Of a stretch of 64,000 nucleotides of DNA, positions 1 through 64,000 are shown one piece after another. The stretch is taken from positions 1,860,001-1,924,000 of the forward strand of contig NZ_CP017641.1 in the NCBI RefSeq assembly GCF_001983935.1, in the 5' to 3' direction. Within the stretch, counting starts at the first letter, position 1; the number at the start of each line of letters is the position of its first letter. The notes under the pieces are model-generated. The model made no database searches, was not told where the DNA came from, and saw nothing but the letters and a program-made list of their open reading frames with translations. The stretch comes from Fuerstiella marisgermanici (GTDB lineage Bacteria > Planctomycetota > Planctomycetia > Planctomycetales > Planctomycetaceae). The position numbers and the translations under genes were made by a program.

Positions 1-99
1 ACAGTCAGTTTCGGACAAGCACTGCGTGAATGAACACGACCAACCAAAGCTGCTGGCTACGGGGAGGAATTCAGACAAGAAGGGCGCCCATCAGCGTTG

Positions 100-464
100 T
101 CATAACAACGCCGCCCCGGCTCTGGCAAAATTGAACTGCCAGAACACATTCAGTTGCTCGGGAACCGTGAAGATGATGTGAACGTGCTCACAGGGAAGAA
201 GCTGCTGAGTTAATCGAGCCAACCATTCCGCTCGCTTGCCACCCTGGTACGGGGACAGGAGCGGTGTCGGCAGGAGTTGTATTTGATGTGGCAGATGTGC
301 CCACACTGACAGCGTTCGAGGCGAGCCCCAAGTCGACTCGTGCGGCAGTCGACAATCCGTGACGCGGCACGCTTCACGTCCGCTCGCAAACGACGGTAAC
401 GACTCCAGCCAGGATAAAACCGGCGGATGGTTGAGCAAACAGAATCGGTCTCCACGCTCTTCAC
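100..464 (-). pseudogene. IS91-family transposase remnant (frameshifted N-terminal part)
   Basis: Two overlapping minus-strand frames together give the N-terminal zinc-binding part of an IS91-type HUH transposase. One frame has the ACR-like run DCRTSRLGARLERCQCGH followed by YNSCRHRSCP. The other continues with QGGKRAEWLARL and then the characteristic IFTVPEQLN. The switch of frame occurs right after RHRSCP, where family members read CPxCQ, so a one-base indel is the simplest explanation. Only about 120 codons remain: the HUH and tyrosine motifs are missing, and homology fades near position 100. It is the left-most of three IS91-like transposase copies in the window and the most degraded. Confidence 0.75.
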
Positions 465-1064
465 GCCTGGAACACCTCTACGGCAAAGCCGTCCTGTTCA
501 ACGCCGACCATCAGCCGGTTGTGGCGGTTGATGATCCACCTGATTGCGGGCCGACCACAACTCGGCTGCATGGTGGTACGCCTGGCATGGCGTGTGTTTT
601 ATGGGGTGCAAGTCCCCTGTACGAGAATGGAGGTCTTGTGGATTAATGGTACATCCATTGAGCTGCTTGAATCAAGTACGAGACGAGGGCAACTGCGGGG
701 AGGTAACGAACCGTGGGGAGGAAGCCTGCGAATGCGCCGTTAAGCTGACACTCAACAGTCGTCGTCAGTCGCATCTTCGTCAAAGCTGCGAGGTTACGAA
801 CAGAAATCGGATACAAGGCCGGTGCGGACAGGTGAGTGAGCCAATCATCACGAAACCGTCTCCGTTCATCCGCATTGGTAAATCCGGAGCTTGTGCAGCG
901 AAAGTCACACGCCTTATCCAGGGAGATCCGTCGTTCGTATCTGTTAGAAGAGCTTGCTCAAAGGCAGAGCGATTCGTGGTCAACACGTTTCGTGATCGAC
1001 GGAAGTCAGCAGAGGTCGTAGTACTGTTTCGTCACACACCACTGACGACAGGAAGGACCGAACG

Positions 1065-2492
1065 ATGAATTCCAGGGAGGAGTCTTCGACCAACTCGACA
1101 CGAGGTGGGTGGTCTGCTCGGCAGACAAATCCAGTTCCCCGAACGGGGATGACCGCGTCGGCGTCGGACAAGCAGCCAGCCCTGAACGACCGTGGTTCCA
1201 CGGTCGAACGTTTGTTTCCAGAGATGATGATGGAAGCCGTCGTTGATGAATCCAACATGGAACGCGCCTGGCAGAAAGTCCGGTCGAACCGCGGAGCCCC
1301 TGGCCCCGACGGCATCACGCTGGATGAATTTCTGACATGGTTCCGACCACGCTGGGAACTCATCCGACGACAGCTTCTCGACGGCACGTATCGACCTTCA
1401 CCGGTGCGACGCGTGACCATCGACAAGCCGGATGGCGGCACACGGCAGCTCGGTATTCCGAACGTGCTGGACCGCGTGATTCAACAGGCCATCCTGCAGA
1501 TTCTGACGCCCGTGTTCGATCCGCACTTCAGCGATTCGAGCCACGGGTTTCGCCCCAACCGATCCGCTCACGGAGCCATGCAACAGGTTCAGCGGACGAT
1601 CAAGGCAGGCGGCAAGTTCGTGGTGGATATGGACCTTTCAAAATTCTTTGATCGAGTCAACCACGACGTGCTGATGAACCGAATCGCTCTTCGCGTTTCG
1701 GATTCACTGCTGCTGAAACTGATCGGCCGTTACCTGCGAGCGGGCGTGATCGTGGACGGCGAACTGCAACCGAGTACCGAAGGAACGCCACAAGGTGGCC
1801 CGCTGTCTCCGCTACTTGCCAACATCCTGCTGGATGATCTGGACAAGGAACTGGAACAACGCGGTCTGCCGTTCGTGCGTTACGCTGACGACTTCGTGAT
1901 CTTCACGAAGTCTGAACGTGCCGCGCGTCGAGTGTTCCGATCGGTGCAGCGTTTTCTGACCGAACGTCTTCGTCTTGTTGTTAACGAAACGAAGAGCAAA
2001 GTGGTGCCGTGGCAGGAACTTGAGTTTCTTGGGTTCTGTGTTCGCGGTCGCTACTTTCGGATCAGGCTGAGTGACAAATCGCTTCAGCGTTTCAAGCGTC
2101 GCATTCGAGAACTCACCGGTCGCAGCTGGGGAGTTTCGATGGAACGTCGCTTGAGTGAACTGCGAAGTTATCTTCGCGGCTGGGCGGGTTACTTCTGCCT
2201 GGCGATGGAGTTGAAACTGTTCGATAGGCTCGACCAGTGGATCCGTCGTCGGATACGCATGTGCTTCTGGAAGCGGTGGCGACACGCTCGCACACGCAGC
2301 CGAGAACTCGTGCGTTTAGGGGTTCCCCGTCGACAGGCGATTCGTCATGCGAAAAGTCGCAAGAGCTACTGGCACATGGCCAAGACCATCGCCAGCGGTG
2401 TGGGCTTTACGAACGCGCTGCTCGTGGAATTGGGTCTATTAAGCCTGAAACACCTCTGGAACGAACTGGCTCCACTTCGTCGAACCGCCTGA
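1065..2492 (+). CDS. ltrA: Group II intron reverse transcriptase/maturase (outer intron)
   Basis: This is a 475-residue retron-type reverse transcriptase of the LtrA family. It would copy intron RNA into DNA during retrohoming and help the intron RNA fold for splicing. RT blocks are clear: GAPGPDG near residue 78, the HGFRPNRSAH block, DLSKFFDRVNHD, GTPQGGPLSPLLANI, and the catalytic YADDFVIF at about residue 273. A maturase (X/GIIM) domain fills the C-terminal third, with LRGWAGYF and the ending GLLSLKHLWNEL. No HNH endonuclease zinc motif follows, so the protein is of the endonuclease-less type. The stop codon lies inside the 5' strand of domain V (the TGA of CCTGATG), an unusually tight overlap. 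The frame is intact even though the host intron is disrupted. Confidence 0.95.
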   Translation: MNSREESSTNSTRGGWSARQTNPVPRTGMTASASDKQPALNDRGSTVERLFPEMMMEAVVDESNMERAWQKVRSNRGAPGPDGITLDEFLTWFRPRWELIRRQLLDGTYRPSPVRRVTIDKPDGGTRQLGIPNVLDRVIQQAILQILTPVFDPHFSDSSHGFRPNRSAHGAMQQVQRTIKAGGKFVVDMDLSKFFDRVNHDVLMNRIALRVSDSLLLKLIGRYLRAGVIVDGELQPSTEGTPQGGPLSPLLANILLDDLDKELEQRGLPFVRYADDFVIFTKSERAARRVFRSVQRFLTERLRLVVNETKSKVVPWQELEFLGFCVRGRYFRIRLSDKSLQRFKRRIRELTGRSWGVSMERRLSELRSYLRGWAGYFCLAMELKLFDRLDQWIRRRIRMCFWKRWRHARTRSRELVRLGVPRRQAIRHAKSRKSYWHMAKTIASGVGFTNALLVELGLLSLKHLWNELAPLRRTA

Positions 2493-2494
2493 TG
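2482..2494 (+). ncRNA. Domain V of outer intron, 5' strand
   Basis: GAACCGCCTGATG is the 5' half of the catalytic domain V. Its partner strand is not adjacent: it lies at 4550-4573, on the far side of the inner intron. The pairing of ACCGCCTGA with TCA-GGTGGT (one G-T wobble) and the completed TGCG tip show that the two pieces were once contiguous. Confidence 0.8.
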
Positions 2495-2615
2495 GGCGAG
2501 TAGGATGGCGTCTTTCGGGTTTAGGATGCGGTTTGTGTTCCCTGTTGGCCACCCGTTTCCTCTGGTGGTGTCACAATATTTTATCCGTGTCCGATTGTAC
2601 GCTCAACCCCTCTCA

Positions 2616-2648
2616 GAACCGGACGTGCGCCGTTAACGCATCCGGCTC
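2616..2648 (-). ncRNA. Domain V of inner group II intron
   Basis: The 33-nt minus-strand segment folds as GAGCCGGA / TCCGGTTC at the base, TGCG / CGCA at the tip, and a two-base CG bulge on the 3' side, the canonical form of group II domain V. It lies 26 bp downstream of the reverse transcriptase stop codon, the normal distance. No stem defect is visible, so the inner intron RNA may still be catalytically competent. Confidence 0.85.
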
Positions 2649-2673
2649 CCGACCATCACTTGTCACCCGGTCA

Positions 2674-4245
2674 TCACTTTGGCTGTATCGCAATCAGGTC
2701 AGTCAGCTTCGAAGGAGATGCCAGGGGAAAGCGAGCTATGTACGCATCGAACTGAGGCCAGGTCTTTGACTTCCTCTGCGAACGACGATTGAGCCAGCGG
2801 AAGGCCAGCTGCTTTGCTGCCTGGCGGAATTTCATCAGTTGGGACCAATTGTCATTGATTCCATAGTACTGATAATGGCCACGCAGCTTCGCATTCAACT
2901 TCGCCCAGACTTCGGACAAAGGTGTCGTCAGATTCCGTCGGAACCAATGCTTCAGATCGCCTACCTTAGCTCGGTATTTCTTACTGGCTGTCTTCCGTTT
3001 CGGCTTGAACTTTCCCGCACGACTCAGGCCGCAGTAATGAGTGAAGCCGAGGAAGTCGAACGTCGCGGGAGCCCCTTCGCCAAGACGCTGGCAATCGCGT
3101 CTCGCAAAGCGGCCGAACCGCAGCAGTTTAGTCTTCTCTTCGGCCAGCTCCAGCGAGTATCGGGCCAGTCGCTTCGGTAGCACATCCTGAAAGCGTCTCG
3201 CGTCAGACTCCAGTTCGAACGCACAAATGAAGTCGTCCGCGAAGCGGACAATGTACGATTCACCTCGCATACGCGGCTGCACATCCCGGTCGAACCATTG
3301 GTCCAGGACGTAATGCAAATACACGTTCGCTAATAACGGTGAAAGAACCGAGCCTTGCGGAACACCTTCGTCAGTGTTACGGCGACGACCTTCGATCATC
3401 ACACCGGACTTCAGAAAGCGCTGGATCAGGGCCAATAGCTTCGGATCGGAAATCCGCTTTTGTAGCAGTTCGAGCAAACGTTCATGACAAACGTTATCGA
3501 AGAAGCCACGGATATCCGCGTCCGAAATCCAGCTCACTTTCCGGGTCGCGATGGTTTGACCGTGCACACTTAAAGCCTGGTGGCATGACCGTCCCGGACG
3601 GAAACCATAGGAAGTCTCACAGAAGTCGACTTCGTAGATCCGTTCCAGAATCATCACGACCGCACGTTGTACGATCTTGTCTTCCACACTGGCGATACCC
3701 AGCGGTCTGGTCTTGCCATTCCCTTTCGGAATGTCACGACGAAGACTGGGCTGAGGCCGATACGCACCACGGTGTAATCTGGTTAACAGGTCGTGCAGGT
3801 TGTCCCGCAGATTCGACTCGTATTGATCCACCGTGACACCGTCGACTCCGGGTGCCTTGCCTCGCTTGAGCTTGCGAAACGCATACCACAGCAACTCGTA
3901 ATTGAGCAGCGAAAAGAGGTTGTTAAACGCCTCTTCAGAGTACGTTTCCGCGCGTTGGGTGATGCGATCCAGTCGATCAAGCACCGGTGATCCGCCACTG
4001 AGTGCGGTCGGTGTATCGCTGGAGTCGCGTGATGGCCTGGCGGCCTTCCCTGCACCCGCATTACCGGGCTTCAATTCACGCGATTGGTCTTCGCGCTTCA
4101 ACGGTACTATGCCGCCATCCGACTTCCCAGAGTCGTCTGCACTCCTTGCCTTTTCAGCTTGTACGTGCATACTCGTTTCGTCGTGATTGGACGTCACGTC
4201 GAACAAGAACAGCTGGGATCTCACTGGTTGCTTCATTGGCATCAT
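2674..4245 (-). CDS. ltrA: Group II intron reverse transcriptase/maturase (inner intron)
   Basis: This is a reverse transcriptase/maturase of about 523 residues, counted from the MMPMKQPV start; the frame stays open upstream to 4359. RT blocks include KAPGVDGVTV, DIPKGNGKTRPLGI, YGFRPGRSCH, DADIRGFFDNV and GVPQGSVLSPLLANVYLHY. The catalytic box is FADDF rather than YADD, a variant tolerated in this family. A maturase domain follows, with LRGHYQYYGI and WLNRRSQ near the C-terminus, and there is no HNH motif. Sequence and domain V differ clearly from the outer intron, so this is an unrelated lineage that landed in it, not a self-copy. Confidence 0.93.
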   Translation of the reverse strand: MMPMKQPVRSQLFLFDVTSNHDETSMHVQAEKARSADDSGKSDGGIVPLKREDQSRELKPGNAGAGKAARPSRDSSDTPTALSGGSPVLDRLDRITQRAETYSEEAFNNLFSLLNYELLWYAFRKLKRGKAPGVDGVTVDQYESNLRDNLHDLLTRLHRGAYRPQPSLRRDIPKGNGKTRPLGIASVEDKIVQRAVVMILERIYEVDFCETSYGFRPGRSCHQALSVHGQTIATRKVSWISDADIRGFFDNVCHERLLELLQKRISDPKLLALIQRFLKSGVMIEGRRRNTDEGVPQGSVLSPLLANVYLHYVLDQWFDRDVQPRMRGESYIVRFADDFICAFELESDARRFQDVLPKRLARYSLELAEEKTKLLRFGRFARRDCQRLGEGAPATFDFLGFTHYCGLSRAGKFKPKRKTASKKYRAKVGDLKHWFRRNLTTPLSEVWAKLNAKLRGHYQYYGINDNWSQLMKFRQAAKQLAFRWLNRRSQRKSKTWPQFDAYIARFPLASPSKLTDLIAIQPK

Positions 4246-4549
4246 GTGTAGCGCGATCGTGGCCTTCGACCCCGGGTCTCCGAGCTTCGCTCGCCAAAAC
4301 GCGAAACTCAGTGTTGCCTTTAGCAGGTCCGAATGCCTGGGCAGATACCGAGAAAACATGCATTTCGGGGCTCAATACCATTCACGGTTTGGGCGGCCAG
4401 CCCAGTCCATTCGTCCTCACTACCTTTCTGTGTACGCTTCAACGCAACTGTTACCAGTGACGCTGCAACACTCGATACCGGGCCTCAGGCTAAGAGTTAC
4501 CCGGACGGGATTCGCACCCGCTTGTCAATAAACCATTTCCAGTTCGCTC

Positions 4550-4607
4550 CGGACCCGCATGTCAGGTGGTGTGGGGAGGGTCACCGGAAACGGTGGCTCT
4601 TACCCGA
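4550..4607 (+). ncRNA. Domain V 3' strand, domain VI and 3' end of outer intron
   Basis: CGGACCCGCATG-TCAGGTGGTGTG completes the domain V begun at 2482-2494. It is followed by a TCACCggaaaCGGTGG hairpin that fits a short domain VI and by the 3' terminal CTTACCCGATT. The exact last base (4605-4609) is not fixed. Confidence 0.7.
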
Positions 4608-4639
4608 TTTGGTATCCGCCGTTTTCCGCTGGCGTATCG

Positions 4640-5297
4640 TCAAACTTCGGTTGGTCTTGATTCGACTTCCAATTCTGGTTTCCGGTCCAGCAACGTCCGG
4701 AAAAATGACTCCAGATCAGACTTCTCAAAGAAAGCCAGGGTGCCGATCCAGTGAACTTGCTTTCCGTCTTGTTTTGTTAGGGTCAAACTATGGTCTCGCA
4801 ATTGTTGGCGAGCTTCGGCTGCTCCCCGGATGGTCGCAGCTGCCCTTCCCGGGCGAGTTGCCAAGACAGCTGCTTTCTCCAATGTGGAAGCATATCGCTC
4901 CATTGCGACCTTGAACTGTCCTGACGAGATACCTTTTAGTTCCGCCAGTTTGACGCAGGAAATTCCGAAGCAGACATGTTCCTGGTTGATCGACAGCCGT
5001 TTTTCTCCGGTGTAGCCGGTTTAGCATCCATTCGAGAGACAAGAATGGTCCGGCGATCAACACAATCGTACACACCCACCAGACTGGATCTTTATAGAGT
5101 GGGGCGGGACGGCCGAAAACCTTGGCACACACAAGTATGGAAAGCACAACGCCACCGAAGAAGATGACCGTCTTCAGGATATCCGAGCCAAGTGCCCCAG
5201 CCGATGCAAGCTGACGACATTTGCTTCGTGGTATCGGTTCCCAAGTCGAATTCAACCGGGACGTCTCGGAATCCATAACTATTTCCATTTGGTTCAA
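4640..5297 (-). pseudogene. Small membrane protein gene with a one-base frameshift
   Basis: The first frame (from 5297) gives a soluble N-terminus and two transmembrane segments (DILKTVIFFGGVVLSILVCA and WWVCTIVLIAGPFLSL), ending in WMLNRLHRRK. The natural continuation is in another frame: RLSINQEHVCFGISCVKLAE, then a helical stretch and an EVESRPTEV end. The frames meet at a run of five A on the minus strand (TTTTT at 5000-5004); removing one base joins them into one protein of about 218 residues. The family is not recognised. The C-terminal half would face the cytoplasm. The lesion may be a homopolymer sequencing error or a true mutation. It sits just beyond the 3' end of the outer intron. 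Confidence 0.55.
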
Positions 5298-5723
5298 TGC
5301 GAGTTCGTCGACCGTTTAGGAGCCGAACACCGGTGCAACCCGGCGTTGGGCAACGGCTGTTTGTCAGTCGGCTAACGAATTGCGATCTATGCGGCGGCAG
5401 GTAAGCCGACTCATAGATCGTGCGTTGAACTTTTCCGCTTCGTGTGCGGAGGACGAGGGCAGGCTACGCAGTCAGTCGCCCTCGCGAATTCAATGACGTC
5501 ACTGAACTCTGTTCAGGAGTCAGCATAGCCCGAGGGTGACTCGTTGTCATTACCAAAGGGCCGCCGATCAGTGGACCGGTTTGTCCAATTGGCCGTGTCT
5601 GCGGAATCACACCGATTGTCATGTCGCGACACAACGCCACACATACGGCGATGCGCAGCAGCGACGAATTCGGCAGCGGGATACGAGCGAATGGAAGGCC
5701 GTTCACGTTGTCGAAGAAGTCGT
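5298..5723. other. Non-coding stretch next to the IS91-like module
   Basis: No convincing gene is seen. The stretch lies beyond the C-terminal end of the minus-strand IS91-like transposase and probably contains that element's terminus, but no end sequence could be fixed. Confidence 0.4.
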
Positions 5724-7039
5724 TCATCCGGGACGCTCCCGAAACGTGTTCCACGCGGGACAGTCTGGTCCCGAGAAGATGTCTCGCCAGCTTGTCCGGT
5801 GCACTCGCTCAGTCAATTCCAACTCGCCGCCGCACGTTGAACAACGTCGTCCGGGAAACTCATCGTTCGTTTCGACGAACACGTCTTCCGCTGTGGGAGT
5901 GTCGTTCGTTGTTGCGTCGTCAACAGCCTGTCGCAGGCGACGACACTCCGCCACGTAACGTTTGAGATGATGATTGCTCCACCCACCGTAGCCGCGCGTC
6001 TTCGTGAAGCCGCGCGGAAGAATGTGCAGGCACCAGCGACGAACGAACGCCTGCGCAGGAAGTTCGACGTCTTCAACCTCATCACTGCCGCCATGCCGGG
6101 AGCCCGTTCGCGCCGTGAAGGTCACCCTGCCGCGTTCGTAGTTCACCAGCCGAGCGTCCGAAATCGGACCGCCTGTCAGATACCGAGCCAGATACTTCAC
6201 GATATCCTGCGGCTGCGATGCTTCCGTCGGCGGAGGCTGGATGTAGGTCACCCACGACGTCTTCTCCAGTGGTGCCAGAAATGCTTCGAACTCCGCCTTA
6301 TCCTGCAGGTGAGCCCAGTCGCCGGTCAACCGGAGTTCTCCTTTCGCGTGCAGTCAACGAAGACCGGCCAGGAACTGTTCGCGAAATTCGAAGCGAAGAT
6401 CATCGGCGTCGACCAGCCACCATCGCGTCGAACGTTCGTGTCGTGGAGGAACCGAATTCTTCCAGGTGCCGGGATTTGTCAGGGATGGTCCGCCGCCCGG
6501 CACGACCGCATGGACATGCACGTGAGCATCCAGGTGTTGGTTCCACGTGTGCAGCACCATCGCCGCGGCAGCTTCGTAAGCCTGTTCGTCTTCGAGCACT
6601 GTTTTGAGCGACTTCCACGCCGCGTGAAACAGCAGATTGAAGATCACTCGGCGGTTGCCCAGGGCCAGCGACGACAACTGCTCCGGGAGCGTGAAGACAA
6701 CTTGATAGTAGTTCACTCCGTCGACGATCCTCTTCATCGCCGAATCCACCCATGCCGCGCGAGACGCGCCGCGACACTGAGGGCAGTGGCGGTCGCCGCA
6801 CGAATTCGCAATACGAATGCCTGTATCGCATTGCGAACACCAGTGCCACGATGCGCCCAGCGCCGCCGTGCGACACACCGAAATCTTCGACAGCACACTC
6901 TGCACCTGACGCACCGCCTGTCCCGGGTTCCCACGAACGAATTCTGCCGCGTTGTCCTTCAGGATGTCGATGACGCCGGGACGCCCCGGCAGGCGATGGC
7001 GTGGATTGTCGCTTTTGTAAGTGACATCGCAACCGCCGA
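5724..7039 (-). pseudogene. IS91-like HUH transposase with one in-frame stop (module 1)
   Basis: Minus-strand frame with the full IS91 architecture: VIDILKDNAAEF N-terminus, a zinc finger (CSQCDTG ... CGDRHCPQC), FTLPEQL, the HUH motif in DAHVHVHAVVPGGG, FREQFLAGLR, then a TGA at 6354-6356. The same frame continues LHAKGELRLTGDW and reaches the tyrosine motif in VKYLARYLTGGPISD, ending with a C-terminal zinc-binding CSTCGGE. The stop replaces what is probably CGA (Arg), so one C-to-T change breaks the gene. The start codon is not evident: no ATG or GTG lies in frame just after the integrase stop, and the upstream ATG at 7039 is in another frame. It directly follows the tyrosine recombinase gene, as in module 2. 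Confidence 0.8.
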
Positions 7040-7045
7040 CATCGG

Positions 7046-7981
7046 TTAATCTGTCGTCGGTTTCCTGCCGTCCGAGCGGACGCTCACATCCGCTGCGCCC
7101 GGTGCCGCCCATCCCGGAAGTTGTCTCACCGGCAGCCAGTCCGCCGGACTGGGCACGCTGTTCAGATGCAGGCGTCGCACATGCAGATACTTCATCGTCG
7201 TTGAAAAGCTTTTGTGACCCAGCAGGCGACTGATCGCCAGCAGATCGACTCCCGCTTCCAGCAGGTGAGTCGCAAAGCTGTGGCGCATCGTGTGTGGCGT
7301 GATGTTGCGTTCGATGCCCGCTCGTGCTGTCGAAGCTTTGATCACTTTTTGAATGGTGGTCGGAGCCAGAGGAACATCCCTGGTTCGTCCGGGAAACAGA
7401 TATGTCACCGGACGATACTGCTTCCAGTACTCGCGAAGTTCTTTCAGCAGTCTCGGCGACAACGGCACGCGTCGTTCCTTCGCTCCTTTGCCGCAGGTCA
7501 CTCGCAGCTGCATTCGCTGGCTGTCGATGTCGGCAATCTTCAGGTGAGCCGCCTCGTTCAGCCGCAGCCCGGCCGAATAGAGAGTCAGTAGAAAAGTCCG
7601 ATGTTTGATATTCGTCGTACATTCGATCAGCCGAGAAACTTCTTCCCCGCTGAGAACTTCCGGAAGGGTCTTCGGGCGCTTGTCGAACGGCACCATCTTC
7701 ACCACCCACTCGCGAGGGTACGTGTGGCGGTACAGAAAACGTAGGCCACACACGGCCTGATTGAAGGAGCTCCAGCCAACTTTCCTCACTTCGATGAGGT
7801 GCAGTTGAAACGATCGCACGTCTTCGGCGGACGCCTGTTCCGGTGACTTGCCGAGAAACTCGGCGAAGCGGCCGACATGATACGTGTAGGCGTCAATGGT
7901 CGCCTGAGCAAAGTTGCGCAGCTTCATATCATCGGCCATGCGTTTCGTGAGCACAGTTGTGCGAGATTGCCAGGGCGTCAT
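7046..7981 (-). CDS. Tyrosine recombinase (module 1)
   Basis: This 311-residue phage-type integrase cuts and rejoins DNA through a tyrosine-phosphate intermediate. It has an N-terminal SAM-like core-binding domain (about residues 10-95, with YTYHVGRFAEFLG) and a catalytic domain with all expected residues: Arg in SAGLRLNEA, Lys in GKGAKERR, HxxR in HTMRHSFATH, His in LGHKSFSTT and Tyr in MKYLHV. The ATG at 7981 was chosen because the core-binding domain begins just after it; an upstream extension to 8122 lacks family similarity. The gene ends right before the transposase frame, so the two are probably co-expressed. Integrase plus HUH transposase pairing is known for a subset of IS91-like elements; what each enzyme contributes to movement is not established. 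Confidence 0.92.
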   Translation of the reverse strand: MTPWQSRTTVLTKRMADDMKLRNFAQATIDAYTYHVGRFAEFLGKSPEQASAEDVRSFQLHLIEVRKVGWSSFNQAVCGLRFLYRHTYPREWVVKMVPFDKRPKTLPEVLSGEEVSRLIECTTNIKHRTFLLTLYSAGLRLNEAAHLKIADIDSQRMQLRVTCGKGAKERRVPLSPRLLKELREYWKQYRPVTYLFPGRTRDVPLAPTTIQKVIKASTARAGIERNITPHTMRHSFATHLLEAGVDLLAISRLLGHKSFSTTMKYLHVRRLHLNSVPSPADWLPVRQLPGWAAPGAADVSVRSDGRKPTTD

Positions 7982-8107
7982 GGTGGTCACTTTCTGAGTG
8001 AAGGAAGAGTTACCGCGTGATGGAAAATCACACGCGAGCTGTTCACACAGAATGCCACAGCATCCAGACAACGCGACCTGTTTCGTTATGAACAATCGCT
8101 GAAGCCA

Positions 8108-8142
8108 TGTGCGATCGCACACCCAACCTGGAAATTCCAGGC
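8108..8142. promoter_or_regulatory. Two palindromes upstream of integrase 1
   Basis: TGTGCGATCGCACA (8108-8121) and CCTGGAAATTCCAGG (8128-8142) are perfect palindromes, followed by more CCTGGAA-type copies up to about 8190. They lie upstream of the integrase 1 gene. They could be an operator, a recombinase binding site or part of an element end; the sequence does not decide. Confidence 0.35.
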
Positions 8143-8352
8143 GACCTGGAACTTCGTCACGACCTGGCCAGCGCGGAAGACCTGGAAATCCGTCAAAAGA
8201 GGACCATCAACAAGTCAGCACAGTCAACATGCTCAAGACGATCAGCACACGAAGCGGTTAAGTTCAACGAAATGCGTAACTGGGCGGCGACGCTACGCGT
8301 TGATTTCAGATTCCGCCGGATTCGCCGTTCCGGTCCAAAAAACACCCGTACG

Positions 8353-8889
8353 TTATCCAGGAATCCATCCGACCCAGACACTCTCTATGTTTACATCGCC
8401 GAAGTGCGCCGTTGCACCCGTCGTGGTGTGCGTTATTGTCATGTTTCTCAAAACAGCGGAAATTTTGTGAGTCGCATTCGACAGATGCGCCGGCGGTTTA
8501 CCGGCTGTGCGACTGATGCTGACGCTTCCGCCAGTGACCGTCCATTTGGCAATCGGCTCCGGGTCTCCGCCGACATCGTCGCAAAAATATTCGCCGGCCG
8601 GTTGCCCAAACTGATACACCTCAACTTCAACACCAGTCGCCTTTGGCCCCAGAACAATTTCCGTCGGCTCGTCCGACAGTTCGATCTGGTCTTCGTCTAC
8701 TCTGAGCACGACGGCCAATGTGCGAGCCTGGTTGAACCGGTAAGCAGTGAAGTGACCACACCCTCCCGACGCGCCAGTGACACTTGTGCCTTCCGGTGGC
8801 ACTGAAGAATTTGCACACCCCAGTGTGAGCAGCCATAGCAACAACGCAAAGGTGAATCGAGAATGGCTGTTTGTCGGTGTTGTCGTCAT
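8353..8889 (-). CDS. Predicted lipoprotein between the two recombinase modules
   Basis: This 178-residue protein starts with a lipoprotein signal (FTFALLLWLLTLGC, lipobox LTLGC at about residues 24-28), so it should be lipid-anchored. The mature part reads as beta-rich, with no recognised domain. The ATG at 8889 is preferred over the open upstream ATG because it places the signal peptide at the N-terminus. It is flanked on both sides by the divergent integrase-transposase modules and is either cargo or the old host gene between two insertions. Function unknown. Confidence 0.65.
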   Translation of the reverse strand: MTTTPTNSHSRFTFALLLWLLTLGCANSSVPPEGTSVTGASGGCGHFTAYRFNQARTLAVVLRVDEDQIELSDEPTEIVLGPKATGVEVEVYQFGQPAGEYFCDDVGGDPEPIAKWTVTGGSVSISRTAGKPPAHLSNATHKISAVLRNMTITHTTTGATAHFGDVNIESVWVGWIPG

Positions 8890-9241
8890 TGTGAGGTCGA
8901 TCGCCGCAAAACGTTTTACTGAAACCGGCTTCAATCCTTCGTAGTCGATCGCGATCAGTTTGGGATTGGCAGTCCAGTCCTCGCCTTTGTTGTCGTGTTA
9001 TTTGTGTCCGTCGCCGCTTGACGCCAATCTTGTTGCACCTGAAGCCAGTGCCGTGCACAGCGGATGGGCATCCTGCTGAGCAAAAAAAATGCCACGCGAC
9101 CAGCGACTCTGCGTGCACCGTTTTGTTCAAGTGAGCCGCTGCGCGGCGGGGGATTTTCTAATGGAGTCTGATTTGCGATTGTAGTGAAATCTTGTGCCAT
9201 GTCTTTCTGATTGTTTCTTTCACTTTCAGGGAGACCATTTC

Positions 9242-10264
9242 ATGTCACACGATCATTCTTCACAGAACGGGAACAACAGCAACTCGGACGAACAACGCAG
9301 TAACAACCAACCCACGAAGTCGCTCCGCGAACGGATGTCGCAGGATCTGCAGTTGCGGGGTATGGCGCAACGGACTCATGATGGCTACCTTCGCGAAGTT
9401 CGCAAGCTGGCCGGTCATTACCACACGCCGCCGGATCAGCTTTCCGAACAACAGGTCGCCGACTATCTGTTGTACCTGATCAACGACTGCGAGTTCGCTC
9501 CGGGTTCGCTGCGAGTCGCTTACAGTGGGCTCAAATTCTTCTACAAGTACACCGAACCGCGTGACTGGAAAGTGCTCACGAAGCTGCGTATTCCGAAACA
9601 GAAAACGCTGCCGGATGTGCTGTCCATCGACGAAGTTCACCGACTGATCGCCGCCGTGCGGCAGCCGCGCAATCGAGCCTGCTTCTGGGCCACCTATACG
9701 CTCGGCCTGCGGATGAGCGAAGCGCTGAGTCTGCAGATCGGCGACATCGATGCCGAACGCATGCTGGTGCATGTGCATCGTGGCAAGGGCGCGAAGGATC
9801 GCTTCGTGACGTTGCCGCATTCGACGCTGCATGTGCTGCGCAGTTACTGGAAGACGCATCGCAATCCAACGCTGCTGTTTCCGCAGATCGGACGCACGAA
9901 GAAAGAGGGCCCGACGACGTCGCGGCCGATGGATCCGTCGACCGTGCAAGGCTGCATCAAGGATGTGGTCAGCGAGCTCGGCTTCACCAAGCAGGTTTCG
10001 ATCCACACGCTGCGGCACAGCATCGCCACGCATCTGTTTGAGGCCGGCGTGTCGCTGCGCTGGATTCAGAAGTTCCTTGGCCATAAGAACCTGCAGACGA
10101 CGCTGGTCTACCTGCATCTGACGGATCCGAAGGAAGAAGACGGTCGCAAGACTCACGACGATATCGCCGACGCGGGAACATTGTTCGACAACATGTTTCC
10201 GCCGCCCGGCGAACCACCTATCGGTCCTGACAACGATCCGCACCGAAATCGCAAGCCGCGATAG
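9242..10264 (+). CDS. Tyrosine recombinase (module 2)
   Basis: A 340-residue integrase with a polar, Asn/Ser-rich leader (about 25 residues), a core-binding domain (LRERMSQDLQLRGMAQRTHD on) and a complete catalytic set: Arg in LGLRMSEAL, Lys in GKGAKDRF, HxxR in HTLRHSIATH, His in LGHKNLQTT and Tyr in LVYLHL. The ATG at 9242 has a good ribosome-binding site (AGGGAGA, 7 bases upstream). The stop TAG at 10262-10264 abuts the transposase ATG at 10265, so translation is probably coupled. It is clearly diverged from integrase 1 and thus not a recent duplicate. Confidence 0.94.
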   Translation: MSHDHSSQNGNNSNSDEQRSNNQPTKSLRERMSQDLQLRGMAQRTHDGYLREVRKLAGHYHTPPDQLSEQQVADYLLYLINDCEFAPGSLRVAYSGLKFFYKYTEPRDWKVLTKLRIPKQKTLPDVLSIDEVHRLIAAVRQPRNRACFWATYTLGLRMSEALSLQIGDIDAERMLVHVHRGKGAKDRFVTLPHSTLHVLRSYWKTHRNPTLLFPQIGRTKKEGPTTSRPMDPSTVQGCIKDVVSELGFTKQVSIHTLRHSIATHLFEAGVSLRWIQKFLGHKNLQTTLVYLHLTDPKEEDGRKTHDDIADAGTLFDNMFPPPGEPPIGPDNDPHRNRKPR

Positions 10265-11482
10265 ATGCCGACCGTTGCCGACGTATTGCGGCAGCACGGG
10301 GACGACTATCTGAAACAGTTCGGCGAACGCATGCCGTTGCAGCACAAGCGCGTGCTGAGTTTCATATCAAAGTGTCGCACCGGAGAACTGGGCCATCTGC
10401 GATACGACTGCGGCGACTGCCAGCGAACTCACTGGGTGGGACGCAGTTGCAACAACCGACACTGCCCGAACTGCCAGTCTGACAAGACGCAGAAGTGGCT
10501 CGCCGATCGTCTGTCCGAATTGCTGCCGGTGCCCTACTTTATGGTCACCTTCACAGTGCCCGAAGCGCTGCGGAAGGTCGTGCGCGCTCACCAGGACGTG
10601 TGCTATCGAGCGTTGTTCGACTGTGGCAGTCAGACGATTCACGAACTGGCGTCTGGAAAGCGGTTCGTTGGCACGAAGCGGATGGGCTTCTTCGGAGTTC
10701 TGCACACGTGGGGGCGAGACTTCACGGTCTACAATCCGCACGTGCATTTCGTGGTGCCCGGCGGTGGTGTTTCGGAAGATGGTTCGCAGGAGCCAACGGC
10801 CACGCCTCGGCGCATGAAACGCACCAGGTCAAGCGGCTCGCCACGCCATGGTCCGCCGGGACCGCCCGGCTGGCAGCAGTGTCCGCCGAATTTTCTGCTG
10901 CCGGAGAAGGCCGCGTCCACAGTCTTCCCCGCGAAGTTTCGCGATGCGGTTCGAGCGGCGGGGATTGAGGACGAATTTCTGGCCGCTGATCCGCGTGCGT
11001 GGACTCGGCCGTGGGTGATGGATGTCGAAGCGGTGGGCGACGGACGCGGCGTGCTGAAGTATCTGGCTCCGTACGTTTACCGTGTGGCGATCAGTAACAA
11101 CCGCATCGAGTCGATGAATGAGACTCACGTGACCTATCGCTACACGCCGTCGGGGAAGAAGTTTTCGAAGCGTCGCAAAGTTTCGGGGCAGGAGTTTGTG
11201 AGAGGCTTTTTGCAGCACGTGTTGCCGCCGAACTTTCACAGAATCCGCTACTACGGTTTTTTGCACTCACACAGTTCGCTGAGTATCGACTATGTGCGGA
11301 TGCTGGCGTGTTTCTACCTGGGCATGTGTTACATCCTGGCGAAGCGAGCCGTTGCGGAAGAACCACCGAAGCGGCCGATGGTGTGTCGTGAATGCGGCGG
11401 TGACCTGCATCTGGTGATGATCACCGATCACGTCGGCCGAGTCCTGTACGAACACCCGCTGCCGTATCTCGATTCCGGATGA
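10265..11482 (+). CDS. IS91-like HUH transposase (module 2), apparently intact
   Basis: This 405-residue Y-type HUH transposase of the IS91/IS801 group should move DNA by rolling-circle replication through single-strand nicking. Visible parts: zinc finger CGDC ... CNNRHCPNC (residues 48-75), FTVPEAL, the HUH motif PHVHFVVPGGG (about residue 160), the tyrosine motif in VLKYLAPYVYRVAI with YRY further on, and a C-terminal CRECGGDL. Between GGGVSEDGSQ and CPPNFLLPEKAAS there are about 30 Pro/Arg/Ser-rich residues that relatives, as I remember them, do not have; this may be an insertion or a compensated double frameshift. It starts directly at the integrase stop codon. Element ends were not identified. 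Confidence 0.92.
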   Translation: MPTVADVLRQHGDDYLKQFGERMPLQHKRVLSFISKCRTGELGHLRYDCGDCQRTHWVGRSCNNRHCPNCQSDKTQKWLADRLSELLPVPYFMVTFTVPEALRKVVRAHQDVCYRALFDCGSQTIHELASGKRFVGTKRMGFFGVLHTWGRDFTVYNPHVHFVVPGGGVSEDGSQEPTATPRRMKRTRSSGSPRHGPPGPPGWQQCPPNFLLPEKAASTVFPAKFRDAVRAAGIEDEFLAADPRAWTRPWVMDVEAVGDGRGVLKYLAPYVYRVAISNNRIESMNETHVTYRYTPSGKKFSKRRKVSGQEFVRGFLQHVLPPNFHRIRYYGFLHSHSSLSIDYVRMLACFYLGMCYILAKRAVAEEPPKRPMVCRECGGDLHLVMITDHVGRVLYEHPLPYLDSG

Positions 11483-11775
11483 TGACGTTGTCACACCGAA
11501 CGAAGCCGAGTCTTCGAAGCTTGACGAATCGGCAGTACGCCTGAGCCAATCGATCACATAACCGTGGAGCAACCGAGTCTCTTAACGCTGCGCGGTGAGT
11601 AAATTCTGCACGAAACGAAGCAGAAAAACTCAGCCTTTCGCACCCAGCCGGGCTCCTTGAACAAAGCGTTTGAGCTTCGGCTCGACCAACCTGCATCGCC
11701 ACCAACTCAAACAACAACATCAACCCCGCGACCAACCCGCCAACTACCATCGCCGCGAAGTCAAACGCTCATTAG

Positions 11776-12273
11776 TTATGTGACCAATATTTTGTACATA
11801 ATGTGGGCATCAACATAGCTGAGTACTGGGTGCTTAAATGCGGCGGTCAGCGTGCCAACAATTACGAATCCCATTTTCTGCCACAGCCGCACAGCTCCCT
11901 GATTCGTTGCCACAACAAGGTTAAATTGCATAGCCCTGAATCCGAGACGCACTGCCTCCTGCTGCGAATGCTCGCACATTTGAGACGCGACCCCTTGACC
12001 GCGTGCTGTTTCACTGACGATGTAGCCGCAGTTGCAGACGTGCGATCCCTGCGCAGGTTGATTCGGTTTAATGTAATACGTCCCAAGAAGTGCGCCGCTC
12101 TGATCGTCTTCCGCGATATACGTCGCTTGCGGAGTGCCAATCCAAATCTGGAACGCTTCGTCTTGCGTAGTGTCTGGCGAATACGGATAAGTCTCACCGG
12201 CGCGAAAGACGGGTTCGACGATCTGCCACACACCGTTCCAATCCGATTCATCGAACGGACGAATTTTCAACAT
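11776..12273 (-). CDS. GNAT-family N-acetyltransferase
   Basis: A 165-residue protein with the GNAT fold. It would transfer an acetyl group from acetyl-CoA to an amine, substrate unknown. The N-terminus has the typical IRPFDESDWNGVWQI, the middle has GTYYIKPN, and the acetyl-CoA loop is ARGQGVASQMCEHSQQEA (motif A, Q/RxxGxG/A). C-terminal motif B is visible as NQGAVRLWQKMGFVIVGTL. The length is normal for single-domain GNATs. It is the first ordinary gene after the mobile region and shows no operon partner. Confidence 0.88.
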   Translation of the reverse strand: MLKIRPFDESDWNGVWQIVEPVFRAGETYPYSPDTTQDEAFQIWIGTPQATYIAEDDQSGALLGTYYIKPNQPAQGSHVCNCGYIVSETARGQGVASQMCEHSQQEAVRLGFRAMQFNLVVATNQGAVRLWQKMGFVIVGTLTAAFKHPVLSYVDAHIMYKILVT

Positions 12274-12424
12274 GAAAGGGTTCTCATAACATCAGGCTAA
12301 AAATCAAAAGAATTGCCTGTTGACATCTTGTGCGGAATCCAGAACGTCATCAGGCAAATTTGCCCCGCTACTCTATTTTTGAAGATCCGTGATGCATGCG
12401 AGATCACTTCCCGGGACCGCTCGG

Positions 12425-12865
12425 TCAACTGATTTCCCAAAGCCTCTTGCGTGACAGGTCGGTCGAGTTTTCACGACTGATCGCGGCGTACTGAAACTTA
12501 ACCGCCCCACTTAAAGTAGAAGTATAGCCAATTGAAACGCGATACATTCTCTTCTCCAGTGCTGTTTCGGATTCGAAGTCCTGATCGAAGTACCAATAGT
12601 GCGCGTTGTCTTTGTAAAAATCTGGTTCCTGGCTCAAGCCGTACTCCGCCAGGCTCGACTGGAATTCACTAAGGGACGAGATTTCGGGCAGTCGATCAAG
12701 ATCATTGGCCCACTCGATAACCGGCGGCGGCAAATCCTTCTGCGGCACGTGGTATTTGCCCTTGTGAGTCGATACAGGACGATCGTTGACGTCCGGCTGA
12801 GCTTGCTCCCCGCGGCACCCGCTGAGCAAGATAACGCTTATCGCAATAATTAGGTAATTGAGCAT
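12425..12865 (-). CDS. Small predicted lipoprotein
   Basis: A 146-residue protein with a clear lipoprotein signal, YLIIAISVILLSGCRG, lipobox LSGC at residues 14-17. The mature part is polar, with many Asp, Glu and aromatic residues; no family is recognised. Its start lies 60 bp downstream of the LysE-type transporter's stop on the same strand, so they may share a transcript. Function unknown. Confidence 0.6.
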   Translation of the reverse strand: MLNYLIIAISVILLSGCRGEQAQPDVNDRPVSTHKGKYHVPQKDLPPPVIEWANDLDRLPEISSLSEFQSSLAEYGLSQEPDFYKDNAHYWYFDQDFESETALEKRMYRVSIGYTSTLSGAVKFQYAAISRENSTDLSRKRLWEIS

Positions 12866-12925
12866 AGATTGCTTTGTGGAATGCGGACTGTGTCACCGGC
12901 AACGCTCGTGACTCCCTGCGCGCAT

Positions 12926-13552
12926 TCACCTGTCAGTCGTGGCAAGTTTTAACGCGAGGCAGACGAACACGACGCCCGCGATTCGGTTCAGAGTGCGTTG
13001 TACGCGATCTGATTTTGAGAACCGATCACTGAGGACGCCGGCCGCCAGTGCCACGCAGCCAAATACGCTGAGCGTCACGAGAATAAACACACCGCCAAGC
13101 ATCATGATCTGCGGTATCACAGGCCCATTCGCCGGCACGGCAAATTGCGGCAGGAAGGCCAGAAAGAAGATTGAAACCTTAGGGTTGGTGATGTTCATAA
13201 TGACCCCACGTCGATACAGCATTCCGAGCCCGGACTTGTTCGCCCCCACTTTGGCGAGATCCGCCCCGGCGCCCCGGAATGCCTGCCACGCAAGAAACAA
13301 AAGGTAGCCAGCGCCAAGAAACTTAAGCGTCGCGAAAGCAACAGCAGACGTTTGAACAATCGCTGCAACTCCAAACGCCACTGCCGAAGTATGAACCAGC
13401 AGCCCGGTGCACAACCCAAGCGTCACCAGCAGCCCAGCCAGCTTACCATTCAACGCAGACTGAGTGAGAACGAAAATATTATCCGGACCAGGTGCGAGCG
13501 ACAGCAGAACAGACGCCGTCAGAAACGTAAGCATTGAGTCAAGCGGCAGCAT
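12926..13552 (-). CDS. LysE/RhtB-family amino-acid exporter
   Basis: A 208-residue inner-membrane protein of the usual LysE/RhtB length. The family signature is near the N-terminus, ASVLLSLAPGPDNIFVLTQS, followed by about six hydrophobic segments and the conserved NPKVSIFFLAFLPQF in the middle. Members export amino acids such as lysine, threonine or homoserine lactones; the substrate cannot be read from sequence. The ATG at 13552 (MLPLDSML) was chosen because the longer frame adds 31 non-hydrophobic residues not found in the family. Confidence 0.9.
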   Translation of the reverse strand: MLPLDSMLTFLTASVLLSLAPGPDNIFVLTQSALNGKLAGLLVTLGLCTGLLVHTSAVAFGVAAIVQTSAVAFATLKFLGAGYLLFLAWQAFRGAGADLAKVGANKSGLGMLYRRGVIMNITNPKVSIFFLAFLPQFAVPANGPVIPQIMMLGGVFILVTLSVFGCVALAAGVLSDRFSKSDRVQRTLNRIAGVVFVCLALKLATTDR

Positions 13553-13708
13553 GAGGTGTTTTGAACGTTGAAGGAAGGCATTGTGGTATTCAAGCCACGT
13601 ATAACAGGGCTGGCGCAATTGGCAGGGATCAAGAATTCGCGGCAATGCACAGTTACTGCAGATCTGTTTGCCAGCTAGATTCTGGAGTGCTTTGTGCGGG
13701 GCGTCAGG

Positions 13709-14167
13709 TTACTGACTGGAATCGCTCTCGACCACTTCGTTTTGGACCGGCAATGTAGCGAATAAGTTGCAACCAATGAAGATAGCGCTGACGCATGCGA
13801 CGGCATACGGGAACGGCGACCATTCTCCAGCGTGCCGACTATGCAGGTGCCAGCAACTCACTACGAACACGACGAGTGAGATTGCGGTCGAGATACACAA
13901 ATACGCGACTTCTGGAAAACGACAAACGGGGCGGATGGTGAGGAGAGCCCAATTGAGTGTTGCGAGGCCGGCGACAGACCACAGCAATGCGATCCAGAAA
14001 AGGGCGAAAGCGATCACTACGGGAATGAGGAAGTCGCATGACTCCCGCCCCGACGTCCCACTGTAGCACCAGAAGATCATTTCTTTCGCGACCAGAAAGC
14101 ACGGCCACGGAACAATGGCGTGGATTGCTGAATAAAGAAGTAACTCAATCGCTGGGGTATTTTGCAT
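13709..14167 (-). CDS. Hypothetical four-helix membrane protein
   Basis: A 152-residue protein with about four hydrophobic segments (LLLYSAIHAIVPWPCFLVA, FLIPVVIAFALFWIALLWSV, VAYLCISTAISLVVFVVSC and YAVACVSAIFIGCNLFA), joined by short loops and ending in an acidic tail. No family is recognised. The start at 14167 (MQNTPAIE) is preferred; an in-frame codon at 14206 is possible. It lies between the LysE-like and VOC genes on the same strand. Confidence 0.5.
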   Translation of the reverse strand: MQNTPAIELLLYSAIHAIVPWPCFLVAKEMIFWCYSGTSGRESCDFLIPVVIAFALFWIALLWSVAGLATLNWALLTIRPVCRFPEVAYLCISTAISLVVFVVSCWHLHSRHAGEWSPFPYAVACVSAIFIGCNLFATLPVQNEVVESDSSQ

Positions 14168-14227
14168 GGAAATTCTATTCCGGGATAATGCCAAAGGTCG
14201 CGGCATAAGCAGGTGATTCCCAGAACG

Positions 14228-14707
14228 CTAAGGCTCCATCGAATGATGGCAGATTAGCTCTAATACGTTGCCTTCCGGATCCTTAAAAAACATCGCACGG
14301 GCGTTCATCGTCGGGAATTCTGAGACAGACACATCGATCCCCAGTTCGTCCAGTCGTTTCGTGTGATGGTCGAAACTCTCTGGCGGAATCTCAAACGCCA
14401 GATGATTCAACGTAGATTGAGTGACGTCGTGCCCAACCAAACGCTTTTTGGCATGAACATGACGCCGGTAGTCGATCAGAGCCAAAAGTTGCGGATGGCC
14501 TCCCCGACCAAGAGGCGTGTCCGTTTCGCAAATCGTGAGGAAAGTGATCGTTGGCTCGCCGTCTGGGTCCGCGACGGCAGCCTCCATCGACAACTCACTA
14601 TGGAGCGAAAACCCCATGACTCGCATGTAGAAGTCTCGCATTGCCGGCAAGTTCGCAACGCTAAGTACGACTTCTGACACGCCAGTGATTGGTGGAGAAT
14701 TCTGCAT
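14228..14707 (-). CDS. VOC-family (glyoxalase/dioxygenase-like) protein
   Basis: A 159-residue vicinal-oxygen-chelate fold protein with two beta-alpha-beta-beta-beta units. The first begins GVSEVVLSVANLPAMRDFY with the typical YMRVMGFSL; the second begins STLNHLAFEIP and ends in MFFKDPEGNVLELICH. Metal ligands expected at the ends of strands are visible as His in LNHLAF and Glu in NVLELI. The family includes glyoxalase I, extradiol dioxygenases and fosfomycin-resistance enzymes; the substrate is unknown. Single gene, no operon partner. Confidence 0.88.
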   Translation of the reverse strand: MQNSPPITGVSEVVLSVANLPAMRDFYMRVMGFSLHSELSMEAAVADPDGEPTITFLTICETDTPLGRGGHPQLLALIDYRRHVHAKKRLVGHDVTQSTLNHLAFEIPPESFDHHTKRLDELGIDVSVSEFPTMNARAMFFKDPEGNVLELICHHSMEP

Positions 14708-14924
14708 CTGTGTCTCGGCGGACCGCCAATGGGGGTGAGTCTAGACTTCGCGCTCAAGCAAGCGCTGACTCGCAAAAGTTACTCGCGTCTCTCAAGAACG
14801 CAACCAATGCGATTTGCAATGCCCAACAAATAGCAGCACAAACAGGGACTGCTTTCCCTCGAGCAACACACGGGCGACCTTACCCCGCATCGAGGAACTG
14901 CCTGATGCGGATGGCATGCTCCCC

Positions 14925-16215
14925 CAGGGCCAGCGCATACTAAGTTGTTTTGCCGGTAAGGATTTGCATCAAATAGTCAATGTTCCATCCGGCCATTCTT
15001 CTTTTCATGACGTTGCTTTGTTTGCCAGGATGTTTCTTGATGAGGCTGAGTGTGAGTCGTCTGAGCCATGACAAATTGTTCGCGAAGATTCGGTTTCGGA
15101 CTCGACTCTCATCCTCGCGGTAGGTCATGTCGAGACTCCAGTGCAGCGTGTTTTCTATGGCCCAGTGACCACGAACCGTTGTTGCGAACAGCTCGCCTTT
15201 GCGACGCAGACTGCTGATGTAGTAGCGAACGTCAGAATGATGAATGCCGTCCTGCTCGTACATTCGGATCGCCGTTCCGATGGTCTTGAGTCCGGCCCAT
15301 TTGTGGCCCACGTCAAAATCGACAGGCACGGTCGCCTGATAGTAGATTCTCTGTTCCTGCCGACCGTGTCCCTTCTCTGTTTCTTCATAGCGACTGACGG
15401 GACAGCGAGCGAAGTCATCCTCCAGGTGATCGAGAAAAAACTTCTGCACGACCTCATAGAGTTTCGGTTGGTTGCCTTTCAGGGCTAACACATAGTCTGC
15501 ATTGCCAGACACGATCTGCTGCGCAATGTTTTTTTGACAACCCGCTGCGTCAATCGTAATGATCGCCTCATCGATATTGATTTCGTTCAGTAATTTCGGG
15601 ATCGCGGTGATCTCGTTCGACTTCTCTTCCGTCGCCACCTGTCCCAGAGAAATCCCCTGATCAGAAGCCCACGCACTCACGATGAACAACGCACCCAGCC
15701 CATTCTTTTTGTCATGTGATCGACGGAGTGCTTTGCCATCAATCGCAATCTGTTTTCTGTAGCCTTCTTTCTGTTCGTCGGAAAGTCCTTCCAGCGATTC
15801 AATCCATTGCACGAAGCACGCTTGAAAGTCGTTCGGCTTCAGGAGAGAAAGGACGCGCCGGTACGTATCTTTTTTCGGAATGCCATGCGGAAGTGCCAGG
15901 TGTTTCTGCAGGCCATCGGCATTCAGTCGCGCCCATTCCGCAATCGCACTGGGGCCGTCGGCGTTGGCCAGCACTCCGCAAATGGCGATCACAATCACAT
16001 CACCAAGCAGATGCAGACGATTGATGTTGGAACGCGGGTCTTTCAGTTGATCAAAGTAATGAACAATGTTTCCTGTCAGCTCCTGGGTGACCGCCAGTTC
16101 AACTGTCGACATCTCTTGTCCTCTCCTCGTGAAGTCCGATGTTACGACACGAAAAGACTAACCAATACTCACTTGTCGCGCCAGCCTAAATTGCCCAAAG
16201 TGCGCGCTGGCCCTA
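14925..16215 (-). mobile_element. ISAs1-family insertion sequence, copy 1
   Basis: The 1,291-bp element encodes one DDE transposase. Its ends are imperfect inverted repeats: CAGGGCCAGCGCATACT at 14925-14941 and, on the other strand, TAGGGCCAGCGCGCACT at 16215-16199. The ten bases outside each end (CATGCTCCCC left, GGGCTGGACC right) do not match, so no target duplication is present. That suggests rearrangement after insertion. Confidence 0.88.
14940..16112 (-). CDS. ISAs1-family DDE transposase, copy 1
   Basis: A 390-residue transposase that catalyses cut-and-paste of its own element. It has an N-terminal DUF4372-like region (FDQLKDPRSNINRLHLL), then the catalytic core: first Asp in IAIDGKALRRS, second Asp in ITIDAAGCQ, and Glu in the C-terminal IENTLHWSLDMTYREDESR. 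Family markers LALKGNQP and RGHWAIEN are present. The length is normal for ISAs1 (about 370-400). Frame and catalytic residues are intact, so it may be active. It differs from copy 2 throughout. Confidence 0.96.
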   Translation of the reverse strand: MSTVELAVTQELTGNIVHYFDQLKDPRSNINRLHLLGDVIVIAICGVLANADGPSAIAEWARLNADGLQKHLALPHGIPKKDTYRRVLSLLKPNDFQACFVQWIESLEGLSDEQKEGYRKQIAIDGKALRRSHDKKNGLGALFIVSAWASDQGISLGQVATEEKSNEITAIPKLLNEINIDEAIITIDAAGCQKNIAQQIVSGNADYVLALKGNQPKLYEVVQKFFLDHLEDDFARCPVSRYEETEKGHGRQEQRIYYQATVPVDFDVGHKWAGLKTIGTAIRMYEQDGIHHSDVRYYISSLRRKGELFATTVRGHWAIENTLHWSLDMTYREDESRVRNRIFANNLSWLRRLTLSLIKKHPGKQSNVMKRRMAGWNIDYLMQILTGKTT

Positions 16216-16806
16216 GGGCTGGACCTGAAACCAAGCGGCACGACATCGCCTACAGCGAACAACCCTACGATTATCATTGTCGCAGAACCTAGATCCAGCC
16301 GTCCATTTAACTGGCAGGCTCGCCAGAAGGTTACGATTGGTGTTCGATGTGTTTCTGACGACGGTGTGCGAGTGATTGGTGTCGGAGCCGACATCGAATT
16401 GGTGGCAGTAAAGGTTTTCGAAAATCGAGTGCAGATGGCTCTGCGATCAACGCCCGAGATGTTCGAAAAGCTGCGCATGGCTGCGGAGATTAGCGAGTAT
16501 TGGTTCGAGGTTATGCCATTCCGTGAAGGTCATCGCCAAGCCCTGAACAGCGAATTCGATTTGTCGGAATTCCTCAAGAACCACAATGATTACCGGCCGG
16601 CAGGACCGGATGACTGGGGCTATGGAGCACCTGACGGACGTCTCGAACCGCCGACGGGCAATGAGCTACCGGCTCGCGAGTGGACAAAAAAACAACATCA
16701 GAATGCACCGGTAGCGAGCTTCGGCCGCGATTGTCAGGGGCTATCGTTTGGAGCGGCCCGTCGATCACGGATGTCATCCTTCAGGACATTTGCAAAGGAA
16801 AAGACC
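16216..16806 (+). other. Open frame next to ISAs1 copy 1, possibly a truncated gene
   Basis: The plus frame is open from the IS edge and reads ANNPTIIIVAEPRSSRPF, then QKVTIGVRC, IGVGADIELVAVKVFENRVQ with STPEMFEKLRM, and later a proline/glycine-rich tail. The IELVAVKVFENRVQMAL stretch resembles the beta-strands of CsrA-type RNA-binding proteins, but with an extra segment, so the match is weak. The first in-frame start is GTG at 16366, with no clear ribosome-binding site. The N-terminus may have been removed with the IS. The frame runs without a stop into the next gene's ATG at 16807. Confidence 0.3.
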
Positions 16807-17217
16807 ATGGCTCGCTTTCTGTTTCAGTGTGTTGCGATCGTCGGCATTTTTTTCGCCACCCTGTCAGGACATAGTTTCGCTGACGCAGAGACTGCCTCGC
16901 TGACGGACACATTTCACAAACATCCGGTTATTGTTCACCGGAAAGGGCATACTCCGTATCTCACGGTCGATGCGAAGTTGGTTTCCGTGGGCCAGACCGG
17001 CATGCTCGTATACCTGGTCGAACCCACCAAAGGACCGTCAAGGTATGATTGGGTTCCGCTCTCGCAGATTGAACACTTTTCTGCGTATGCAAGTATTGAA
17101 GATGCCATCTCAGGCTACAATGTGTCAGACGACGTCAAGTCACGCGCACGCGAGCGGTTTCAGGCGAGATGGTCGACGAAGACCGATATCACCACACCCA
17201 TCAAAAAGGGTGAATAA
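16807..17217 (+). CDS. Small secreted protein (SHD1-like fold possible)
   Basis: A 136-residue protein with a signal peptide (FLFQCVAIVGIFFATLSGHS, cleavage likely after SFA). The mature part contains VDAKLVSVGQTGMLVYLVE and YDWVPLSQIEHF, the alternation seen in planctomycete SHD1-type domains (a residue-lined strand ending in VPLSxLs). The C-terminus is basic. ATG at 16807 is preceded by AAAGGAAAAG, a good ribosome-binding site. Function unknown; likely periplasmic. Confidence 0.6.
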   Translation: MARFLFQCVAIVGIFFATLSGHSFADAETASLTDTFHKHPVIVHRKGHTPYLTVDAKLVSVGQTGMLVYLVEPTKGPSRYDWVPLSQIEHFSAYASIEDAISGYNVSDDVKSRARERFQARWSTKTDITTPIKKGE

Positions 17218-17785
17218 CGATGCGATGCACGACGAGTCGCCGACTTGTGGTTGTTAAAGTGGACGATCGCTGACGCCACTTCCCACACCACCTGGAACCG
17301 ACGCCGCACCAGTCGATCTGCCACTCCGCAACCGCAACTCGTCCCGCTCAGCCTTGCTCAACTTTCGCCAATTCCACGGCACGACATGCCGCCTGTCTGA
17401 CAACACCCCACGGTTGTCAGCCTTCGCTCCTTTTCGGCAGAAGAAAACCGGACATCATTGGGGGATGCACTGTAGCACTGAGCCGGCAATTGCTGAACGA
17501 GTGACAAATTTGACGTGGCCTTGTGCGTCGTAGCGATCCAATCCGTTTGCCTGAAGCAGCATTCAGGTGCTCATTTCTGCTGGACGGTTTCAAACAAGGC
17601 ACACCAAACGCTGTTACTGTGACAACTGGTCCGGCCAGCCGCCTGGATCATGTAAGAGCTGCGTTATCGTCAGTGAAATGTGGCGGATGGTCAGCTGTGG
17701 AGCTATAAACTTGCTGGGCATCCTGAATTCCAATTTATTCAGTTGATGTGGTCTTCTTAACAAAGTGATTGCCTGCGGGAATGCG
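17218..17785. other. Intergenic region without a recognisable gene
   Basis: About 570 bp. Short open frames occur on both strands, but none has a start, ribosome-binding site or composition that supports coding. No repeat or strong terminator was seen. Confidence 0.5.
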
Positions 17786-18331
17786 ATGCCAAACGACGTC
17801 GAATCTGTGCGTCATACCTTGATGGGACGGGTCTTTCTAGCGCAGCTTATTCTGATTGCAGCAATCACCATTCTAATCGGCGCGGCGACGGTCTGGAACA
17901 TCGGGGCTTTCTGGTTTGCGTTCGCAGGCGGAATACTTGGAGGAAGCATCGCACTGATTAAGCGTATCGAGTGCGGAAACGCGAGCCAGCTTGATCGAGT
18001 CTTCCGATCCTGGTATGGACTGCTAATGCCACTGCTATACGGCGGCGTGATGGCTATCATCGCTTATGGTTTTTTCATGGCACAAATCCTTTCCGGCGAA
18101 GGGGGAGGCGGGCTGTTGACGACGAATCTGTTTCCCAGTTTTACCGACTTGGAGGGCGAGCGAGTTACCGCAATGGCATTCCGCAACATGCGTCCCAAGA
18201 CACTGCAGGATCTCGGCAAACTATTGATTTGGTGCTTTCTCGCAGGCTATTCTGAGCGGTTTATTGTCAATATCCTCGGTCGAATGGAGCAGGTGAGTAC
18301 TCCTGCGGGGTCGACCGAAGATGACAACTAG
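17786..18331 (+). CDS. Hypothetical membrane protein
   Basis: A 181-residue protein with three or four hydrophobic segments: VFLAQLILIAAITILIGAAT, FWFAFAGGILGGSIALI, YGLLMPLLYGGVMAIIAYGF and a weaker LLIWCFLAGY near the C-terminus. Polar loops and a charged tail (EDDN) follow. No family is recognised. The ATG at 17786 is preferred to one 7 codons upstream because CGGGA sits just before it. No operon partner. Confidence 0.55.
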   Translation: MPNDVESVRHTLMGRVFLAQLILIAAITILIGAATVWNIGAFWFAFAGGILGGSIALIKRIECGNASQLDRVFRSWYGLLMPLLYGGVMAIIAYGFFMAQILSGEGGGGLLTTNLFPSFTDLEGERVTAMAFRNMRPKTLQDLGKLLIWCFLAGYSERFIVNILGRMEQVSTPAGSTEDDN

Positions 18332-18698
18332 CGTTGTCGATGGTTAGCTGAGCAGTCGCATCGGCGCCACTTGTTGTGAACAGTCTGTTGGGGGCGATGA
18401 GTTGAGTTGGCCCACATTCTTCGGCGCTTTTGCTCCGCCGTTATCCAGGCGGGAGGAAGCCGTTCGCAACCGAGCGCTAATTGGTCGCTCATCAGCCAGC
18501 CGAGTCGCTGACCGACCAGCATTCTGACATGCGCCGTCCCTCGGAAAAGTGAACTCGCTGCCCATTCTCGCGTCTCCAAGTACTTCGTGATCTTCAATCT
18601 TCATCGGCGCGCGAATTGCTGAAGGCGAAATCAGTCGAAACGGACGTTTCGGCTTGAGAAACCCGCAGTCTCCCACCCCGCATTTTGGAAGAGCTCCC
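18332..18698. other. Intergenic region without a recognisable gene
   Basis: About 370 bp between two plus-strand genes. No convincing coding frame or strong structure seen. Confidence 0.45.
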
Positions 18699-19082
18699 AT
18701 GCCCAGCAACTCGTTGTCATTGCCCCAGACACTTTCCCGAGACACCAATTTTCATCCGGCATCTTTGTCAGATGTTGAGTGCACACGACTTCCTGAAATA
18801 CGGCAGGATTGGTACGAACGGGGCATCACCGAACGCAACTGCGGCCTGTTTTCCGCATCGCTGTATCCGATCAGAGACTGGCTGCGACAGCAGGCCTCGG
18901 AGTGTCTGGGCTCTAATATGAAGGCGGACTCGGTCACGCTAAGCCTGCTTGTCGACGACGCGATTCTGCTCGCATTCGAAGCGAGTGCCGACTGGGCACC
19001 CGTTCCTCCAAGCCTGGACTGGATTGCCGACTTCATTCCCCAGGCAATCCACGAATTCGAATTTGACCACGTCGCAGCATAG
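18699..19082 (+). CDS. Hypothetical soluble protein
   Basis: A 127-residue acidic protein with no signal peptide or membrane segment. Internal stretches such as RQDWYERGITERNCGLFSAS and DSVTLSLLVDDAILLAFEAS look like a genuine mixed alpha/beta protein, but no family is recognised. The ATG at 18699 has GGAAGAG nearby; the frame is open another 15 codons upstream. A strong terminator follows 78 bp after its stop. Confidence 0.5.
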   Translation: MPSNSLSLPQTLSRDTNFHPASLSDVECTRLPEIRQDWYERGITERNCGLFSASLYPIRDWLRQQASECLGSNMKADSVTLSLLVDDAILLAFEASADWAPVPPSLDWIADFIPQAIHEFEFDHVAA

Positions 19083-19159
19083 AAGCTCAACTGGCAGACC
19101 GGATGGCCGAACAGGTCTCCATTGCTTGCCTGGTATTGGCGTCGAAAGAAAATTTCATG

Positions 19160-19196
19160 AAAGGAGCCCGGCGTCTGCGAAATGCCGGGCTCCTTT
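19160..19196. terminator. Intrinsic terminator hairpin
   Basis: A 13-bp perfect stem, AAAGGAGCCCGGC paired with GCCGGGCTCCTTT, encloses an 11-base loop. The A-run on one side and T-run on the other allow termination in both directions, which fits the convergent genes on each side (18699-19082 and 19330-20370). Confidence 0.85.
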
Positions 19197-19329
19197 CGCT
19201 GGCGCCAGACGCCACCAGTGGACCGGCCACGCTTATCAATTTAGCCGGGTTAGCATTGAAGCGGTCTCCGTGCAATTATCGGATGAACCGTCCTAGAAAA
19301 TGAGGCTGCCGATTCGCAATCTACGAGAC

Positions 19330-20370
19330 TCACGCTGCGGGTGGTTCGTACCCGTACTGATTGTTTTCCCTCGCAGATCGTTGACTCAGTTCCGTCAGAA
19401 ACGATGGTGCAGCGGCTGATTCGCTGTCGTACCCGCGAGCCGCCTGCTGACCGATACCACCCATCTTCGGTAGCACGGTAGCCATCAATGCGAGGATGTC
19501 TCGTGTGAGTTCCGGAAACAGCGATTGAAGGTGAATCGCGATGTTCAGTGGACTGGTGACGACGAATTCTCCGCGTCCCTCCTCGCAACCTCGGATAATT
19601 TGAGCCGCCGCCTGCTCGACATCCATTGACACCAGAGGAAGCGAATCTCCAATGCTGAACCATGCGTACTCATAGCGATGCTGGCCCTTAAACTTGGCGT
19701 TGCGAGGGCTGCCAGTTCGCATCAGTCCCGGGCAGGCGGTTGTGACAAATATGTTTTCGTGTAGAAGCTCAGCCCGCAGGCCGTTGGACAAGCCGACGAG
19801 CGCAAACTTGCTGGCGGCGTACGGCAACATGTGCGGCACAGCTCTTTTGCCGCCCATGGAGGCGATGTTGGTGATCCGTCCGAAACCGCGTGCCTTCATC
19901 CCCGGCAGTACTTCCTTGATGGTGTTCAGTGCGCCCCAACAGTTGGTCGCCATGGAATCCTCGAAGTCGTCATTGGTCATTGCGTCGAATGGTCCCACCT
20001 CGATGATACCCGCGACATTGATCAAAACGTCGATCCCGCCGAGTTCAGCTTCGATGGACCTAACGGCTTCAGTAACCTGCGAGCGGTCGCGCACGTCGCA
20101 CGGCACTGTGTGAACTTCAGCCCCCTGAGCTTCCAGTTGCCGCTTTGCTTCCCGAAGGTCATCTGCGGATCGTGCGCAGATCGCGAGCCGCGCACCTTTG
20201 TCAGCCAGCTGACGTGCAATCACAAGCCCCAGGCCGCGGGACGCTCCTGTGATGAGTACACGCTTGCCCTGCCAATCGAATCGACGCGATTGCCGAATGG
20301 CGTAGCGGGCGAGTCGAAGTCCAACGAAGGCGAGGCTGCCTCCGATTGCGAGTTTCTTAAGCGTGCTCAT
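19330..20370 (-). CDS. Short-chain dehydrogenase/reductase, membrane-anchored
   Basis: A 346-residue classical SDR. A hydrophobic N-terminus (LAIGGSLAFVGLRLARYAI) likely anchors it. The Rossmann fold follows with TGASRGLG (NAD(P) binding, about residues 42-49), CDVRDRSQV, NVAGIIEVG, the Ser of NIASMGG and the catalytic YAASK. ICARSADDL after strand 2, with Arg, suggests NADP(H). The C-terminal 80 residues are longer than the minimal SDR and rich in Ala, Ser and Gln. Substrate unknown. Its start overlaps the end of the upstream DUF3253 gene by 14 bp, so the two form an operon. Confidence 0.93.
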   Translation of the reverse strand: MSTLKKLAIGGSLAFVGLRLARYAIRQSRRFDWQGKRVLITGASRGLGLVIARQLADKGARLAICARSADDLREAKRQLEAQGAEVHTVPCDVRDRSQVTEAVRSIEAELGGIDVLINVAGIIEVGPFDAMTNDDFEDSMATNCWGALNTIKEVLPGMKARGFGRITNIASMGGKRAVPHMLPYAASKFALVGLSNGLRAELLHENIFVTTACPGLMRTGSPRNAKFKGQHRYEYAWFSIGDSLPLVSMDVEQAAAQIIRGCEEGRGEFVVTSPLNIAIHLQSLFPELTRDILALMATVLPKMGGIGQQAARGYDSESAAAPSFLTELSQRSARENNQYGYEPPAA

Positions 20371-20674
20371 GTTCGTTTTCCGTTGGTTGCCTTGTTGTCA
20401 AATCAGAATGCGCCAGCCGTAGACGAATCGGGCCTCGACTTGTGGCAGGGTCCATAGCGACGCCATGTTGCGTGGTTTCGATGATGCCGTCACTTACCAG
20501 CCTCGTGGCAACGTTCCGAATAGCGTTCATGTGGTCTCGCCAATCGTCCGGATACAGCGCCCGGGCAACCTCAGATGGGCAGGCTGTTTTCGCAGGCGTT
20601 CTTTGTTTGCAGAGACTCAGAATAGCGGTCGCGATTTCTGCTTCTTCATTTTCTATTGAGGGAGAGTTCGTCAT
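20357..20674 (-). CDS. DUF3253-family protein
   Basis: A 105-residue winged-helix-like protein of the DUF3253 family. Typical features are visible: ILSLCKQR near the start, TACPSEVARALYPDDWRDHM, RNVATRLVSDGIIETTQHG, and MDPATSRGPIRLRL. Members are small and often co-transcribed with SDR or pyrimidine-related genes; their function is unknown. The stop lies 14 bp inside the SDR gene, showing translational coupling. Confidence 0.85.
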   Translation of the reverse strand: MTNSPSIENEEAEIATAILSLCKQRTPAKTACPSEVARALYPDDWRDHMNAIRNVATRLVSDGIIETTQHGVAMDPATSRGPIRLRLAHSDLTTRQPTENEHEHA

Positions 20675-20722
20675 AACTGTCTAAGGTGCTCCGGCGTTGT
20701 GGTGGTCGACGATCTCACTGCT

Positions 20723-20803
20723 GATCCTATGGATCCTATGGATCCGATAGATCCGATAGATCCGATAGATCCGATGGATCCGATGGATCCGATGGATCCG
20801 ATG
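20723..20803. repeat. 9-bp tandem repeat, nine units
   Basis: Nine perfect-length units of GATCC(G/T)AT(A/G): two GATCCTATG, three GATCCGATA, then four GATCCGATG. Being a multiple of three, the array is open in several frames and reads Asp-Pro-Met/Ile on plus and His/Tyr-Arg-Ile on minus, but no gene with a credible start spans it. Blocks of identical variants suggest expansion by slippage. It lies 50 bp upstream of the DUF3253-SDR operon start. Confidence 0.95.
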
Positions 20804-21687
20804 GAAAGCCCCGGCCACAGAGCGGGGAACTTGTACATGACGTCCGTTCCAAATTTGTGCCGTGCTGTCCATTACACAGGCAGAAATTCGCTTCGGACGG
20901 ATCTAATGCAATACCCGTACCACGCCAGCAACTTGCGCCGGGAGCTGCGCGAGCGGGAGTAGTAAGATTGGATCTGTCACGTCCGGATCGGTGCATATTG
21001 CGAGGATCCGCTGCGATAGGCACACCAAATCACAGACGTTCCGCACATGGCGCTCTTCCTCAAGCGGCCAACGAGGTTTCGGACGCAGCGTGGTCGCCCA
21101 GCGACCAGTGTGGTTTGTGCCTGGCCGCATCGACAGCGCCGTATGTTCGCTAACAGCTGTTCGCGCGAGTGCCCCACGGCTGCTTCCTGATTTTCGGTTG
21201 CAACTCGGGGAATTATTTTCTCGACGCGTCAGGCAGCGCAGGTTGCCCCTCGTGAGCGACGCCGAACAAATGCAACCGCCACTGCAAAATCTGTCCCGGT
21301 AGCCGCCTTCAAGGGAGCTGAATCTCATTTTCGAAGACGGCGCAGCAGATGCTGATGCAAAATCGCGGCATCACTTTCGGTAGCATAATGCCCCTGCAGA
21401 AAAAACGATTCGCACAGGAACCGCAGTTGCTGTGGATAAATTCGGACTTGCTTGGTTCGACGCCGCTTTGGCGTTGACAGTGGGCCGCAGAAGCGGCTCC
21501 AAAGACGGTGCTAAAGCTGCAACGACCGCAGTTGCTGCCTCGAACTAAGACGTCTGACGGTGTAATTGTGCTGCCGAATGCGGTCGGCGGTTTCGTGCGA
21601 TTTTCAGGAAGTCCGTCGGCCTACTCGTCTGGACCAGAACGTCGTTTACAATCGCAATAGTCACTTCACACCTGATGGAATCGCCCG
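20804..21687. other. Long intergenic region without a recognisable gene
   Basis: About 880 bp. Several frames of 60-140 codons are open, but their translations are Arg/Cys/Ser-rich and low in hydrophobic periodicity, as expected of shadows in GC-rich DNA. No family similarity, RNA structure or repeat was recognised. Confidence 0.45.
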
Positions 21688-22431
21688 ATGATTGTCAGTA
21701 ATGTCGAAAGCGGTTGGGAGATCGTTTTTCAACCTGCGCACGGACTTCTGGCTGGGAAAATTGCCGAACACTTTGACGAATCACTACGGAGTGAGTTTTA
21801 GTTCGAGACGAAAGCGGCGATCACCGCTCATGACGATCAGAAGATCCAGCTGCGAACCGATCGAAGGGTGTACGTCACCGAGCTGGGGGCTCCACGGGAT
21901 TTCACGCTGGTGTCGATGTCAGACCAACAACGTTTTGAGGAAGTTCGTGATCGACTTAGGAATGCCTACCGCAAGCACCGCTGGATTGGCCTTTTGGAAT
22001 CGATGCATGCGGATTTTTTGTACTCTGATCAGGACGTCTGCATCGAACTCGCGGAATTGTTAGAGTCGGAACAGTCAAAGCGAAAATCAGTTTCCCGGCA
22101 GCTCGCAACGACGAAGGCAAAGCTAAAGCACGCGTATGATGTGATGAAGTGGTGCGATCGCTGCTCGCTGATTTTGTGCCAGGGGAAGGTGCCCGCGATG
22201 GAACGGCGATTGGAAATCAATTCGTTGTACAACGATCGCTACGAAATTTGGCAGCGTGAAGACAAATCACTTTGTATCGCCCCGTGGCCATTCTCAACCG
22301 ACAGTTTTGAAGTGGGCGTTGAGGTGTTTAAGTTACAACAGCTTTCTTTCGAAAACGATCGCGAACTCGGTGACGCTCTGGACGCGTGCAAGCCCGAGTA
22401 CAGGAAGTGGGCGTTTCGTCAGTCCGACTAA
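21688..22431 (+). pseudogene. DUF3891-family protein with an in-frame TAG
   Basis: The frame starts MIVSNVESGWEIVFQPAHGL at 21688, hits TAG at 21799-21801 after 37 codons, and continues in the same frame with FETKAAITAHDDQ, ELGAPRDFTLV, SMHADFLYS, CDRCSLILCQGKVP and APWPFSTDSF, all hallmarks of DUF3891. Relatives have a Trp at the stop position (RW-ETL-AIA-HDD), so a single TGG-to-TAG change explains it. The restored protein has 247 residues, normal for the family, whose role is unknown. A GTG at 21868 could restart translation but would omit the first quarter, including the conserved His-Asp-Asp. Confidence 0.85.
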
Positions 22432-22478
22432 ATCCCTCAGGGCTGCCTTCAATCCATTGAAAGAACGTTAACTTGAAT

Positions 22479-22615
22479 CTAGCTGGACAGCGCCACGTTT
22501 GGTCATTGGGCCGTGTTTTAAGTAACCCGGTGCGTAAGCGAGGGATTCGTCGCAACTCGATCCCTCGCTTACGCTTCGGGTTACCATTCGCACCAATATG
22601 GCGCTGTCCAGCTAG
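22479..22615. repeat. 137-bp nested inverted repeat (MITE- or REP-like hairpin)
   Basis: The outer arms are a perfect 17-bp inverted repeat, CTAGCTGGACAGCGCCA at 22479-22495 and its complement at 22599-22615. Inside is a second inverted repeat of 24 bp with 22 matches (22522-22545 and 22561-22584, core GCGTAAGCGAGGGA). The whole can fold into one long hairpin. It lies between a plus gene and a minus gene, and its right arm contains the stop codon of the App1-like gene (22612-22614). Terminator function is also possible. Confidence 0.9.
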
Positions 22616-23790
22616 GCTCCTCGCTTCAGGTCAACGGCGGTAGCGGATCGCACCATAGCAACGTCGGCCGCATCCAGAAGTTGCATACTGTGCAGGATTT
22701 CTGCGGCTTCAATGCTGTCGCGTATCAGGTGCATCGGAACACCTGCAGCCTCCGCCCGTTTAATACTGGCCCCAACCGATTCGTCCCTGTCGCTGATAAC
22801 GTCCGGATCGACGTCTCGAATAAAGATCGCAGTGATCTGCTCGCCGAATTCTTCTGCCGCCGTGGCGTACAGACGAGCGTCATCTTCGCCCGAATCACCG
22901 AACAACAGAAACGGCAGGTCAGGGTATTGGTTCAGAATGTTTCTGGCCTTGTCGAGTTTATGATCGTGCCCTTCGGCCAGAAACTTGTTGGTGTCGAATC
23001 CCAAGTCTCGCAGTAGTAGCGGTCCCAGCGGAATGCGGTTCAGTTCCAGAAAGTCTTCCAGTAGATCGAACAGATTCCATGGCGAACTGGAGACGTAAAA
23101 TATCGGATTCAGACTTTCAGAATTTTCAGGCTTCTCGGTTCCCTGCAAAGCGTGATACAGCGATGCCGCGCCGGCGAGTGGCAGTCTGGTGCGAGAATTC
23201 CCCAGAAACGTCAGCTTCGCCATCGTAAGCAGCCGCGTGACTCCTGTATACAGAATCGTATCATCGACATCGCTGATCACGCCGAACTTCGCGTTTCGCG
23301 GTGGCGTCATCACTCGACATGTGACCAATGATGCATCTGAGGAGACTCGCGGATGATTGACAATCTGAATCGTGGCCTTCGACCATAGTCCGCGCGACGT
23401 GTCAGTAAACTCATGCGGCTCTTCAACAAAGAAATAGCCTTCCGCGTCAGTAACGGTGCGATGCGTGATCTCGCCCAAACGGATCTCCACTTCACAGTCC
23501 GGAACCTCGTCACTTTCAAATCGCTGATACGTGTTGGCCAGATTCTGCCACCACCTATCGTTTTCGCCTGGCAGCTCGGCGGGTGGATTCGTCAGCACTC
23601 GCCCGTGAAGCCGCACGGTCGTGCTGTCCGCGTACCCGATGTACGGCTGAATTTTCGGAATGCCGTCCCAACCGAAGCGGTGTCGCAACGATCGCCAGCG
23701 GATGTCGACGAAGTCGTCTGCGCAGGACACGACTTCGGTAAGCGCCTGCTTTAGTTCTTCACGCCATGTGCTTCGAGAGGACAAGTTCAA
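22612..23790 (-). CDS. App1/DUF2183-family phosphatase
   Basis: A 392-residue protein with a C-terminal HAD-like catalytic domain of the App1 (DUF2183) type, whose yeast member is a phosphatidate phosphatase. Catalytic motif I is GVISDVDDTILYTG (about residues 170-183), motif II is FYVSSSPWNLFD, a Lys follows in HDHKLDKARN, and motif III is FGDSGEDDARLY. The N-terminal half holds a beta-rich accessory region with GYADSTTVRLHGRVL, typical of the family. No signal peptide. The TAG stop lies in the right arm of the 137-bp inverted repeat. It follows the next gene on the same strand by 53 bp, a likely operon. Confidence 0.92.
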   Translation of the reverse strand: MNLSSRSTWREELKQALTEVVSCADDFVDIRWRSLRHRFGWDGIPKIQPYIGYADSTTVRLHGRVLTNPPAELPGENDRWWQNLANTYQRFESDEVPDCEVEIRLGEITHRTVTDAEGYFFVEEPHEFTDTSRGLWSKATIQIVNHPRVSSDASLVTCRVMTPPRNAKFGVISDVDDTILYTGVTRLLTMAKLTFLGNSRTRLPLAGAASLYHALQGTEKPENSESLNPIFYVSSSPWNLFDLLEDFLELNRIPLGPLLLRDLGFDTNKFLAEGHDHKLDKARNILNQYPDLPFLLFGDSGEDDARLYATAAEEFGEQITAIFIRDVDPDVISDRDESVGASIKRAEAAGVPMHLIRDSIEAAEILHSMQLLDAADVAMVRSATAVDLKRGA

Positions 23791-23843
23791 ACTTTCCGGT
23801 TATGAATACGCTGCGTCGGTTGCGGCGAGATCGATTCAAACAT

Positions 23844-24578
23844 TCAGACCGTCGACGGACGGTTACGGAGCTCGCTCAGGGCAAGGTCAAATCGGTCATC
23901 GAATTCGCTAAACAGATTCAGAATTTCCGGCTGCTGCAACGCGGACTGGACTTCGGTCGCACCTGCCTGAACCTGACTCGCAGCGACGATGTCATCGCCA
24001 GGAGCGTCGTCGCCCCTTGCCATTTCGCGGGCGGATCCTATCGCCGCGCTCTTCCACGATGAAACGCGTCTCAGAGCATCGCTGATGACGGCACGGACTG
24101 TGCGAAGGTCGATGCGAGCAAACGCCTGCTCGAATGCTGACCTCATCTCCGCTACCTGTGAAGCACCGGGACTTTCGCCCTTCGCCAGAATTCGATGAAG
24201 CGTTCTGCCCAGAAGCACCGACCGAGTTACCTCGAGCGGCACGCCTCGGACAGACGTGACGATGGCGACAAATTTCCGCACTGGAAACAGTAACAGCTTT
24301 AGCGGGACTTTGCCTGCTGAGGTGAGAAGCCCCGTCAAACATCCGCTGCTTTCGTTACCGTAGTACGCTCCGAATTCCGCAAGCCGTTCTCCCTGACCGT
24401 GAGCCACCAGCGTCTTCGAAACGATCCGTCGGCGACACCGATCGCGGACAACATCGTCGACGAATGGGATCGGAATGAACCGTTCCGACGCGGAAACGAT
24501 TCCCGCAGTGATCCAATGGTACAGTAGCCAATTGTCATCCTTGTTCCGTTTATCGGCAGCGGCGTTTACGTCGGACAT
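23844..24578 (-). CDS. Hypothetical protein upstream of the App1-like gene
   Basis: A 244-residue protein. The N-terminus is hydrophilic, then WLLYHWITAGIVSASERFIP and FIPIPFVDDVVRDRCRR, a pattern seen in EcsC-like or uncharacterised proteins that neighbour App1. A moderately hydrophobic helix (KLLLFPVRKFVAIVTSV) is central. The C-terminal third is Ala/Gln-rich and probably helical. No catalytic motif is recognised. It is probably co-transcribed with the phosphatase. Confidence 0.65.
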   Translation of the reverse strand: MSDVNAAADKRNKDDNWLLYHWITAGIVSASERFIPIPFVDDVVRDRCRRRIVSKTLVAHGQGERLAEFGAYYGNESSGCLTGLLTSAGKVPLKLLLFPVRKFVAIVTSVRGVPLEVTRSVLLGRTLHRILAKGESPGASQVAEMRSAFEQAFARIDLRTVRAVISDALRRVSSWKSAAIGSAREMARGDDAPGDDIVAASQVQAGATEVQSALQQPEILNLFSEFDDRFDLALSELRNRPSTV

Positions 24579-24975
24579 AATCGAACTTCACAGATAAAGG
24601 GCGAGCCAAACCAAACCAATCGGCTCACCAGAAACGCAAGCATTCTTGCGGCGAAGGCAGCTGAACCCGCTGGACCAACACGCCCGACACAGGGCGTACC
24701 ACTATACCGGCACTCGACACGACTGTCAGTGGGAGCTAGCAAATTGCCTCGTTCACACGCGCCACTTCCCGACCGTCTAAGCGTACGATAACCTGCTCAT
24801 TTCGCGGGGACAGTTCGCCCCGGGCTGTGAGGCTCCAGGCTGCTCGTGGTAGAAGATTTCCCATTCAGAGAACCCTTGTTTTTCAAACAGCAACAAGACC
24901 ACGCCATCAGCGGCTCCCCTGTGATACATTAAGTTTTAAGTACATCCTGCCGTCTCACCATTCGCAACTTTACAA
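24579..24975. promoter_or_regulatory. Divergent intergenic region
   Basis: About 400 bp between the minus operon (start 24578) and the plus polyphosphatase gene (start 24976). It must hold the promoters of both, but no consensus boxes or operator could be identified. Confidence 0.4.
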
Positions 24976-26511
24976 ATGCACGACGCTTCGAAAACGGTTT
25001 TTCAATTTGAACTTGGCCAGGGACGGCTTCAATCACTCGTACCGATTGCTGTGATCGACATTGGTTCAAACTCTGTCCGTCAGGTGATCTATGAGGGACT
25101 GACACGCTCGCCATCGGTGCTGTTTAACGAGAAGGTGCTGTGTGGTCTCGGTCGCGGCATGGTCGAAAGTGGGCGATTGAACGAGAGCGGCGTGGAGCGA
25201 GCCTATGCGGTTCTGAGACGGTTTCGTGCACTTGGCGAGCAACTGAATGTGTGCAGGACGCAAGTGATCGCCACGGCTGCGGTGCGAGATGCAGAAAACG
25301 GCGCTGAGTTCATCGAGAACGTTGAGCGAATTTTTGGTTGTCACGTGGAAGTTTTGACGGGGGCCATGGAAGCACGCTATTCGGGGATGGGAATTCAATG
25401 TGGCTTTCACAAGCCTTCCGGAATCGCCGGAGATATCGGCGGCGGTTCACTGGAACTGGTTACGGTTGATAAGGACATCGGTGAAGGCATCACGCTACCT
25501 CTGGGCGGTCTTAGGTTGACCGAACTGTCGGGCGGATCACTCGCGAAGGCAAAAAGTATTGCCCGGGCGAAACTGAAAGAGGTTTCGCTGAACTGGCCAG
25601 GCATCGAGAGAAACTTCTATGCGGTCGGCGGAACGTGGAGGTCGCTGGCCAAGCTGCACATCGCCAACCACGACCACCAACTGCCACTGGTACACGACTA
25701 CCAGGTGTCTGCTCGGGAGATGATGGATTTTTGCAAGACGATCTACACCAGTGATCTGTCCGACATGAAAGGAGTGGATGCCGTTTCGAAGAATAGACGG
25801 GACCTGTTGCCGATTGGAGCTGTGGTGATGCGTGAAACGCTGCGGGCGTTAAAGGCTGATCGAGTGGTCATGTCGTCACTGGGGCTTCGTGAAGGCGTCG
25901 TGTATTCGATGATTTCTGATGAAGAACAGAATCGAGATTCCCTGCTGGTGGCATGTCGCGATCTATCAACTCTCCGCGCGCGGAATCCTGACCACTGTCA
26001 GGAACTTGCGGACTGGACAGAAAAGGCCTTCGTTGCTCTCGGAATCGACGAAACAGAAGACGACTGGCGGCACCGTACGGCGTCGTGTTATTTGGCAGAC
26101 ATCGCCTGGCGAGCTCACCCGGATTTTCGAGCTCAGCAGTACATAGGAATCATCGCGAATGCAGGGTTCGTTGGTATCAGTCACGAAGGGCGAGCTTACC
26201 TGGCGATGGCGAATTACCATCGCTATTCCGGCCTCGGGACGAAGGTAGCGGCCCCGGCAATCGCCACCCTGGCCTCCAGCTCTGTGCAGAAGAAAGCGCG
26301 AGTGCTGGCAGCGATGTTCCGCGTTTTGTATCTGTTTTCAGGGACGATGCCAGGAGTCATTCCGCGATTGTCGATTGACAAAGACGGCAGCGGGCGAGTC
26401 GTGCTCTCAATTCCAGAGGCGATCTCCGACCTGTGCGGCGAACGCCCCGACGAACGTATCCGACAGTTCGGTAACGAATTGGGCATGGAGGTGAAACTTG
26501 AAGTCGTCTGA
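24976..26511 (+). CDS. ppx: Ppx/GppA-family exopolyphosphatase
   Basis: A 511-residue protein of the sugar kinase/Hsp70 superfamily. It would release phosphate from the ends of polyphosphate chains or hydrolyse pppGpp to ppGpp. Phosphate-1 motif: VIDIGSNSVRQVIYEG (about residues 27-42); GLGRGMVESGRL follows; phosphate-2: GDIGGGSLELVTV; then LPLGGLRLTE and the AVGGTWRSLAKLH loop. The C-terminal part (from about residue 310) is the HD-like Ppx domain, with a His in YHRYSG. The length matches the long Ppx form. Lies divergent from the App1-like phosphatase operon. Confidence 0.94.
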   Translation: MHDASKTVFQFELGQGRLQSLVPIAVIDIGSNSVRQVIYEGLTRSPSVLFNEKVLCGLGRGMVESGRLNESGVERAYAVLRRFRALGEQLNVCRTQVIATAAVRDAENGAEFIENVERIFGCHVEVLTGAMEARYSGMGIQCGFHKPSGIAGDIGGGSLELVTVDKDIGEGITLPLGGLRLTELSGGSLAKAKSIARAKLKEVSLNWPGIERNFYAVGGTWRSLAKLHIANHDHQLPLVHDYQVSAREMMDFCKTIYTSDLSDMKGVDAVSKNRRDLLPIGAVVMRETLRALKADRVVMSSLGLREGVVYSMISDEEQNRDSLLVACRDLSTLRARNPDHCQELADWTEKAFVALGIDETEDDWRHRTASCYLADIAWRAHPDFRAQQYIGIIANAGFVGISHEGRAYLAMANYHRYSGLGTKVAAPAIATLASSSVQKKARVLAAMFRVLYLFSGTMPGVIPRLSIDKDGSGRVVLSIPEAISDLCGERPDERIRQFGNELGMEVKLEVV

Positions 26512-26600
26512 CAGGCCCCGACAGTGAGGCCTTCGCAACACGATCGGCTATTGTCATCCGCAACGCTGTGAACGGCTAAATTCAACATGAGACAGGGGAC

Positions 26601-27190
26601 TCATGAGCCAACGACTTCGACGCCTTTTTTTTGCTTGAGCGATTTCATCAGCTCACCGCCACACAAATAGCGGACGATCGATTTGCTGAAAGCCGTGCCT
26701 CTGTACTCCGCGTGCGGAATCTCCCAAGGTTGAGGTATGCTCCGATTGCTGATTGAGGTTTCGGCTCTGATTGGCTGGCGGTATCCGGGGGAAAGCCTGA
26801 GCTCAGCTATATTCTTTTCGACGTGCCAGCGCGCGGCGTCTCTTGCTACGAACGGCTTCACCTCATCCACGATCGCCAAGTAAAGGACTTCGTCGGCTAA
26901 CGCTTTGTTCCGAAGGCGTGAAACAATCCGAATTGGCGTGGATAAGATAGTTCCAGCAACAGGCCATTGATCAGCAGAAGAAATCCAGCCCCGAAGGTCA
27001 CGCACGAAAATGTTGCCGCTTGAGTTGGATGCTTCAGGATCTTAGCAGTGGTGCAAAGCTTTCCCCCCAAAGTTCCCCAGCCGGATGCCAGCAACTGTAT
27101 AGCCGCGAGCCTGGTGACCGCCGTGAGACGTTCCGGTGTGGCGGCGACCATCGCTGAGACTGTTCCTGCACCTGTTCGTTGTGGCAACAC
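26601..27190 (-). other. Two overlapping frames, possibly one frameshifted membrane protein
   Basis: The upstream frame (27190-26897) has hydrophobic FGAGFLLLINGLLLELS and ends soon after. The downstream frame (27005-26601) reads PIRIVSRLRNKALADEVLYL, then DEVKPFVARDAARWHVEKN and a charged end, and looks like natural soluble protein. A frameshift around 26940-26955 would join them to a protein of about 195 residues. No homopolymer marks the site and no family is recognised, so this is a weak call. Confidence 0.3.
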
Positions 27191-27231
27191 GCGTGGCGAT
27201 TGAGGCGTGTGAAGCCGACTCGCAGAGTTGT

Positions 27232-28158
27232 CTATTCCTCAGCTTTCCGTCCGCGAACTTGCTGGTGAAACTGCTTCCACGTCAGCAGCGTAATGTTCTC
27301 ATCTTTCAGTAACTGCCGTGTCTCTTCTGAGGTAAAGATTCGGCGGTCGCCGTCACGACGTGCCGCACTATTCGTGATGGCCTTCAGTTCCTCGTTCTCG
27401 ATCCCGCAGTGAATGATGAGTTCGGAAACTCCGGGCTTCAATTTGCGAATCGTGTCGTAGTAGTTCTGCTTACGCTGCTCGTGAGTATCGCCGCCGTAAA
27501 ATTGCGCCAAGCCGTCCAGAACAGGAAGGTTTTTCTCATCCAGAGCCTTCACCACACCAGCGGCTGCTTCTTTGATCGCAGGGAATTTCGCTGCCGTGGC
27601 GTCATCAAGACTGCGCAAAAACAAGATCGGAAGTTCGTAATCGATGGCCAGCCTGGCATAAACTTCAACCAGATCCGGGCGGCTCACAAGAGCTCCCATG
27701 TGTGTGTCGAGATGAGAGATTGGCACGCCAAAGGCCTTCGCTCGGTCGATCTGGGCGCGAAGCTCTTTCTCGACTTCGTCAGCACGAACATTTGCGGCGA
27801 CCTGTCCGACGTTGTCCCAGAGATACCCATCTTTATCGACAAGACTGGGAACTTCTTGCCGCGGCGCGACGGGGCCCCAACGGTAGTGCTTCCATTCAGA
27901 ATTCAGCGTCAGATGGATGCCGTAATCGAATTCAGGATGCTCCCGAGTGTACTCTGCAAACTCAGAAAACCACGGGCACGGCACCATGATACTGGCCGAC
28001 GAAACGATGCCGGATTCGAGTCCCTCAATGGTCGCCACGTTCACCGAATGCGACATTCCAGCGTCGTCTGCGTGGACGATTAGAAATCGTTCCTGAGCTG
28101 CTAATGAGCACGGCAGTGCCGCCATGCTGAGTGCGGCAAAAAAGATTGACCTGTGCAT
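27232..28158 (-). CDS. YdjC/ChbG-family carbohydrate deacetylase, secreted
   Basis: A 308-residue protein with a signal peptide (SIFFAALSMAALPCSLAA), then the YdjC fold. The family removes acetyl groups from chito- or other oligosaccharides with a divalent metal. The metal-binding Asp pair is in FLIVHADDAGMSHSVN, His ligands are in GIHLTLNSEW and ISHLDTHMGAL, and SELIIHCG is the C-terminal strand. The ATG at 28158 was chosen because it places the signal peptide at the start. It is the last gene of the long minus-strand catabolic locus. Confidence 0.9.
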   Translation of the reverse strand: MHRSIFFAALSMAALPCSLAAQERFLIVHADDAGMSHSVNVATIEGLESGIVSSASIMVPCPWFSEFAEYTREHPEFDYGIHLTLNSEWKHYRWGPVAPRQEVPSLVDKDGYLWDNVGQVAANVRADEVEKELRAQIDRAKAFGVPISHLDTHMGALVSRPDLVEVYARLAIDYELPILFLRSLDDATAAKFPAIKEAAAGVVKALDEKNLPVLDGLAQFYGGDTHEQRKQNYYDTIRKLKPGVSELIIHCGIENEELKAITNSAARRDGDRRIFTSEETRQLLKDENITLLTWKQFHQQVRGRKAEE

Positions 28159-28946
28159 GTTTGCGTTTCCGATCGAATGCGGCCTGGCGAAGTCCAGACG
28201 AGTGGCTGGCAAGTTAGCGTCGCCTTGAAGTAACAGAACAACTTGAGCGGGCGGAAATGATAGTCACAAATCAGTCGGTGTCACGCCACGATGCGGCGAT
28301 GACAGACGAGAACACATTTGTTGGAAGGCGAATAAGCGACGCAGCCACATAGCAACCGTCGCATGCGGACCGCCAACGATACCACATGCCTGATGAGGTG
28401 CCGTATTTCGCCACAGTTGAATAGACGCGCTGCTGCTATGGTCTTAGACCGGTCTCTTGGAAAGGTTAGCAGGGACGCCGCGTCAACGGTGACGGATCCG
28501 AGAACCACAACCGATTGAAACGCACCTGCGCCGCTGCAACCGTCTCAGGCCACTCACTGCCCAGCCAGTAGGCACACGTTCTCACCGCCGTCTTTCGCCA
28601 TGCTGCCTGTGTACGCAAACTTAATTTGCCGTAGCTGCAAACGTATAGGGCCGTTTATCGCTCTACTGCTGCACGTTTCACGCTGGCGGGAGCGAATTTT
28701 CGCTGGGGGGGCGTTGGAGTTAAGAGCGAGGGCTCTTTCCGGCGATGCGTTTCGATCGCTGCTCAGCGTCGTTTGTTGGCCAACGAAGCTATTGAGCCTC
28801 AACTTCAAGTCCGCTCCGTTACCGAAGCGATAAAATCGTACTGATGCACGCTGCAAGGTTGGCCCCGATGTCGAACGCGTGTAACCCGGCCTTAGATGAA
28901 TGGCACTCCATTTCTTACAAGCGGCAGACACACCTGCAAATCGCCA
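28159..28946. other. Intergenic region without a recognisable gene
   Basis: About 790 bp between two minus-strand secreted-enzyme genes. Open frames at 28281-28508 and 28554-28931 have no family similarity or good start signals. A G7 run flanked by GCGAATTTTCGCT-like palindromic sequence lies near 28690-28715. Confidence 0.4.
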
Positions 28947-30755
28947 TCATTCGGGAAGAAGTGTATTCCGCTTGCGTTTCAGACCGGCCCCGTGTTCGGA
29001 AATCGCTCCCAGAGTGTTTTTGATCTCGACGATCACAGGTGGGCCGTTTGGTTCATACTGGATTGAGCTGTTTTCGATTCGGGAGTTCTTGATGTCAATC
29101 AGGCGTGTCTCCTGACCTGCGACAAAGTGGACGTTGTCCAATGTGGCGTCGGTGAACTTGAAGTAGGTCCCGGTGACCTTTGACACGTTTTGCAGGTGTT
29201 CTCCGTTGAGCATCAGCGGGGGTGTTGCCACCTGTTCTCCGTCCGAACGATTCAGGCCGTCGGCGACTGCTTTGTCGTCGAACAGAATTGACAGAGAACA
29301 GTTTTTGTAGGTGTTGTTGTGAATGCTTGCCACGCCGGTTCGCGTGGTGTATCGCACCAACCCGCCGGTGTACGAGTTGTTTCGAAACGTATAATTGTGC
29401 GGACGTCCGTGAACAATGACATTTCCTTCGAAGACATTGTCCTCAATCAGCAATTCGCTTCCGGCGCAGATGACCAGGTCACCGGCAACGTTGTCCTTGA
29501 AGCGATTATTTCGAACGACAACGTCCTGCATGAGTTCCCATCCGTCTTCGAAGTCAATTCCGTAGGCGGGAGCCGTGCCGCCGTTTCGTTCGAAAAGGTT
29601 GTCTTCAATCAGCCATCGATTTCCGCCGCAGAATCCCAGTCCGAGGCGGCGGTTTTCGAAAAGCGTATTATGGTGGAAGTGGACATCGCACGGCGGCCGA
29701 AAGTTTGTGATGCGCCCAACGAATGTGCCACGTGCGGCTCCAGCGTGAGCCGGGGTTTGGGAAACGGCGGGTTGATTAAATTCCAGATGAACGAACTGTG
29801 CATTATCCGGGATGGTGACCTTCCTGAATTGCAGGCACTTCTGCATTTCGATGAACTTCATTTTCGCATCGTAGAAGTGTGCCTGATAAAGTCGTCCTTT
29901 GATGAAGGGATATCCCAGGTAGCCCGTCGAGTATCCGAATTCAAACTGACCACCGCAGGACGTAAGGTCGAATGGTTCGATACTCCGCATCTTTTTTGAA
30001 CTGTCGACCTTTGCACCGGCCGAATCAAAAGCTCCCTGCTCAAGATGCCTGGGGTAGACGGAGTATTTGATCTTCTCCAGCAGTTCCGGACGCGTTCTTG
30101 CCCCGCTGTTTCGAGTGCTCACTCCGTCTCCTGTGACATGGGAAACGGTCAGGTGATCGACTTCAACCCCTTGACCGCCATGAAGAACAAGTCCATGTCC
30201 CCATTCGTGTCCGCGTCCGGTCGAAAAGTCGTGAGTGTCCTTGTCGCCGCGAATGTGGCCGTTGGTAAGCCGAACATCTTCGGCCCCGTCGACAATTTCG
30301 ATGACCGAATACTTTGCAAGCCCATTTGAGCGAAGTTGCAACGTTGCGCCGTTCAGGTCGATGATGGTCTGCCTGTGGTCAATCACGACAGGATCGAGCT
30401 CGCTGATTTGATAGATCCCTTTCGGAAATACGATTCGATTTGCGTTCAACGTTTTAGCATGTTGCAGTGCCTGATTGATTCCATTTGATGTTTCGACAGC
30501 GTGCGAGTTGTCGGTGTGAATGTTGAACCGTTCGAGCTCAAGCACATACACGCGTTGGAACTTTTCGGCGTCTGCTGTTGTCCGGGGCGTCTCGGTAATC
30601 ACTATTTCGGGAACGAAATAATCACCTCCGGCTGTTCGCGATGCATCGTTGACAGCCTCAGCAGGCATCCAATCCAACTTTCGAGGAGCCTTGTCTGCAG
30701 CGATCACGTGTGAGGCAAGTGCAAGAACGAACAACGAGCAGTAAATGAATTTCAT
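28947..30755 (-). CDS. Secreted right-handed beta-helix protein (pectate-lyase-like fold)
   Basis: A 602-residue exported protein: signal peptide FIYCSLFVLALASHVIA, then a pectate lyase/parallel beta-helix domain. The entry motif GINQALQHAKTLNANRIVFP and KGIYQISEL is typical of pectin-lyase-fold superfamily members. Many helix rungs with Asn ladders are visible: VHFHHNTLFENRRLG, WLIEDNLFERNGG, VVRNNRFKDNVAG, LLIEDNVFEGNV and YTFRNNSYTGG. It probably binds or cleaves a polysaccharide. The ATG at 30755 gives the signal peptide; upstream codons are unlikely. It lies 117 bp downstream of the FAD oxidoreductase gene. Confidence 0.88.
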   Translation of the reverse strand: MKFIYCSLFVLALASHVIAADKAPRKLDWMPAEAVNDASRTAGGDYFVPEIVITETPRTTADAEKFQRVYVLELERFNIHTDNSHAVETSNGINQALQHAKTLNANRIVFPKGIYQISELDPVVIDHRQTIIDLNGATLQLRSNGLAKYSVIEIVDGAEDVRLTNGHIRGDKDTHDFSTGRGHEWGHGLVLHGGQGVEVDHLTVSHVTGDGVSTRNSGARTRPELLEKIKYSVYPRHLEQGAFDSAGAKVDSSKKMRSIEPFDLTSCGGQFEFGYSTGYLGYPFIKGRLYQAHFYDAKMKFIEMQKCLQFRKVTIPDNAQFVHLEFNQPAVSQTPAHAGAARGTFVGRITNFRPPCDVHFHHNTLFENRRLGLGFCGGNRWLIEDNLFERNGGTAPAYGIDFEDGWELMQDVVVRNNRFKDNVAGDLVICAGSELLIEDNVFEGNVIVHGRPHNYTFRNNSYTGGLVRYTTRTGVASIHNNTYKNCSLSILFDDKAVADGLNRSDGEQVATPPLMLNGEHLQNVSKVTGTYFKFTDATLDNVHFVAGQETRLIDIKNSRIENSSIQYEPNGPPVIVEIKNTLGAISEHGAGLKRKRNTLLPE

Positions 30756-30872
30756 AACGTAGCACAGTTCTGAAATGATGGACCGCCAGGGACTCACGAC
30801 CTGTGGCGAGCGTACGGCGGTGCTGGACTCAATGGATCTCAAAGTGTCAGCGTTTGTCACTTATCCGCCCGA

Positions 30873-33143
30873 TTATTCGGTATCCACCGCCACCAACTGA
30901 ACGGCATCGACGATGGAAAACCCACCCGCATTCGCGGTGCCGATTTTTACAACCAAGGAGTCATCAGCTTTTAGTTGGTACTGCCCCAATGGAAGGAAGT
31001 TGTGCTTCAAGGGAGCTTTAGTCGTCATGTCCACGTGAGTTGTCTGCTGGACTCCGGGCGCGATCACGTCGACCGGCACGCGGCTTCCGAAATTCGAATT
31101 GCGGATGTACGCGATACGAACTTCAAACAGCCCCGTACTCGGAACACGAAGTTTAAAGGTACAGGTTGCTCCGCTGTCACTCGCGGCTTTTTGATAACCA
31201 AAAGCAATGTGGCCGCGTTTCGGTTGCTCGCCAAACCAGTCGCCCTGTGTCACCGCCTGCCTGTCGTCGACAACAATTCCTTCCAGGCTTTTCGGGTCAA
31301 CGCCTGTAGCAATTCCAAACGGCCCAGCGCTGGCCATTGAATCCTGAGGAATCGTGATTTGCGAATCCGGTGTATCACGACGTGCCTTGCCCGGCAGTTT
31401 CAGCAGCGAATCCAAATTATTCCAGTAGTGCAGATAAACGTCGCGAGGATAGCAGCCCTTTTGAATGCAAACGCTGCTGGCCTTGCCGACGACTTCGCCC
31501 ATCATGCCGCACGTCTTCATGACTCGCGTCGTCCCCAGTGCTTCGTGAGTCACGCTAATGCAGCGCCCGGCCATAAACAGATTGTTGATGTTTTTGGAGT
31601 AGAAACATCGGTACGGCAGTGGGTAGCCATACGTGCGATCGACTCCTTCTCCGTGGACGGCGATCGAGATGAATGGGTTGTCGGGGAACTTCTTTGCGTA
31701 TTGCTTTTTGGGGTAGTGGAGGTCGACCGACCACGTGCTGGGGACGCAGCCATCTGGAAACTGTTTTTTTGTCACGACATCCTGATGCTGTAGAATGACG
31801 TCTCCCGTGAGCAGGCGACTTTCTCGAGGACCACCAATGTAGGCAATCCATGTGAGGAAGGCGTTCGAATGCTTTTCAGCTCCCCGTCGGTTCTTCATCG
31901 CGTTGAAGGCACCGTACACAGCCCGCAGGTTCCAGTCACGAATTCCCTCCGCATCGTTGACCGGATCCTGGTCAAAACCACTTTCCCAAAACCACTGGCC
32001 GTGATGCCCATGAGGATATGGAAAGTCCTGCATATCAAGATCCAGAGCCCACGGTGTCGCGGGATAATTGACAGGCTGAGCGCCTTCGTCCCACGCCCAC
32101 ATGTTGCTCATCCCCATTCGCCCCTTGTCCTGCATTCGCCAGTTGGCTCCCGCAAGAAAACCGACGGTGCCGTGTCCGGTGCAATCAGAATAAAGTCGTC
32201 CGGAGAATTTCTTGTGTTCGCTGGTGCGAGTATCAAATGCATGAACAGCGGAAATGTGAACTTCGTCCACATCAACATCATAAACATGGTGATTCAAGAA
32301 CAGGTCGATGTTTGCTTCCGACCGAACAAGGTTCTCTTTCAAAGCATCGCCGAATTCTTCATAAGTACCAGGTGACTTGCGGGCGCTGTCAGCAAACTCT
32401 TCGATGATCTCTCCAATCCTCGGGTATTTCCCTCGACGAATATGCCCCTGCGCCCAAACTCGAACTTCGCTGGAACCGTTCCCGCCCAGGACCGGGCGAT
32501 CCTGAATCAGAGCCACCTTACAACCCATTCTGGCGGCTGAAATTGCAGCTCCCATACCTGAATAGCCGCCACCAACGACGACCAGATCATAGCCGTCTTT
32601 GATCGTCGGTTTTTCCTGCAGGCCCAGCAACCGTCTGCGCCATGCGGGCAGAATCTGGTCATCGTTGGGTGGGACTTCATCACCAGTTGTTAAGTAGATT
32701 GCGTCGCAGCGGCCATCGAAGCCGGTCAGGTCGCGTAGTCTTATCGTCGCGATGGTTGATTCGACGTCGATCGTTCCGCCGTCCTGCCAATGCCAATCGT
32801 CCCCCTCGGTTCCGAAGGTCCTGGGTGCCGCCTCATCATTGACCAGAATCTGGAACCGGCCAGGTGTTCCCGGCGCGTTCCAGCGAGCGACCCAGTCTTT
32901 CGTGCGTGCATAGACGCGGTATGTGCCTGGCGCCGGCAGTTGGACCTTCATCGTTGCGTCGGCCACCGGTTTGCCCAGACCATGAGCGAGCAAGTATGGC
33001 GAACCCATTTCGCGGATGAATTGTGTATCGAGCTTCCAGCCACCGCGTTGTTCAAAGCTTTCTGCTTCGATGAACAATGATTCGGCTTTGGTTTTGCCGT
33101 GCCAAAACAACAGCCCAATCACAAGGGCCTGTGCGATTCTCAT
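30873..33143 (-). CDS. Secreted FAD-dependent oxidoreductase with a carbohydrate-binding-like tail
   Basis: A 756-residue exported protein. After the signal peptide (IAQALVIGLLFWHGKTKA) there is an N-terminal beta-sandwich (about residues 25-165, with VYARTKDWVARW and FDGRCDAIYLT). The FAD-binding Rossmann motif VVVGGGYSGMGAAISAARMG follows, with the family's GGNGSSEVRVWAQGH. NLFMAGRCISVTHEALGTTR marks the C-terminal FAD-contact region. The last 140 residues form a second beta-sandwich resembling a carbohydrate-binding domain. Planctomycetes have many such enzymes, thought to act on sugars, but the substrate is unknown. Confidence 0.9.
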   Translation of the reverse strand: MRIAQALVIGLLFWHGKTKAESLFIEAESFEQRGGWKLDTQFIREMGSPYLLAHGLGKPVADATMKVQLPAPGTYRVYARTKDWVARWNAPGTPGRFQILVNDEAAPRTFGTEGDDWHWQDGGTIDVESTIATIRLRDLTGFDGRCDAIYLTTGDEVPPNDDQILPAWRRRLLGLQEKPTIKDGYDLVVVGGGYSGMGAAISAARMGCKVALIQDRPVLGGNGSSEVRVWAQGHIRRGKYPRIGEIIEEFADSARKSPGTYEEFGDALKENLVRSEANIDLFLNHHVYDVDVDEVHISAVHAFDTRTSEHKKFSGRLYSDCTGHGTVGFLAGANWRMQDKGRMGMSNMWAWDEGAQPVNYPATPWALDLDMQDFPYPHGHHGQWFWESGFDQDPVNDAEGIRDWNLRAVYGAFNAMKNRRGAEKHSNAFLTWIAYIGGPRESRLLTGDVILQHQDVVTKKQFPDGCVPSTWSVDLHYPKKQYAKKFPDNPFISIAVHGEGVDRTYGYPLPYRCFYSKNINNLFMAGRCISVTHEALGTTRVMKTCGMMGEVVGKASSVCIQKGCYPRDVYLHYWNNLDSLLKLPGKARRDTPDSQITIPQDSMASAGPFGIATGVDPKSLEGIVVDDRQAVTQGDWFGEQPKRGHIAFGYQKAASDSGATCTFKLRVPSTGLFEVRIAYIRNSNFGSRVPVDVIAPGVQQTTHVDMTTKAPLKHNFLPLGQYQLKADDSLVVKIGTANAGGFSIVDAVQLVAVDTE

Positions 33144-33211
33144 GGGATCTCTCAATTGTTCTATGCCGTAAAACCGAACGGGAATGCTCACCGCCAAAGA
33201 TGGCGAGCGCG

Positions 33212-34414
33212 CTATTCGCTGTCGACAAACTTCATTTTGTTCCACGCTTTCAGAACGGCAGTCCCGTACGACCGAATGTCGTTCACTTCCATCTTCGTTC
33301 CGCGTGGAGCGAACGGCGTTTCCAGTGTTGCCGCCATCAGGATTCCCGGGCGATGAGCAAAATGGCTACTGTTCATAGTCCTCTTTGTGGCGCTGTCCGG
33401 TTTCAGCCAGACCAACGGTCCGCTGGGTGCACCGTCGGGGAGTTCTGCTTTGATGTTTGCCGCGAACTGCTTCACTGTGGCGAGGTTGTGAGATGGGACA
33501 TCTGAAGTGCCGGCAAAATACATCAACTGATGAATGTCCATGACAAGAGTTGGACAGTGGAAGTCCAGTGACGCTCGGATGTTCTTCTCGTTCGCCAGGT
33601 TCATAATGGCCTTCACTTCCGGGAACGCCGCTTCAGGACCATAGTCGCGGTTGTGATCGTGAGGTCTTCGCCCTTTGCCCTGATCACCTTCTTCGACGCC
33701 ATCCTTGTCAACAAATGGAACGACGTACAACACGTAGTCGCGACGAAATTCTTTGCCGACGGGATTGTCCGAGACTGCAGATTCCATGACGCCTTCCAGT
33801 AGGTAGCTTGCGATGGATTCCCCGGCATGGTGCCGGCCCGTGAACAACACGGCTTTCTTATCCGGGCCCGGAGTTCCAATTTGCACCAGCTCGACGTTTC
33901 GACCATGGGCACTTTCAGTCAACACGCTGGTTGCAAAGTGCGGATTACCAGAATGAGTTGCGACAAACTTTTCAAAGTCTTTCTGTACGTAGGGTATCGA
34001 CGACGAGAATCGAACCTTCTGGCCAGGTTCAGAAAACTTGTAGCTGAATGACCGCCCACGAATGACTGCTGTCTCATTTCCCATCCACGTCCATGTGGTG
34101 CCATCGTCTTTGCTGATTGCCGGCCCTTGAAATCCAACGGCACCGTTTTTGAATCCAGCAGTCTTCTCGGGGAATGAAAAAATCATCTCGCCTGGTTCCT
34201 TCGCAACGGCTTCGAAGTACCAATAAAACCAATCACGCCCACCGCGCAGATCTGGCTTCATTTCAATTGCTTCACCATCGTTCGAAATGACGACGATATT
34301 TCCACCGGGAAAATCCGAGCGGATTGTGACTATGGGCGGATCGGCCGCTTGAACCACGTTGCCAGTCAGAACGATTGCAAGCATTCCGACCGTGAACAGT
34401 GCTGTAGATTTCAT
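33212..34414 (-). CDS. M14-family zinc carboxypeptidase-like protein, secreted
   Basis: A 400-residue exported protein: signal peptide ALFTVGMLAIVLTGNVVQA, an N-terminal beta-domain (about residues 25-150), then the M14 peptidase fold. Zinc ligands: HxxE in GRHHAGESIAS and His in IRASLDFHCPT. The Arg-containing substrate loop (HDHNRDYGPEAAFP) and the general-base Glu in ATLETPFAP are present. The family cuts C-terminal or modified amino acids from peptides or peptidoglycan fragments. The ATG at 34414 places the signal peptide. It lies 82 bp downstream of the interrupted lipoprotein gene and 68 bp upstream of the oxidoreductase gene, so it belongs to the same run of genes. Confidence 0.9.
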   Translation of the reverse strand: MKSTALFTVGMLAIVLTGNVVQAADPPIVTIRSDFPGGNIVVISNDGEAIEMKPDLRGGRDWFYWYFEAVAKEPGEMIFSFPEKTAGFKNGAVGFQGPAISKDDGTTWTWMGNETAVIRGRSFSYKFSEPGQKVRFSSSIPYVQKDFEKFVATHSGNPHFATSVLTESAHGRNVELVQIGTPGPDKKAVLFTGRHHAGESIASYLLEGVMESAVSDNPVGKEFRRDYVLYVVPFVDKDGVEEGDQGKGRRPHDHNRDYGPEAAFPEVKAIMNLANEKNIRASLDFHCPTLVMDIHQLMYFAGTSDVPSHNLATVKQFAANIKAELPDGAPSGPLVWLKPDSATKRTMNSSHFAHRPGILMAATLETPFAPRGTKMEVNDIRSYGTAVLKAWNKMKFVDSE

Positions 34415-34746
34415 AAAGTCGACCTCGACCAGTTGGAAGTAGCTTCGATTGCGACGGACCATTTTTTCGCTGCCAGACAGATTGCCAACTAGCACTTACG
34501 ATTCGTCCGAATCCAGATCGAAGTCGAATTCGTTGTGACCGGCGACGACCGTCGAATCCAACGTCGTGTTCTTGTTGTATCGTTCAGGAATTTTGACGCG
34601 TTGACCGGCTTGGGGCAGCGGTGGTGCTTCGGGATCTTCTCCCCCATTTTCGAGCCACATAATGCGGACGTCGTGGTGCCCCACCTTTGCCCCCATGGTG
34701 TTCTTGATGTACTTCAATGCGTAGCGTCCTTCGCTGTCGGTGACAC

Positions 34747-34756
34747 TGTGCGACGG
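34747..34756. repeat. 10-bp target-site duplication, left copy
   Basis: TGTGCGACGG directly abuts the left end of ISAs1 copy 2. The identical 10 bases lie at 36014-36023 next to the right end. Confidence 0.95.
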
Positions 34757-36013
34757 CAGGGGGATTGCACGTTAAGTCATTTGCCGAACAGGACTTTCGC
34801 GAGGTATGTCTCATCCCAGGCAGCATTGAGTCTTTTGTTTTTGATCCCCACCTTGGCTGTGGATTCGTTTTTCAGAAGACTCAACGCCGTGCGGCGAAGG
34901 ATGCTGAAGTTCATATCTGCGTGGCCTTTGCGGATCCTCGATTGATCTTCCTGGAAAGTGACGTCCAGTTGCCAATGCAAATTGTTCTCGACACCCCAAT
35001 GGCTCCGCACAGCTTCGGCGAAACGACGGCCGGAGACATAACGGCTTAAAATGTAATAGCGGATGCCGATGCACATTTTGCCGTCGCGGAGAGTGTTGTT
35101 GATCGCGATCCCGATCGCCTTCAGGTTCTTCCAGCGATGTGCGTCCGGAAGATCCTCCGGCGCACGACAGATCAGATACTGTCGCAAATCTTCGCGGCCG
35201 CCGGTGTTTTCTTTCGTTTCAAATCGTCGCACCGGACAGCGTGCAAAGTCATCTTCCAAATGGTCGGCGAAGAACGCGACAAGACCTGCGTGTAGCGTGG
35301 GCTGATTGCCTTTCGCGGCAAGACAATAGTCCGCCTCTGCGTCGACAATCTTCGACGCGATTTCCGTTTGGCAACCCATGGCGTCAATCGTCACTAAAGC
35401 ACCGGAAACCTCGATCAATTCCAGCAGTTTGGGAATCGCCGTAATCTCATTACTCTTCGCATCGACGACGACTTGCCCGAGACTGATATGATTGGCTGTG
35501 GCCCATGCACTGACCATGTGGATGGCCGACTTGCCACTGGCTTTGTCATAGCTGCGACGGAGTGTCTTACCATCGATCGCGATGATTTGTCCGTCACTGA
35601 TTTTCTGCAGAGAAGTGATCCAATTCAGTAAGCACTTTTCAAATTCTGCAGGACGAATCAGAGCGAGGATGGCGTTGAAACGATCGTGCGACGGAATCCC
35701 TGCGGACAGATCGAGATACTTCGCAAACCAATCTCGTTTCGTTCTGCCAAACTTCGCAATCGCGACAAAATCATCCGCGCCACTGATCACAGCACAGACT
35801 GCAATGAACAGAATATTTTGAAGCGGATAGACCGGCTCACCGCGCCTTGGATCCGTAACATCAGAGAAATGATCGACAAAACTGGTGGACAAAGGCATGG
35901 CAGGAATCCTTTCGCGGCTCAAACATTTCAGCACACATAGCAGCGTGAAACATCACACTGACACTGAAGGTTGCCATCTATACCATCTTATCCAATGTCG
36001 CGCAATCCGCCTA
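34757..36013 (-). mobile_element. ISAs1-family insertion sequence, copy 2
   Basis: This 1,257-bp element is bounded by imperfect inverted repeats: CAGGGGGATTGCACG at the left and, on the other strand, TAGGCGGATTGCGCG at the right. It has a perfect 10-bp direct duplication of target DNA outside. It carries one intact transposase gene. The perfect duplication and the exact restoration of the host frame show a simple insertion that has not rearranged since. Confidence 0.96.
34777..35898 (-). CDS. ISAs1-family DDE transposase, copy 2
   Basis: A 373-residue transposase with the same plan as copy 1: VDHFSDVTDPRRGEPVYPL at the N-terminus, first catalytic Asp in IAIDGKTLRRSYD, second in VTIDAMGCQTEIA, Glu in VENNLHWQLDVTFQEDQSR, with LAAKGNQP and RSHWGVEN. 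The ATG at 35898 (MPLSTSF) has AAAGGA upstream; the frame is open to 35934. The frame is intact. It is only moderately similar to copy 1, so the two are different ISAs1 species. Confidence 0.96.
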   Translation of the reverse strand: MPLSTSFVDHFSDVTDPRRGEPVYPLQNILFIAVCAVISGADDFVAIAKFGRTKRDWFAKYLDLSAGIPSHDRFNAILALIRPAEFEKCLLNWITSLQKISDGQIIAIDGKTLRRSYDKASGKSAIHMVSAWATANHISLGQVVVDAKSNEITAIPKLLELIEVSGALVTIDAMGCQTEIASKIVDAEADYCLAAKGNQPTLHAGLVAFFADHLEDDFARCPVRRFETKENTGGREDLRQYLICRAPEDLPDAHRWKNLKAIGIAINNTLRDGKMCIGIRYYILSRYVSGRRFAEAVRSHWGVENNLHWQLDVTFQEDQSRIRKGHADMNFSILRRTALSLLKNESTAKVGIKNKRLNAAWDETYLAKVLFGK

Positions 36014-36023
36014 TGTGCGACGG
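36014..36023. repeat. 10-bp target-site duplication, right copy
   Basis: TGTGCGACGG, identical to 34747-34756, abuts the right end of ISAs1 copy 2. It encodes the Pro-Ser-His of the lipoprotein's break point on the minus strand. Confidence 0.95.
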
Positions 36024-36314
36024 GCGTCCGGATTCCGGAGTGAACTCGACCGTCACACCGACCAGCGGTTTGCCATCCATCGTGATGACACCTTCGACAT
36101 CACCCACCTCAGGCATGTCCTCCGGGCCGTCGCTGCACCCCGATACGATGACAAAGCCGACACCGGCAAGCAAAATTGCAAGAGTCTTTGACATGTTGTG
36201 CTTCTTCTATCTGCGCGTTTCAACAATTAGAACGCGATGGTTGAGTACATGAAAGAAAACGAACTTCCAAGCCAACGGCCAAACTCGGCATGCGTTAGCT
36301 GTTAAGAATCGGAT

Positions 36315-37253
36315 CTAAAATTCGCCGATGACTTCTCCACCGTTGACCGTACCCAACGCTGCGTAAACTCGCAGATCCATGTTTTCGCTGCCGAATCGCA
36401 CCGATCCGTCACCCATCAGGAAATGCACGCCGCCAACATGAGGACTGCTCATGGAAAGCGTGTTGTTGCCAAACATGATGTAGGCCAGATTGTCGGCCGC
36501 GCGATCCATGCGTGTCAGACTGTCGAAGGTACTGCTGGCCATCTTGTTTCCGACTGACCGATCACCAATCCAGATCGAGCCGCGGTAGATGCCCATCGTT
36601 GATCGTTCGGCGACAATCACGGTATTGCTCATTCCGTCCGTAAAGTCACGAAATCGTGCGGCCGGTCGAATCTTGTCCTGATCCATCGCACCACCAAGGT
36701 CCCGTGAATCATCGTGGTTGGATGCGCCAGCAATCCCAACGTAGTTTGACTTCCCGTAGCTGATGTAGTTTCCCGAGCCTGCTGTTTCTTCGGGGCCCTG
36801 TTGGTTTGGGTCGTCGTTCACGCCACTACCCGGATCGGATGGGCACACGAATCCAGACAAAACTGTTCGTGCGGCAACGTCGCGAATGTAGGTCGTTCCG
36901 GTCGATGGCGAGACCGCGACGTCCCAAATTTCCGTCATTCCGCCATGTTCACTGATGCTGTTGTAGAGGTTCGCCTGGTCAATATACGGCAGAATCATGG
37001 TTCCCCATCCAAGATGCGACGCGGCAAATCGTCCGGATGGCAGCGTGCGAACCGTGTCATGGTAATTGTGCAAAGCGAGGCCAATCTGTTTGAGATTGTT
37101 TTTGCACTGAGTTCGACGAGCGGCTTCGCGGGCTTGCTGGACAGCGGGAAGTAAAAGAGCGATGAGGATGGCAATGATCGCAATGACCACCAATAGTTCG
37201 ATAAGAGTAAATCCGATACGAGTGCGTTGTTGACGTTTTTCCGGCGTACACAT
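36315..37253 (-). CDS. DUF1559 prepilin-like protein
   Basis: A 312-residue protein of the family hugely expanded in planctomycetes. The N-terminus is a type IV prepilin signal: short basic leader, then [20 protein letters not shown] and the family marker [20 protein letters not shown]. The C-terminal DUF1559 domain has [28 protein letters not shown] and the closing [14 protein letters not shown]. Such proteins are thought to be cleaved by a prepilin peptidase and to sit in the cell envelope; their exact task is unknown. It lies between the FecR-DNRLRE gene and the small lipoprotein gene, a standard planctomycete order. Confidence 0.97.
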
Positions 37254-37488
37254 TGGAAGCTCCCTTTACCAGGTAGGTCGTTAAAATGAATGCGACTGCT
37301 TTCCATTCGGTTCGTTCGTTCCGAACACAGACGCCAGCAGCAAACGCCCGACAACGGATGTCATGCCGCTAAAAAAAGAACACAATATGAGCGCAATCGA
37401 AGAACAGACTGCGAGTTCTTCGATGATTGAGACGTGTGAAGAACTCGTCGATTATTTAAACAGTCAATGACTGGTTAGCGGAACCGAT

Positions 37489-38850
37489 TCACTTTGTTGT
37501 CACAGGGTGACGCATGACAATTTCCAGTGCGGGACCGGATGCTTCAGGATGCTGACTGCTTGCAAAAGCGTGTACCAGGCCTTGTTCTTCGCGTTCGAGT
37601 GTCTGGCGAACTAAAACAAAGCTGACAACTTTGTCGGAATCGGATTTCAGGAATTCTGTCAGGGCTTCGCCGCCAAGAGTGAAGCTCGACGTCTGCACGC
37701 CACGTGAGACGTCAAATGTTCCGAGCAATCGGCACTGGTCAAGATCAGGAGCTTCTTTCCACTTCAGATCGTCGCTCTCCCACCATTCCGCCGATTCATC
37801 GGTCACGCCGTACACCGCAAAGATATTTGTTTCCGGCAAAAAAGCGGCGGAACCCAATCCTGTAGGGACAAGATTGAGCCGAATACGTGCGGATTCCATG
37901 TCGGCGAGTTCAACGTCTGAGAGATCAAACTGAATCAGCGAGCGACGGCTGTAACCACTCGACCTTCTTCCACTTTTTGCCATCAAGAAATGAGGGTGCA
38001 GATGCCCGCGTCGATAGTTGTGCTGAATGATCGAAGCCTCGTCGGAAGTCGTGACCCGCAGGACATTTAGCTGCTGCAACAGTTTTCGGGCTGGCTGCTT
38101 ATGCAAAGCGGGCGTCAGCGATTCCGCCGTCACCACGGCGCTTTGTTCTTCCAGCAAACGAGCGGAGTGTCCTGTTCGGGGATGGTTGATTGCGACTTCG
38201 CCAGACAGAACTTCCAGTGATGTTTGTTGAGCTTCTTTATCCACTGAAACAGAGAACTCGGTCCCATAGTCGATCGCTCGACCATTCGGTATGTCCATCA
38301 CAAAGCCGATCGCTGACTCTGGAACGTTCACAACAGCGGTCCCGTCGACCATCACGGCCTGCATCGGCGTTTGGATAATCAGATGAGCGGGCGCTTCAAG
38401 AAAGACCTGTGCACCGGACTTAAATCGTATTGAAGCAACTCCGGATTTCAGTTTTAGAAACCCGGCCGAAAGTTCTGAACCAGGTGCGGTCGGAAGTGAA
38501 CTTTCCCAAGTGGCATGTTCGCTCGAAACGAGAGTTGCAATGATTTTGGGATTCGACCATCGCCAGATGCCGACTAGTCCAATCAACAGCACTAATGCCG
38601 CGGTCAAAGGAAACAATCGCCGCGTCAGCGTCTTGACGCGACTGGCTCGCAGGACCTTCAATTCTCCTTCAACAAGCGAATCACCTGCCATGTGCAGCAA
38701 AGCGTGCTGTCGTTTGAGGTCGAGGTACAGGCGACGTGCTCGTGGGTCGTCCAGAAGTTGAGTTTCCAACTCAGCAATTTCTGCGTCGGTGATCGCACCT
38801 TCCAACTGCCGCTCAATCAATTCTGCCAGGCGGAGGTCATCTTTATTCAT
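37489..38850 (-). CDS. FecR-domain protein with DNRLRE-like tail, partner of ECF sigma
   Basis: A 453-residue membrane protein. Residues 1-75 resemble an anti-sigma-type cytoplasmic region (LAELIERQLEGAITDAEIAE). One transmembrane helix follows (LFPLTAALVLLIGLVGIW, about 78-96), then a FecR domain (GVASIRFKSGAQVFLEAPA, GRAIDYGTEFSVSV, LEVLSGEVAI) facing the periplasm. The C-terminal 180 residues look like a DNRLRE/CBM96 beta domain (SLIQFDLSDVELADMESARI). The start ATG overlaps the sigma-factor stop by 4 bp (ATGA), indicating coupled translation and a signalling pair. It should sense an envelope signal and control the sigma factor. Confidence 0.9.
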   Translation of the reverse strand: MNKDDLRLAELIERQLEGAITDAEIAELETQLLDDPRARRLYLDLKRQHALLHMAGDSLVEGELKVLRASRVKTLTRRLFPLTAALVLLIGLVGIWRWSNPKIIATLVSSEHATWESSLPTAPGSELSAGFLKLKSGVASIRFKSGAQVFLEAPAHLIIQTPMQAVMVDGTAVVNVPESAIGFVMDIPNGRAIDYGTEFSVSVDKEAQQTSLEVLSGEVAINHPRTGHSARLLEEQSAVVTAESLTPALHKQPARKLLQQLNVLRVTTSDEASIIQHNYRRGHLHPHFLMAKSGRRSSGYSRRSLIQFDLSDVELADMESARIRLNLVPTGLGSAAFLPETNIFAVYGVTDESAEWWESDDLKWKEAPDLDQCRLLGTFDVSRGVQTSSFTLGGEALTEFLKSDSDKVVSFVLVRQTLEREEQGLVHAFASSQHPEASGPALEIVMRHPVTTK

Positions 38851-39386
38851 TGCGTCGAACCTCCCTGCATGCAGTTCCGCAGGGTTAATCGAATTCGACT
38901 GAGCACCCGATACGTCGCTTCGACTGTCCGATCGACTTTCGCCGCCACATCTTCAACACCGGAGTCCTTAAAATATCGCCGAATCAGCATCTGGCGATGG
39001 TCCGCCTGCAACCGCTCAATGCATTGCCTGAGTTTTTGAATCTGTTCGTCGTGAGTGCCAACGGTCGCTTCAAATTCTTCCGCCAAACGTTCGTAGCAAT
39101 TTTCACTGAACCAAAGCCGTTTCGATTCAATCGCTTTTTGTTTTCTATAGGTCAGCACTCGGTTCAAGGCGACTTTTCGCGATCACGCGGCAAAGTCAGT
39201 CCCCGACTCAAACGAACCAAAAGAACGCCACAACGCGACTTTGGTTTCCTGCAGTATGTCCTGCGAATCCGCCATGGACGGCACAAGACTCATCACATAT
39301 CGAGTCAACGACTGGTCATGCTGGGCAAGCAATTCCACGAAGTCATCGGCCTTCGCACAATCAGTATTCGTGGAGTCCTGGTTCAT
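38847..39386 (-). pseudogene. ECF sigma factor with an in-frame TGA
   Basis: The frame starts MNQDSTNTD at 39386 and has region 2 (DDFVELLAQHDQSLTRYVMS, then DSQDILQETKVALWRSFGSF). It meets TGA at 39183-39185 after FAA and continues in the same frame with SRKVALNRVLTYRKQ and region 4 (ERLQADHRQMLIRRYFKDSG, VEDVAAKVDRTVEATYRVLS). Planctomycete ECF relatives have Trp after F-x-A, so one TGG-to-TGA change breaks an otherwise complete 179-codon gene. It ends in a 4-bp overlap with the FecR gene. Without read-through, no functional sigma factor is made, and the coupled FecR protein may also drop. Confidence 0.88.
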
Positions 39387-40030
39387 GCTCTCTAAGTGCC
39401 ACACAGGTAAAGATTGGACAGTTGAATTTCGGAGAATATGAAAATTGTGCGAAATTCGTACTCTGCCCCGCACTCAGGCGCGTCGAGCGTGCCCATGTCG
39501 CCCGCGCGGTGTAAGTGGGCTGTGCGGTCGCTCAGAACAGGGAAATCTTCGTTTTCCAGAATACCAACGCGAATAAAGTGCCTGCAAGTTCCACACCACA
39601 CGTGGTTCACACAGGATTGCGACCGCCCACATGTGCTCTCCAGCCGCAAATTTTGGAAGCTGTAGGGGCTCACTTAGCTTGGGGTGGGGACAAATCGGTT
39701 GAAGACTGCTGGCCTCAATACGTGATTCACCGCTTCTTCGGGCTTCCGCATTGCTTTCAAAACTGCTTGGGGGCTGCGGCGAAGTGCAGTGTGCATTCAA
39801 CGATGCCACCCCTCACGTCCCGGCCGTGTGAGACGAGTCGAATAGATCCCGGCATCGGTTGAACGTAGCGACGCGCGTCCTACGGCCATTCGGCACGAGC
39901 CGCGCGGAAACTGAGCGGTCACGGCAATGCTGTTGACATGCATTCTTAATTCGGCGGTTGGAACTACAGTCCGATTAGCTCCCACCGATGCCTGGACAGC
40001 CATCGCCAAGAACGACAGGAACGGTCTCAT
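39387..40030. other. Intergenic region upstream of the sigma gene
   Basis: About 640 bp. It should hold the promoter of the sigma-FecR operon. Open frames here (for example 39797-40030 on minus) have no support. CATGCTCTCTAAGTG lies just upstream of the sigma ATG and gives no clear ribosome-binding site. Confidence 0.4.
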
Positions 40031-40234
40031 CTAGCTTTGTAAATCTTCGGCCTCTTGCTGTTCGATTTCTTCGATCTGCTTCAATAGGTCTTCCGCTTGA
40101 GCAGACATCGCCGCGAAGCCTTTGATGTCACCGCCACGCTGAAGATCCCGCGCCTGTTCGAGGCGAAGAGCATACTCCTTTTGCAACCGCTGAAGGGGCG
40201 ATTTCCGAAACAGCTTGAACATACGGGTCTCCAT
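40031..40234 (-). CDS. Small helical protein (DUF6435-like)
   Basis: A 67-residue protein, or 63 from the second start at 40222 (MFKLF). It begins MFKLFRKSPLQRLQKEYALR, then LEQARDLQRGGDIKGFAAMS and AQAEDLLKQIEEIEQQEAED, a charged two-helix hairpin. The FKLFRKxPLxxLQKEY start and QRxGDIxxxAxxxAxAEDLLKQI pattern match the short DUF6435-type proteins of many bacteria, whose role is unknown. It stands alone, with non-coding stretches on both sides. Confidence 0.75.
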   Translation of the reverse strand: METRMFKLFRKSPLQRLQKEYALRLEQARDLQRGGDIKGFAAMSAQAEDLLKQIEEIEQQEAEDLQS

Positions 40235-40635
40235 TGTGGGATGTGCACTTCAAAGTAAGCCCCCCTGAAAGTCACGACGGCTGTCGAAGGGCGGAAGTTG
40301 CGCGTGGTGGCCGGGTTATAGACGCGAACGACATTCTGTCCGGTCGCGCACAGCAAATGCTACGGTGGCCGGGGCCAATAGAGTTCGTGAAGAGAAAGTT
40401 CACGATCCACACGTGTCGCAACAGCACCTGCCGCCTCGCATCGGCACGGTCGGCTGAAGCAATCTGGCTGCACTGTGTTTGACACTGCCTCCTCGGTTGC
40501 CGCCATGTTTGCACTTTGCCCTGGGCAGGAATCGAAACTCGCTGCAGCCAAATATCGGCCCCTGGTTTTAAGTTTGGGGCTGTCTACAAACTGGCGCGAA
40601 AAATCAAATCATCTGGCAATGAAGGGAAGACGAAC
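40235..40635. other. Intergenic region without a recognisable gene
   Basis: About 400 bp between divergent genes; promoters for both are expected here but not identifiable. Confidence 0.4.
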
Positions 40636-40812
40636 ATGAAGCAGCGATCAATGGCTAAACTGGGGTACATCCTGGCGGCCGGAGCATCACTGGTGGTATC
40701 AGTGTCACTCTGGTTCACCGGCAGTAAGGAGCAAGGAGTTTTTGTGGGGCTATGGGTGCCATCAATTCTGTCACTGGGCGCTCTGATGCTGACTGGAGGT
40801 CGAGATGAGTGA
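40636..40812 (+). CDS. Small two-helix membrane protein
   Basis: A 58-residue protein with two hydrophobic helices (LGYILAAGASLVVSVSLWFT and GVFVGLWVPSILSLGALML), a short polar start and a charged end. The ATG at 40636 is preceded by GAAGGGAAGACGAAC, a usable ribosome-binding site. Its stop overlaps the next small gene by 8 bp, so the two are surely co-translated and may form a small membrane complex. No named family. Confidence 0.7.
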   Translation: MKQRSMAKLGYILAAGASLVVSVSLWFTGSKEQGVFVGLWVPSILSLGALMLTGGRDE

Positions 40813-40975
40813 CATCGGAATCTTCATCTTCGGGATGTTCATTTTCGGAGTAGCGATTTGCTCCACACTCATCGTTGTGCTGGCTGGCAACGTAACTCCC
40901 GCTGAAAAAGTCAAGACGCCAGAGACAAAAACGGACGTCAGTGGCAACGCAGCCGTTGTGCCGGAAAATGTGTAA
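40805..40975 (+). CDS. Small membrane protein overlapping the previous gene
   Basis: A 56-residue protein that starts at ATG 40805, inside the end of the upstream gene, whose TGA is at 40810-40812. It has one long hydrophobic helix (IGIFIFGMFIFGVAICSTLI then VVLAGN) and a polar tail rich in Thr, Lys and Val. GGAGGTCGAG immediately upstream is a strong ribosome-binding site. I recall similar tiny proteins from other planctomycetes, but the role is unknown. Confidence 0.7.
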   Translation: MSDIGIFIFGMFIFGVAICSTLIVVLAGNVTPAEKVKTPETKTDVSGNAAVVPENV

Positions 40976-41471
40976 CCGATCCGCCGGACCTGTACATGCG
41001 TGTGCTGACATATCACACGAGACCGCTGTATCCTTGTCCTGAAGCAGCCTCTCCCGCGCAGCGGGCAATGTGACCTATGTCTCCAAACGCCACCAGCGAA
41101 GCTGATCACTAATCGTTCAGTGAACAGACGATACGGGCGTGAACTGTGTAGCCCTATCAGCACCCATTGTCGACTACAGGACTGACATCGTGGATCCGGA
41201 AAGCCGCCGCGTCGCACGCAAAAGTTCGTCGCCTGCAGACGCCCCCTAAGCTGATGTTCAAGCCGGGGTCAGTCTGCAGCAAAGAATGGGCGAAGAATTT
41301 GCGGACCTCAGTGCATCCCGCATTTGGCGGAAGGAAGAAAGTGCGGCAACGACTCCAATTAACGGCGACTCACGAAAATAGCCGGCACCGCTTCAATACC
41401 CTTGAACAGTTCCAACCAAATTCGTCGCCCTAACATCGTGTTCCGAACACGCCATTCGACAATCAACTTGG
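40976..41471. other. Intergenic region without a recognisable gene
   Basis: About 500 bp between convergent genes. No convincing coding frame. A CACTGTAGGGCTACA-like inverted element was looked for and not found. Confidence 0.4.
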
Positions 41472-42164
41472 TTAATAATTCGCAGTCGATAGTGCGGTAG
41501 CGATCGCACCGACGATGGCGATCAGTAGTGTGAGGCCAAACAAGGACATCAGCGGCCAGAAGCTCCAGTGGCGTGGACCGCGGTCGTGAGTAATCATGTC
41601 CTTTGTTATGTGGCCAAGCGTTTCGCGCTGGTCAGCCTCACCTGTCAACAACTGCACATCGAAAGTATTGCTCCGTTCGTCAGTGCGGCAAATCCCGAAG
41701 AGTTCTTCCCAATCGCCGTCCTTCTTTTTCGCATGCACGTGAAATTCGAACACCTGCACCCAACCGGGACGTTCGATGGCTTTTAGTTCGAGCTTTAGAA
41801 AATTGGCAGAGCGTCCGAAGTAGCCGATTTTGCTGAGATGGTCGCGAAGATCCTTCTCGGTACACTTGTTGGAAAGAATCGGCGCGGTGGGGGCTCCTAT
41901 TTGCTTGTTTACTTCTGATTGATTCTTCAGCTGTCGTATAATTTCGACCTCCTGATACCGCAATATTTTGGGCCGGTTCACACTGGATTCGCACCACGGG
42001 CAGACCTTCGTTTCATCTGCGGAAATCGACAGAACGCGTTCGCCACACTTGTAACAAGTGGCGTCGGGATCAAAGTCAATCTCGGTCAGTGAGGCGGGGC
42101 CTGGTGGACGCGTCATGTGAATTCCGTCGCCATTTTTCCAGACATGGAGTTTCATGATCGACAA
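41472..42164 (-). CDS. Zinc-ribbon protein with C-terminal membrane anchor
   Basis: A 230-residue protein. Near the N-terminus two CxxC knuckles (CYKCGER ... KVCPWCESS, about residues 36-60) form a zinc ribbon. A charged middle (about 70-195) has SKIGYFGRSANFLKLELKAI and FEFHVHAKKKDGDWEELFGI. One transmembrane helix (PLMSLFGLTLLIAIVGAIAT) closes it. No family is recognised. Its first ATG is 3 bp after the stop of the amine-oxidase gene, so they are almost certainly in one operon. Confidence 0.65.
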   Translation of the reverse strand: MSIMKLHVWKNGDGIHMTRPPGPASLTEIDFDPDATCYKCGERVLSISADETKVCPWCESSVNRPKILRYQEVEIIRQLKNQSEVNKQIGAPTAPILSNKCTEKDLRDHLSKIGYFGRSANFLKLELKAIERPGWVQVFEFHVHAKKKDGDWEELFGICRTDERSNTFDVQLLTGEADQRETLGHITKDMITHDRGPRHWSFWPLMSLFGLTLLIAIVGAIATALSTANY

Positions 42165-42166
42165 AG

Positions 42167-43408
42167 CTATGCCTCCCTGATGATCGCTTCCGCGGCCAGT
42201 CTTCCGGATTCCATAGCTCCGTTGATGGATCCATTACTCCGGTAGTCACCGCAGATGTAAACGTTGTCTCGCAGCTTTGCCGGTTGCACAAGCGGCTCAA
42301 AGGCGGGTGAGGTCTGATTGGGCAGGGCATATGGAATGTTGTAGGTGCGCAGGTGTTTCCACGAATCCACAACACTACCAAACCAACTGCGCAGGTCGTC
42401 GGCGACAGCCTTGTGCAACGTAGAATCGGTGGTTGCAGCGTTGAGTACCGTCGCGGATATTATGGAACTGCCATCTGGTGCGTACGCTGAGGAAACCTGA
42501 CTGGGCACACAGAGGTTATTAACGAGTCCGGATCCGGTCCCGTTCAAAAGCAACATGCGATCTTTCACAGGCGGTTTTGGAGCAGAAAAGTAAACGCAGT
42601 TAACGGACCGTGGCTTCCTTGTGGACGCAAGTTCCGGTATCAACTTCGCAGCAGCGGGCTGGTCGGTCGCCACGACAACACTGTTGCAGGAAATCACTTC
42701 ACCGGATTGCAAAGTCACCTGATCACTTTTGATCTCTGTGACGGCCTGGTTCAATCGAATGGCACCGTTGGGAAGCTGCCTGGCGAGCTGTTGAGGAATT
42801 TGGCCCATGCCCAGCGCTGGCAACGCGGTGTCTCCGGCACTGAACATACGAAACACGAAGTACAGCATGCGGCAGGATGTCTGAAGCTCCCGGTCAAGAA
42901 ACACGCCGCCAAGAAAAGGACGCAGAAACGATTCCACCATGCTCGTAGAGAATCCCAGCCGTTGAAGCTCGGCTTCGGTGGTCCGATCGGGACGTTTAAA
43001 GAGGCCTGCCATCGTGCCTCGACCGGCCTCCCACCTCAGGCGACCGATCCGCAACTTGTCGGCGAATCCTCCGATCGGAGCGAAGGCCGTGGTGAGCGCT
43101 TGACTCGGGCGCCGCCACGGATCCGCCATGCAATGAAGTCCGGTAGTCGTCCGAATCAGTGATCCGGGTTCGAACGCCTTCAAATTCAGTGCGTCGTAGT
43201 CAAGCTGCTTCGCCGCTTCCGGGTAGGCTGTCAACAGCACCTGAAAGCCCCGATCCAGCAGAAAGCCGTCAACCTCGTCAGTGCGCACTCGACCTCCCAC
43301 GCCGTCGGCTGCTTCAAGCAGAACGAACTCAACACCGCGGGCGTGAAGTTCCCTGGCACAGGTGAGGCCAGCCAGCCCCGCTCCGATAATGACTACTGGA
43401 TCTGGCAT
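42167..43408 (-). CDS. FAD-dependent amine-oxidase-family protein
   Basis: A 413-residue flavoprotein of the NAD(P)/FAD amine-oxidase (protoporphyrinogen oxidase/phytoene desaturase-like) class. Dinucleotide-binding motif at the start: VVIIGAGLAGLTCARELHAR, with Glu after strand 2 (LLEAADGVGGRVRT). The C-terminal FAD motif is VYICGDYRSNGSINGAMESG. The middle includes FLRPFLGGVFLDRELQTS, seen in carotenoid/porphyrin-type oxidases. Substrate unknown. A membrane protein gene lies 22 bp upstream and the zinc-ribbon gene 3 bp downstream, all on minus. Confidence 0.88.
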   Translation of the reverse strand: MPDPVVIIGAGLAGLTCARELHARGVEFVLLEAADGVGGRVRTDEVDGFLLDRGFQVLLTAYPEAAKQLDYDALNLKAFEPGSLIRTTTGLHCMADPWRRPSQALTTAFAPIGGFADKLRIGRLRWEAGRGTMAGLFKRPDRTTEAELQRLGFSTSMVESFLRPFLGGVFLDRELQTSCRMLYFVFRMFSAGDTALPALGMGQIPQQLARQLPNGAIRLNQAVTEIKSDQVTLQSGEVISCNSVVVATDQPAAAKLIPELASTRKPRSVNCVYFSAPKPPVKDRMLLLNGTGSGLVNNLCVPSQVSSAYAPDGSSIISATVLNAATTDSTLHKAVADDLRSWFGSVVDSWKHLRTYNIPYALPNQTSPAFEPLVQPAKLRDNVYICGDYRSNGSINGAMESGRLAAEAIIREA

Positions 43409-43430
43409 AGTTCTTCCGTTCTAAAGCTCG

Positions 43431-44555
43431 TCAGTCTGTTGGCAGCATCGCCCAGAGTTCCGGACGACCGACGTTGCAATGGACAGCACGAGCCAGCGGC
43501 CCGCCAAACGCCCAACTCAAGAACAAGGCCGTGCGAGCCACGTTCCAAGGCCCGACCGTCGGTGCCTCACCACTGGACAGGGCCTGACTCCGGCGTTCCG
43601 GGCAGGGGATCGGCTGGAAGATCGATTCCGCTGTTGCCGACCGATTCGGATCCTGCTCGGTTATTCCGTCGAGATCGAAAATCGCCTTTTGCAATTCGCC
43701 CGGATTGTGATTTGTGGCCAGTTGATGATCCAAAGCGAACACACCGCGTCGGTTAAACATCGGCAACACTAACAGGCCAGCAAATGAAAACACCGAGAAC
43801 CAGAGAAACGCGGATATCAAGTCTGCAACAGATTGCACGCCCCCTCCGCAAGCGATGATGGCAGCAGCGAAGGTACTAACGTTCCACACCATCGCGCAGA
43901 TGATACCCCGCAGCCGTAGCCCCGTCGTCACTGCAACTCGACGTCGAGTCACCAATAGTTCGATGTCGGAATCTCGCAAATTTCCCTTCCATCCTGCCGG
44001 AATGAGAATGCGTTCAAATCCCGGAAGCCCCGCGACACCTCCCACGAAACGTTGGTCGACATGCTGCACGAACGCCCCCATGCCAATTTCTTTGCCGCTT
44101 CGATTCGAACTTGTGAAACGCCAGATCAGTTCCTGCCCAGCCAGCAGTATGACCTGCAGTGTCGCGAACGCAGCAATCAGCCAAGGCGTTCCGAACTCTC
44201 TGCCAATCTGCAGGTAGAAGAAGAAACTCACGGAATACAGCAGGGTCTGAAAAGCCACGGACCGTGACCAGCTTCGCAACCATGCCGAAGAATTCGGGGG
44301 CCTGGATTCGCAGGCGGCAGGAATCACTATTCCGCCAAGTAAGTCGAAGGTGATCAGCAGACCGGCGATGGCAACGAAGAACAGAAAAAAGCTGCCAAGC
44401 TCATTTGCGACAGTTGATGGGCTGGCGGGGAAGAAGCTTTGAGCGGCGTCAGTGTACAGCGCCGTCGAGGCCAGTGTGACGAGCGTTCCGACACATGCGA
44501 TGCCAATCAGAAGTCGTGCTTTTCCGGGCTGCATGTTCACGCTCCATTGCGTCAT
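43431..44555 (-). CDS. Multi-pass membrane protein, first gene of the amine-oxidase operon
   Basis: A 374-residue protein with about six or seven hydrophobic segments, for example LLIGIACVGTLVTLASTALY, FFLFFVAIAGLLITFDLLGG, FATLQVILLAGQELIW, CAMVWNVSTFAAAIIACGGG and FLWFSVFSFAGLLVLPMF. A soluble loop (about residues 145-205) and a soluble tail from about 280 are predicted. A shorter start at MQPGKA is possible. The family is not recognised; FNRRGVFALDHQ recalls loops of membrane peptidases, but no HExxH is present. Confidence 0.65.
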   Translation of the reverse strand: MTQWSVNMQPGKARLLIGIACVGTLVTLASTALYTDAAQSFFPASPSTVANELGSFFLFFVAIAGLLITFDLLGGIVIPAACESRPPNSSAWLRSWSRSVAFQTLLYSVSFFFYLQIGREFGTPWLIAAFATLQVILLAGQELIWRFTSSNRSGKEIGMGAFVQHVDQRFVGGVAGLPGFERILIPAGWKGNLRDSDIELLVTRRRVAVTTGLRLRGIICAMVWNVSTFAAAIIACGGGVQSVADLISAFLWFSVFSFAGLLVLPMFNRRGVFALDHQLATNHNPGELQKAIFDLDGITEQDPNRSATAESIFQPIPCPERRSQALSSGEAPTVGPWNVARTALFLSWAFGGPLARAVHCNVGRPELWAMLPTD

Positions 44556-44773
44556 CGTTTAGTCAATTTTTTGTGCGTGCCCTGTTCCGCCATAAATGCC
44601 CGCCAGTCGACAATTGGCTGGAGCAACGACGCAACAAGTCACGCGAGTCATGCTTCGTTTTAGACGAGCGCCGATCAGCGGCGACCTTAAAGCTCTCCAG
44701 ATCAGTGATCTGAGAAATTGAATTCTCACCGAGCAGGTCTACAAACAGACTCAACAAACTTGCAGGTGCAGAT

Positions 44774-45028
44774 ATGAAACGGACAGAAAACAGCTCAGCC
44801 CCGACCGTCTCCTACCTAATTGAACACTCTCACGGAACTTGTGAGCTGTGGATCAAGCGGCGAGAGGATTCGGACAAAAGCGTTTACGAGCCGCTGAAGT
44901 TGGTTCGTGTTTCAGGACAGGGCACCGTATTGCTGCGGACCGAAATGATTGAAGAAGCGATTCGTCTCGAAGAGTGGATGGCAGACCATTTTGAAGTCTT
45001 CGAAGAAGGCAAGACTGCGTACGAGTAG
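44774..45028 (+). CDS. Hypothetical small soluble protein
   Basis: An 84-residue acidic protein without signal or membrane segment. It reads SYLIEHSHGTCELWIKRRED, then VSGQGTVLLRTEMIEEAIRL and ends HFEVFEEGKTAYE, a beta-alpha pattern. ATG at 44774 follows GCAGGTGCAG, a fair ribosome-binding site. It lies 71 bp upstream of the SDR gene on the same strand and may be co-transcribed. No family recognised. Confidence 0.5.
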   Translation: MKRTENSSAPTVSYLIEHSHGTCELWIKRREDSDKSVYEPLKLVRVSGQGTVLLRTEMIEEAIRLEEWMADHFEVFEEGKTAYE

Positions 45029-45099
45029 CAGCAGTCAGGAATCGAAAGCGAATTCCGCTGAAACGTTTACGGTACTCAAAGCTCACCCAGTCAAAAAAA

Positions 45100-45849
45100 A
45101 TGACAGACAATCCAAACACATTTATAGTGCTCGGAGGCACCGGAGCCGTCGGTAGTGCACTGACGCGAAAGCTAAGCTCAACCGGAGCGAACGTCGTGGT
45201 CGGCGTTCGGGACACGGTGAAAGCGGAAGGTATCACCCACGAAACGTCTTGCGATGTGCACTGGGTTGAGGCGGACAATCCGGAATCCATCGAGCAATGT
45301 GTGAAAGTCACGGCTGAAAAGTATGGCGGCATCACAGGCGTCGCGAATTGCATTGGCTCCGTCCTGCTGAAACCGGCCCACCTCACCAGTGACGCGGAGT
45401 GGCACCACACGATCACAACAAACCTCACGTCATCGTTCTCGCTTGTCCGAGCGGCCGCAAAGGCGATGCGACAATCCGGGGGCTCAATCGTTCTCTGTTC
45501 GTCAGCTGCCGCGCAGATTGGCTTGGCAAATCACGAAGCGATCGCGGCGGCCAAAGCGGGTATCATCGGGCTCACACTTGCAGCCGCCGCGACGTATGCG
45601 AATCGCGGTGTTCGCGTTAATGCGGTCGCTCCAGGTTTGGTGAAGTCTGAGATGACTCGAAAGCTATGGGAGACAGAAGAAGCGGCCGCCGTTTCGGCCC
45701 AGATGCACGCCGTCGGGCGGCTGGGAGACCCCGAGGATGTCGCTAACGCCATCGCATGGCTGCTCGATCCAGCGAACAGCTGGGTGACCGGTCAAACGCT
45801 TGGAGTCGACGGCGGGCTCGGATCCGTGCTGACTCGGAACAGGATGTAG
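45100..45849 (+). CDS. Short-chain dehydrogenase-like protein lacking the catalytic Tyr
   Basis: A 249-residue SDR-fold protein. The nucleotide motif is VLGGTGAVGSAL (residues 9-20), with CDVHWVEADNPESI, NCIGSV in place of NNAG, LTSSFSLVRAA, and the Ser of VLCSSAAAQ. Where classical SDRs have YxxxK, this one reads HEAIAAAKAG, with Ile in the Tyr position. The Lys and the downstream NAVAPGLVKSEMTRKL are kept, and GQTLGVDGGLG ends it. I recall similar HEAIAAAKA sequences in other bacteria, so the loss is a subfamily trait and not a random mutation. Activity is uncertain; a different proton donor or a non-catalytic role is possible. Confidence 0.88.
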   Translation: MTDNPNTFIVLGGTGAVGSALTRKLSSTGANVVVGVRDTVKAEGITHETSCDVHWVEADNPESIEQCVKVTAEKYGGITGVANCIGSVLLKPAHLTSDAEWHHTITTNLTSSFSLVRAAAKAMRQSGGSIVLCSSAAAQIGLANHEAIAAAKAGIIGLTLAAAATYANRGVRVNAVAPGLVKSEMTRKLWETEEAAAVSAQMHAVGRLGDPEDVANAIAWLLDPANSWVTGQTLGVDGGLGSVLTRNRM

Positions 45850-46279
45850 CCCGTTTCAAATACCGGTGTGCGAAGACGGACGCGGCAGCTCGACATTGCT
45901 AACTTCCGCGTTCATGATCGCTCAATAAACAGTCGGACACCTGTCAGAACGGCCGATAGCGGTAGTCTCGGCTGTACTCGTGCTCAGCGCTGTGGGGATC
46001 TACAACGTTGCAAGTTACGTTCAGCAACCCGTTCAGCTCGCGCAGAACAAGCTGTCGAGAATTACAGGCGGACGAAATGCGGGAAATCGAATTAGCCGCT
46101 GCAATAATACATCAGGGTTTGTTCGCTTTCGGATGAAGCGCCGTCGCGGCAACCCAGCGGGAAGCGTGTAAGGAATTCCGTGTTTGCGACGTCAATCTTT
46201 TGCGGTTTAACTCGGGCAACGGTTGCACGATGCGAATGAACGTCAGCTGAATTCTCAGGAGCAACGAAGGCGTATAGTC
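45850..46279. other. Intergenic region without a recognisable gene
   Basis: About 430 bp between two plus-strand genes. Short frames only; no repeat or strong hairpin identified. Confidence 0.4.
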
Positions 46280-47434
46280 ATGAAGAGGTCATTTCGACTT
46301 GGAACAGCGGCGGGTATCCCACTCTTTCTCCATTGGACGTTTCTACTAATTCCGGCATATGTGCTGATTAGTGGAACTCTCATGGGGCGGCCCCCGTTTG
46401 GAATGCTGGCTGACCTGACTTTGGTGACGGTGATATTCGCCTGCGTCGTGCTGCATGAACTCGGACACGCCTTGGCAGCTCGCCGATTCGGCGTGCAAAC
46501 GAAAGACATCATTCTGATGCCCATCGGCGGCGTTGCTCGTCTTGAACGAATGCCTAAACGACCTCAGGAAGAATTGGTCGTGGCTTTGGCTGGACCGGCC
46601 GTCAACGTGGCAATCGCCGCGGTGCTGCTACTGATTACCGTACCGTTTATCGGGATAAGTGGACTACAAGACCCAACGTCACTAGCCACCAACCTGGTCG
46701 GAAAAACGATCGCCGTGAACGTGGCAATGATCGTCTTCAACATGCTGCCCGCGTTTCCCATGGACGGCGGTCGAGTACTGCGGGCGTTGCTTTCAATTCG
46801 TATCGGGCACCTGAAAGCAACCAAAATTGCGGCTGGTGTCGGCCAGTCTATGGCCGTCCTGTTTGGGCTGGGTGGTTTGTTGGTCTTCAATAATCCGATG
46901 CTGATGTTTATCGCCGGTTTCGTGTACCTTGGAGCCGCGCAGGAAGCCAAAGCGGCGGAGGTCGAATCTTCGTTTGAAGGTGTCCGGGTGCGAGACGTCA
47001 TGATGACGAGGTTCGACGCCATTCCAGCACAGGCCTCCACAGAATGGGCATTGCAGTATGCAATTGCCGCGAATTTGCGGGAGCTGCCAGTCGTTTCCAG
47101 CGGAAACTTCCTCGGAATGCTGAAAATCGAAGACCTGGCCCACGCCGTTGCCAATGGACCTACGGACGCAAACGTCGGACAGCTCGCCCGCACTCATGTG
47201 CGTCCCGTGCAGGAAGACGTCTCTCTGTTTTCGGCGATCGAACAGCTTCAGGTATCAGAATTGAACACACTGCCTGTGGTGAACGAGTTCGGTCATCTGG
47301 AAGGGCTGATCACAGGCGATTCCATTCGAGCAGCCCAGCGATTCGGGCCACTACTGCGATCCCGCGCATCGTCCCCACTTCGAGAACCACCAGACGAACT
47401 ACGCCAGCACCTTGTACGGATGCAAGTTGGATGA
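46280..47434 (+). CDS. Site-2 protease (M50) with CBS domains
   Basis: A 384-residue intramembrane metalloprotease. Family signatures: zinc motif VVLHELGHALAARRFGV (HExxH, about residues 63-67), GGVARLERMP, and the second metal motif FNMLPAFPMDGGRVLRAL. About five to six membrane segments surround them. The C-terminal 150 residues hold a pair of CBS domains (VRDVMMTRFDAIPAQAS and HVRPVQEDVSLFSAIEQL with NEFGHLEGLITGD), which in this class bind adenine nucleotides and gate activity. Substrates are usually membrane-bound anti-sigma factors or other single-pass proteins. ATG at 46280 (MKRSFRLG) matches the family start. Confidence 0.95.
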   Translation: MKRSFRLGTAAGIPLFLHWTFLLIPAYVLISGTLMGRPPFGMLADLTLVTVIFACVVLHELGHALAARRFGVQTKDIILMPIGGVARLERMPKRPQEELVVALAGPAVNVAIAAVLLLITVPFIGISGLQDPTSLATNLVGKTIAVNVAMIVFNMLPAFPMDGGRVLRALLSIRIGHLKATKIAAGVGQSMAVLFGLGGLLVFNNPMLMFIAGFVYLGAAQEAKAAEVESSFEGVRVRDVMMTRFDAIPAQASTEWALQYAIAANLRELPVVSSGNFLGMLKIEDLAHAVANGPTDANVGQLARTHVRPVQEDVSLFSAIEQLQVSELNTLPVVNEFGHLEGLITGDSIRAAQRFGPLLRSRASSPLREPPDELRQHLVRMQVG

Positions 47435-47951
47435 GAGTGAACCCAAGCTGGGCCGGATGCTTAACGTCCACGACACAGGCGAAAAAATCCGAATTCCCGT
47501 TTCAGATTATGGCGACCATCCGGCAGCAATGGGCTCGCGTCGCGTGTGTCAGGAATCCTGCTTCATACCGCCCATGCCTCCGGCGAACCTGACATCGTTT
47601 CACGCCCAATTCGAAAACCTCGGAGGGATGAAACGGATGCAGGAAAGTGGTTTCGCGGCGGCTGATCTTAGCGTCATGTCCCAGCAGGAACGCTTTATGC
47701 AGAAACGCTTTCGGCATCTCATATTCTCTTCGCCACTGCTGCGAGTTCCAGATTCCGTCGCGGCGTGAATCTCTGCCCCGCAAACGGCCGCCCCGAATGT
47801 CTGGCCGACGCTATCAAGTGGGCCTCCGCTCCGAGTTCCTTCTTAGTGGTGAGGTGATTGTCGTGGGCTGCGGTTCGACTCGCGGCATGGAATATGCTTA
47901 GATATCCTGCAGCGTGCGTAAACAGATTCCAACTCGTGTAATCGCAGGAAA
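47435..47951. other. Intergenic region without a recognisable gene
   Basis: About 520 bp before the sensor kinase. A 118-codon frame (47412-47768) is open but begins inside the protease gene and has no family similarity, so it is not called. Confidence 0.4.
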
Positions 47952-50900
47952 ATGGAAGATAGACAACTACCGCGGTCGCTCAGCGACCGCGCTGAGGGTG
48001 CTGACGAACGGTGCTTTGTGATCGGCGTGGGCGCCTCCGCTGGCGGGTTGGAGGCACTGGAATCGTTTTTCGAACACATGCCGACTGATAGCGGACTGGC
48101 ATTCGTCGTCGTGCAGCATCTGTCCCCTGACTTCAAGAGTCACATGGACGAACTGTTGAGACGGAAGACTCAGATCCCGGTTCATCTTGTCGAGGATGGA
48201 ATCGAAGTTCGCCCCGATTCCATTTACCTGCTGCCAGCACGAATGGAGATGATTATCTCGGATGGCAAGCTACGTTTAACCGAACGCAAACCGGACCGCA
48301 GTTTTTCTCACCCTATTGATCAGTTCTTCCGATCACTAGCCGTTGACTGCGGGAAGCGGGGCGTGGCGATTGTACTTTCTGGTACCGGCAGTGATGGAGC
48401 CAAAGGCATTCGCGAAGTCTACGAAGCGGGTGGACTCACGATTAGCCAGGACGAAGCGTCGGCGAAGTTTGACGGCATGCCGATGAGTGCTCAGGCGACT
48501 GGTGTCGTCGATTTGGTTTTGCCGCCTGAGTCGATGGCTGAAGCGTTGATGCAATACACGCGCGACGGTGTCGCAAGAGAAGATCTGGCAAAGTCTGAAC
48601 TGTCGCTGGTTGGAATCGACAGTATCTTTCAGCAGCTGAACAAGGAATTCGGTGTCGATTTTTCCCAGTACAAAGAGACGACCGTTGGCAGAAGATTGCA
48701 GCGGCGGCTGGACCGACTGTCTCTGGAGACACTGGACGACTACGGCACGTATCTGCATGAACATCCGAACGAACTGGCCGAGCTTTATCGTGACCTGCTG
48801 ATTTGTGTCACCAATTTCTTCCGCGACAGTGATGCATTTCGCGTGCTCGCGGTGGAAACGATTCCGACGATCTTCGCGAACACGCGTGAAGGTGAAACGG
48901 TGCGCGTGTGGGTGGCAGCCTGTTCGACAGGAGAAGAGGCGTATACCGTCGCAATTCTGCTCGACGAAGAACGGCGTCGGTGTGGCAAAGACGTCGACTT
49001 CAAGGTATTCGCAACCGACCTTCATCCGTCATCCATCCAGCACGCCGCACGCGGTAGCTACACTGCTGAGTCACTTGCGCCGATGAGCTTCGAGCGTCGA
49101 ACGCAGTACTTTCGTCGCGACGGTGCTCAGTTTCAGGTGACGCCCGAAATCCGTCGCAGGATCGTATTCGCACCGCACAACATACTCAGCGATGCGCCGT
49201 TCACGCAAATGGATCTTGTGACGTGCCGGAACATGTTGATCTATCTCCAGCCGGCTGCTCAGGCACGAGCCCTGTCGCTGTTGCACTTTTCCCTGAAGCC
49301 TGGTGGAACGTTGTTTCTGGGCCCGAGCGAATCACCGGGAGAAATCAGCGACGAATTTCATGTGGTCAATCAGCAATGGCGACTGTTTACCAAACGCCGC
49401 GATCTGCGAATTCCATTGGGGACGTCAGTGCCGCTTGCTCGACGCAGTACACCTGGCGCGCCGATCGTGCCGACGCCCAACTTTGGGAGCATGCGAGTCG
49501 ACAACAACATGATTCAGCTCTACGACGAACTGCTGGACCAGAAAATGGGCAGCAGCATCCTTGTGGATCGTCGTGGACAGATTCTGCACGTGTTCGGTGA
49601 TGCCGCCAGGTTTCTCAGGTTTTCTTCAGGCCGTCCCACGGCTCACGTTCTGGAAGCAGTGGAAGGAAAGCTGAAGGCGTCACTGTCTGCAGCTCTGCAC
49701 CACGCAACTCGCAAGCACGGTGCAGTGCAGTACCAGGCCGTCCCATTTCCGACCAGTGAAGATGTCGAGCACTTACAGATTACCGTCGAACCAATTGGCG
49801 ATCCCGTCACGGGCAGCGGCAACCTTCTCATCTCCATCGTTGCTGTCGACGCGACCGACCCCGACAAGTTGTTAGCCGCGAAAAGCGAGCTGACCGACGA
49901 ATTGGTCAGCGACATGACGACGGAACGGATGAACCATCTGGAAACGGAACTTCAGCAGTCTCAGGAGAATCTTCAAGCCACCATTGAGGAGATGGAAACC
50001 TCCAACGAAGAACTGCAGGCTTCCAATGAGGAACTTGTTGCGTCTAACGAAGAGCTGCAGAGCACGAATGAGGAACTGCACTCCGTTAACGAAGAGCTGC
50101 ACACCGTCAACGCCGAACACCAGCGTCGCGTTGAGGAACTGGCCGAAGCCAACGCCGACATGGACAACCTGCTGGCCACGACTCACGTCGGCGTGGTGTT
50201 TCTCGATCACGATTTCACAATCCGTCGCTTCACGCCTCAAATTGCGAAACTGCTGGAACTGGATGATCACGACATTGGGCGCCCGATTGGCGAATTTAAA
50301 CGCCGGCTTGGCCACCCTTCGCTAATGAATGACCTGCAAAAGGTTCTGCAAACACAGGAATTGCTGGAAGTGAAGGTCGAGGTCTCTCCCGATCAGTTTT
50401 ATCTGCTGCGTATCGTGCCGTATCGCAACGCTGGTGGTATTCACGGCGTCGTTCTGACAATGATCGACATTTCGTCGCTGCGAACTGCTGAAGCTCAGCT
50501 TGAACGATTTAAGTTCATGACCGAAGCGGCATCGGATCTGATCTTTCTTACGGATCACGCCGGTCGTTTTCAGTACGTGAACCCGTCCATGGCTGATCGG
50601 GTGGGCTACACAATCGACATTCTGCTCAGCAAGCATTTGACTGAAATTGATAGCGAGCTCACCGACGAAGACTACCAGCGGTTGTTCGACTCCGCCCTGG
50701 ATGGACCGGTCAAACCGTTCGATGCCGACTGGGTGCGGCGAGATCAAACGACGGTTCCGGTCGAAGTGAGTCTGTCCAGTGTGCAGATTGAGGGCGATCG
50801 TTTCCTGTGTGGCAGCGTGCGCGACGTGACCGAACGTCGTAAGACTGAGTTGGAAATGAGATTGCAGCTTCTGGCCATCGAAGCCACTCACAACGGGATT

Positions 50901-52430
50901 ATCATCACGGATCCGAATCAGGAAAGTAACCCGATCACGTACGCCAACCCGGGTTTTCTGCGGCTAACTGGATACAGCCGCGAAGAAGTGATCGGACACA
51001 ACTGCCGCTTTTTGCAGGGGCCTGAGACAGATCCTGAAGCGACCAATAAGCTGCGGGAAGCCATTAACGCTGCTCTGCCATGTCGCGTTGCGATACGGAA
51101 CTATCGCAAAGACGGCACACCGTTTTGGAATGACCTGCAGATCACACCGGTCTTCGATCGAAAGCAGCGGCTGGTTAACTTTGTGGGAGTCCAGAACGAC
51201 ATCACGGAGCGGATGGACGCACAGGAAGCATTGGAACGTGCGAATCAGGAAGCCAAGGCGGCCAGCGATGCGAAGAGTTCATTCCTTGCCAACATGAGTC
51301 ACGAGTTACGAACTCCGATGACAGCCGTGCTTGGCTTCGCCGACATGCTGGCCGAAGAACTGGTTGAAGATGATCAGCTTGAAAAAGTGACCACCATCAA
51401 GCGCAACGGCAAATATTTGCTAGCGCTGCTGAACGACATTCTGGACTTGTCGAAGATCGAAGCCAACCAGATGGACATTCAGCAGCAGACAGTGGACACA
51501 CGCAAACTACTGGGCGACGTGCGAACGTTGATGGATGTCCGAGCAACTCAGGAAGGCATTCCGTTAACGTTCACCTGGTCAGACGACACGCCGCTCGAAG
51601 TGACGGCCGACGAAACGCGAATGCGGCAAGTACTGGTCAACCTGATCGGCAACGCACTGAAGTTTACCGATCATGGAAGCGTGCGAGTGGAGATAGGCCG
51701 CAACTCAAAAAGCGACCCGCAGGAACTTGTCGTCGCCGTTCAGGATACCGGCATCGGAATTCACGACAGTCACCTGGCCGAACTTTTCACCCCCTTTAGT
51801 GCGACGGGAATTGCTCGCCGACGGCGTTTCGGAGGCACCGGACTCGGCCTAAGCATCAGCAAACGTCTGGCGGAAGGTATGGGGGGAACGATCTCCGTCG
51901 AAAGCGAACTGGGAGTCGGCAGTTGCTTCACCTTTCGTCTACCACTGACGCCACAGCAAGCGGCCAACAACCAGGCCGGATCGCCGGCGCCGGCAGAGCC
52001 TGCTCCAACTGAAGAGCAGACTCGACCGGCATTTCCCAGGCTGGAAGCTCGCATCCTGCTGGCCGATGATCGTCGCGACATCTGGCGTATTGGCCGCTAC
52101 TTCCTGGAAAAATGCGGAGCCGAAGCCGTGGTCGTCGAAGACGGTTTACAGGCGGTCGAAGCAGTGCAACGCGCAGAGAAAGACGCTCGTCCTTTCGACC
52201 TGATTCTGATGGACATGCAGATGCCTGTTATGACGGGGCAGGAAGCAATTGCCGAAATTCGCGATTTGGGCGTGAAGGTTCCAATCATCGCGCTGACGGC
52301 TGACACAATGGAAGGCGAGCGAGAAGCCTGTCTGTCGATGGGCTGCGACGACTATTTTCCCAAACCCATCGATGGCCCGAAACTGATGCATCTAATCGCC
52401 TGGCACTTGCAGCAAAAACGCCGCAGCTAA
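47952..52430 (+). CDS. CheB-CheR-PAS-histidine kinase-receiver fusion protein
   Basis: A 1,492-residue cytoplasmic multidomain signalling protein. Order: CheB methylesterase (residues 20-205; [11 protein letters not shown], His in VVQHLSPD, Asp in LSGTGSDGA); CheR methyltransferase (about 215-490; [33 protein letters not shown]); a Glu/Asn-rich coiled coil (about 650-740; repeats of SNEELQ); three PAS domains (about 740-1100; the third has the LOV/PAS-like [11 protein letters not shown]); a histidine kinase (HisKA His near 1117 in [11 protein letters not shown], then [30 protein letters not shown]); a receiver domain (1365-1490; phospho-Asp near 1421 in [20 protein letters not shown]). Such fusions link chemotaxis-like methylation to phosphorelay. 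GCAGGAAA precedes the ATG. No output domain; a partner regulator is not in view. Confidence 0.96.
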
Positions 52431-52822
52431 CCCGTCGTACCCCAAAGCTGCCAGCGTCCGAATCCCGACCTGCTCGCAGCGCGACGTGAGGTACGGTGAC
52501 CTCTTGCAAAACAGTCGCAGCCCCCGCGACGGATAGGCGAGAGCCTCGTGTTCGCAGTCGGCTGGTATTTCCTGCACCACCTCGGTCTGTGAACGACCAG
52601 GCATCACTGCGAAACGTCTCATCGGTTCACGGGCCAGGCACAGGTTTAGCCTCTTCGGCCCCGTGGTGCAGGATGTTTCGCGGCTTGAGTATCGCGGCCG
52701 ATTCCCAGCGGCGGAAGTTTACCCCGTCGGCACGAAAGTTGCCTTCTGCAGGTCTGCGAGACGGATGTTGTGTTGACATCTCTATCTCACACGAATCATG
52801 TCGTAGACGAGAGACAAGGACG
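52431..52822. other. Intergenic region without a recognisable gene
   Basis: About 390 bp. A plus frame open from 52496 joins the next gene but its translation is not protein-like; the real start is at 52823. Confidence 0.45.
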
Positions 52823-53314
52823 ATGGCAGACGAACCCAAACGAGTGGAAAGAGATTTGAACGAGGACCCGATCACCGGTGAACATGGTGCTCATCCTATT
52901 GGCGCTGGACTCGGGGCGGCGGCTGGTGGCGCAGCGGCAGGAGCCGCCGGCGGAGCAGTCGCTGGCCCTGCCGGAGCCGTTGTCGGCGCGATCGTTGGCG
53001 GAATCGCAGGCGGTCTCGGTGGCTCAGCTCTGGAAGAACAGATCGACCCGACAGTCGAGTACGCTCACTGGGAAGGCGAGTACAAAAATCGGCCGTATTA
53101 CGATCCCGATACTGAATACGGGACGTACGCTCCTGCCTATCAGCATGGCTGGGAAGGGCGAACTCGATACGGCGACCGTAGCTTCAGCGACGCGGAAGAG
53201 GATCTGAAGCGAGAATGGGAAGAAACGATTCACGGATCCACGCTCGACTGGGAAACCGCGCGTCCGGCAACTCGCGACGCCTGGGAACGCATCGACAACA
53301 TTAAGCGCGGGTGA
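52823..53314 (+). CDS. Glycine-zipper protein
   Basis: A 163-residue protein with a hydrophilic start (MADEPKRVERDLNEDP), a glycine zipper (about residues 33-75; GAGLGAAAGGAAAGAAGGAV and IVGGIAGGLGGSALEE), and a Tyr/Trp/Asp-rich tail (VEYAHWEGEYKNRPYYDPD, YQHGWEGRTRYG). It resembles glycine-zipper stress or envelope proteins, which insert in or span membranes. AAGGACG precedes ATG 52823. It ends 7 bp before the Anbu gene, so the two are in one operon. Confidence 0.8.
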   Translation: MADEPKRVERDLNEDPITGEHGAHPIGAGLGAAAGGAAAGAAGGAVAGPAGAVVGAIVGGIAGGLGGSALEEQIDPTVEYAHWEGEYKNRPYYDPDTEYGTYAPAYQHGWEGRTRYGDRSFSDAEEDLKREWEETIHGSTLDWETARPATRDAWERIDNIKRG

Positions 53315-53321
53315 TCTCCAG

Positions 53322-54035
53322 ATGACATTTTGTGTTGGTATTAGAGTCGAAGAAGGAGTGGTCGCTCTCGCGGACACCCAAATCGTGCTTGGAAGTGAAC
53401 GGATCAGCAAGCAAAAGCTCGCCGCGCTCGACTACGCTGATGATTCGCTGTTTGCGATGACCAGTGGGCTACGATCGGTTCGCGATAAGTCACTGACTTA
53501 CCTGGGTGAGCAACTTCAGGATCAGAGCGAACCTATCGATCGAATGTACAAGATCGTCAACATGTTTGGCGATCAGCTGCGACGCGTCCGCGAAGAAGAT
53601 GGTGCGGCTCTGGCCGAAGCCGGACTGCGATTCAACACGAACGCAATTATCGGAGGCGGTCTGCACGCTGACCCTTCACCGCAATTGTTTTACGTGTATC
53701 CGCAAGGCAACTGGATCGAATGCGCGCCCGATTCACCATACTTCATTATCGGCCGAACAACGTATTGAAAACCGATTCTGGATCGTCTGCTACGTTTCGA
53801 TACGCCACTGCAATCCGCAGTTGGTTTGGCTCTTGTGGCGTTCGACGCGACCCGCGCGAGTGTCACAGATGTCGATTGCCCAATTGATGTCGCCGTCATC
53901 GCCAACGGGCATCGCAAAGCGAAGTTTCACCGATTCACACAGGAAGAAATCACTGGTGTGACCGAATGGTGGTCGCGGACGCTGTCGGATGCGCTGCTGA
54001 AGATGCCCATGGACTGGGCGAGCGTACTGTTCTGA
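53322..54035 (+). pseudogene. Anbu-type proteasome homologue with an in-frame TGA
   Basis: The frame begins MTFCVGIRVEEGVVALADTQ, giving a processed N-terminal Thr, an Asp at position 17 and Lys near 31-33 (Thr = 1), as in proteasome-like Ntn hydrolases. It continues with FAMTSGLRSVRDKSLTYL, NTNAIIGGGLHADPSPQLF and YFIIGRTTY, meets TGA at 53766-53768, and goes on in frame with KPILDRLLRFDTPLQSAVGL, VDCPIDVAVIANG and the end MPMDWASVLF. Restored length is 237 residues, normal for Anbu. Family members read Gly after TTY, so a GGA-to-TGA change is likely. Its neighbour, a transglutaminase-like gene, is typical of Anbu operons. Confidence 0.85.
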
Positions 54036-54177
54036 ACGAGTTAGCCACTGCAGCATTGGCCTCGCGGAACAGTTGCGAGTCCACCAAGTCAAATTATTAG
54101 GCGGGCACCGTTTCAAATTCCATCAACCAAAAATTTGCAACTCCATTTTCAACATTTCGAATAAGGCACAATCCTCC

Positions 54178-54999
54178 ATGACTCAGATCGAAGTTAGCTG
54201 TCAACTTAACTACGACGTTCGCACCCCTACCGTTTTCTTATTTCAGGTCACCGCCGCTGAAACTGAACATCAAAGCATCATCGATGAAAAGTTTTCGATA
54301 ACGCCCGACGTGCAGGTTGAGCGGTGTCAGGTGGGTTTTGAAGGAAACCAGCTGCAACGTGTATTCGCTCAACCGGGCCAGCTACAGGTCAATTACCAGG
54401 CCACGGCCAATCTCAAACCGGAAATCGATCAACCAGCGGGACTTCAGGAATGGGACGCTCAGCATATGCCGGCAGATGTCCTGCCCTATCTGAATCCAAG
54501 CCGCTATTGCGAAAGCGACGTACTGTCGCGGTTCGCTTTTGAAGAATTCGGCAGCCTTCAACGAGGCTACTCCCGGGTCGTCGCGATTTGCGAATGGGTC
54601 AACGGCCACCTTGATTACACGCCGGGCAGCACCACATCAACAACGACGGCCGCAGACGTTTTGGTGCAGCGGGTTGGCGTTTGTCGAGACTACGCACACT
54701 TGGCAATTTCACTGTGTCGCGCGGTTGGAATTCCGGCGAGGTATGTGGCCGGTTACGCGGTTGACCTCCAACCGCCCGATTTCCATGGCTTCATTGAAGC
54801 GTTTCTGGACGGGCAATGGTACTTGTTCGATCCCACGAAATTGGCCCCTGTGAGTGGATTGGTCAGAATCGGCGTTGGGCGTGACGCCGCCGATGTCTCG
54901 TTCGCAACAATCACCGGTCAAGCCACGCTTACTCAGCAGACCGTTCAGGCCAGCGGCCAGCAAGCTGCAAACCGCGCATCAGCGGTGTCCACGGCGTGA
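54178..54999 (+). CDS. Transglutaminase-like protein of the Anbu neighbourhood
   Basis: A 273-residue cytoplasmic protein. The N-terminal 110 residues are a beta domain (VSCQLNYDVRTPTVFLFQVT). The transglutaminase core has the catalytic Cys in RVGVCRDYAHLAISLCRAVG, His in DFHGFIEAFLDG and Asp in WYLFDPTKLAP, so the triad is complete. Such proteins occur with Anbu, ATP-grasp and alpha-E proteins in a predicted peptide-modification system. The last two are not seen in this window. ATG at 54178 is preferred to an upstream frame. It lies 142 bp after the broken Anbu gene. Confidence 0.93.
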   Translation: MTQIEVSCQLNYDVRTPTVFLFQVTAAETEHQSIIDEKFSITPDVQVERCQVGFEGNQLQRVFAQPGQLQVNYQATANLKPEIDQPAGLQEWDAQHMPADVLPYLNPSRYCESDVLSRFAFEEFGSLQRGYSRVVAICEWVNGHLDYTPGSTTSTTTAADVLVQRVGVCRDYAHLAISLCRAVGIPARYVAGYAVDLQPPDFHGFIEAFLDGQWYLFDPTKLAPVSGLVRIGVGRDAADVSFATITGQATLTQQTVQASGQQAANRASAVSTA

Positions 55000-55323
55000 C
55001 GGTGCGAGCTGCTGACTGAGTTCGAGGTGTTATGTAAAGCGACAGCTCGATGGTCACTCGGCTGCCAGGCTGGAACGAGAGCAACCACTCTTACCTCGCC
55101 ACAATCTGCCGACGGAATCCACCGGGCTGCCGCCGTGACGTAAGTGCCCAAATTCGCGGCACTTGCGTCAACGGATTCGCCTTTGGCACACCTGCTGCAT
55201 TATCCGATCGCACCGACTGCGGCGCCGACCGGCCGAATACAACGGCAAGGCGTATCAAACGATTGGTCAGGTCGGCTGGCAGCATGGCTCATTCACATTT
55301 CGGGCATGATAGAAAAGATCACC

Positions 55324-56250
55324 ATGAGTACTTCACTACTCACATTCGCCATCACTGACGCTGGCCTGGCCCGTCGACGCAACGAGGACTGCTTTTTGGT
55401 GGCAAGTGCTGAGTCTGACGCGACGATCGTGGCCAGTCGCACCGCGGCCGCGACGGCCAGCATCGAAGGTGGGGACCAGCAGTTGCTTGCCGTTGCCGAT
55501 GGAATGGGCTGGCATGCGGCCGGCAATTTAGCGTCAGCGATCGCCATCAACACGCTCCGCGCAAGCCTTAACCGGCTGCACGTCGCGGCATCAGAGAAGG
55601 GCCGTTCGGCCCGAGACCGGATGCTGTTAGACGGTCTGCGTCAAACTGTTCGGCAGGCCAATCGTCGAATCTTCCACGAAAGTTCTGAGCATCCGGAGTT
55701 GTCCGGTATGGGGACGACTCTGACGGCAGCATTGGTGCATGACCGAAACGTTTGGATCGCCCACGTTGGCGATAGCCGATGTTACGTCGTCCGAAATTCG
55801 GAACTGATTCAACTAACGACCGATCACAACCTCGCCACACTTCTAAAACAAATCGACCCGGACTCCGTTGATTCCGGGTCCGGAGCGAACGTCTTGTGGA
55901 ACTGTTTAGGTGGAACCGATATCCGCGACTTGGAAATCGAGGTCAAGCAATGCGTTCTGCAACCGTCGGACTACCTTTTGCTGTGTACCGACGGGTTAGT
56001 GAAACACGTGGACGATGAAGAAATCTCGAGCGTTATTTCGTCCGCAGCTACGCCTGAGCAGGCCTGCCGACGACTCGTTGAGATGGCCAAACAACGTGGC
56101 GGACGAGACAACATCACAATCGTTCTGGGGCAGCACCAGGACTGTGGGCAGCTTGAACCGGTTGGCTCTGCAAGTGCAAGCGACCACACAAACACGGACC
56201 TCGCAGATACATGGATTGAGCACACGATCGGGCCATTGGGCACAGCGTGA
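55324..56250 (+). CDS. PP2C-family protein serine/threonine phosphatase
   Basis: A 308-residue PP2C (PPM) phosphatase. Metal-binding motifs: RRRNEDCF (near residue 18), VADGMGWHAAG, SGMGTTLTAALV, AHVGDSRCYVV, LLCTDGLVKHV and GGRDNITIVL, all with the conserved Asp residues. There is no membrane segment. A polar 40-residue tail follows. It should reverse Ser/Thr phosphorylation, and the window carries a Ser/Thr kinase 4 kb away on the other strand. The ATG at 55324 fits the family start. The preceding 324 bp are non-coding. Confidence 0.94.
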   Translation: MSTSLLTFAITDAGLARRRNEDCFLVASAESDATIVASRTAAATASIEGGDQQLLAVADGMGWHAAGNLASAIAINTLRASLNRLHVAASEKGRSARDRMLLDGLRQTVRQANRRIFHESSEHPELSGMGTTLTAALVHDRNVWIAHVGDSRCYVVRNSELIQLTTDHNLATLLKQIDPDSVDSGSGANVLWNCLGGTDIRDLEIEVKQCVLQPSDYLLLCTDGLVKHVDDEEISSVISSAATPEQACRRLVEMAKQRGGRDNITIVLGQHQDCGQLEPVGSASASDHTNTDLADTWIEHTIGPLGTA

Positions 56251-56324
56251 CGCGGAGCGACGTTCTCAATCGCATTCATTTTCACCAACGGATATTCAAT
56301 ACCAGAAGCTAAAGACGAATCGAC

Positions 56325-57803
56325 ATGACCACATTCTTTCACGCCCCTGTTTCACAGGCTCCCAGCCCCTGGTTTTCCGGAGCGGAAAGACCACGCTCCA
56401 GCCAACGGCTTGGAACTGAATCCAGTGGATCAGGCGTGCATTCCGACGTCGCGATGGGACGCAACACGGTCTGGATGCTGAGAATAGCGGCGCTGGCGGC
56501 AATGGTGGTCAGTGCGTATCTCGGCTGGGTCACAGCGACGTCTGGTTCTGTCGCTGGTTGCGGAAGCAATGGAGTGTTCGACTGCAGCCACGTGATGACA
56601 AGCCGTTGGTCAAAGGTGCTCGGTTTACCCGTCAGCGTGCCGTCACTATTGCTGTACACACTCGTCCTCACGCTGTTGAGTGTCCCACGACATGTATCAA
56701 AGCGAGTCGATGGTCTGCGATGGCCCGCCATCACATTCGCCGCGTTTTCGGCTGGGCTTGCTGCGGTGTGGTTTATCGGACTGCAGTTGTTTTCGGTGGA
56801 ACACCTTTGCCCTTACTGCCTGGCTGTTCACACTTGCGGCTTGCTACTGGCTGCAGTGATGGTAGTGAAGCGACCGGCTGGCCAGAAAATGACATATATT
56901 TCGGCTGCGGCTGGCATGGTCGCAGTGGGCGCCCTCGTGACGACGCAACTGCTGACGCCACCGCCGGAAAAATTCGAAATCATCGAGTACAACAGCCCTG
57001 CAGTCATCCCTCCTAGTAGTTCAGACGCTGACGCAATTCAACAGCAAACGCCGGAACTGTTCGAAGCGCCAATCAGCCAGACACAAGAAACAGAATCAGT
57101 CACTGATCTGCAGTTGGCAGTGCTAAGCCTGATCAGCCCGGCACAGTACCTTACGAGTCAGGTGACCGTTCCCGGCGAACAAAAATCAGCGTCCCCCGAG
57201 AAGCCCAAAGCTTCTAACAAGACAGAACTACGAACGGCCACGATCCTGAACGACGTTCAGCTGGACATCTCCAAATGGCCGCTGATCGGTAGCCCCGACG
57301 CTGAATTCGTGTTTGTAGAAATGCTGGACTACACGTGTCCTCACTGTCGACAAACACACGCGACGGTGCACGCAGCATTGAAACAATACAATAAGCGAAT
57401 TGGCGTAATCGTGCTGCCAGTCCCACTGAACACCGCCTGCAACCCTCACGTCCAGACGACGGCGGCGATCCATAATGACGCATGCAAGCTGGCCCACCTG
57501 GCGATTGCCGTGTGGCACCTGCAGCCAGGCAAATTTGACGCCTTTCATCATTGGCTCATGACGACTCCCGTCAACTATCCGGCGGCATTCGCCAAAGCAT
57601 CGACATTGGTCGGTCAGGACGAACTGAAAAAAGAACTCAACACCGACATCCCCGCAGCATATATTGCGAAGAACATGAAGCTCTACGAGCGTGCCCGGAA
57701 AGGAGTCATTCCCAAACTGTTATTTCCCTCATCATCCATCGTAGGAGCAGTCACGACTCCAGAAAGACTGATCGAAATCATTAAGCAACAGTTCCCAATG
57801 TGA
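56325..57803 (+). CDS. Vitamin K epoxide reductase-thioredoxin fusion
   Basis: A 492-residue membrane protein that should drive disulfide-bond formation. After a 45-residue leader, a VKOR domain has four or five helices with Cys residues in AGCGSNGVFDCSHVMTSRW and the active CxxC in VEHLCPYCLAVH (about residues 160-165). A long Pro/Gln/Ser-rich linker (about 220-310) leads to a thioredoxin-like domain with CPHC in EMLDYTCPHCRQTH (about residue 340) and a DsbA-like insert. Quinones accept the electrons in this family. The start at 56325 is supported by lack of a better one; the leader may be too long. A terminator follows. Confidence 0.94.
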   Translation: MTTFFHAPVSQAPSPWFSGAERPRSSQRLGTESSGSGVHSDVAMGRNTVWMLRIAALAAMVVSAYLGWVTATSGSVAGCGSNGVFDCSHVMTSRWSKVLGLPVSVPSLLLYTLVLTLLSVPRHVSKRVDGLRWPAITFAAFSAGLAAVWFIGLQLFSVEHLCPYCLAVHTCGLLLAAVMVVKRPAGQKMTYISAAAGMVAVGALVTTQLLTPPPEKFEIIEYNSPAVIPPSSSDADAIQQQTPELFEAPISQTQETESVTDLQLAVLSLISPAQYLTSQVTVPGEQKSASPEKPKASNKTELRTATILNDVQLDISKWPLIGSPDAEFVFVEMLDYTCPHCRQTHATVHAALKQYNKRIGVIVLPVPLNTACNPHVQTTAAIHNDACKLAHLAIAVWHLQPGKFDAFHHWLMTTPVNYPAAFAKASTLVGQDELKKELNTDIPAAYIAKNMKLYERARKGVIPKLLFPSSSIVGAVTTPERLIEIIKQQFPM

Positions 57804-57817
57804 GCAAACCTGACTTG

Positions 57818-57849
57818 CCGTCGGTCGTTTAAGAGACACCGACCGACGG
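57818..57849. terminator. Hairpin terminator after the VKOR fusion gene
   Basis: A perfect 10-bp stem, CCGTCGGTCG paired with CGACCGACGG, encloses a 12-base loop and starts 15 bp after the VKOR-thioredoxin stop codon. A short T-rich tail (TGTTTACT) follows. Confidence 0.7.
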
Positions 57850-58080
57850 TGTTTACTGCGGTCACGAATTCTTCTGCCGAGTCAATCGCCGTGACCGACT
57901 CCCTCACTCGTCTCGAAGTCGTACACACAGACTTCGGCCGGTGATCAGCAGAGGCAGTCGACTCCGCCCGTCGAGACATATTCCGCCGGCAACCTGTCCA
58001 TTGTGTCTGAAGATTGACGTCACCTCGCAGCACACGGGTCACGCTGTAAGACTGTCGCCACGAATGGACTGCATCGTCTA

Positions 58081-58335
58081 AAAAAACAGCAGATCACCAT
58101 CGGCATCGACGCTGTAGACCGGACCGATGCTTTTTTTGTGATGCAGGCGAGCGACCACAAGTGCTTCACGCCCAAACCGCTCACTTCCAGGAGTCGTTAG
58201 GCCCATGCGTTTGGGCAGAAGTTTCTAAGCAAAGCGGCGTTCCAGTGCCGGCTGTTCGGCCTGTTAAACGACACCCATCCCACCGCGACCGATTTCCCGG
58301 TGCATGCGGAACTCGCCGACCGTCGCGTGTTCGAA
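58081..58335 (-). pseudogene. Ser/Thr protein kinase N-lobe remnant with two stops
   Basis: One minus-strand frame reads FEHATVGEFRMHREIGRGGM, GVV, a TAA, QAEQPALERRFA, a TAG, then KLLPKRMGLTTPGSERFGRE and VARLHHKKSIGPVYSVDADG. This is the glycine-rich loop, the catalytic-lysine strand and the alpha-C helix of a planctomycete kinase. The stops take the places of the usual Tyr after GVV and Leu before KLLP. The rest of the kinase is missing, so it is a decayed fragment about 85 codons long. Confidence 0.8.
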
Positions 58336-58763
58336 TCTTCGATCAGCCGACGAAGTTGCGTCGCCACCTCAAGAGGCCTGTACGAAATCTTCGGCATGCG
58401 CTTCGCCCGAGCCGGAACGCGTCACACGTTAAGCTACTGCACGCACATCGGCCCTGAACAGCAGTCGCTTGCCATGACAATTCGCTCCCTCGCCGACGTA
58501 TTCTGCGATATCGTCTTCGATTGCCCGTCCGAACCATATCGGATGTCGCTATTCGACGATTCACTGTGACGGCATCTGATGCCTAAATCGAATCTGGTGA
58601 ATCCATCCGACAAGTTGCGTCTGTCCCTGACGAATTGTTACTGTAAACCTACGGTGGCACCTCTTCCGAAATGAGCTGCGACTGATTAGAACGATCAGTG
58701 AAGCTTGAAGTACGCCGTCTGTATCATTCCTCTCGCAAACACAACTTTGTGCAGGAACTTAGA

Positions 58764-60158
58764 ATGAAAAGACTTGCGATTGTCGTTTGTCTGTCGTGGA
58801 TTGGTTTATTTGCTGTGGCCGATGATGCGGTCCAGATTGCGCCGTTGGTTGAGCTGGAGGAGGAGGTTTATACCTACACGGCCGCTGAGAATGGTGCGGG
58901 ACCGATGTGGTGTTCGGGGTCGACGAGTCTCGTGCGCAGCGGAGATTGCGTGTTTGTCTCGGGGCTCGAAACTGTGCCGGATGCGAAGCCGCTCAACAAT
59001 TGCCGCTGGATGCTTTTTACGCGAAATCATGACGGTTGGAGCCGCGTTCATGTGGACACAGACGGCCGCACGCGCGAACCATCGCCGTTGGCTGCCTTCG
59101 CAGACGGTCGTGTTTTTCTCTCCGCAAACCCGACGCTCAATCCAACAGCCTACGCCGGTCCGGCCCAGCCGACGGTTTTTCAGTTTGATTCCGCCAATCT
59201 CACAGCGCCGCCCGTCGAATTGGTTTCCACCTGGCAAGACGAGCCAGCCTTCTCCGAGCACTCCTACCGCAGTTTCGCTGCTGATGGCAAATCAGGAGAA
59301 CTGATTCTGATGCAGAACATTGGCTATTCGCATGCCGAATGGTCGTTTCTCGACAAGTCAGGCGAATGGAGCGCTCAAGGGCAGATCAAGTGGCCTTGGG
59401 GTGCGGAATACGATGAACCGAAACCTGTGCGATTGTGTTATCCCAACGTCGCGTTACGTGACCGCGCAGTGCACTTTTTTGGCGTGAGCGACGTGACCGA
59501 GCCGAATAAGGACTTCCGTGAATTTAAGTTTAAACTGACGGGCCAGAAATGGGACTACGATTTTCGGCGGCTGTTTTACACCTGGACATCTGACATCACG
59601 AAAGAGCTATTCGGCGAATGGGTTGAAATTGCCAGTCGCGACGAAACCTGCGGCTGGTTGTCGCCCGGTGATCTCTGGCTGGCACCAAATGGCGACGTTC
59701 ATGTGGTGTGGACTGAACGCGCTATCGACGTGCGGCTGCGTGAAAAGTTCTTTCCGGACGCCAGGCAAAGTGAGGCACTCAACTACGCCGTGATCCGCGA
59801 AGGTAAAGTTATCCACCGCGGTTCCATTCTGAAAAAGGATGAAGGGACGCCGGGCATCGCTGGATCAGCCGGCCGGTTTCATGTGACTCCGGACAATCGC
59901 CTTTTTGTCGTCCATCTGGCGTCTGGTACGGACAAGAACGGCGACCGCGTATTTGAAAACCGGATCGTTGAAGTCATGCCGGACAGAACGTTTGGCGTTC
60001 CCATTCCAATATCCTTCAAGAAACCGTTCACGTCCTACTTCACAACCACCGTGCGAGCTGGCTCACCGCAATCGTGGACTTTGGAGATGTTTGGCGGACA
60101 GGCCGACACGCCCAGAACGCTAACCTACGCACGGGTGAGCTTACGAAAACCAGAGTGA
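58764..60158 (+). CDS. Secreted protein of unknown function (sialidase-like propeller possible)
   Basis: A 464-residue exported protein: signal peptide LAIVVCLSWIGLFAVAD, then a beta-rich body with recurring blade-like motifs, such as GRVFLSANPTLN, GKSGELILMQNIGYSHAEWS, DLWLAPNGDVHVVWTER, GRFHVTPDNRLFVVHLASG and YFTTTVRAGSPQSWTLEM. This pattern suggests a six-bladed sialidase/BNR-like propeller common in planctomycetes. No catalytic set can be assigned. ATG 58764 was chosen for the signal peptide. The region 57850-58763 upstream holds only the kinase remnant. Confidence 0.75.
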   Translation: MKRLAIVVCLSWIGLFAVADDAVQIAPLVELEEEVYTYTAAENGAGPMWCSGSTSLVRSGDCVFVSGLETVPDAKPLNNCRWMLFTRNHDGWSRVHVDTDGRTREPSPLAAFADGRVFLSANPTLNPTAYAGPAQPTVFQFDSANLTAPPVELVSTWQDEPAFSEHSYRSFAADGKSGELILMQNIGYSHAEWSFLDKSGEWSAQGQIKWPWGAEYDEPKPVRLCYPNVALRDRAVHFFGVSDVTEPNKDFREFKFKLTGQKWDYDFRRLFYTWTSDITKELFGEWVEIASRDETCGWLSPGDLWLAPNGDVHVVWTERAIDVRLREKFFPDARQSEALNYAVIREGKVIHRGSILKKDEGTPGIAGSAGRFHVTPDNRLFVVHLASGTDKNGDRVFENRIVEVMPDRTFGVPIPISFKKPFTSYFTTTVRAGSPQSWTLEMFGGQADTPRTLTYARVSLRKPE

Positions 60159-60222
60159 GCCGTTCTTATCCCGTCCGGTCCGAAAACAGGTTCCTGGCGC
60201 TGTTGAATAACACGCAGCCGAT

Positions 60223-63200
60223 TCAGTTTGGCTTCGGATGTTTAGAAGCGTCACAGTGGGCGCCCCACAGCCGTGTGGTGCCATCCTGGCTGGTGGACAA
60301 CAACCCCAATGGGCAAAAGCGGACGCTTTGCACGAGGTTGGCATGGCTGTCGAGAATAAGTTGAGCTTCACCGGCTTCTGCGTCCCAGAGACAAATGGTG
60401 GAATCTTCACTGGCGGTGGCCAGCGTCTTTCCGTCCGGTGAAACGGCGATATCTCGAACGGTGGAAGTGTGTCCCTTCATGCGGCGGACGCACGCCCCAT
60501 GGATGGACCAAATCGCCACGGTATGGTCAAGTGATGATGAATAGACGCGGTCTCCATCCGGGCTAAGTTGTAAGCCTGTGATCCGTTTGTTGTGAGCTTT
60601 CCATGCAGCAATCAGCTCATAAGTTTCAGAATTCCAGACTCGGATCCAGCCGTCAGAACCTCCTGACACGAGCAGGTTTTCAAACGTGTCGAGCGAATAG
60701 GCGCCATCATCATGGCCGTGCCACGTGTGGCGAACCTTCCATGTTTCGGTGTCGATTGCGGATAGGGATCCGTTCCGATGAGCGGCGAATAATGTTCTAT
60801 CCGCGTGCCCCAGGCGAAGCGTTCGAACGGATGGGAGTGGTATCTGAAATGTCGGTTCGAGAACGCAATTAGCCGGTGCCGCGCGGCCGTCTGTTGTCGA
60901 GGACAGAAGATTGCTGGTCTGGCACACGTAAACGCCAGTGGCTCCACTTGCCACGCCGCAAGCCACCCATTCCTCACTTTGTGGCACGGCTAACCCACGG
61001 ACGGGGCCGTCTGCAATTTTCGCGACGGAAACAGACGCCAGTGTTTCATTGTCGAAGGTCACCAGGGTGCCATCGAGATAGCCAACGAATGTGAACCGTC
61101 CGGAATCGCTACCTGCTGTTGTCAGCGGTGAATCAAAGTTGTGTTCGGGCCAACTCTTCGCCGAAATCTGCAACTCATGTTCGATAGACGGTGTTTGCAG
61201 GCCGTACACGCGAACCGTTCCATCTTCATCGCCGATGGCGATTCGCTTTCCATTTGAAGAAACCGCGCAGCAGAGCGATCGTCTGACACCATCACTAAAG
61301 GTTCTCGTTCTGGAACGGCCCTGTGTGCTGATCAAGCGAGTCTGGAATGGCACCGTCATCAGGACGTCGAAGGGCGGTCTCAGTGCGATGGCCATGATTT
61401 GTTCGTTGCGAACGGAGAATTTCTGCACGGTTGGTTCGGGCCTGGCATCAGGCCTAATCGCAACAACTTCATTGCGTCCGTTGAGAACAGCGTAGACCGG
61501 GCCATCGTCCATGTCAGCGTTTGTAATCGCTCGTCGAAAGCTACCCAGCCTGGAGTCAATTGAAGTCAGATCCCGCTCCGAGTCAGGAGTCAAAGTTGGT
61601 GACCGCCACGTCGTCAACTGGCCGGTGTGAGTGCTGCCGCCAACAACACGCCCCTCATCCTGAAACCACAGGCCTGCCAGCCTTGAGTTATTGTCCATCG
61701 CTTGCGTGTTGATCTCGTCAGAAGCGACGTCCACGCGGATCAGAACGTTGTCACGGGACTGTGCCACGATACTTTGGGCGTCTTCGGAATAATCGATCAA
61801 TCGTCGGCACGGCGTTTCCGGCAACCACACCTTCTGCTGTTGTCCGCTTGCGACGTCGTACTGCAGAATCCCAGCTTCCGCAGAAACGCAATACAGAAAG
61901 GCGTCGTCGCCGCTAAAACGCAGTTCGGTGTTCCGTTGTACTCTTGGCGCACGCCACAGTCGTTTTCCTGATGCCACGTCATGAACCTGTAGGTAGCCGC
62001 CGTCCGAAACCGTGGCAATCAGGCTGTCGTCATGTGAAAAGTGGACCGCTCGGATCGCTTCGTCATCACACAGGATCTGGAAGTACTCAGTGTCCGCTTG
62101 AAAGTTCAGCAGGTCCCAACTGAAGCCTCGCAGCGATGGCGGAAAGCGAGTGGCATCGTTCAACTGACGCGAAGCCGCCTGTGGGTCCGCTTCCAGGTGA
62201 TCAGACATTTTTGCAAGACGAGCACTCACGATCGCTCGTTCACGTAGATCCAGCGAATGTTCGAGTTCAGCATTGGTCCGTCGCAACTGATCGGCGAAGT
62301 GTTGCACGCGGTTTGCAGAAACGAAAAAGATAGCCAGAGCAGAAACGATCGCGACAAATGCGGCGCCAGTGATGGTGCTTAGCAGTACGTTTTTCCGACA
62401 CCATCGCCACGTTCTTTCGTAAGCTGAAACGGACCGAGCTTTCACCGGCTCATCGGCCAGCAGACGGTCTGTGTCTGCGATGACATCGTCCATGTTTTGA
62501 TAGCGGTAGTCCGGGTCGTAGTCGAGTAACCGACACAGGAAGGTGTCGAGGTCGCGTGAAACGTTGTCGGTTGCGTGAGACAGCCGAATGGCTTTGTCCG
62601 ATTGAAACCGGACCGTCACTTCCGCGAACGACAATTTGGTCGAACCGGACGGGTGCTTGTCCGCGAGCAGCTGGAACAAAACAACGCCGAGGCTGTAGAT
62701 GTCCGAACGAGTGTCGGGGGTGACCAGAGTTCCCAACACGACTTCTGGGGCCATCCATGCCAACGTTCCAGCCATCGCTTCAATAGAACGTGTTGCTTCC
62801 CTGTCGTCGAACGTGGCGATCGTGGCAACGCCAAAGTCAACGAGGTGCGGTTCGCCGTCGTCGGAGACCAGGATGTTTGAAGGCTTGACGTCTCTGTGAA
62901 CGATCCCCTGCCGATGAGCGGCCTGCAGTGTGACGCAGATGGATCGGAATTTTCGCAGAATCGTTTTCTGAGAACACTTGTGTTCGAATACGTAGCTGTC
63001 GATCCGTCCGCCGCTTAACAATTGCATGGCGAACCAGAAACAGCGGACACCATTCCATTGCGTAATGCCACTCACGAAGACTTCGGCCAGCCCTGTTGTC
63101 TTGACGGATTCGAAGACTCGCATTTCGCGGCGAAATCGTTTTTCCTGATCTTCCGGATCCAGCGTGGGCTTCAGCACCTTGACAGCAACCACGCGATTCG

Positions 63201-63522
63201 GATTCTTCTGCTGGCACCGAAACACAACGCCGCTTCCGCCGACGCCGATTTGCTCCAGCACAAGGAACTCGCCGATCTGTTTCGGCCGGTTCGCGGTATC
63301 GAGCAGATGTCGCCTCTGGTCGACGGCGGCCAGTCGGGCAAGTGAATCCGTCACTGCGCTCAACAGCTCCGGCTCTGCGGCACATAATGTTTCCACAGTC
63401 ACGGGGCGGCCAGCATCGCGAGCCAATTCAAACTCGTCAATCAATTCATCGACACGTAACCGTTCACTGGCCGCCAGTGCCTTAAGAGGATCATCATGGT
63501 TCGGCGGCGTTTCAGAAATCAT
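60223..63522 (-). CDS. Ser/Thr protein kinase with transmembrane helix and WD40 repeats
   Basis: A 1,099-residue membrane kinase. Kinase domain (about residues 87-350): Gly loop IGVGGSGVVFRC, Lys115 in VVAVKVLK, HRDVKPSNIL at 209-218, DFG at 229-231, WMAPE in the activation segment. One transmembrane helix (TITGAAFVAIVSALAIFF, about 390). The C-terminal 620 residues hold WD40 repeats (VHFSHDDSLIATVSDGGYLQ, GLQLSPDGDRVYSSSLDHTV, DIAVSPDGKTLATASEDSTI) forming a propeller on the far side of the membrane. The phosphatase at 55324 is a possible counterpart. No signature of inactivity. Confidence 0.96.
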   Translation of the reverse strand: MISETPPNHDDPLKALAASERLRVDELIDEFELARDAGRPVTVETLCAAEPELLSAVTDSLARLAAVDQRRHLLDTANRPKQIGEFLVLEQIGVGGSGVVFRCQQKNPNRVVAVKVLKPTLDPEDQEKRFRREMRVFESVKTTGLAEVFVSGITQWNGVRCFWFAMQLLSGGRIDSYVFEHKCSQKTILRKFRSICVTLQAAHRQGIVHRDVKPSNILVSDDGEPHLVDFGVATIATFDDREATRSIEAMAGTLAWMAPEVVLGTLVTPDTRSDIYSLGVVLFQLLADKHPSGSTKLSFAEVTVRFQSDKAIRLSHATDNVSRDLDTFLCRLLDYDPDYRYQNMDDVIADTDRLLADEPVKARSVSAYERTWRWCRKNVLLSTITGAAFVAIVSALAIFFVSANRVQHFADQLRRTNAELEHSLDLRERAIVSARLAKMSDHLEADPQAASRQLNDATRFPPSLRGFSWDLLNFQADTEYFQILCDDEAIRAVHFSHDDSLIATVSDGGYLQVHDVASGKRLWRAPRVQRNTELRFSGDDAFLYCVSAEAGILQYDVASGQQQKVWLPETPCRRLIDYSEDAQSIVAQSRDNVLIRVDVASDEINTQAMDNNSRLAGLWFQDEGRVVGGSTHTGQLTTWRSPTLTPDSERDLTSIDSRLGSFRRAITNADMDDGPVYAVLNGRNEVVAIRPDARPEPTVQKFSVRNEQIMAIALRPPFDVLMTVPFQTRLISTQGRSRTRTFSDGVRRSLCCAVSSNGKRIAIGDEDGTVRVYGLQTPSIEHELQISAKSWPEHNFDSPLTTAGSDSGRFTFVGYLDGTLVTFDNETLASVSVAKIADGPVRGLAVPQSEEWVACGVASGATGVYVCQTSNLLSSTTDGRAAPANCVLEPTFQIPLPSVRTLRLGHADRTLFAAHRNGSLSAIDTETWKVRHTWHGHDDGAYSLDTFENLLVSGGSDGWIRVWNSETYELIAAWKAHNKRITGLQLSPDGDRVYSSSLDHTVAIWSIHGACVRRMKGHTSTVRDIAVSPDGKTLATASEDSTICLWDAEAGEAQLILDSHANLVQSVRFCPLGLLSTSQDGTTRLWGAHCDASKHPKPN

Positions 63523-63868
63523 GAACGTTGTTTGTCAAGGTGTCTTATCTGCCGCGGTGACCGTGATTGTCACTTCCCCAACGCATCTCGACAGGCCGAA
63601 GTTCGATCGTGAAGCAGGTAATTCCGACACGGACCAACGGCGGATTGCTCGACGAACGCCAGCGGTATTTCCGCCCTGCGACCATCAGTCGATATCCACG
63701 CAGTTTCGCTCTTCATTCAGCACCACGCAAGAAAGAACACACCCGGGATTTCCATACCCACGAAGCCCATTTTTAATGCCCACCAGTAAAGCAGGCCGTT
63801 CAAGAACCGCCACCGCAGTGTCGTTGCAGGACAACGCCGGTCGTTGCTAATGGACAACGGTCTTTTGT
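63523..63868. other. Intergenic region upstream of the kinase gene
   Basis: About 350 bp without a convincing gene; it should contain the kinase promoter, which is not identifiable. Confidence 0.4.
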
Positions 63869-64000
63869 TCACTTTGATTCGTGAACAGGGACGCTGATCA
63901 CCAAGCCGGAGAATTTGGCTTTCTCCGACGGCTTCTTGAAAAAACCGCCGTGGCAACTGATGCAACCGCTGGTCAAGGGAATCGTGCGTGCCTGACGGTA
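63869..64000 (-). CDS. C-terminal end of a probable c-type heme protein (partial)
   Basis: The last 43 codons of a gene entering from beyond the right edge. It reads QARTIPLTSGCISCHGGFFK, KPSEKAKFSGLVISVPVHES and stops at 63869-63871. CISCH is a heme c attachment motif, and the SGLVISVP ending recalls Tll0287-like (DUF3365) heme-binding sensor domains. The rest of the protein lies outside the window. Confidence 0.6.
   Translation of the reverse strand, partial: YRQARTIPLTSGCISCHGGFFKKPSEKAKFSGLVISVPVHESK

Follow-up and report, generated by a model that had tools for sequence, protein, structure and literature searches.

Probable homing of a group II intron, in antisense, into domain V of group IIC introns in Fuerstiella marisgermanici

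We analyzed a 64,000-nt stretch of the Fuerstiella marisgermanici genome (contig NZ_CP017641.1, positions 1,860,001 to 1,924,000; hereafter the window). A group IIC intron with the ends 5' GTACG ... CCCGAT 3' lies on the forward strand at 576..4608, interrupted between 2494 and 4550 by a second group II intron on the opposite strand. Rfam matches on both strands confirm the antisense arrangement proposed in an earlier sequence-only reading of this DNA. The outer boundaries were taken from the sequence block common to copies at different sites, which share sequence from 576; the reading had set the 5' boundary at GTGTG (592), 16 bases inside the intron, and the 3' end at 4607. Group II D1-D4 matches on the forward strand are found at 781-904 (91.3 bits) and 968-1058 (45.2 bits). 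The outer reverse transcriptase (RT)/maturase is an open reading frame of 475 aa (1065..2492, forward strand) that scores 413.7 bits with TIGR04416 and whose stop codon lies in the 5' half of the outer domain V (DV); the RT/maturase ORFs of both introns exceed the NCBIfam cut-off of 300. Pfam detects RVT_1 and GIIM in the outer RT and no endonuclease domain. The RT is of the IIC type, with GsI-IIC RT as the best PDB match (1.1e-134, residues 55-462), compared with 2.4e-46 for LtrA. The 5' exon is an attC-like integron site in bottom-strand reading (480..575, forward strand), which resumes at 4609.

The two halves of the outer DV are located at 2482..2494 and 4550..4571, followed at 4572..4608 by domain VI (DVI) with a bulged base and the 3' end CCCGAT, all on the forward strand. 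When joined as had been proposed, 2482-2494 and 4550-4608 form a normal IIC-type DV of 9 bp, a 2-nt bulge, 4 bp and a tetraloop, together with the DVI and its bulged base. The joined fold has an energy of -43.8 kcal/mol (z -5.42; as good in none of 200 shuffles). We aligned the DV-DVI region of three filled copies, after joining their halves, with that of three empty copies. Pairing holds in 98.8% of the cells of this alignment, and two-sided changes occur at 7 of 28 pairs, a number reached in 0/500 shuffles; six of the seven are in DVI and one in the nearly invariant DV. The outer DV does not have the AGC triad seen in most classes of group II introns. Its CGC pattern with a G-U pair is the one we take to be typical of IIC DVs, and the domain presumably resembles the Oceanobacillus IIC DV. 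RF00029 alone did not report the IIC DV of filled copies, and we therefore built our own DV model (R1), which matches 59 of 170 family genomes, including the own genome. A search of the genome with this model, in which 150 of 1,959 first-look candidates were scored, found no uninterrupted DV for the outer RT of the window, whose presence the earlier reading had named as an observation that would count against it; the nearest intact IIC DV returned by this search is ~161 kb away.

The inner intron (2495..4549, reverse strand; 2,055 nt, 5' GAGCG ... CTCGCC 3') has a D1-D4 core (RF02005 at 4514-4260, 138.1 bits, above gathering), and a DV and DVI at 2495..2650 (RF00029, 42.6 bits, gathering 40). 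Its DV contains the AGC triad, which we read as the mark of a non-IIC group II intron. The view that the insert belongs to another class is borne out. Its RT/maturase ORF is open at 2674..4359 on the reverse strand (359.1 bits in NCBIfam) and would encode at most 561 aa if read from the first ATG; since this ATG is inside D1, translation probably starts at Met39 (4245), Met40 (4242) or farther downstream. An endonuclease domain was not found in the inner RT either. We set the ends of the inner intron by comparison with empty DVs and with a homologous case in another planctomycete (L066, see below). A candidate 5' end at GTGCG near 4518 was rejected, as the empty sites put it at 4549, and the attC-associated relatives begin GTGCGGACTGG at the base homologous to 4549. 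The ends GAGCG...CC depart from the group II consensus GUGYG...AY, for which a variant UUGCG..GU is also described in PMC7923331. The attC-type relatives start with GTGCG and have similar 3' ends.

Six identical copies of the inner intron are present in the 8.9-Mb single-contig genome, and all six are antisense to the outer intron at the same DV base. DV breaks exactly between 2494 and 4550, as shown by uninterrupted copies in the own genome, of the kind the earlier reading had suggested looking for in related genomes, in which the two DV halves are continuous across this point. The proposal that DV can serve as a landing site is strengthened beyond what had been claimed, as the same base is occupied in outer introns of three or more sequence types here, and again in another organism. 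The flanks of the identical insert vary (CTGATG/CATGTC, CTGGTG/CATGTC and CTGGTG/CACGAT), and the outer intron of one locus (L027) looks ORF-less and extends for ~0.8 kb to the left of DV; these differences imply at least three insertions. Two outer copies are truncated at the 5' end, retaining 183 nt (L029) and 369 nt (L026) left of the insert. The two ends of L026 are ~7.6 kb apart with other genes between them, and they are probably two separate fragments. The seventh case, L066 from the MAG KLAP214, has an insert with a 77% identical RT at the same DV base, and remains of a IIC RT are found on the other strand. All these elements are introns nested within introns; however, in none of the six places in F. 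marisgermanici do the two have the same orientation, in which removal of the inner intron would restore the outer one.

In the window and two other loci (L023, L024), the outer left part, the insert and the outer right part are identical and the exons differ. This could reflect movement of the composite as a unit by an outer intron that is still mobile, for example because the insert is accommodated as an elongated apical loop of DV or because help is provided in trans. We regard such movement as improbable. The identical insert also occurs in diverged outer introns and in the 5'-shortened copies L029 and L026, so dispersed outer copies must have been entered in any case; moreover, we know of no mechanism for splicing an intron whose DV is split by 2 kb.

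The guide sequences of the inner intron fit the target. EBS1 (CGGACC, 4326..4331, reverse strand), in a D1 hairpin loop, pairs with GGTCCG, the IBS1 complementary to 4550-4555, and EBS2 (GCATGT, 4356..4361, reverse strand) pairs with ACATGC, the IBS2 complementary to 4557-4562. Both IBSs are thus contained in the complement of the 3' half of the outer DV, with GGTCCG complementary to the apical helix and tetraloop of DV. The junction reads CATGCGGGTCCG followed by GAGCG. EBS1/IBS1 pairing is 6/6 Watson-Crick in both the window and L066, and EBS2/IBS2 pairing is 6/6 at the window site; the IBS2 of L027 is weaker (4 Watson-Crick pairs and one G-U of 6). The identity of all inner copies in the genome would also be expected from a single chance insertion into DV that was subsequently carried from one IIC copy to others by ectopic recombination or gene conversion. 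This explanation is very improbable, as the bases adjoining the insert on either side vary from copy to copy, the diverged L066 represents a separate case, and EBS1 and EBS2 both fit the site, each with a chance of ~4^-6 for a fixed 6-mer. The least credible alternative, which takes the missing AGC triad as a sign that the outer DV was degenerate beforehand and its split meaningless, or the structure as an assembly artefact (itself unlikely), is set aside, since the arrangement recurs at six places in one contig and in an independent MAG, and the CGC pattern with its G-U pair is that of IIC introns, with a model built on it matching family genomes as given above.

Filled and intact DVs of the own genome differ in the target. 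An exact IBS1 is found in 6/6 filled DVs versus 0/5 intact ones, each of which mismatches EBS1 (Fisher p 0.002; the chance of no exact match among five distinct intact DVs is 0.0006; both values are optimistic, as the sequences are related). Three of the five have the same mismatch, also found in 1 of 27 relatives, and may descend from one ancestor. Naturally empty DVs carry GGACCG, GGTCGG or AGTCCG in the place of IBS1. Among the intact DVs of relatives, 23/27 have the exact IBS1. These 27 come from 29 loci. The model, which was built from own-genome copies, matched 58 relatives, and the top-scoring locus was taken from each of 29 of them; the two loci left out of the count, L109 and L120, have no regex match, although L109 has an exact IBS1 by eye.

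The 18 relatives of the inner intron with insertion-site readings, which cover those closer than the more distant L053-L059 and L061, include one DV case (L066), 14 with attC-like 3' exons, and three that are unreadable. Ten of the attC-type loci have a 5' end that can be read, and in these EBS1 can form base pairs with its own attC target at 5-6 of 6 positions: 6/6 in L067, L068 and L080, six with one G-U in L077, and, with G-U pairs included, 5, 6, 5, 6, 6 and 5 in the CA13 copies, six identical introns. The EBS1s of the DV members, in turn, form 0 or 1 of 6 pairs with attC-type IBS1s. EBS1, EBS2 and the second intron base differ between the DV lineage and the attC types, whereas the flanking intron sequence is conserved. 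In the RT tree, the window and L066 are sisters (support 0.966), and the attC-type L077 falls outside the group of the DV pair and the other attC types (0.974); the node that would identify which attC type is sister to the DV pair is supported at 0.471.

The exons of five IIC copies and nine inner-family sites (L026 excluded, L075 included) align as one inverted-repeat family with two-sided changes in 14 of 16 pairs (as many in 1/500 shuffles; covariation score reached in 0/500). We call these sites attC-like from their inverted-repeat shape, their AAC and GTT cores, and the presence of an integrase in the genome. The outer IIC introns thus conform to insertion after a terminator or in attC by virtue of such exons. 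An attC regex, composed after the sites were seen and controlled with one mononucleotide shuffle, gave no match in the window itself. Searches at the protein level with E <= 1e-140, covering the family and the order (170 genomes each, with the same result) and 392 genomes of the phylum, returned only the own genome and G064, whose match (74%) looks like the L073 element by position and score. Among viral contigs, two stretches matched the peptide pattern with no relative confirmed, and the junction pattern had no match; plasmid relatives in 4,440 records are all <60% identical.

In Euglena twintrons, the insertion lies in domain V or VI. The present elements likewise consist of an intron within an intron, but in the Euglena chloroplast the inner intron is removed before the outer one is spliced, as described in PMC4424553, whereas the antisense insert here is unspliceable from the outer transcript. 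Homing to one conserved site within another group II intron is shared with Thermosynechococcus elongatus, where F3 introns reside in F1 introns, and identical inner introns in diverged outer ones were interpreted by the authors of PMC2882425 as recent independent insertions. There, the outer and inner introns can be separately spliced and mobilized by the IEP, as these authors show, the site separates two start codons of the domain IV ORF, and the inner introns are ORF-less (PMC2882425); here the insert is antisense, in the catalytic DV, and encodes an RT of another class. Repeated site-specific homing into group II introns is also known from the nested introns of Methanosarcina acetivorans, for which the account in the review PMC4424553 mentions neither antisense orientation nor domain V. 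The outer introns look like the group IIC-attC introns of the same review, with a IIC RT and attC-like exons; unlike these, they are themselves targeted by a second intron. Finally, most readable relatives of the inner intron resemble the group IIB introns of halophile integrons and CALINs, which are non-IIC, lack an endonuclease domain and reside at attC; the description in PMC7923331 includes no retargeting to another intron.

We therefore consider it highly probable that the inner element homes site-specifically into the IIC DV and disables the outer intron. Its six identical copies suggest that this non-IIC group II intron is mobile. The homing site would be the top of the IIC DV, on the strand complementary to the IIC transcript: the inner RNA would pair through EBS2 and EBS1, reverse-splice after GGTCCG, and be copied into the target by its RT. 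An antisense insert would not be removable by splicing from the IIC transcript, so the IIC intron would lose its continuous DV, and filled copies should be inactive in both splicing and mobility. The sequence-only reading that the insertion kills the outer intron thus holds for the split catalytic domain, and loss of activity is what this split predicts; its general interpretation is supported, and it lacked the guide/target pairing and the apparent descent from attC-targeting introns. The attC-type relatives pair with their own attC targets and the DV types with DV. Judging from these pairings, the ancestors of the inner intron would have homed to integron attC sites, and the guides were apparently switched from attC to IIC introns, which occupy the same kind of site and which EBS1 and EBS2 of the DV lineage now fit. 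In the literature searched, we found no precedent for antisense homing into DV, and this appears to be a new variant of the already known homing of introns into introns.

More tentatively, as a possibility we lean slightly against, the inner lineage may be a specialist engaged in an arms race, disabling IIC introns through their catalytic core, with the intact IIC introns as one-base escape variants (five of five in the own genome, versus 23/27 matching DVs in relatives where we detected no inner intron of the DV type). DV is the most constrained part of group II introns, and a parasite targeting it would aim where its prey is least able to change; resistance would be predicted to arise through single-base changes in the DV loop. 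The implied order of events is a spread of the outer introns followed by that of the inner one. Two unrelated intron families meet here at attC-like integron sites, and the case would be a natural record of guide retargeting, in which EBS1 and EBS2 change together with the target.

Rfam placed one group II intron on each strand of the window. That on the plus strand is a group IIC intron (the outer intron, 576-4608), that on the minus strand a non-IIC intron (the inner intron, 4549-2495). In a PDB search, the outer reverse transcriptase (RT; 475 aa, plus strand) was nearest to the GsI-IIC RT (1.1e-134), and the inner RT ORF (minus strand, up to 561 aa) gave LtrA (4.2e-46) and GsI-IIC RT (1e-43) as top matches. 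The first ATG of the inner ORF falls within D1, so the RT probably starts further in. Both RTs pass the group II RT/maturase cut-off and contain the Pfam domains RVT_1 and GIIM and no others. The sequence-only reading had proposed that the inner intron splits the outer domain V, and the fold bears this out: GAACCGCCTGATG (2482-2494) and CGGACCCGCATGTCAGGTGGTG (from 4550) rejoin into domain V, followed by domain VI, and the joined 72 nt fold at -43.8 kcal/mol (z -5.42).

The genome is a single contig (C1) of 8,920,478 bases, in which a covariance model for IIC domains V-VI, with 150 of 1,959 candidates scored, gave 11 matches, namely five intact domains V and six right halves of filled ones. 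At 841,739, 7,141,580 and 7,142,876, intact copies run across the insertion point with neither a gap nor duplicated bases; the inner ends are thereby set at 2495 and 4549. A further group II domain V (C1:8024823-8024933; RF00029, 44.8 bits) has no RT match beside it in the genome RT search. On the sense strand of the inner intron the target reads ACATGC-G-GGTCCG^CATCAG. CGGACC (4326-4331) of the inner D1 is placed by the Rfam alignment in a hairpin loop, which we take to be the EBS1 loop, and GCATGT (4356-4361) lies upstream of it; at the window site they pair with IBS1 and IBS2, respectively, at 6/6 positions each.

The inner intron occurs six times in the genome, with 100% identity across 2,055 bases. 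Outer domain V halves flank it at all six sites, and the sequence downstream of the outer 3' end is different at each. The left part of the outer intron is identical in the window, L023 and L024, shows 97.6% identity over 369 nt at L026 and 91% over 183 nt at L029, and belongs at L027 to an intron without the RT region (blocks at 79-91% identity). Since the bases adjoining the insert vary among these outer types whereas the insert is constant, we count at least three insertions. The outer intron is 5'-shortened at two filled sites, L026 (6195-6563) and L029 (1419-1601); shortened IIC copies also occur at L025:611-854 and L028:1028-1313. Reverse transcription that stopped early would leave such shortened copies. 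Two IIC introns lack the RT region, one filled (L027:2096-2905 with 4961-5021) and one empty (L025:1397-2148), and would need an RT in trans.

The exact IBS1 GGTCCG is present in all six filled domains V and in none of the five intact ones (Fisher p 0.002), which carry GGACCG (three), GGTCGG (one) or AGTCCG (one). In a set of 170 family genomes, 27 domains V were readable at 29 loci of relatives and 23 of these have GGTCCG; an inner-type RT (E <= 1e-140) was found in this genome and G064 of that set, and in no others. Judged from these sequences, the pattern is consistent with the inner intron having invaded the sites that match while the remaining ones survived, but GGACCG is also present in one relative, and its three copies here may descend from a common ancestor. 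Many IIC domain V matches of equal score in G074 (11), G117 (10) and G174 (7 of 11) suggest recent IIC expansions.

A contig scan for relatives of the inner intron yielded 18 loci, planctomycete throughout. One, L066 (MAG KLAP214), is an antisense insertion into a IIC domain V at the same base as in the window, with IIC RT remnants on the strand opposite to the insert. By eye, the 3' exon starts with CGGAG, GGGAG, CGAAG or ACGGAG in 14 of the 17 other relatives, three being unreadable. The 5' exon was readable in ten, with GATGCAC at L067, GATGGAC at L077, AATGCAC at L080, mostly GTGAAC-like ends in six copies of Planctomycetes bacterium CA13, and six bases readable at L068. Nine inner-family and five IIC intron sites align as a single inverted-repeat family with an invariant GTT and 84.3% of cells paired; two-sided changes occur in 14 of 16 pairs (equalled by 1 of 500 shuffles), and covariation scores 0.505 vs 0.179 shuffled (0/500). 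A regular expression for attC-like sites found six in 27 sequences (476 kb, both strands counted) vs none in one shuffle, and the genome encodes a full integron integrase (C1:1099022-1099984; TIGR02249 339.9 bits, cut-off 265). Given the shared sites and the integrase, the outer introns resemble IIC-attC introns, and the readable relatives of the inner intron seem mostly to home, from the opposite strand, to attC-like sites. Dispersed IIC introns in the genome are flanked by attC-like sites. The six CA13 introns (L069-L072, L075, L076) are identical, each in an attC-like site, and attC is apparently the regular home of this non-IIC family. In the window, an ORF at 6354-8122 (-), presumably IS91-type transposase-like, adjoins a tyrosine recombinase with a weak TIGR02249 match below the cut-off; similar recombinase matches lie close to L023 and L024.

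Alignment of the 5' region shows that EBS1 and EBS2 are not shared between attC and domain V members, while nearby stretches are conserved. EBS1 pairs with its own target at 6/6 positions in the window, L066, L067, L068 and L080, at five plus one G-U in L077, and, for the CA13 intron, at 6/6 at three sites and 5/6 (G-U counted) at three. Domain V-type EBS1 forms 0 or 1 pairs on attC-type targets, and attC-type EBS1 forms 1 to 3 on the domain V target. The RT tree joins the window and L066 (0.966) and leaves attC-type L077 outside the group containing them (0.974); the node that would set their nearest attC relative is weakly supported (0.471). We infer that the switch from attC to domain V preceded the split of the window and L066 lineages.

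Homing of introns into introns (PMC2882425, PMC4424553) and IIB introns in integrons (PMC7923331) are known from the parts consulted of these papers and of PMC5572947; in the portions seen of the open-licence PMC literature, homing into domain V in antisense orientation did not come up.

Group II introns are established to retrohome via pairing of intron RNA with DNA. The inner intron would move in this way, its RNA pairing with the target DNA, which would account for the site, the orientation, the absent duplication and the identical copies. Insertion deprives the outer intron of an unbroken domain V, and an antisense insert cannot be spliced from the outer transcript. On sequence grounds, 6 of the 11 IIC introns with a domain V found in this genome are thus probably inactive.
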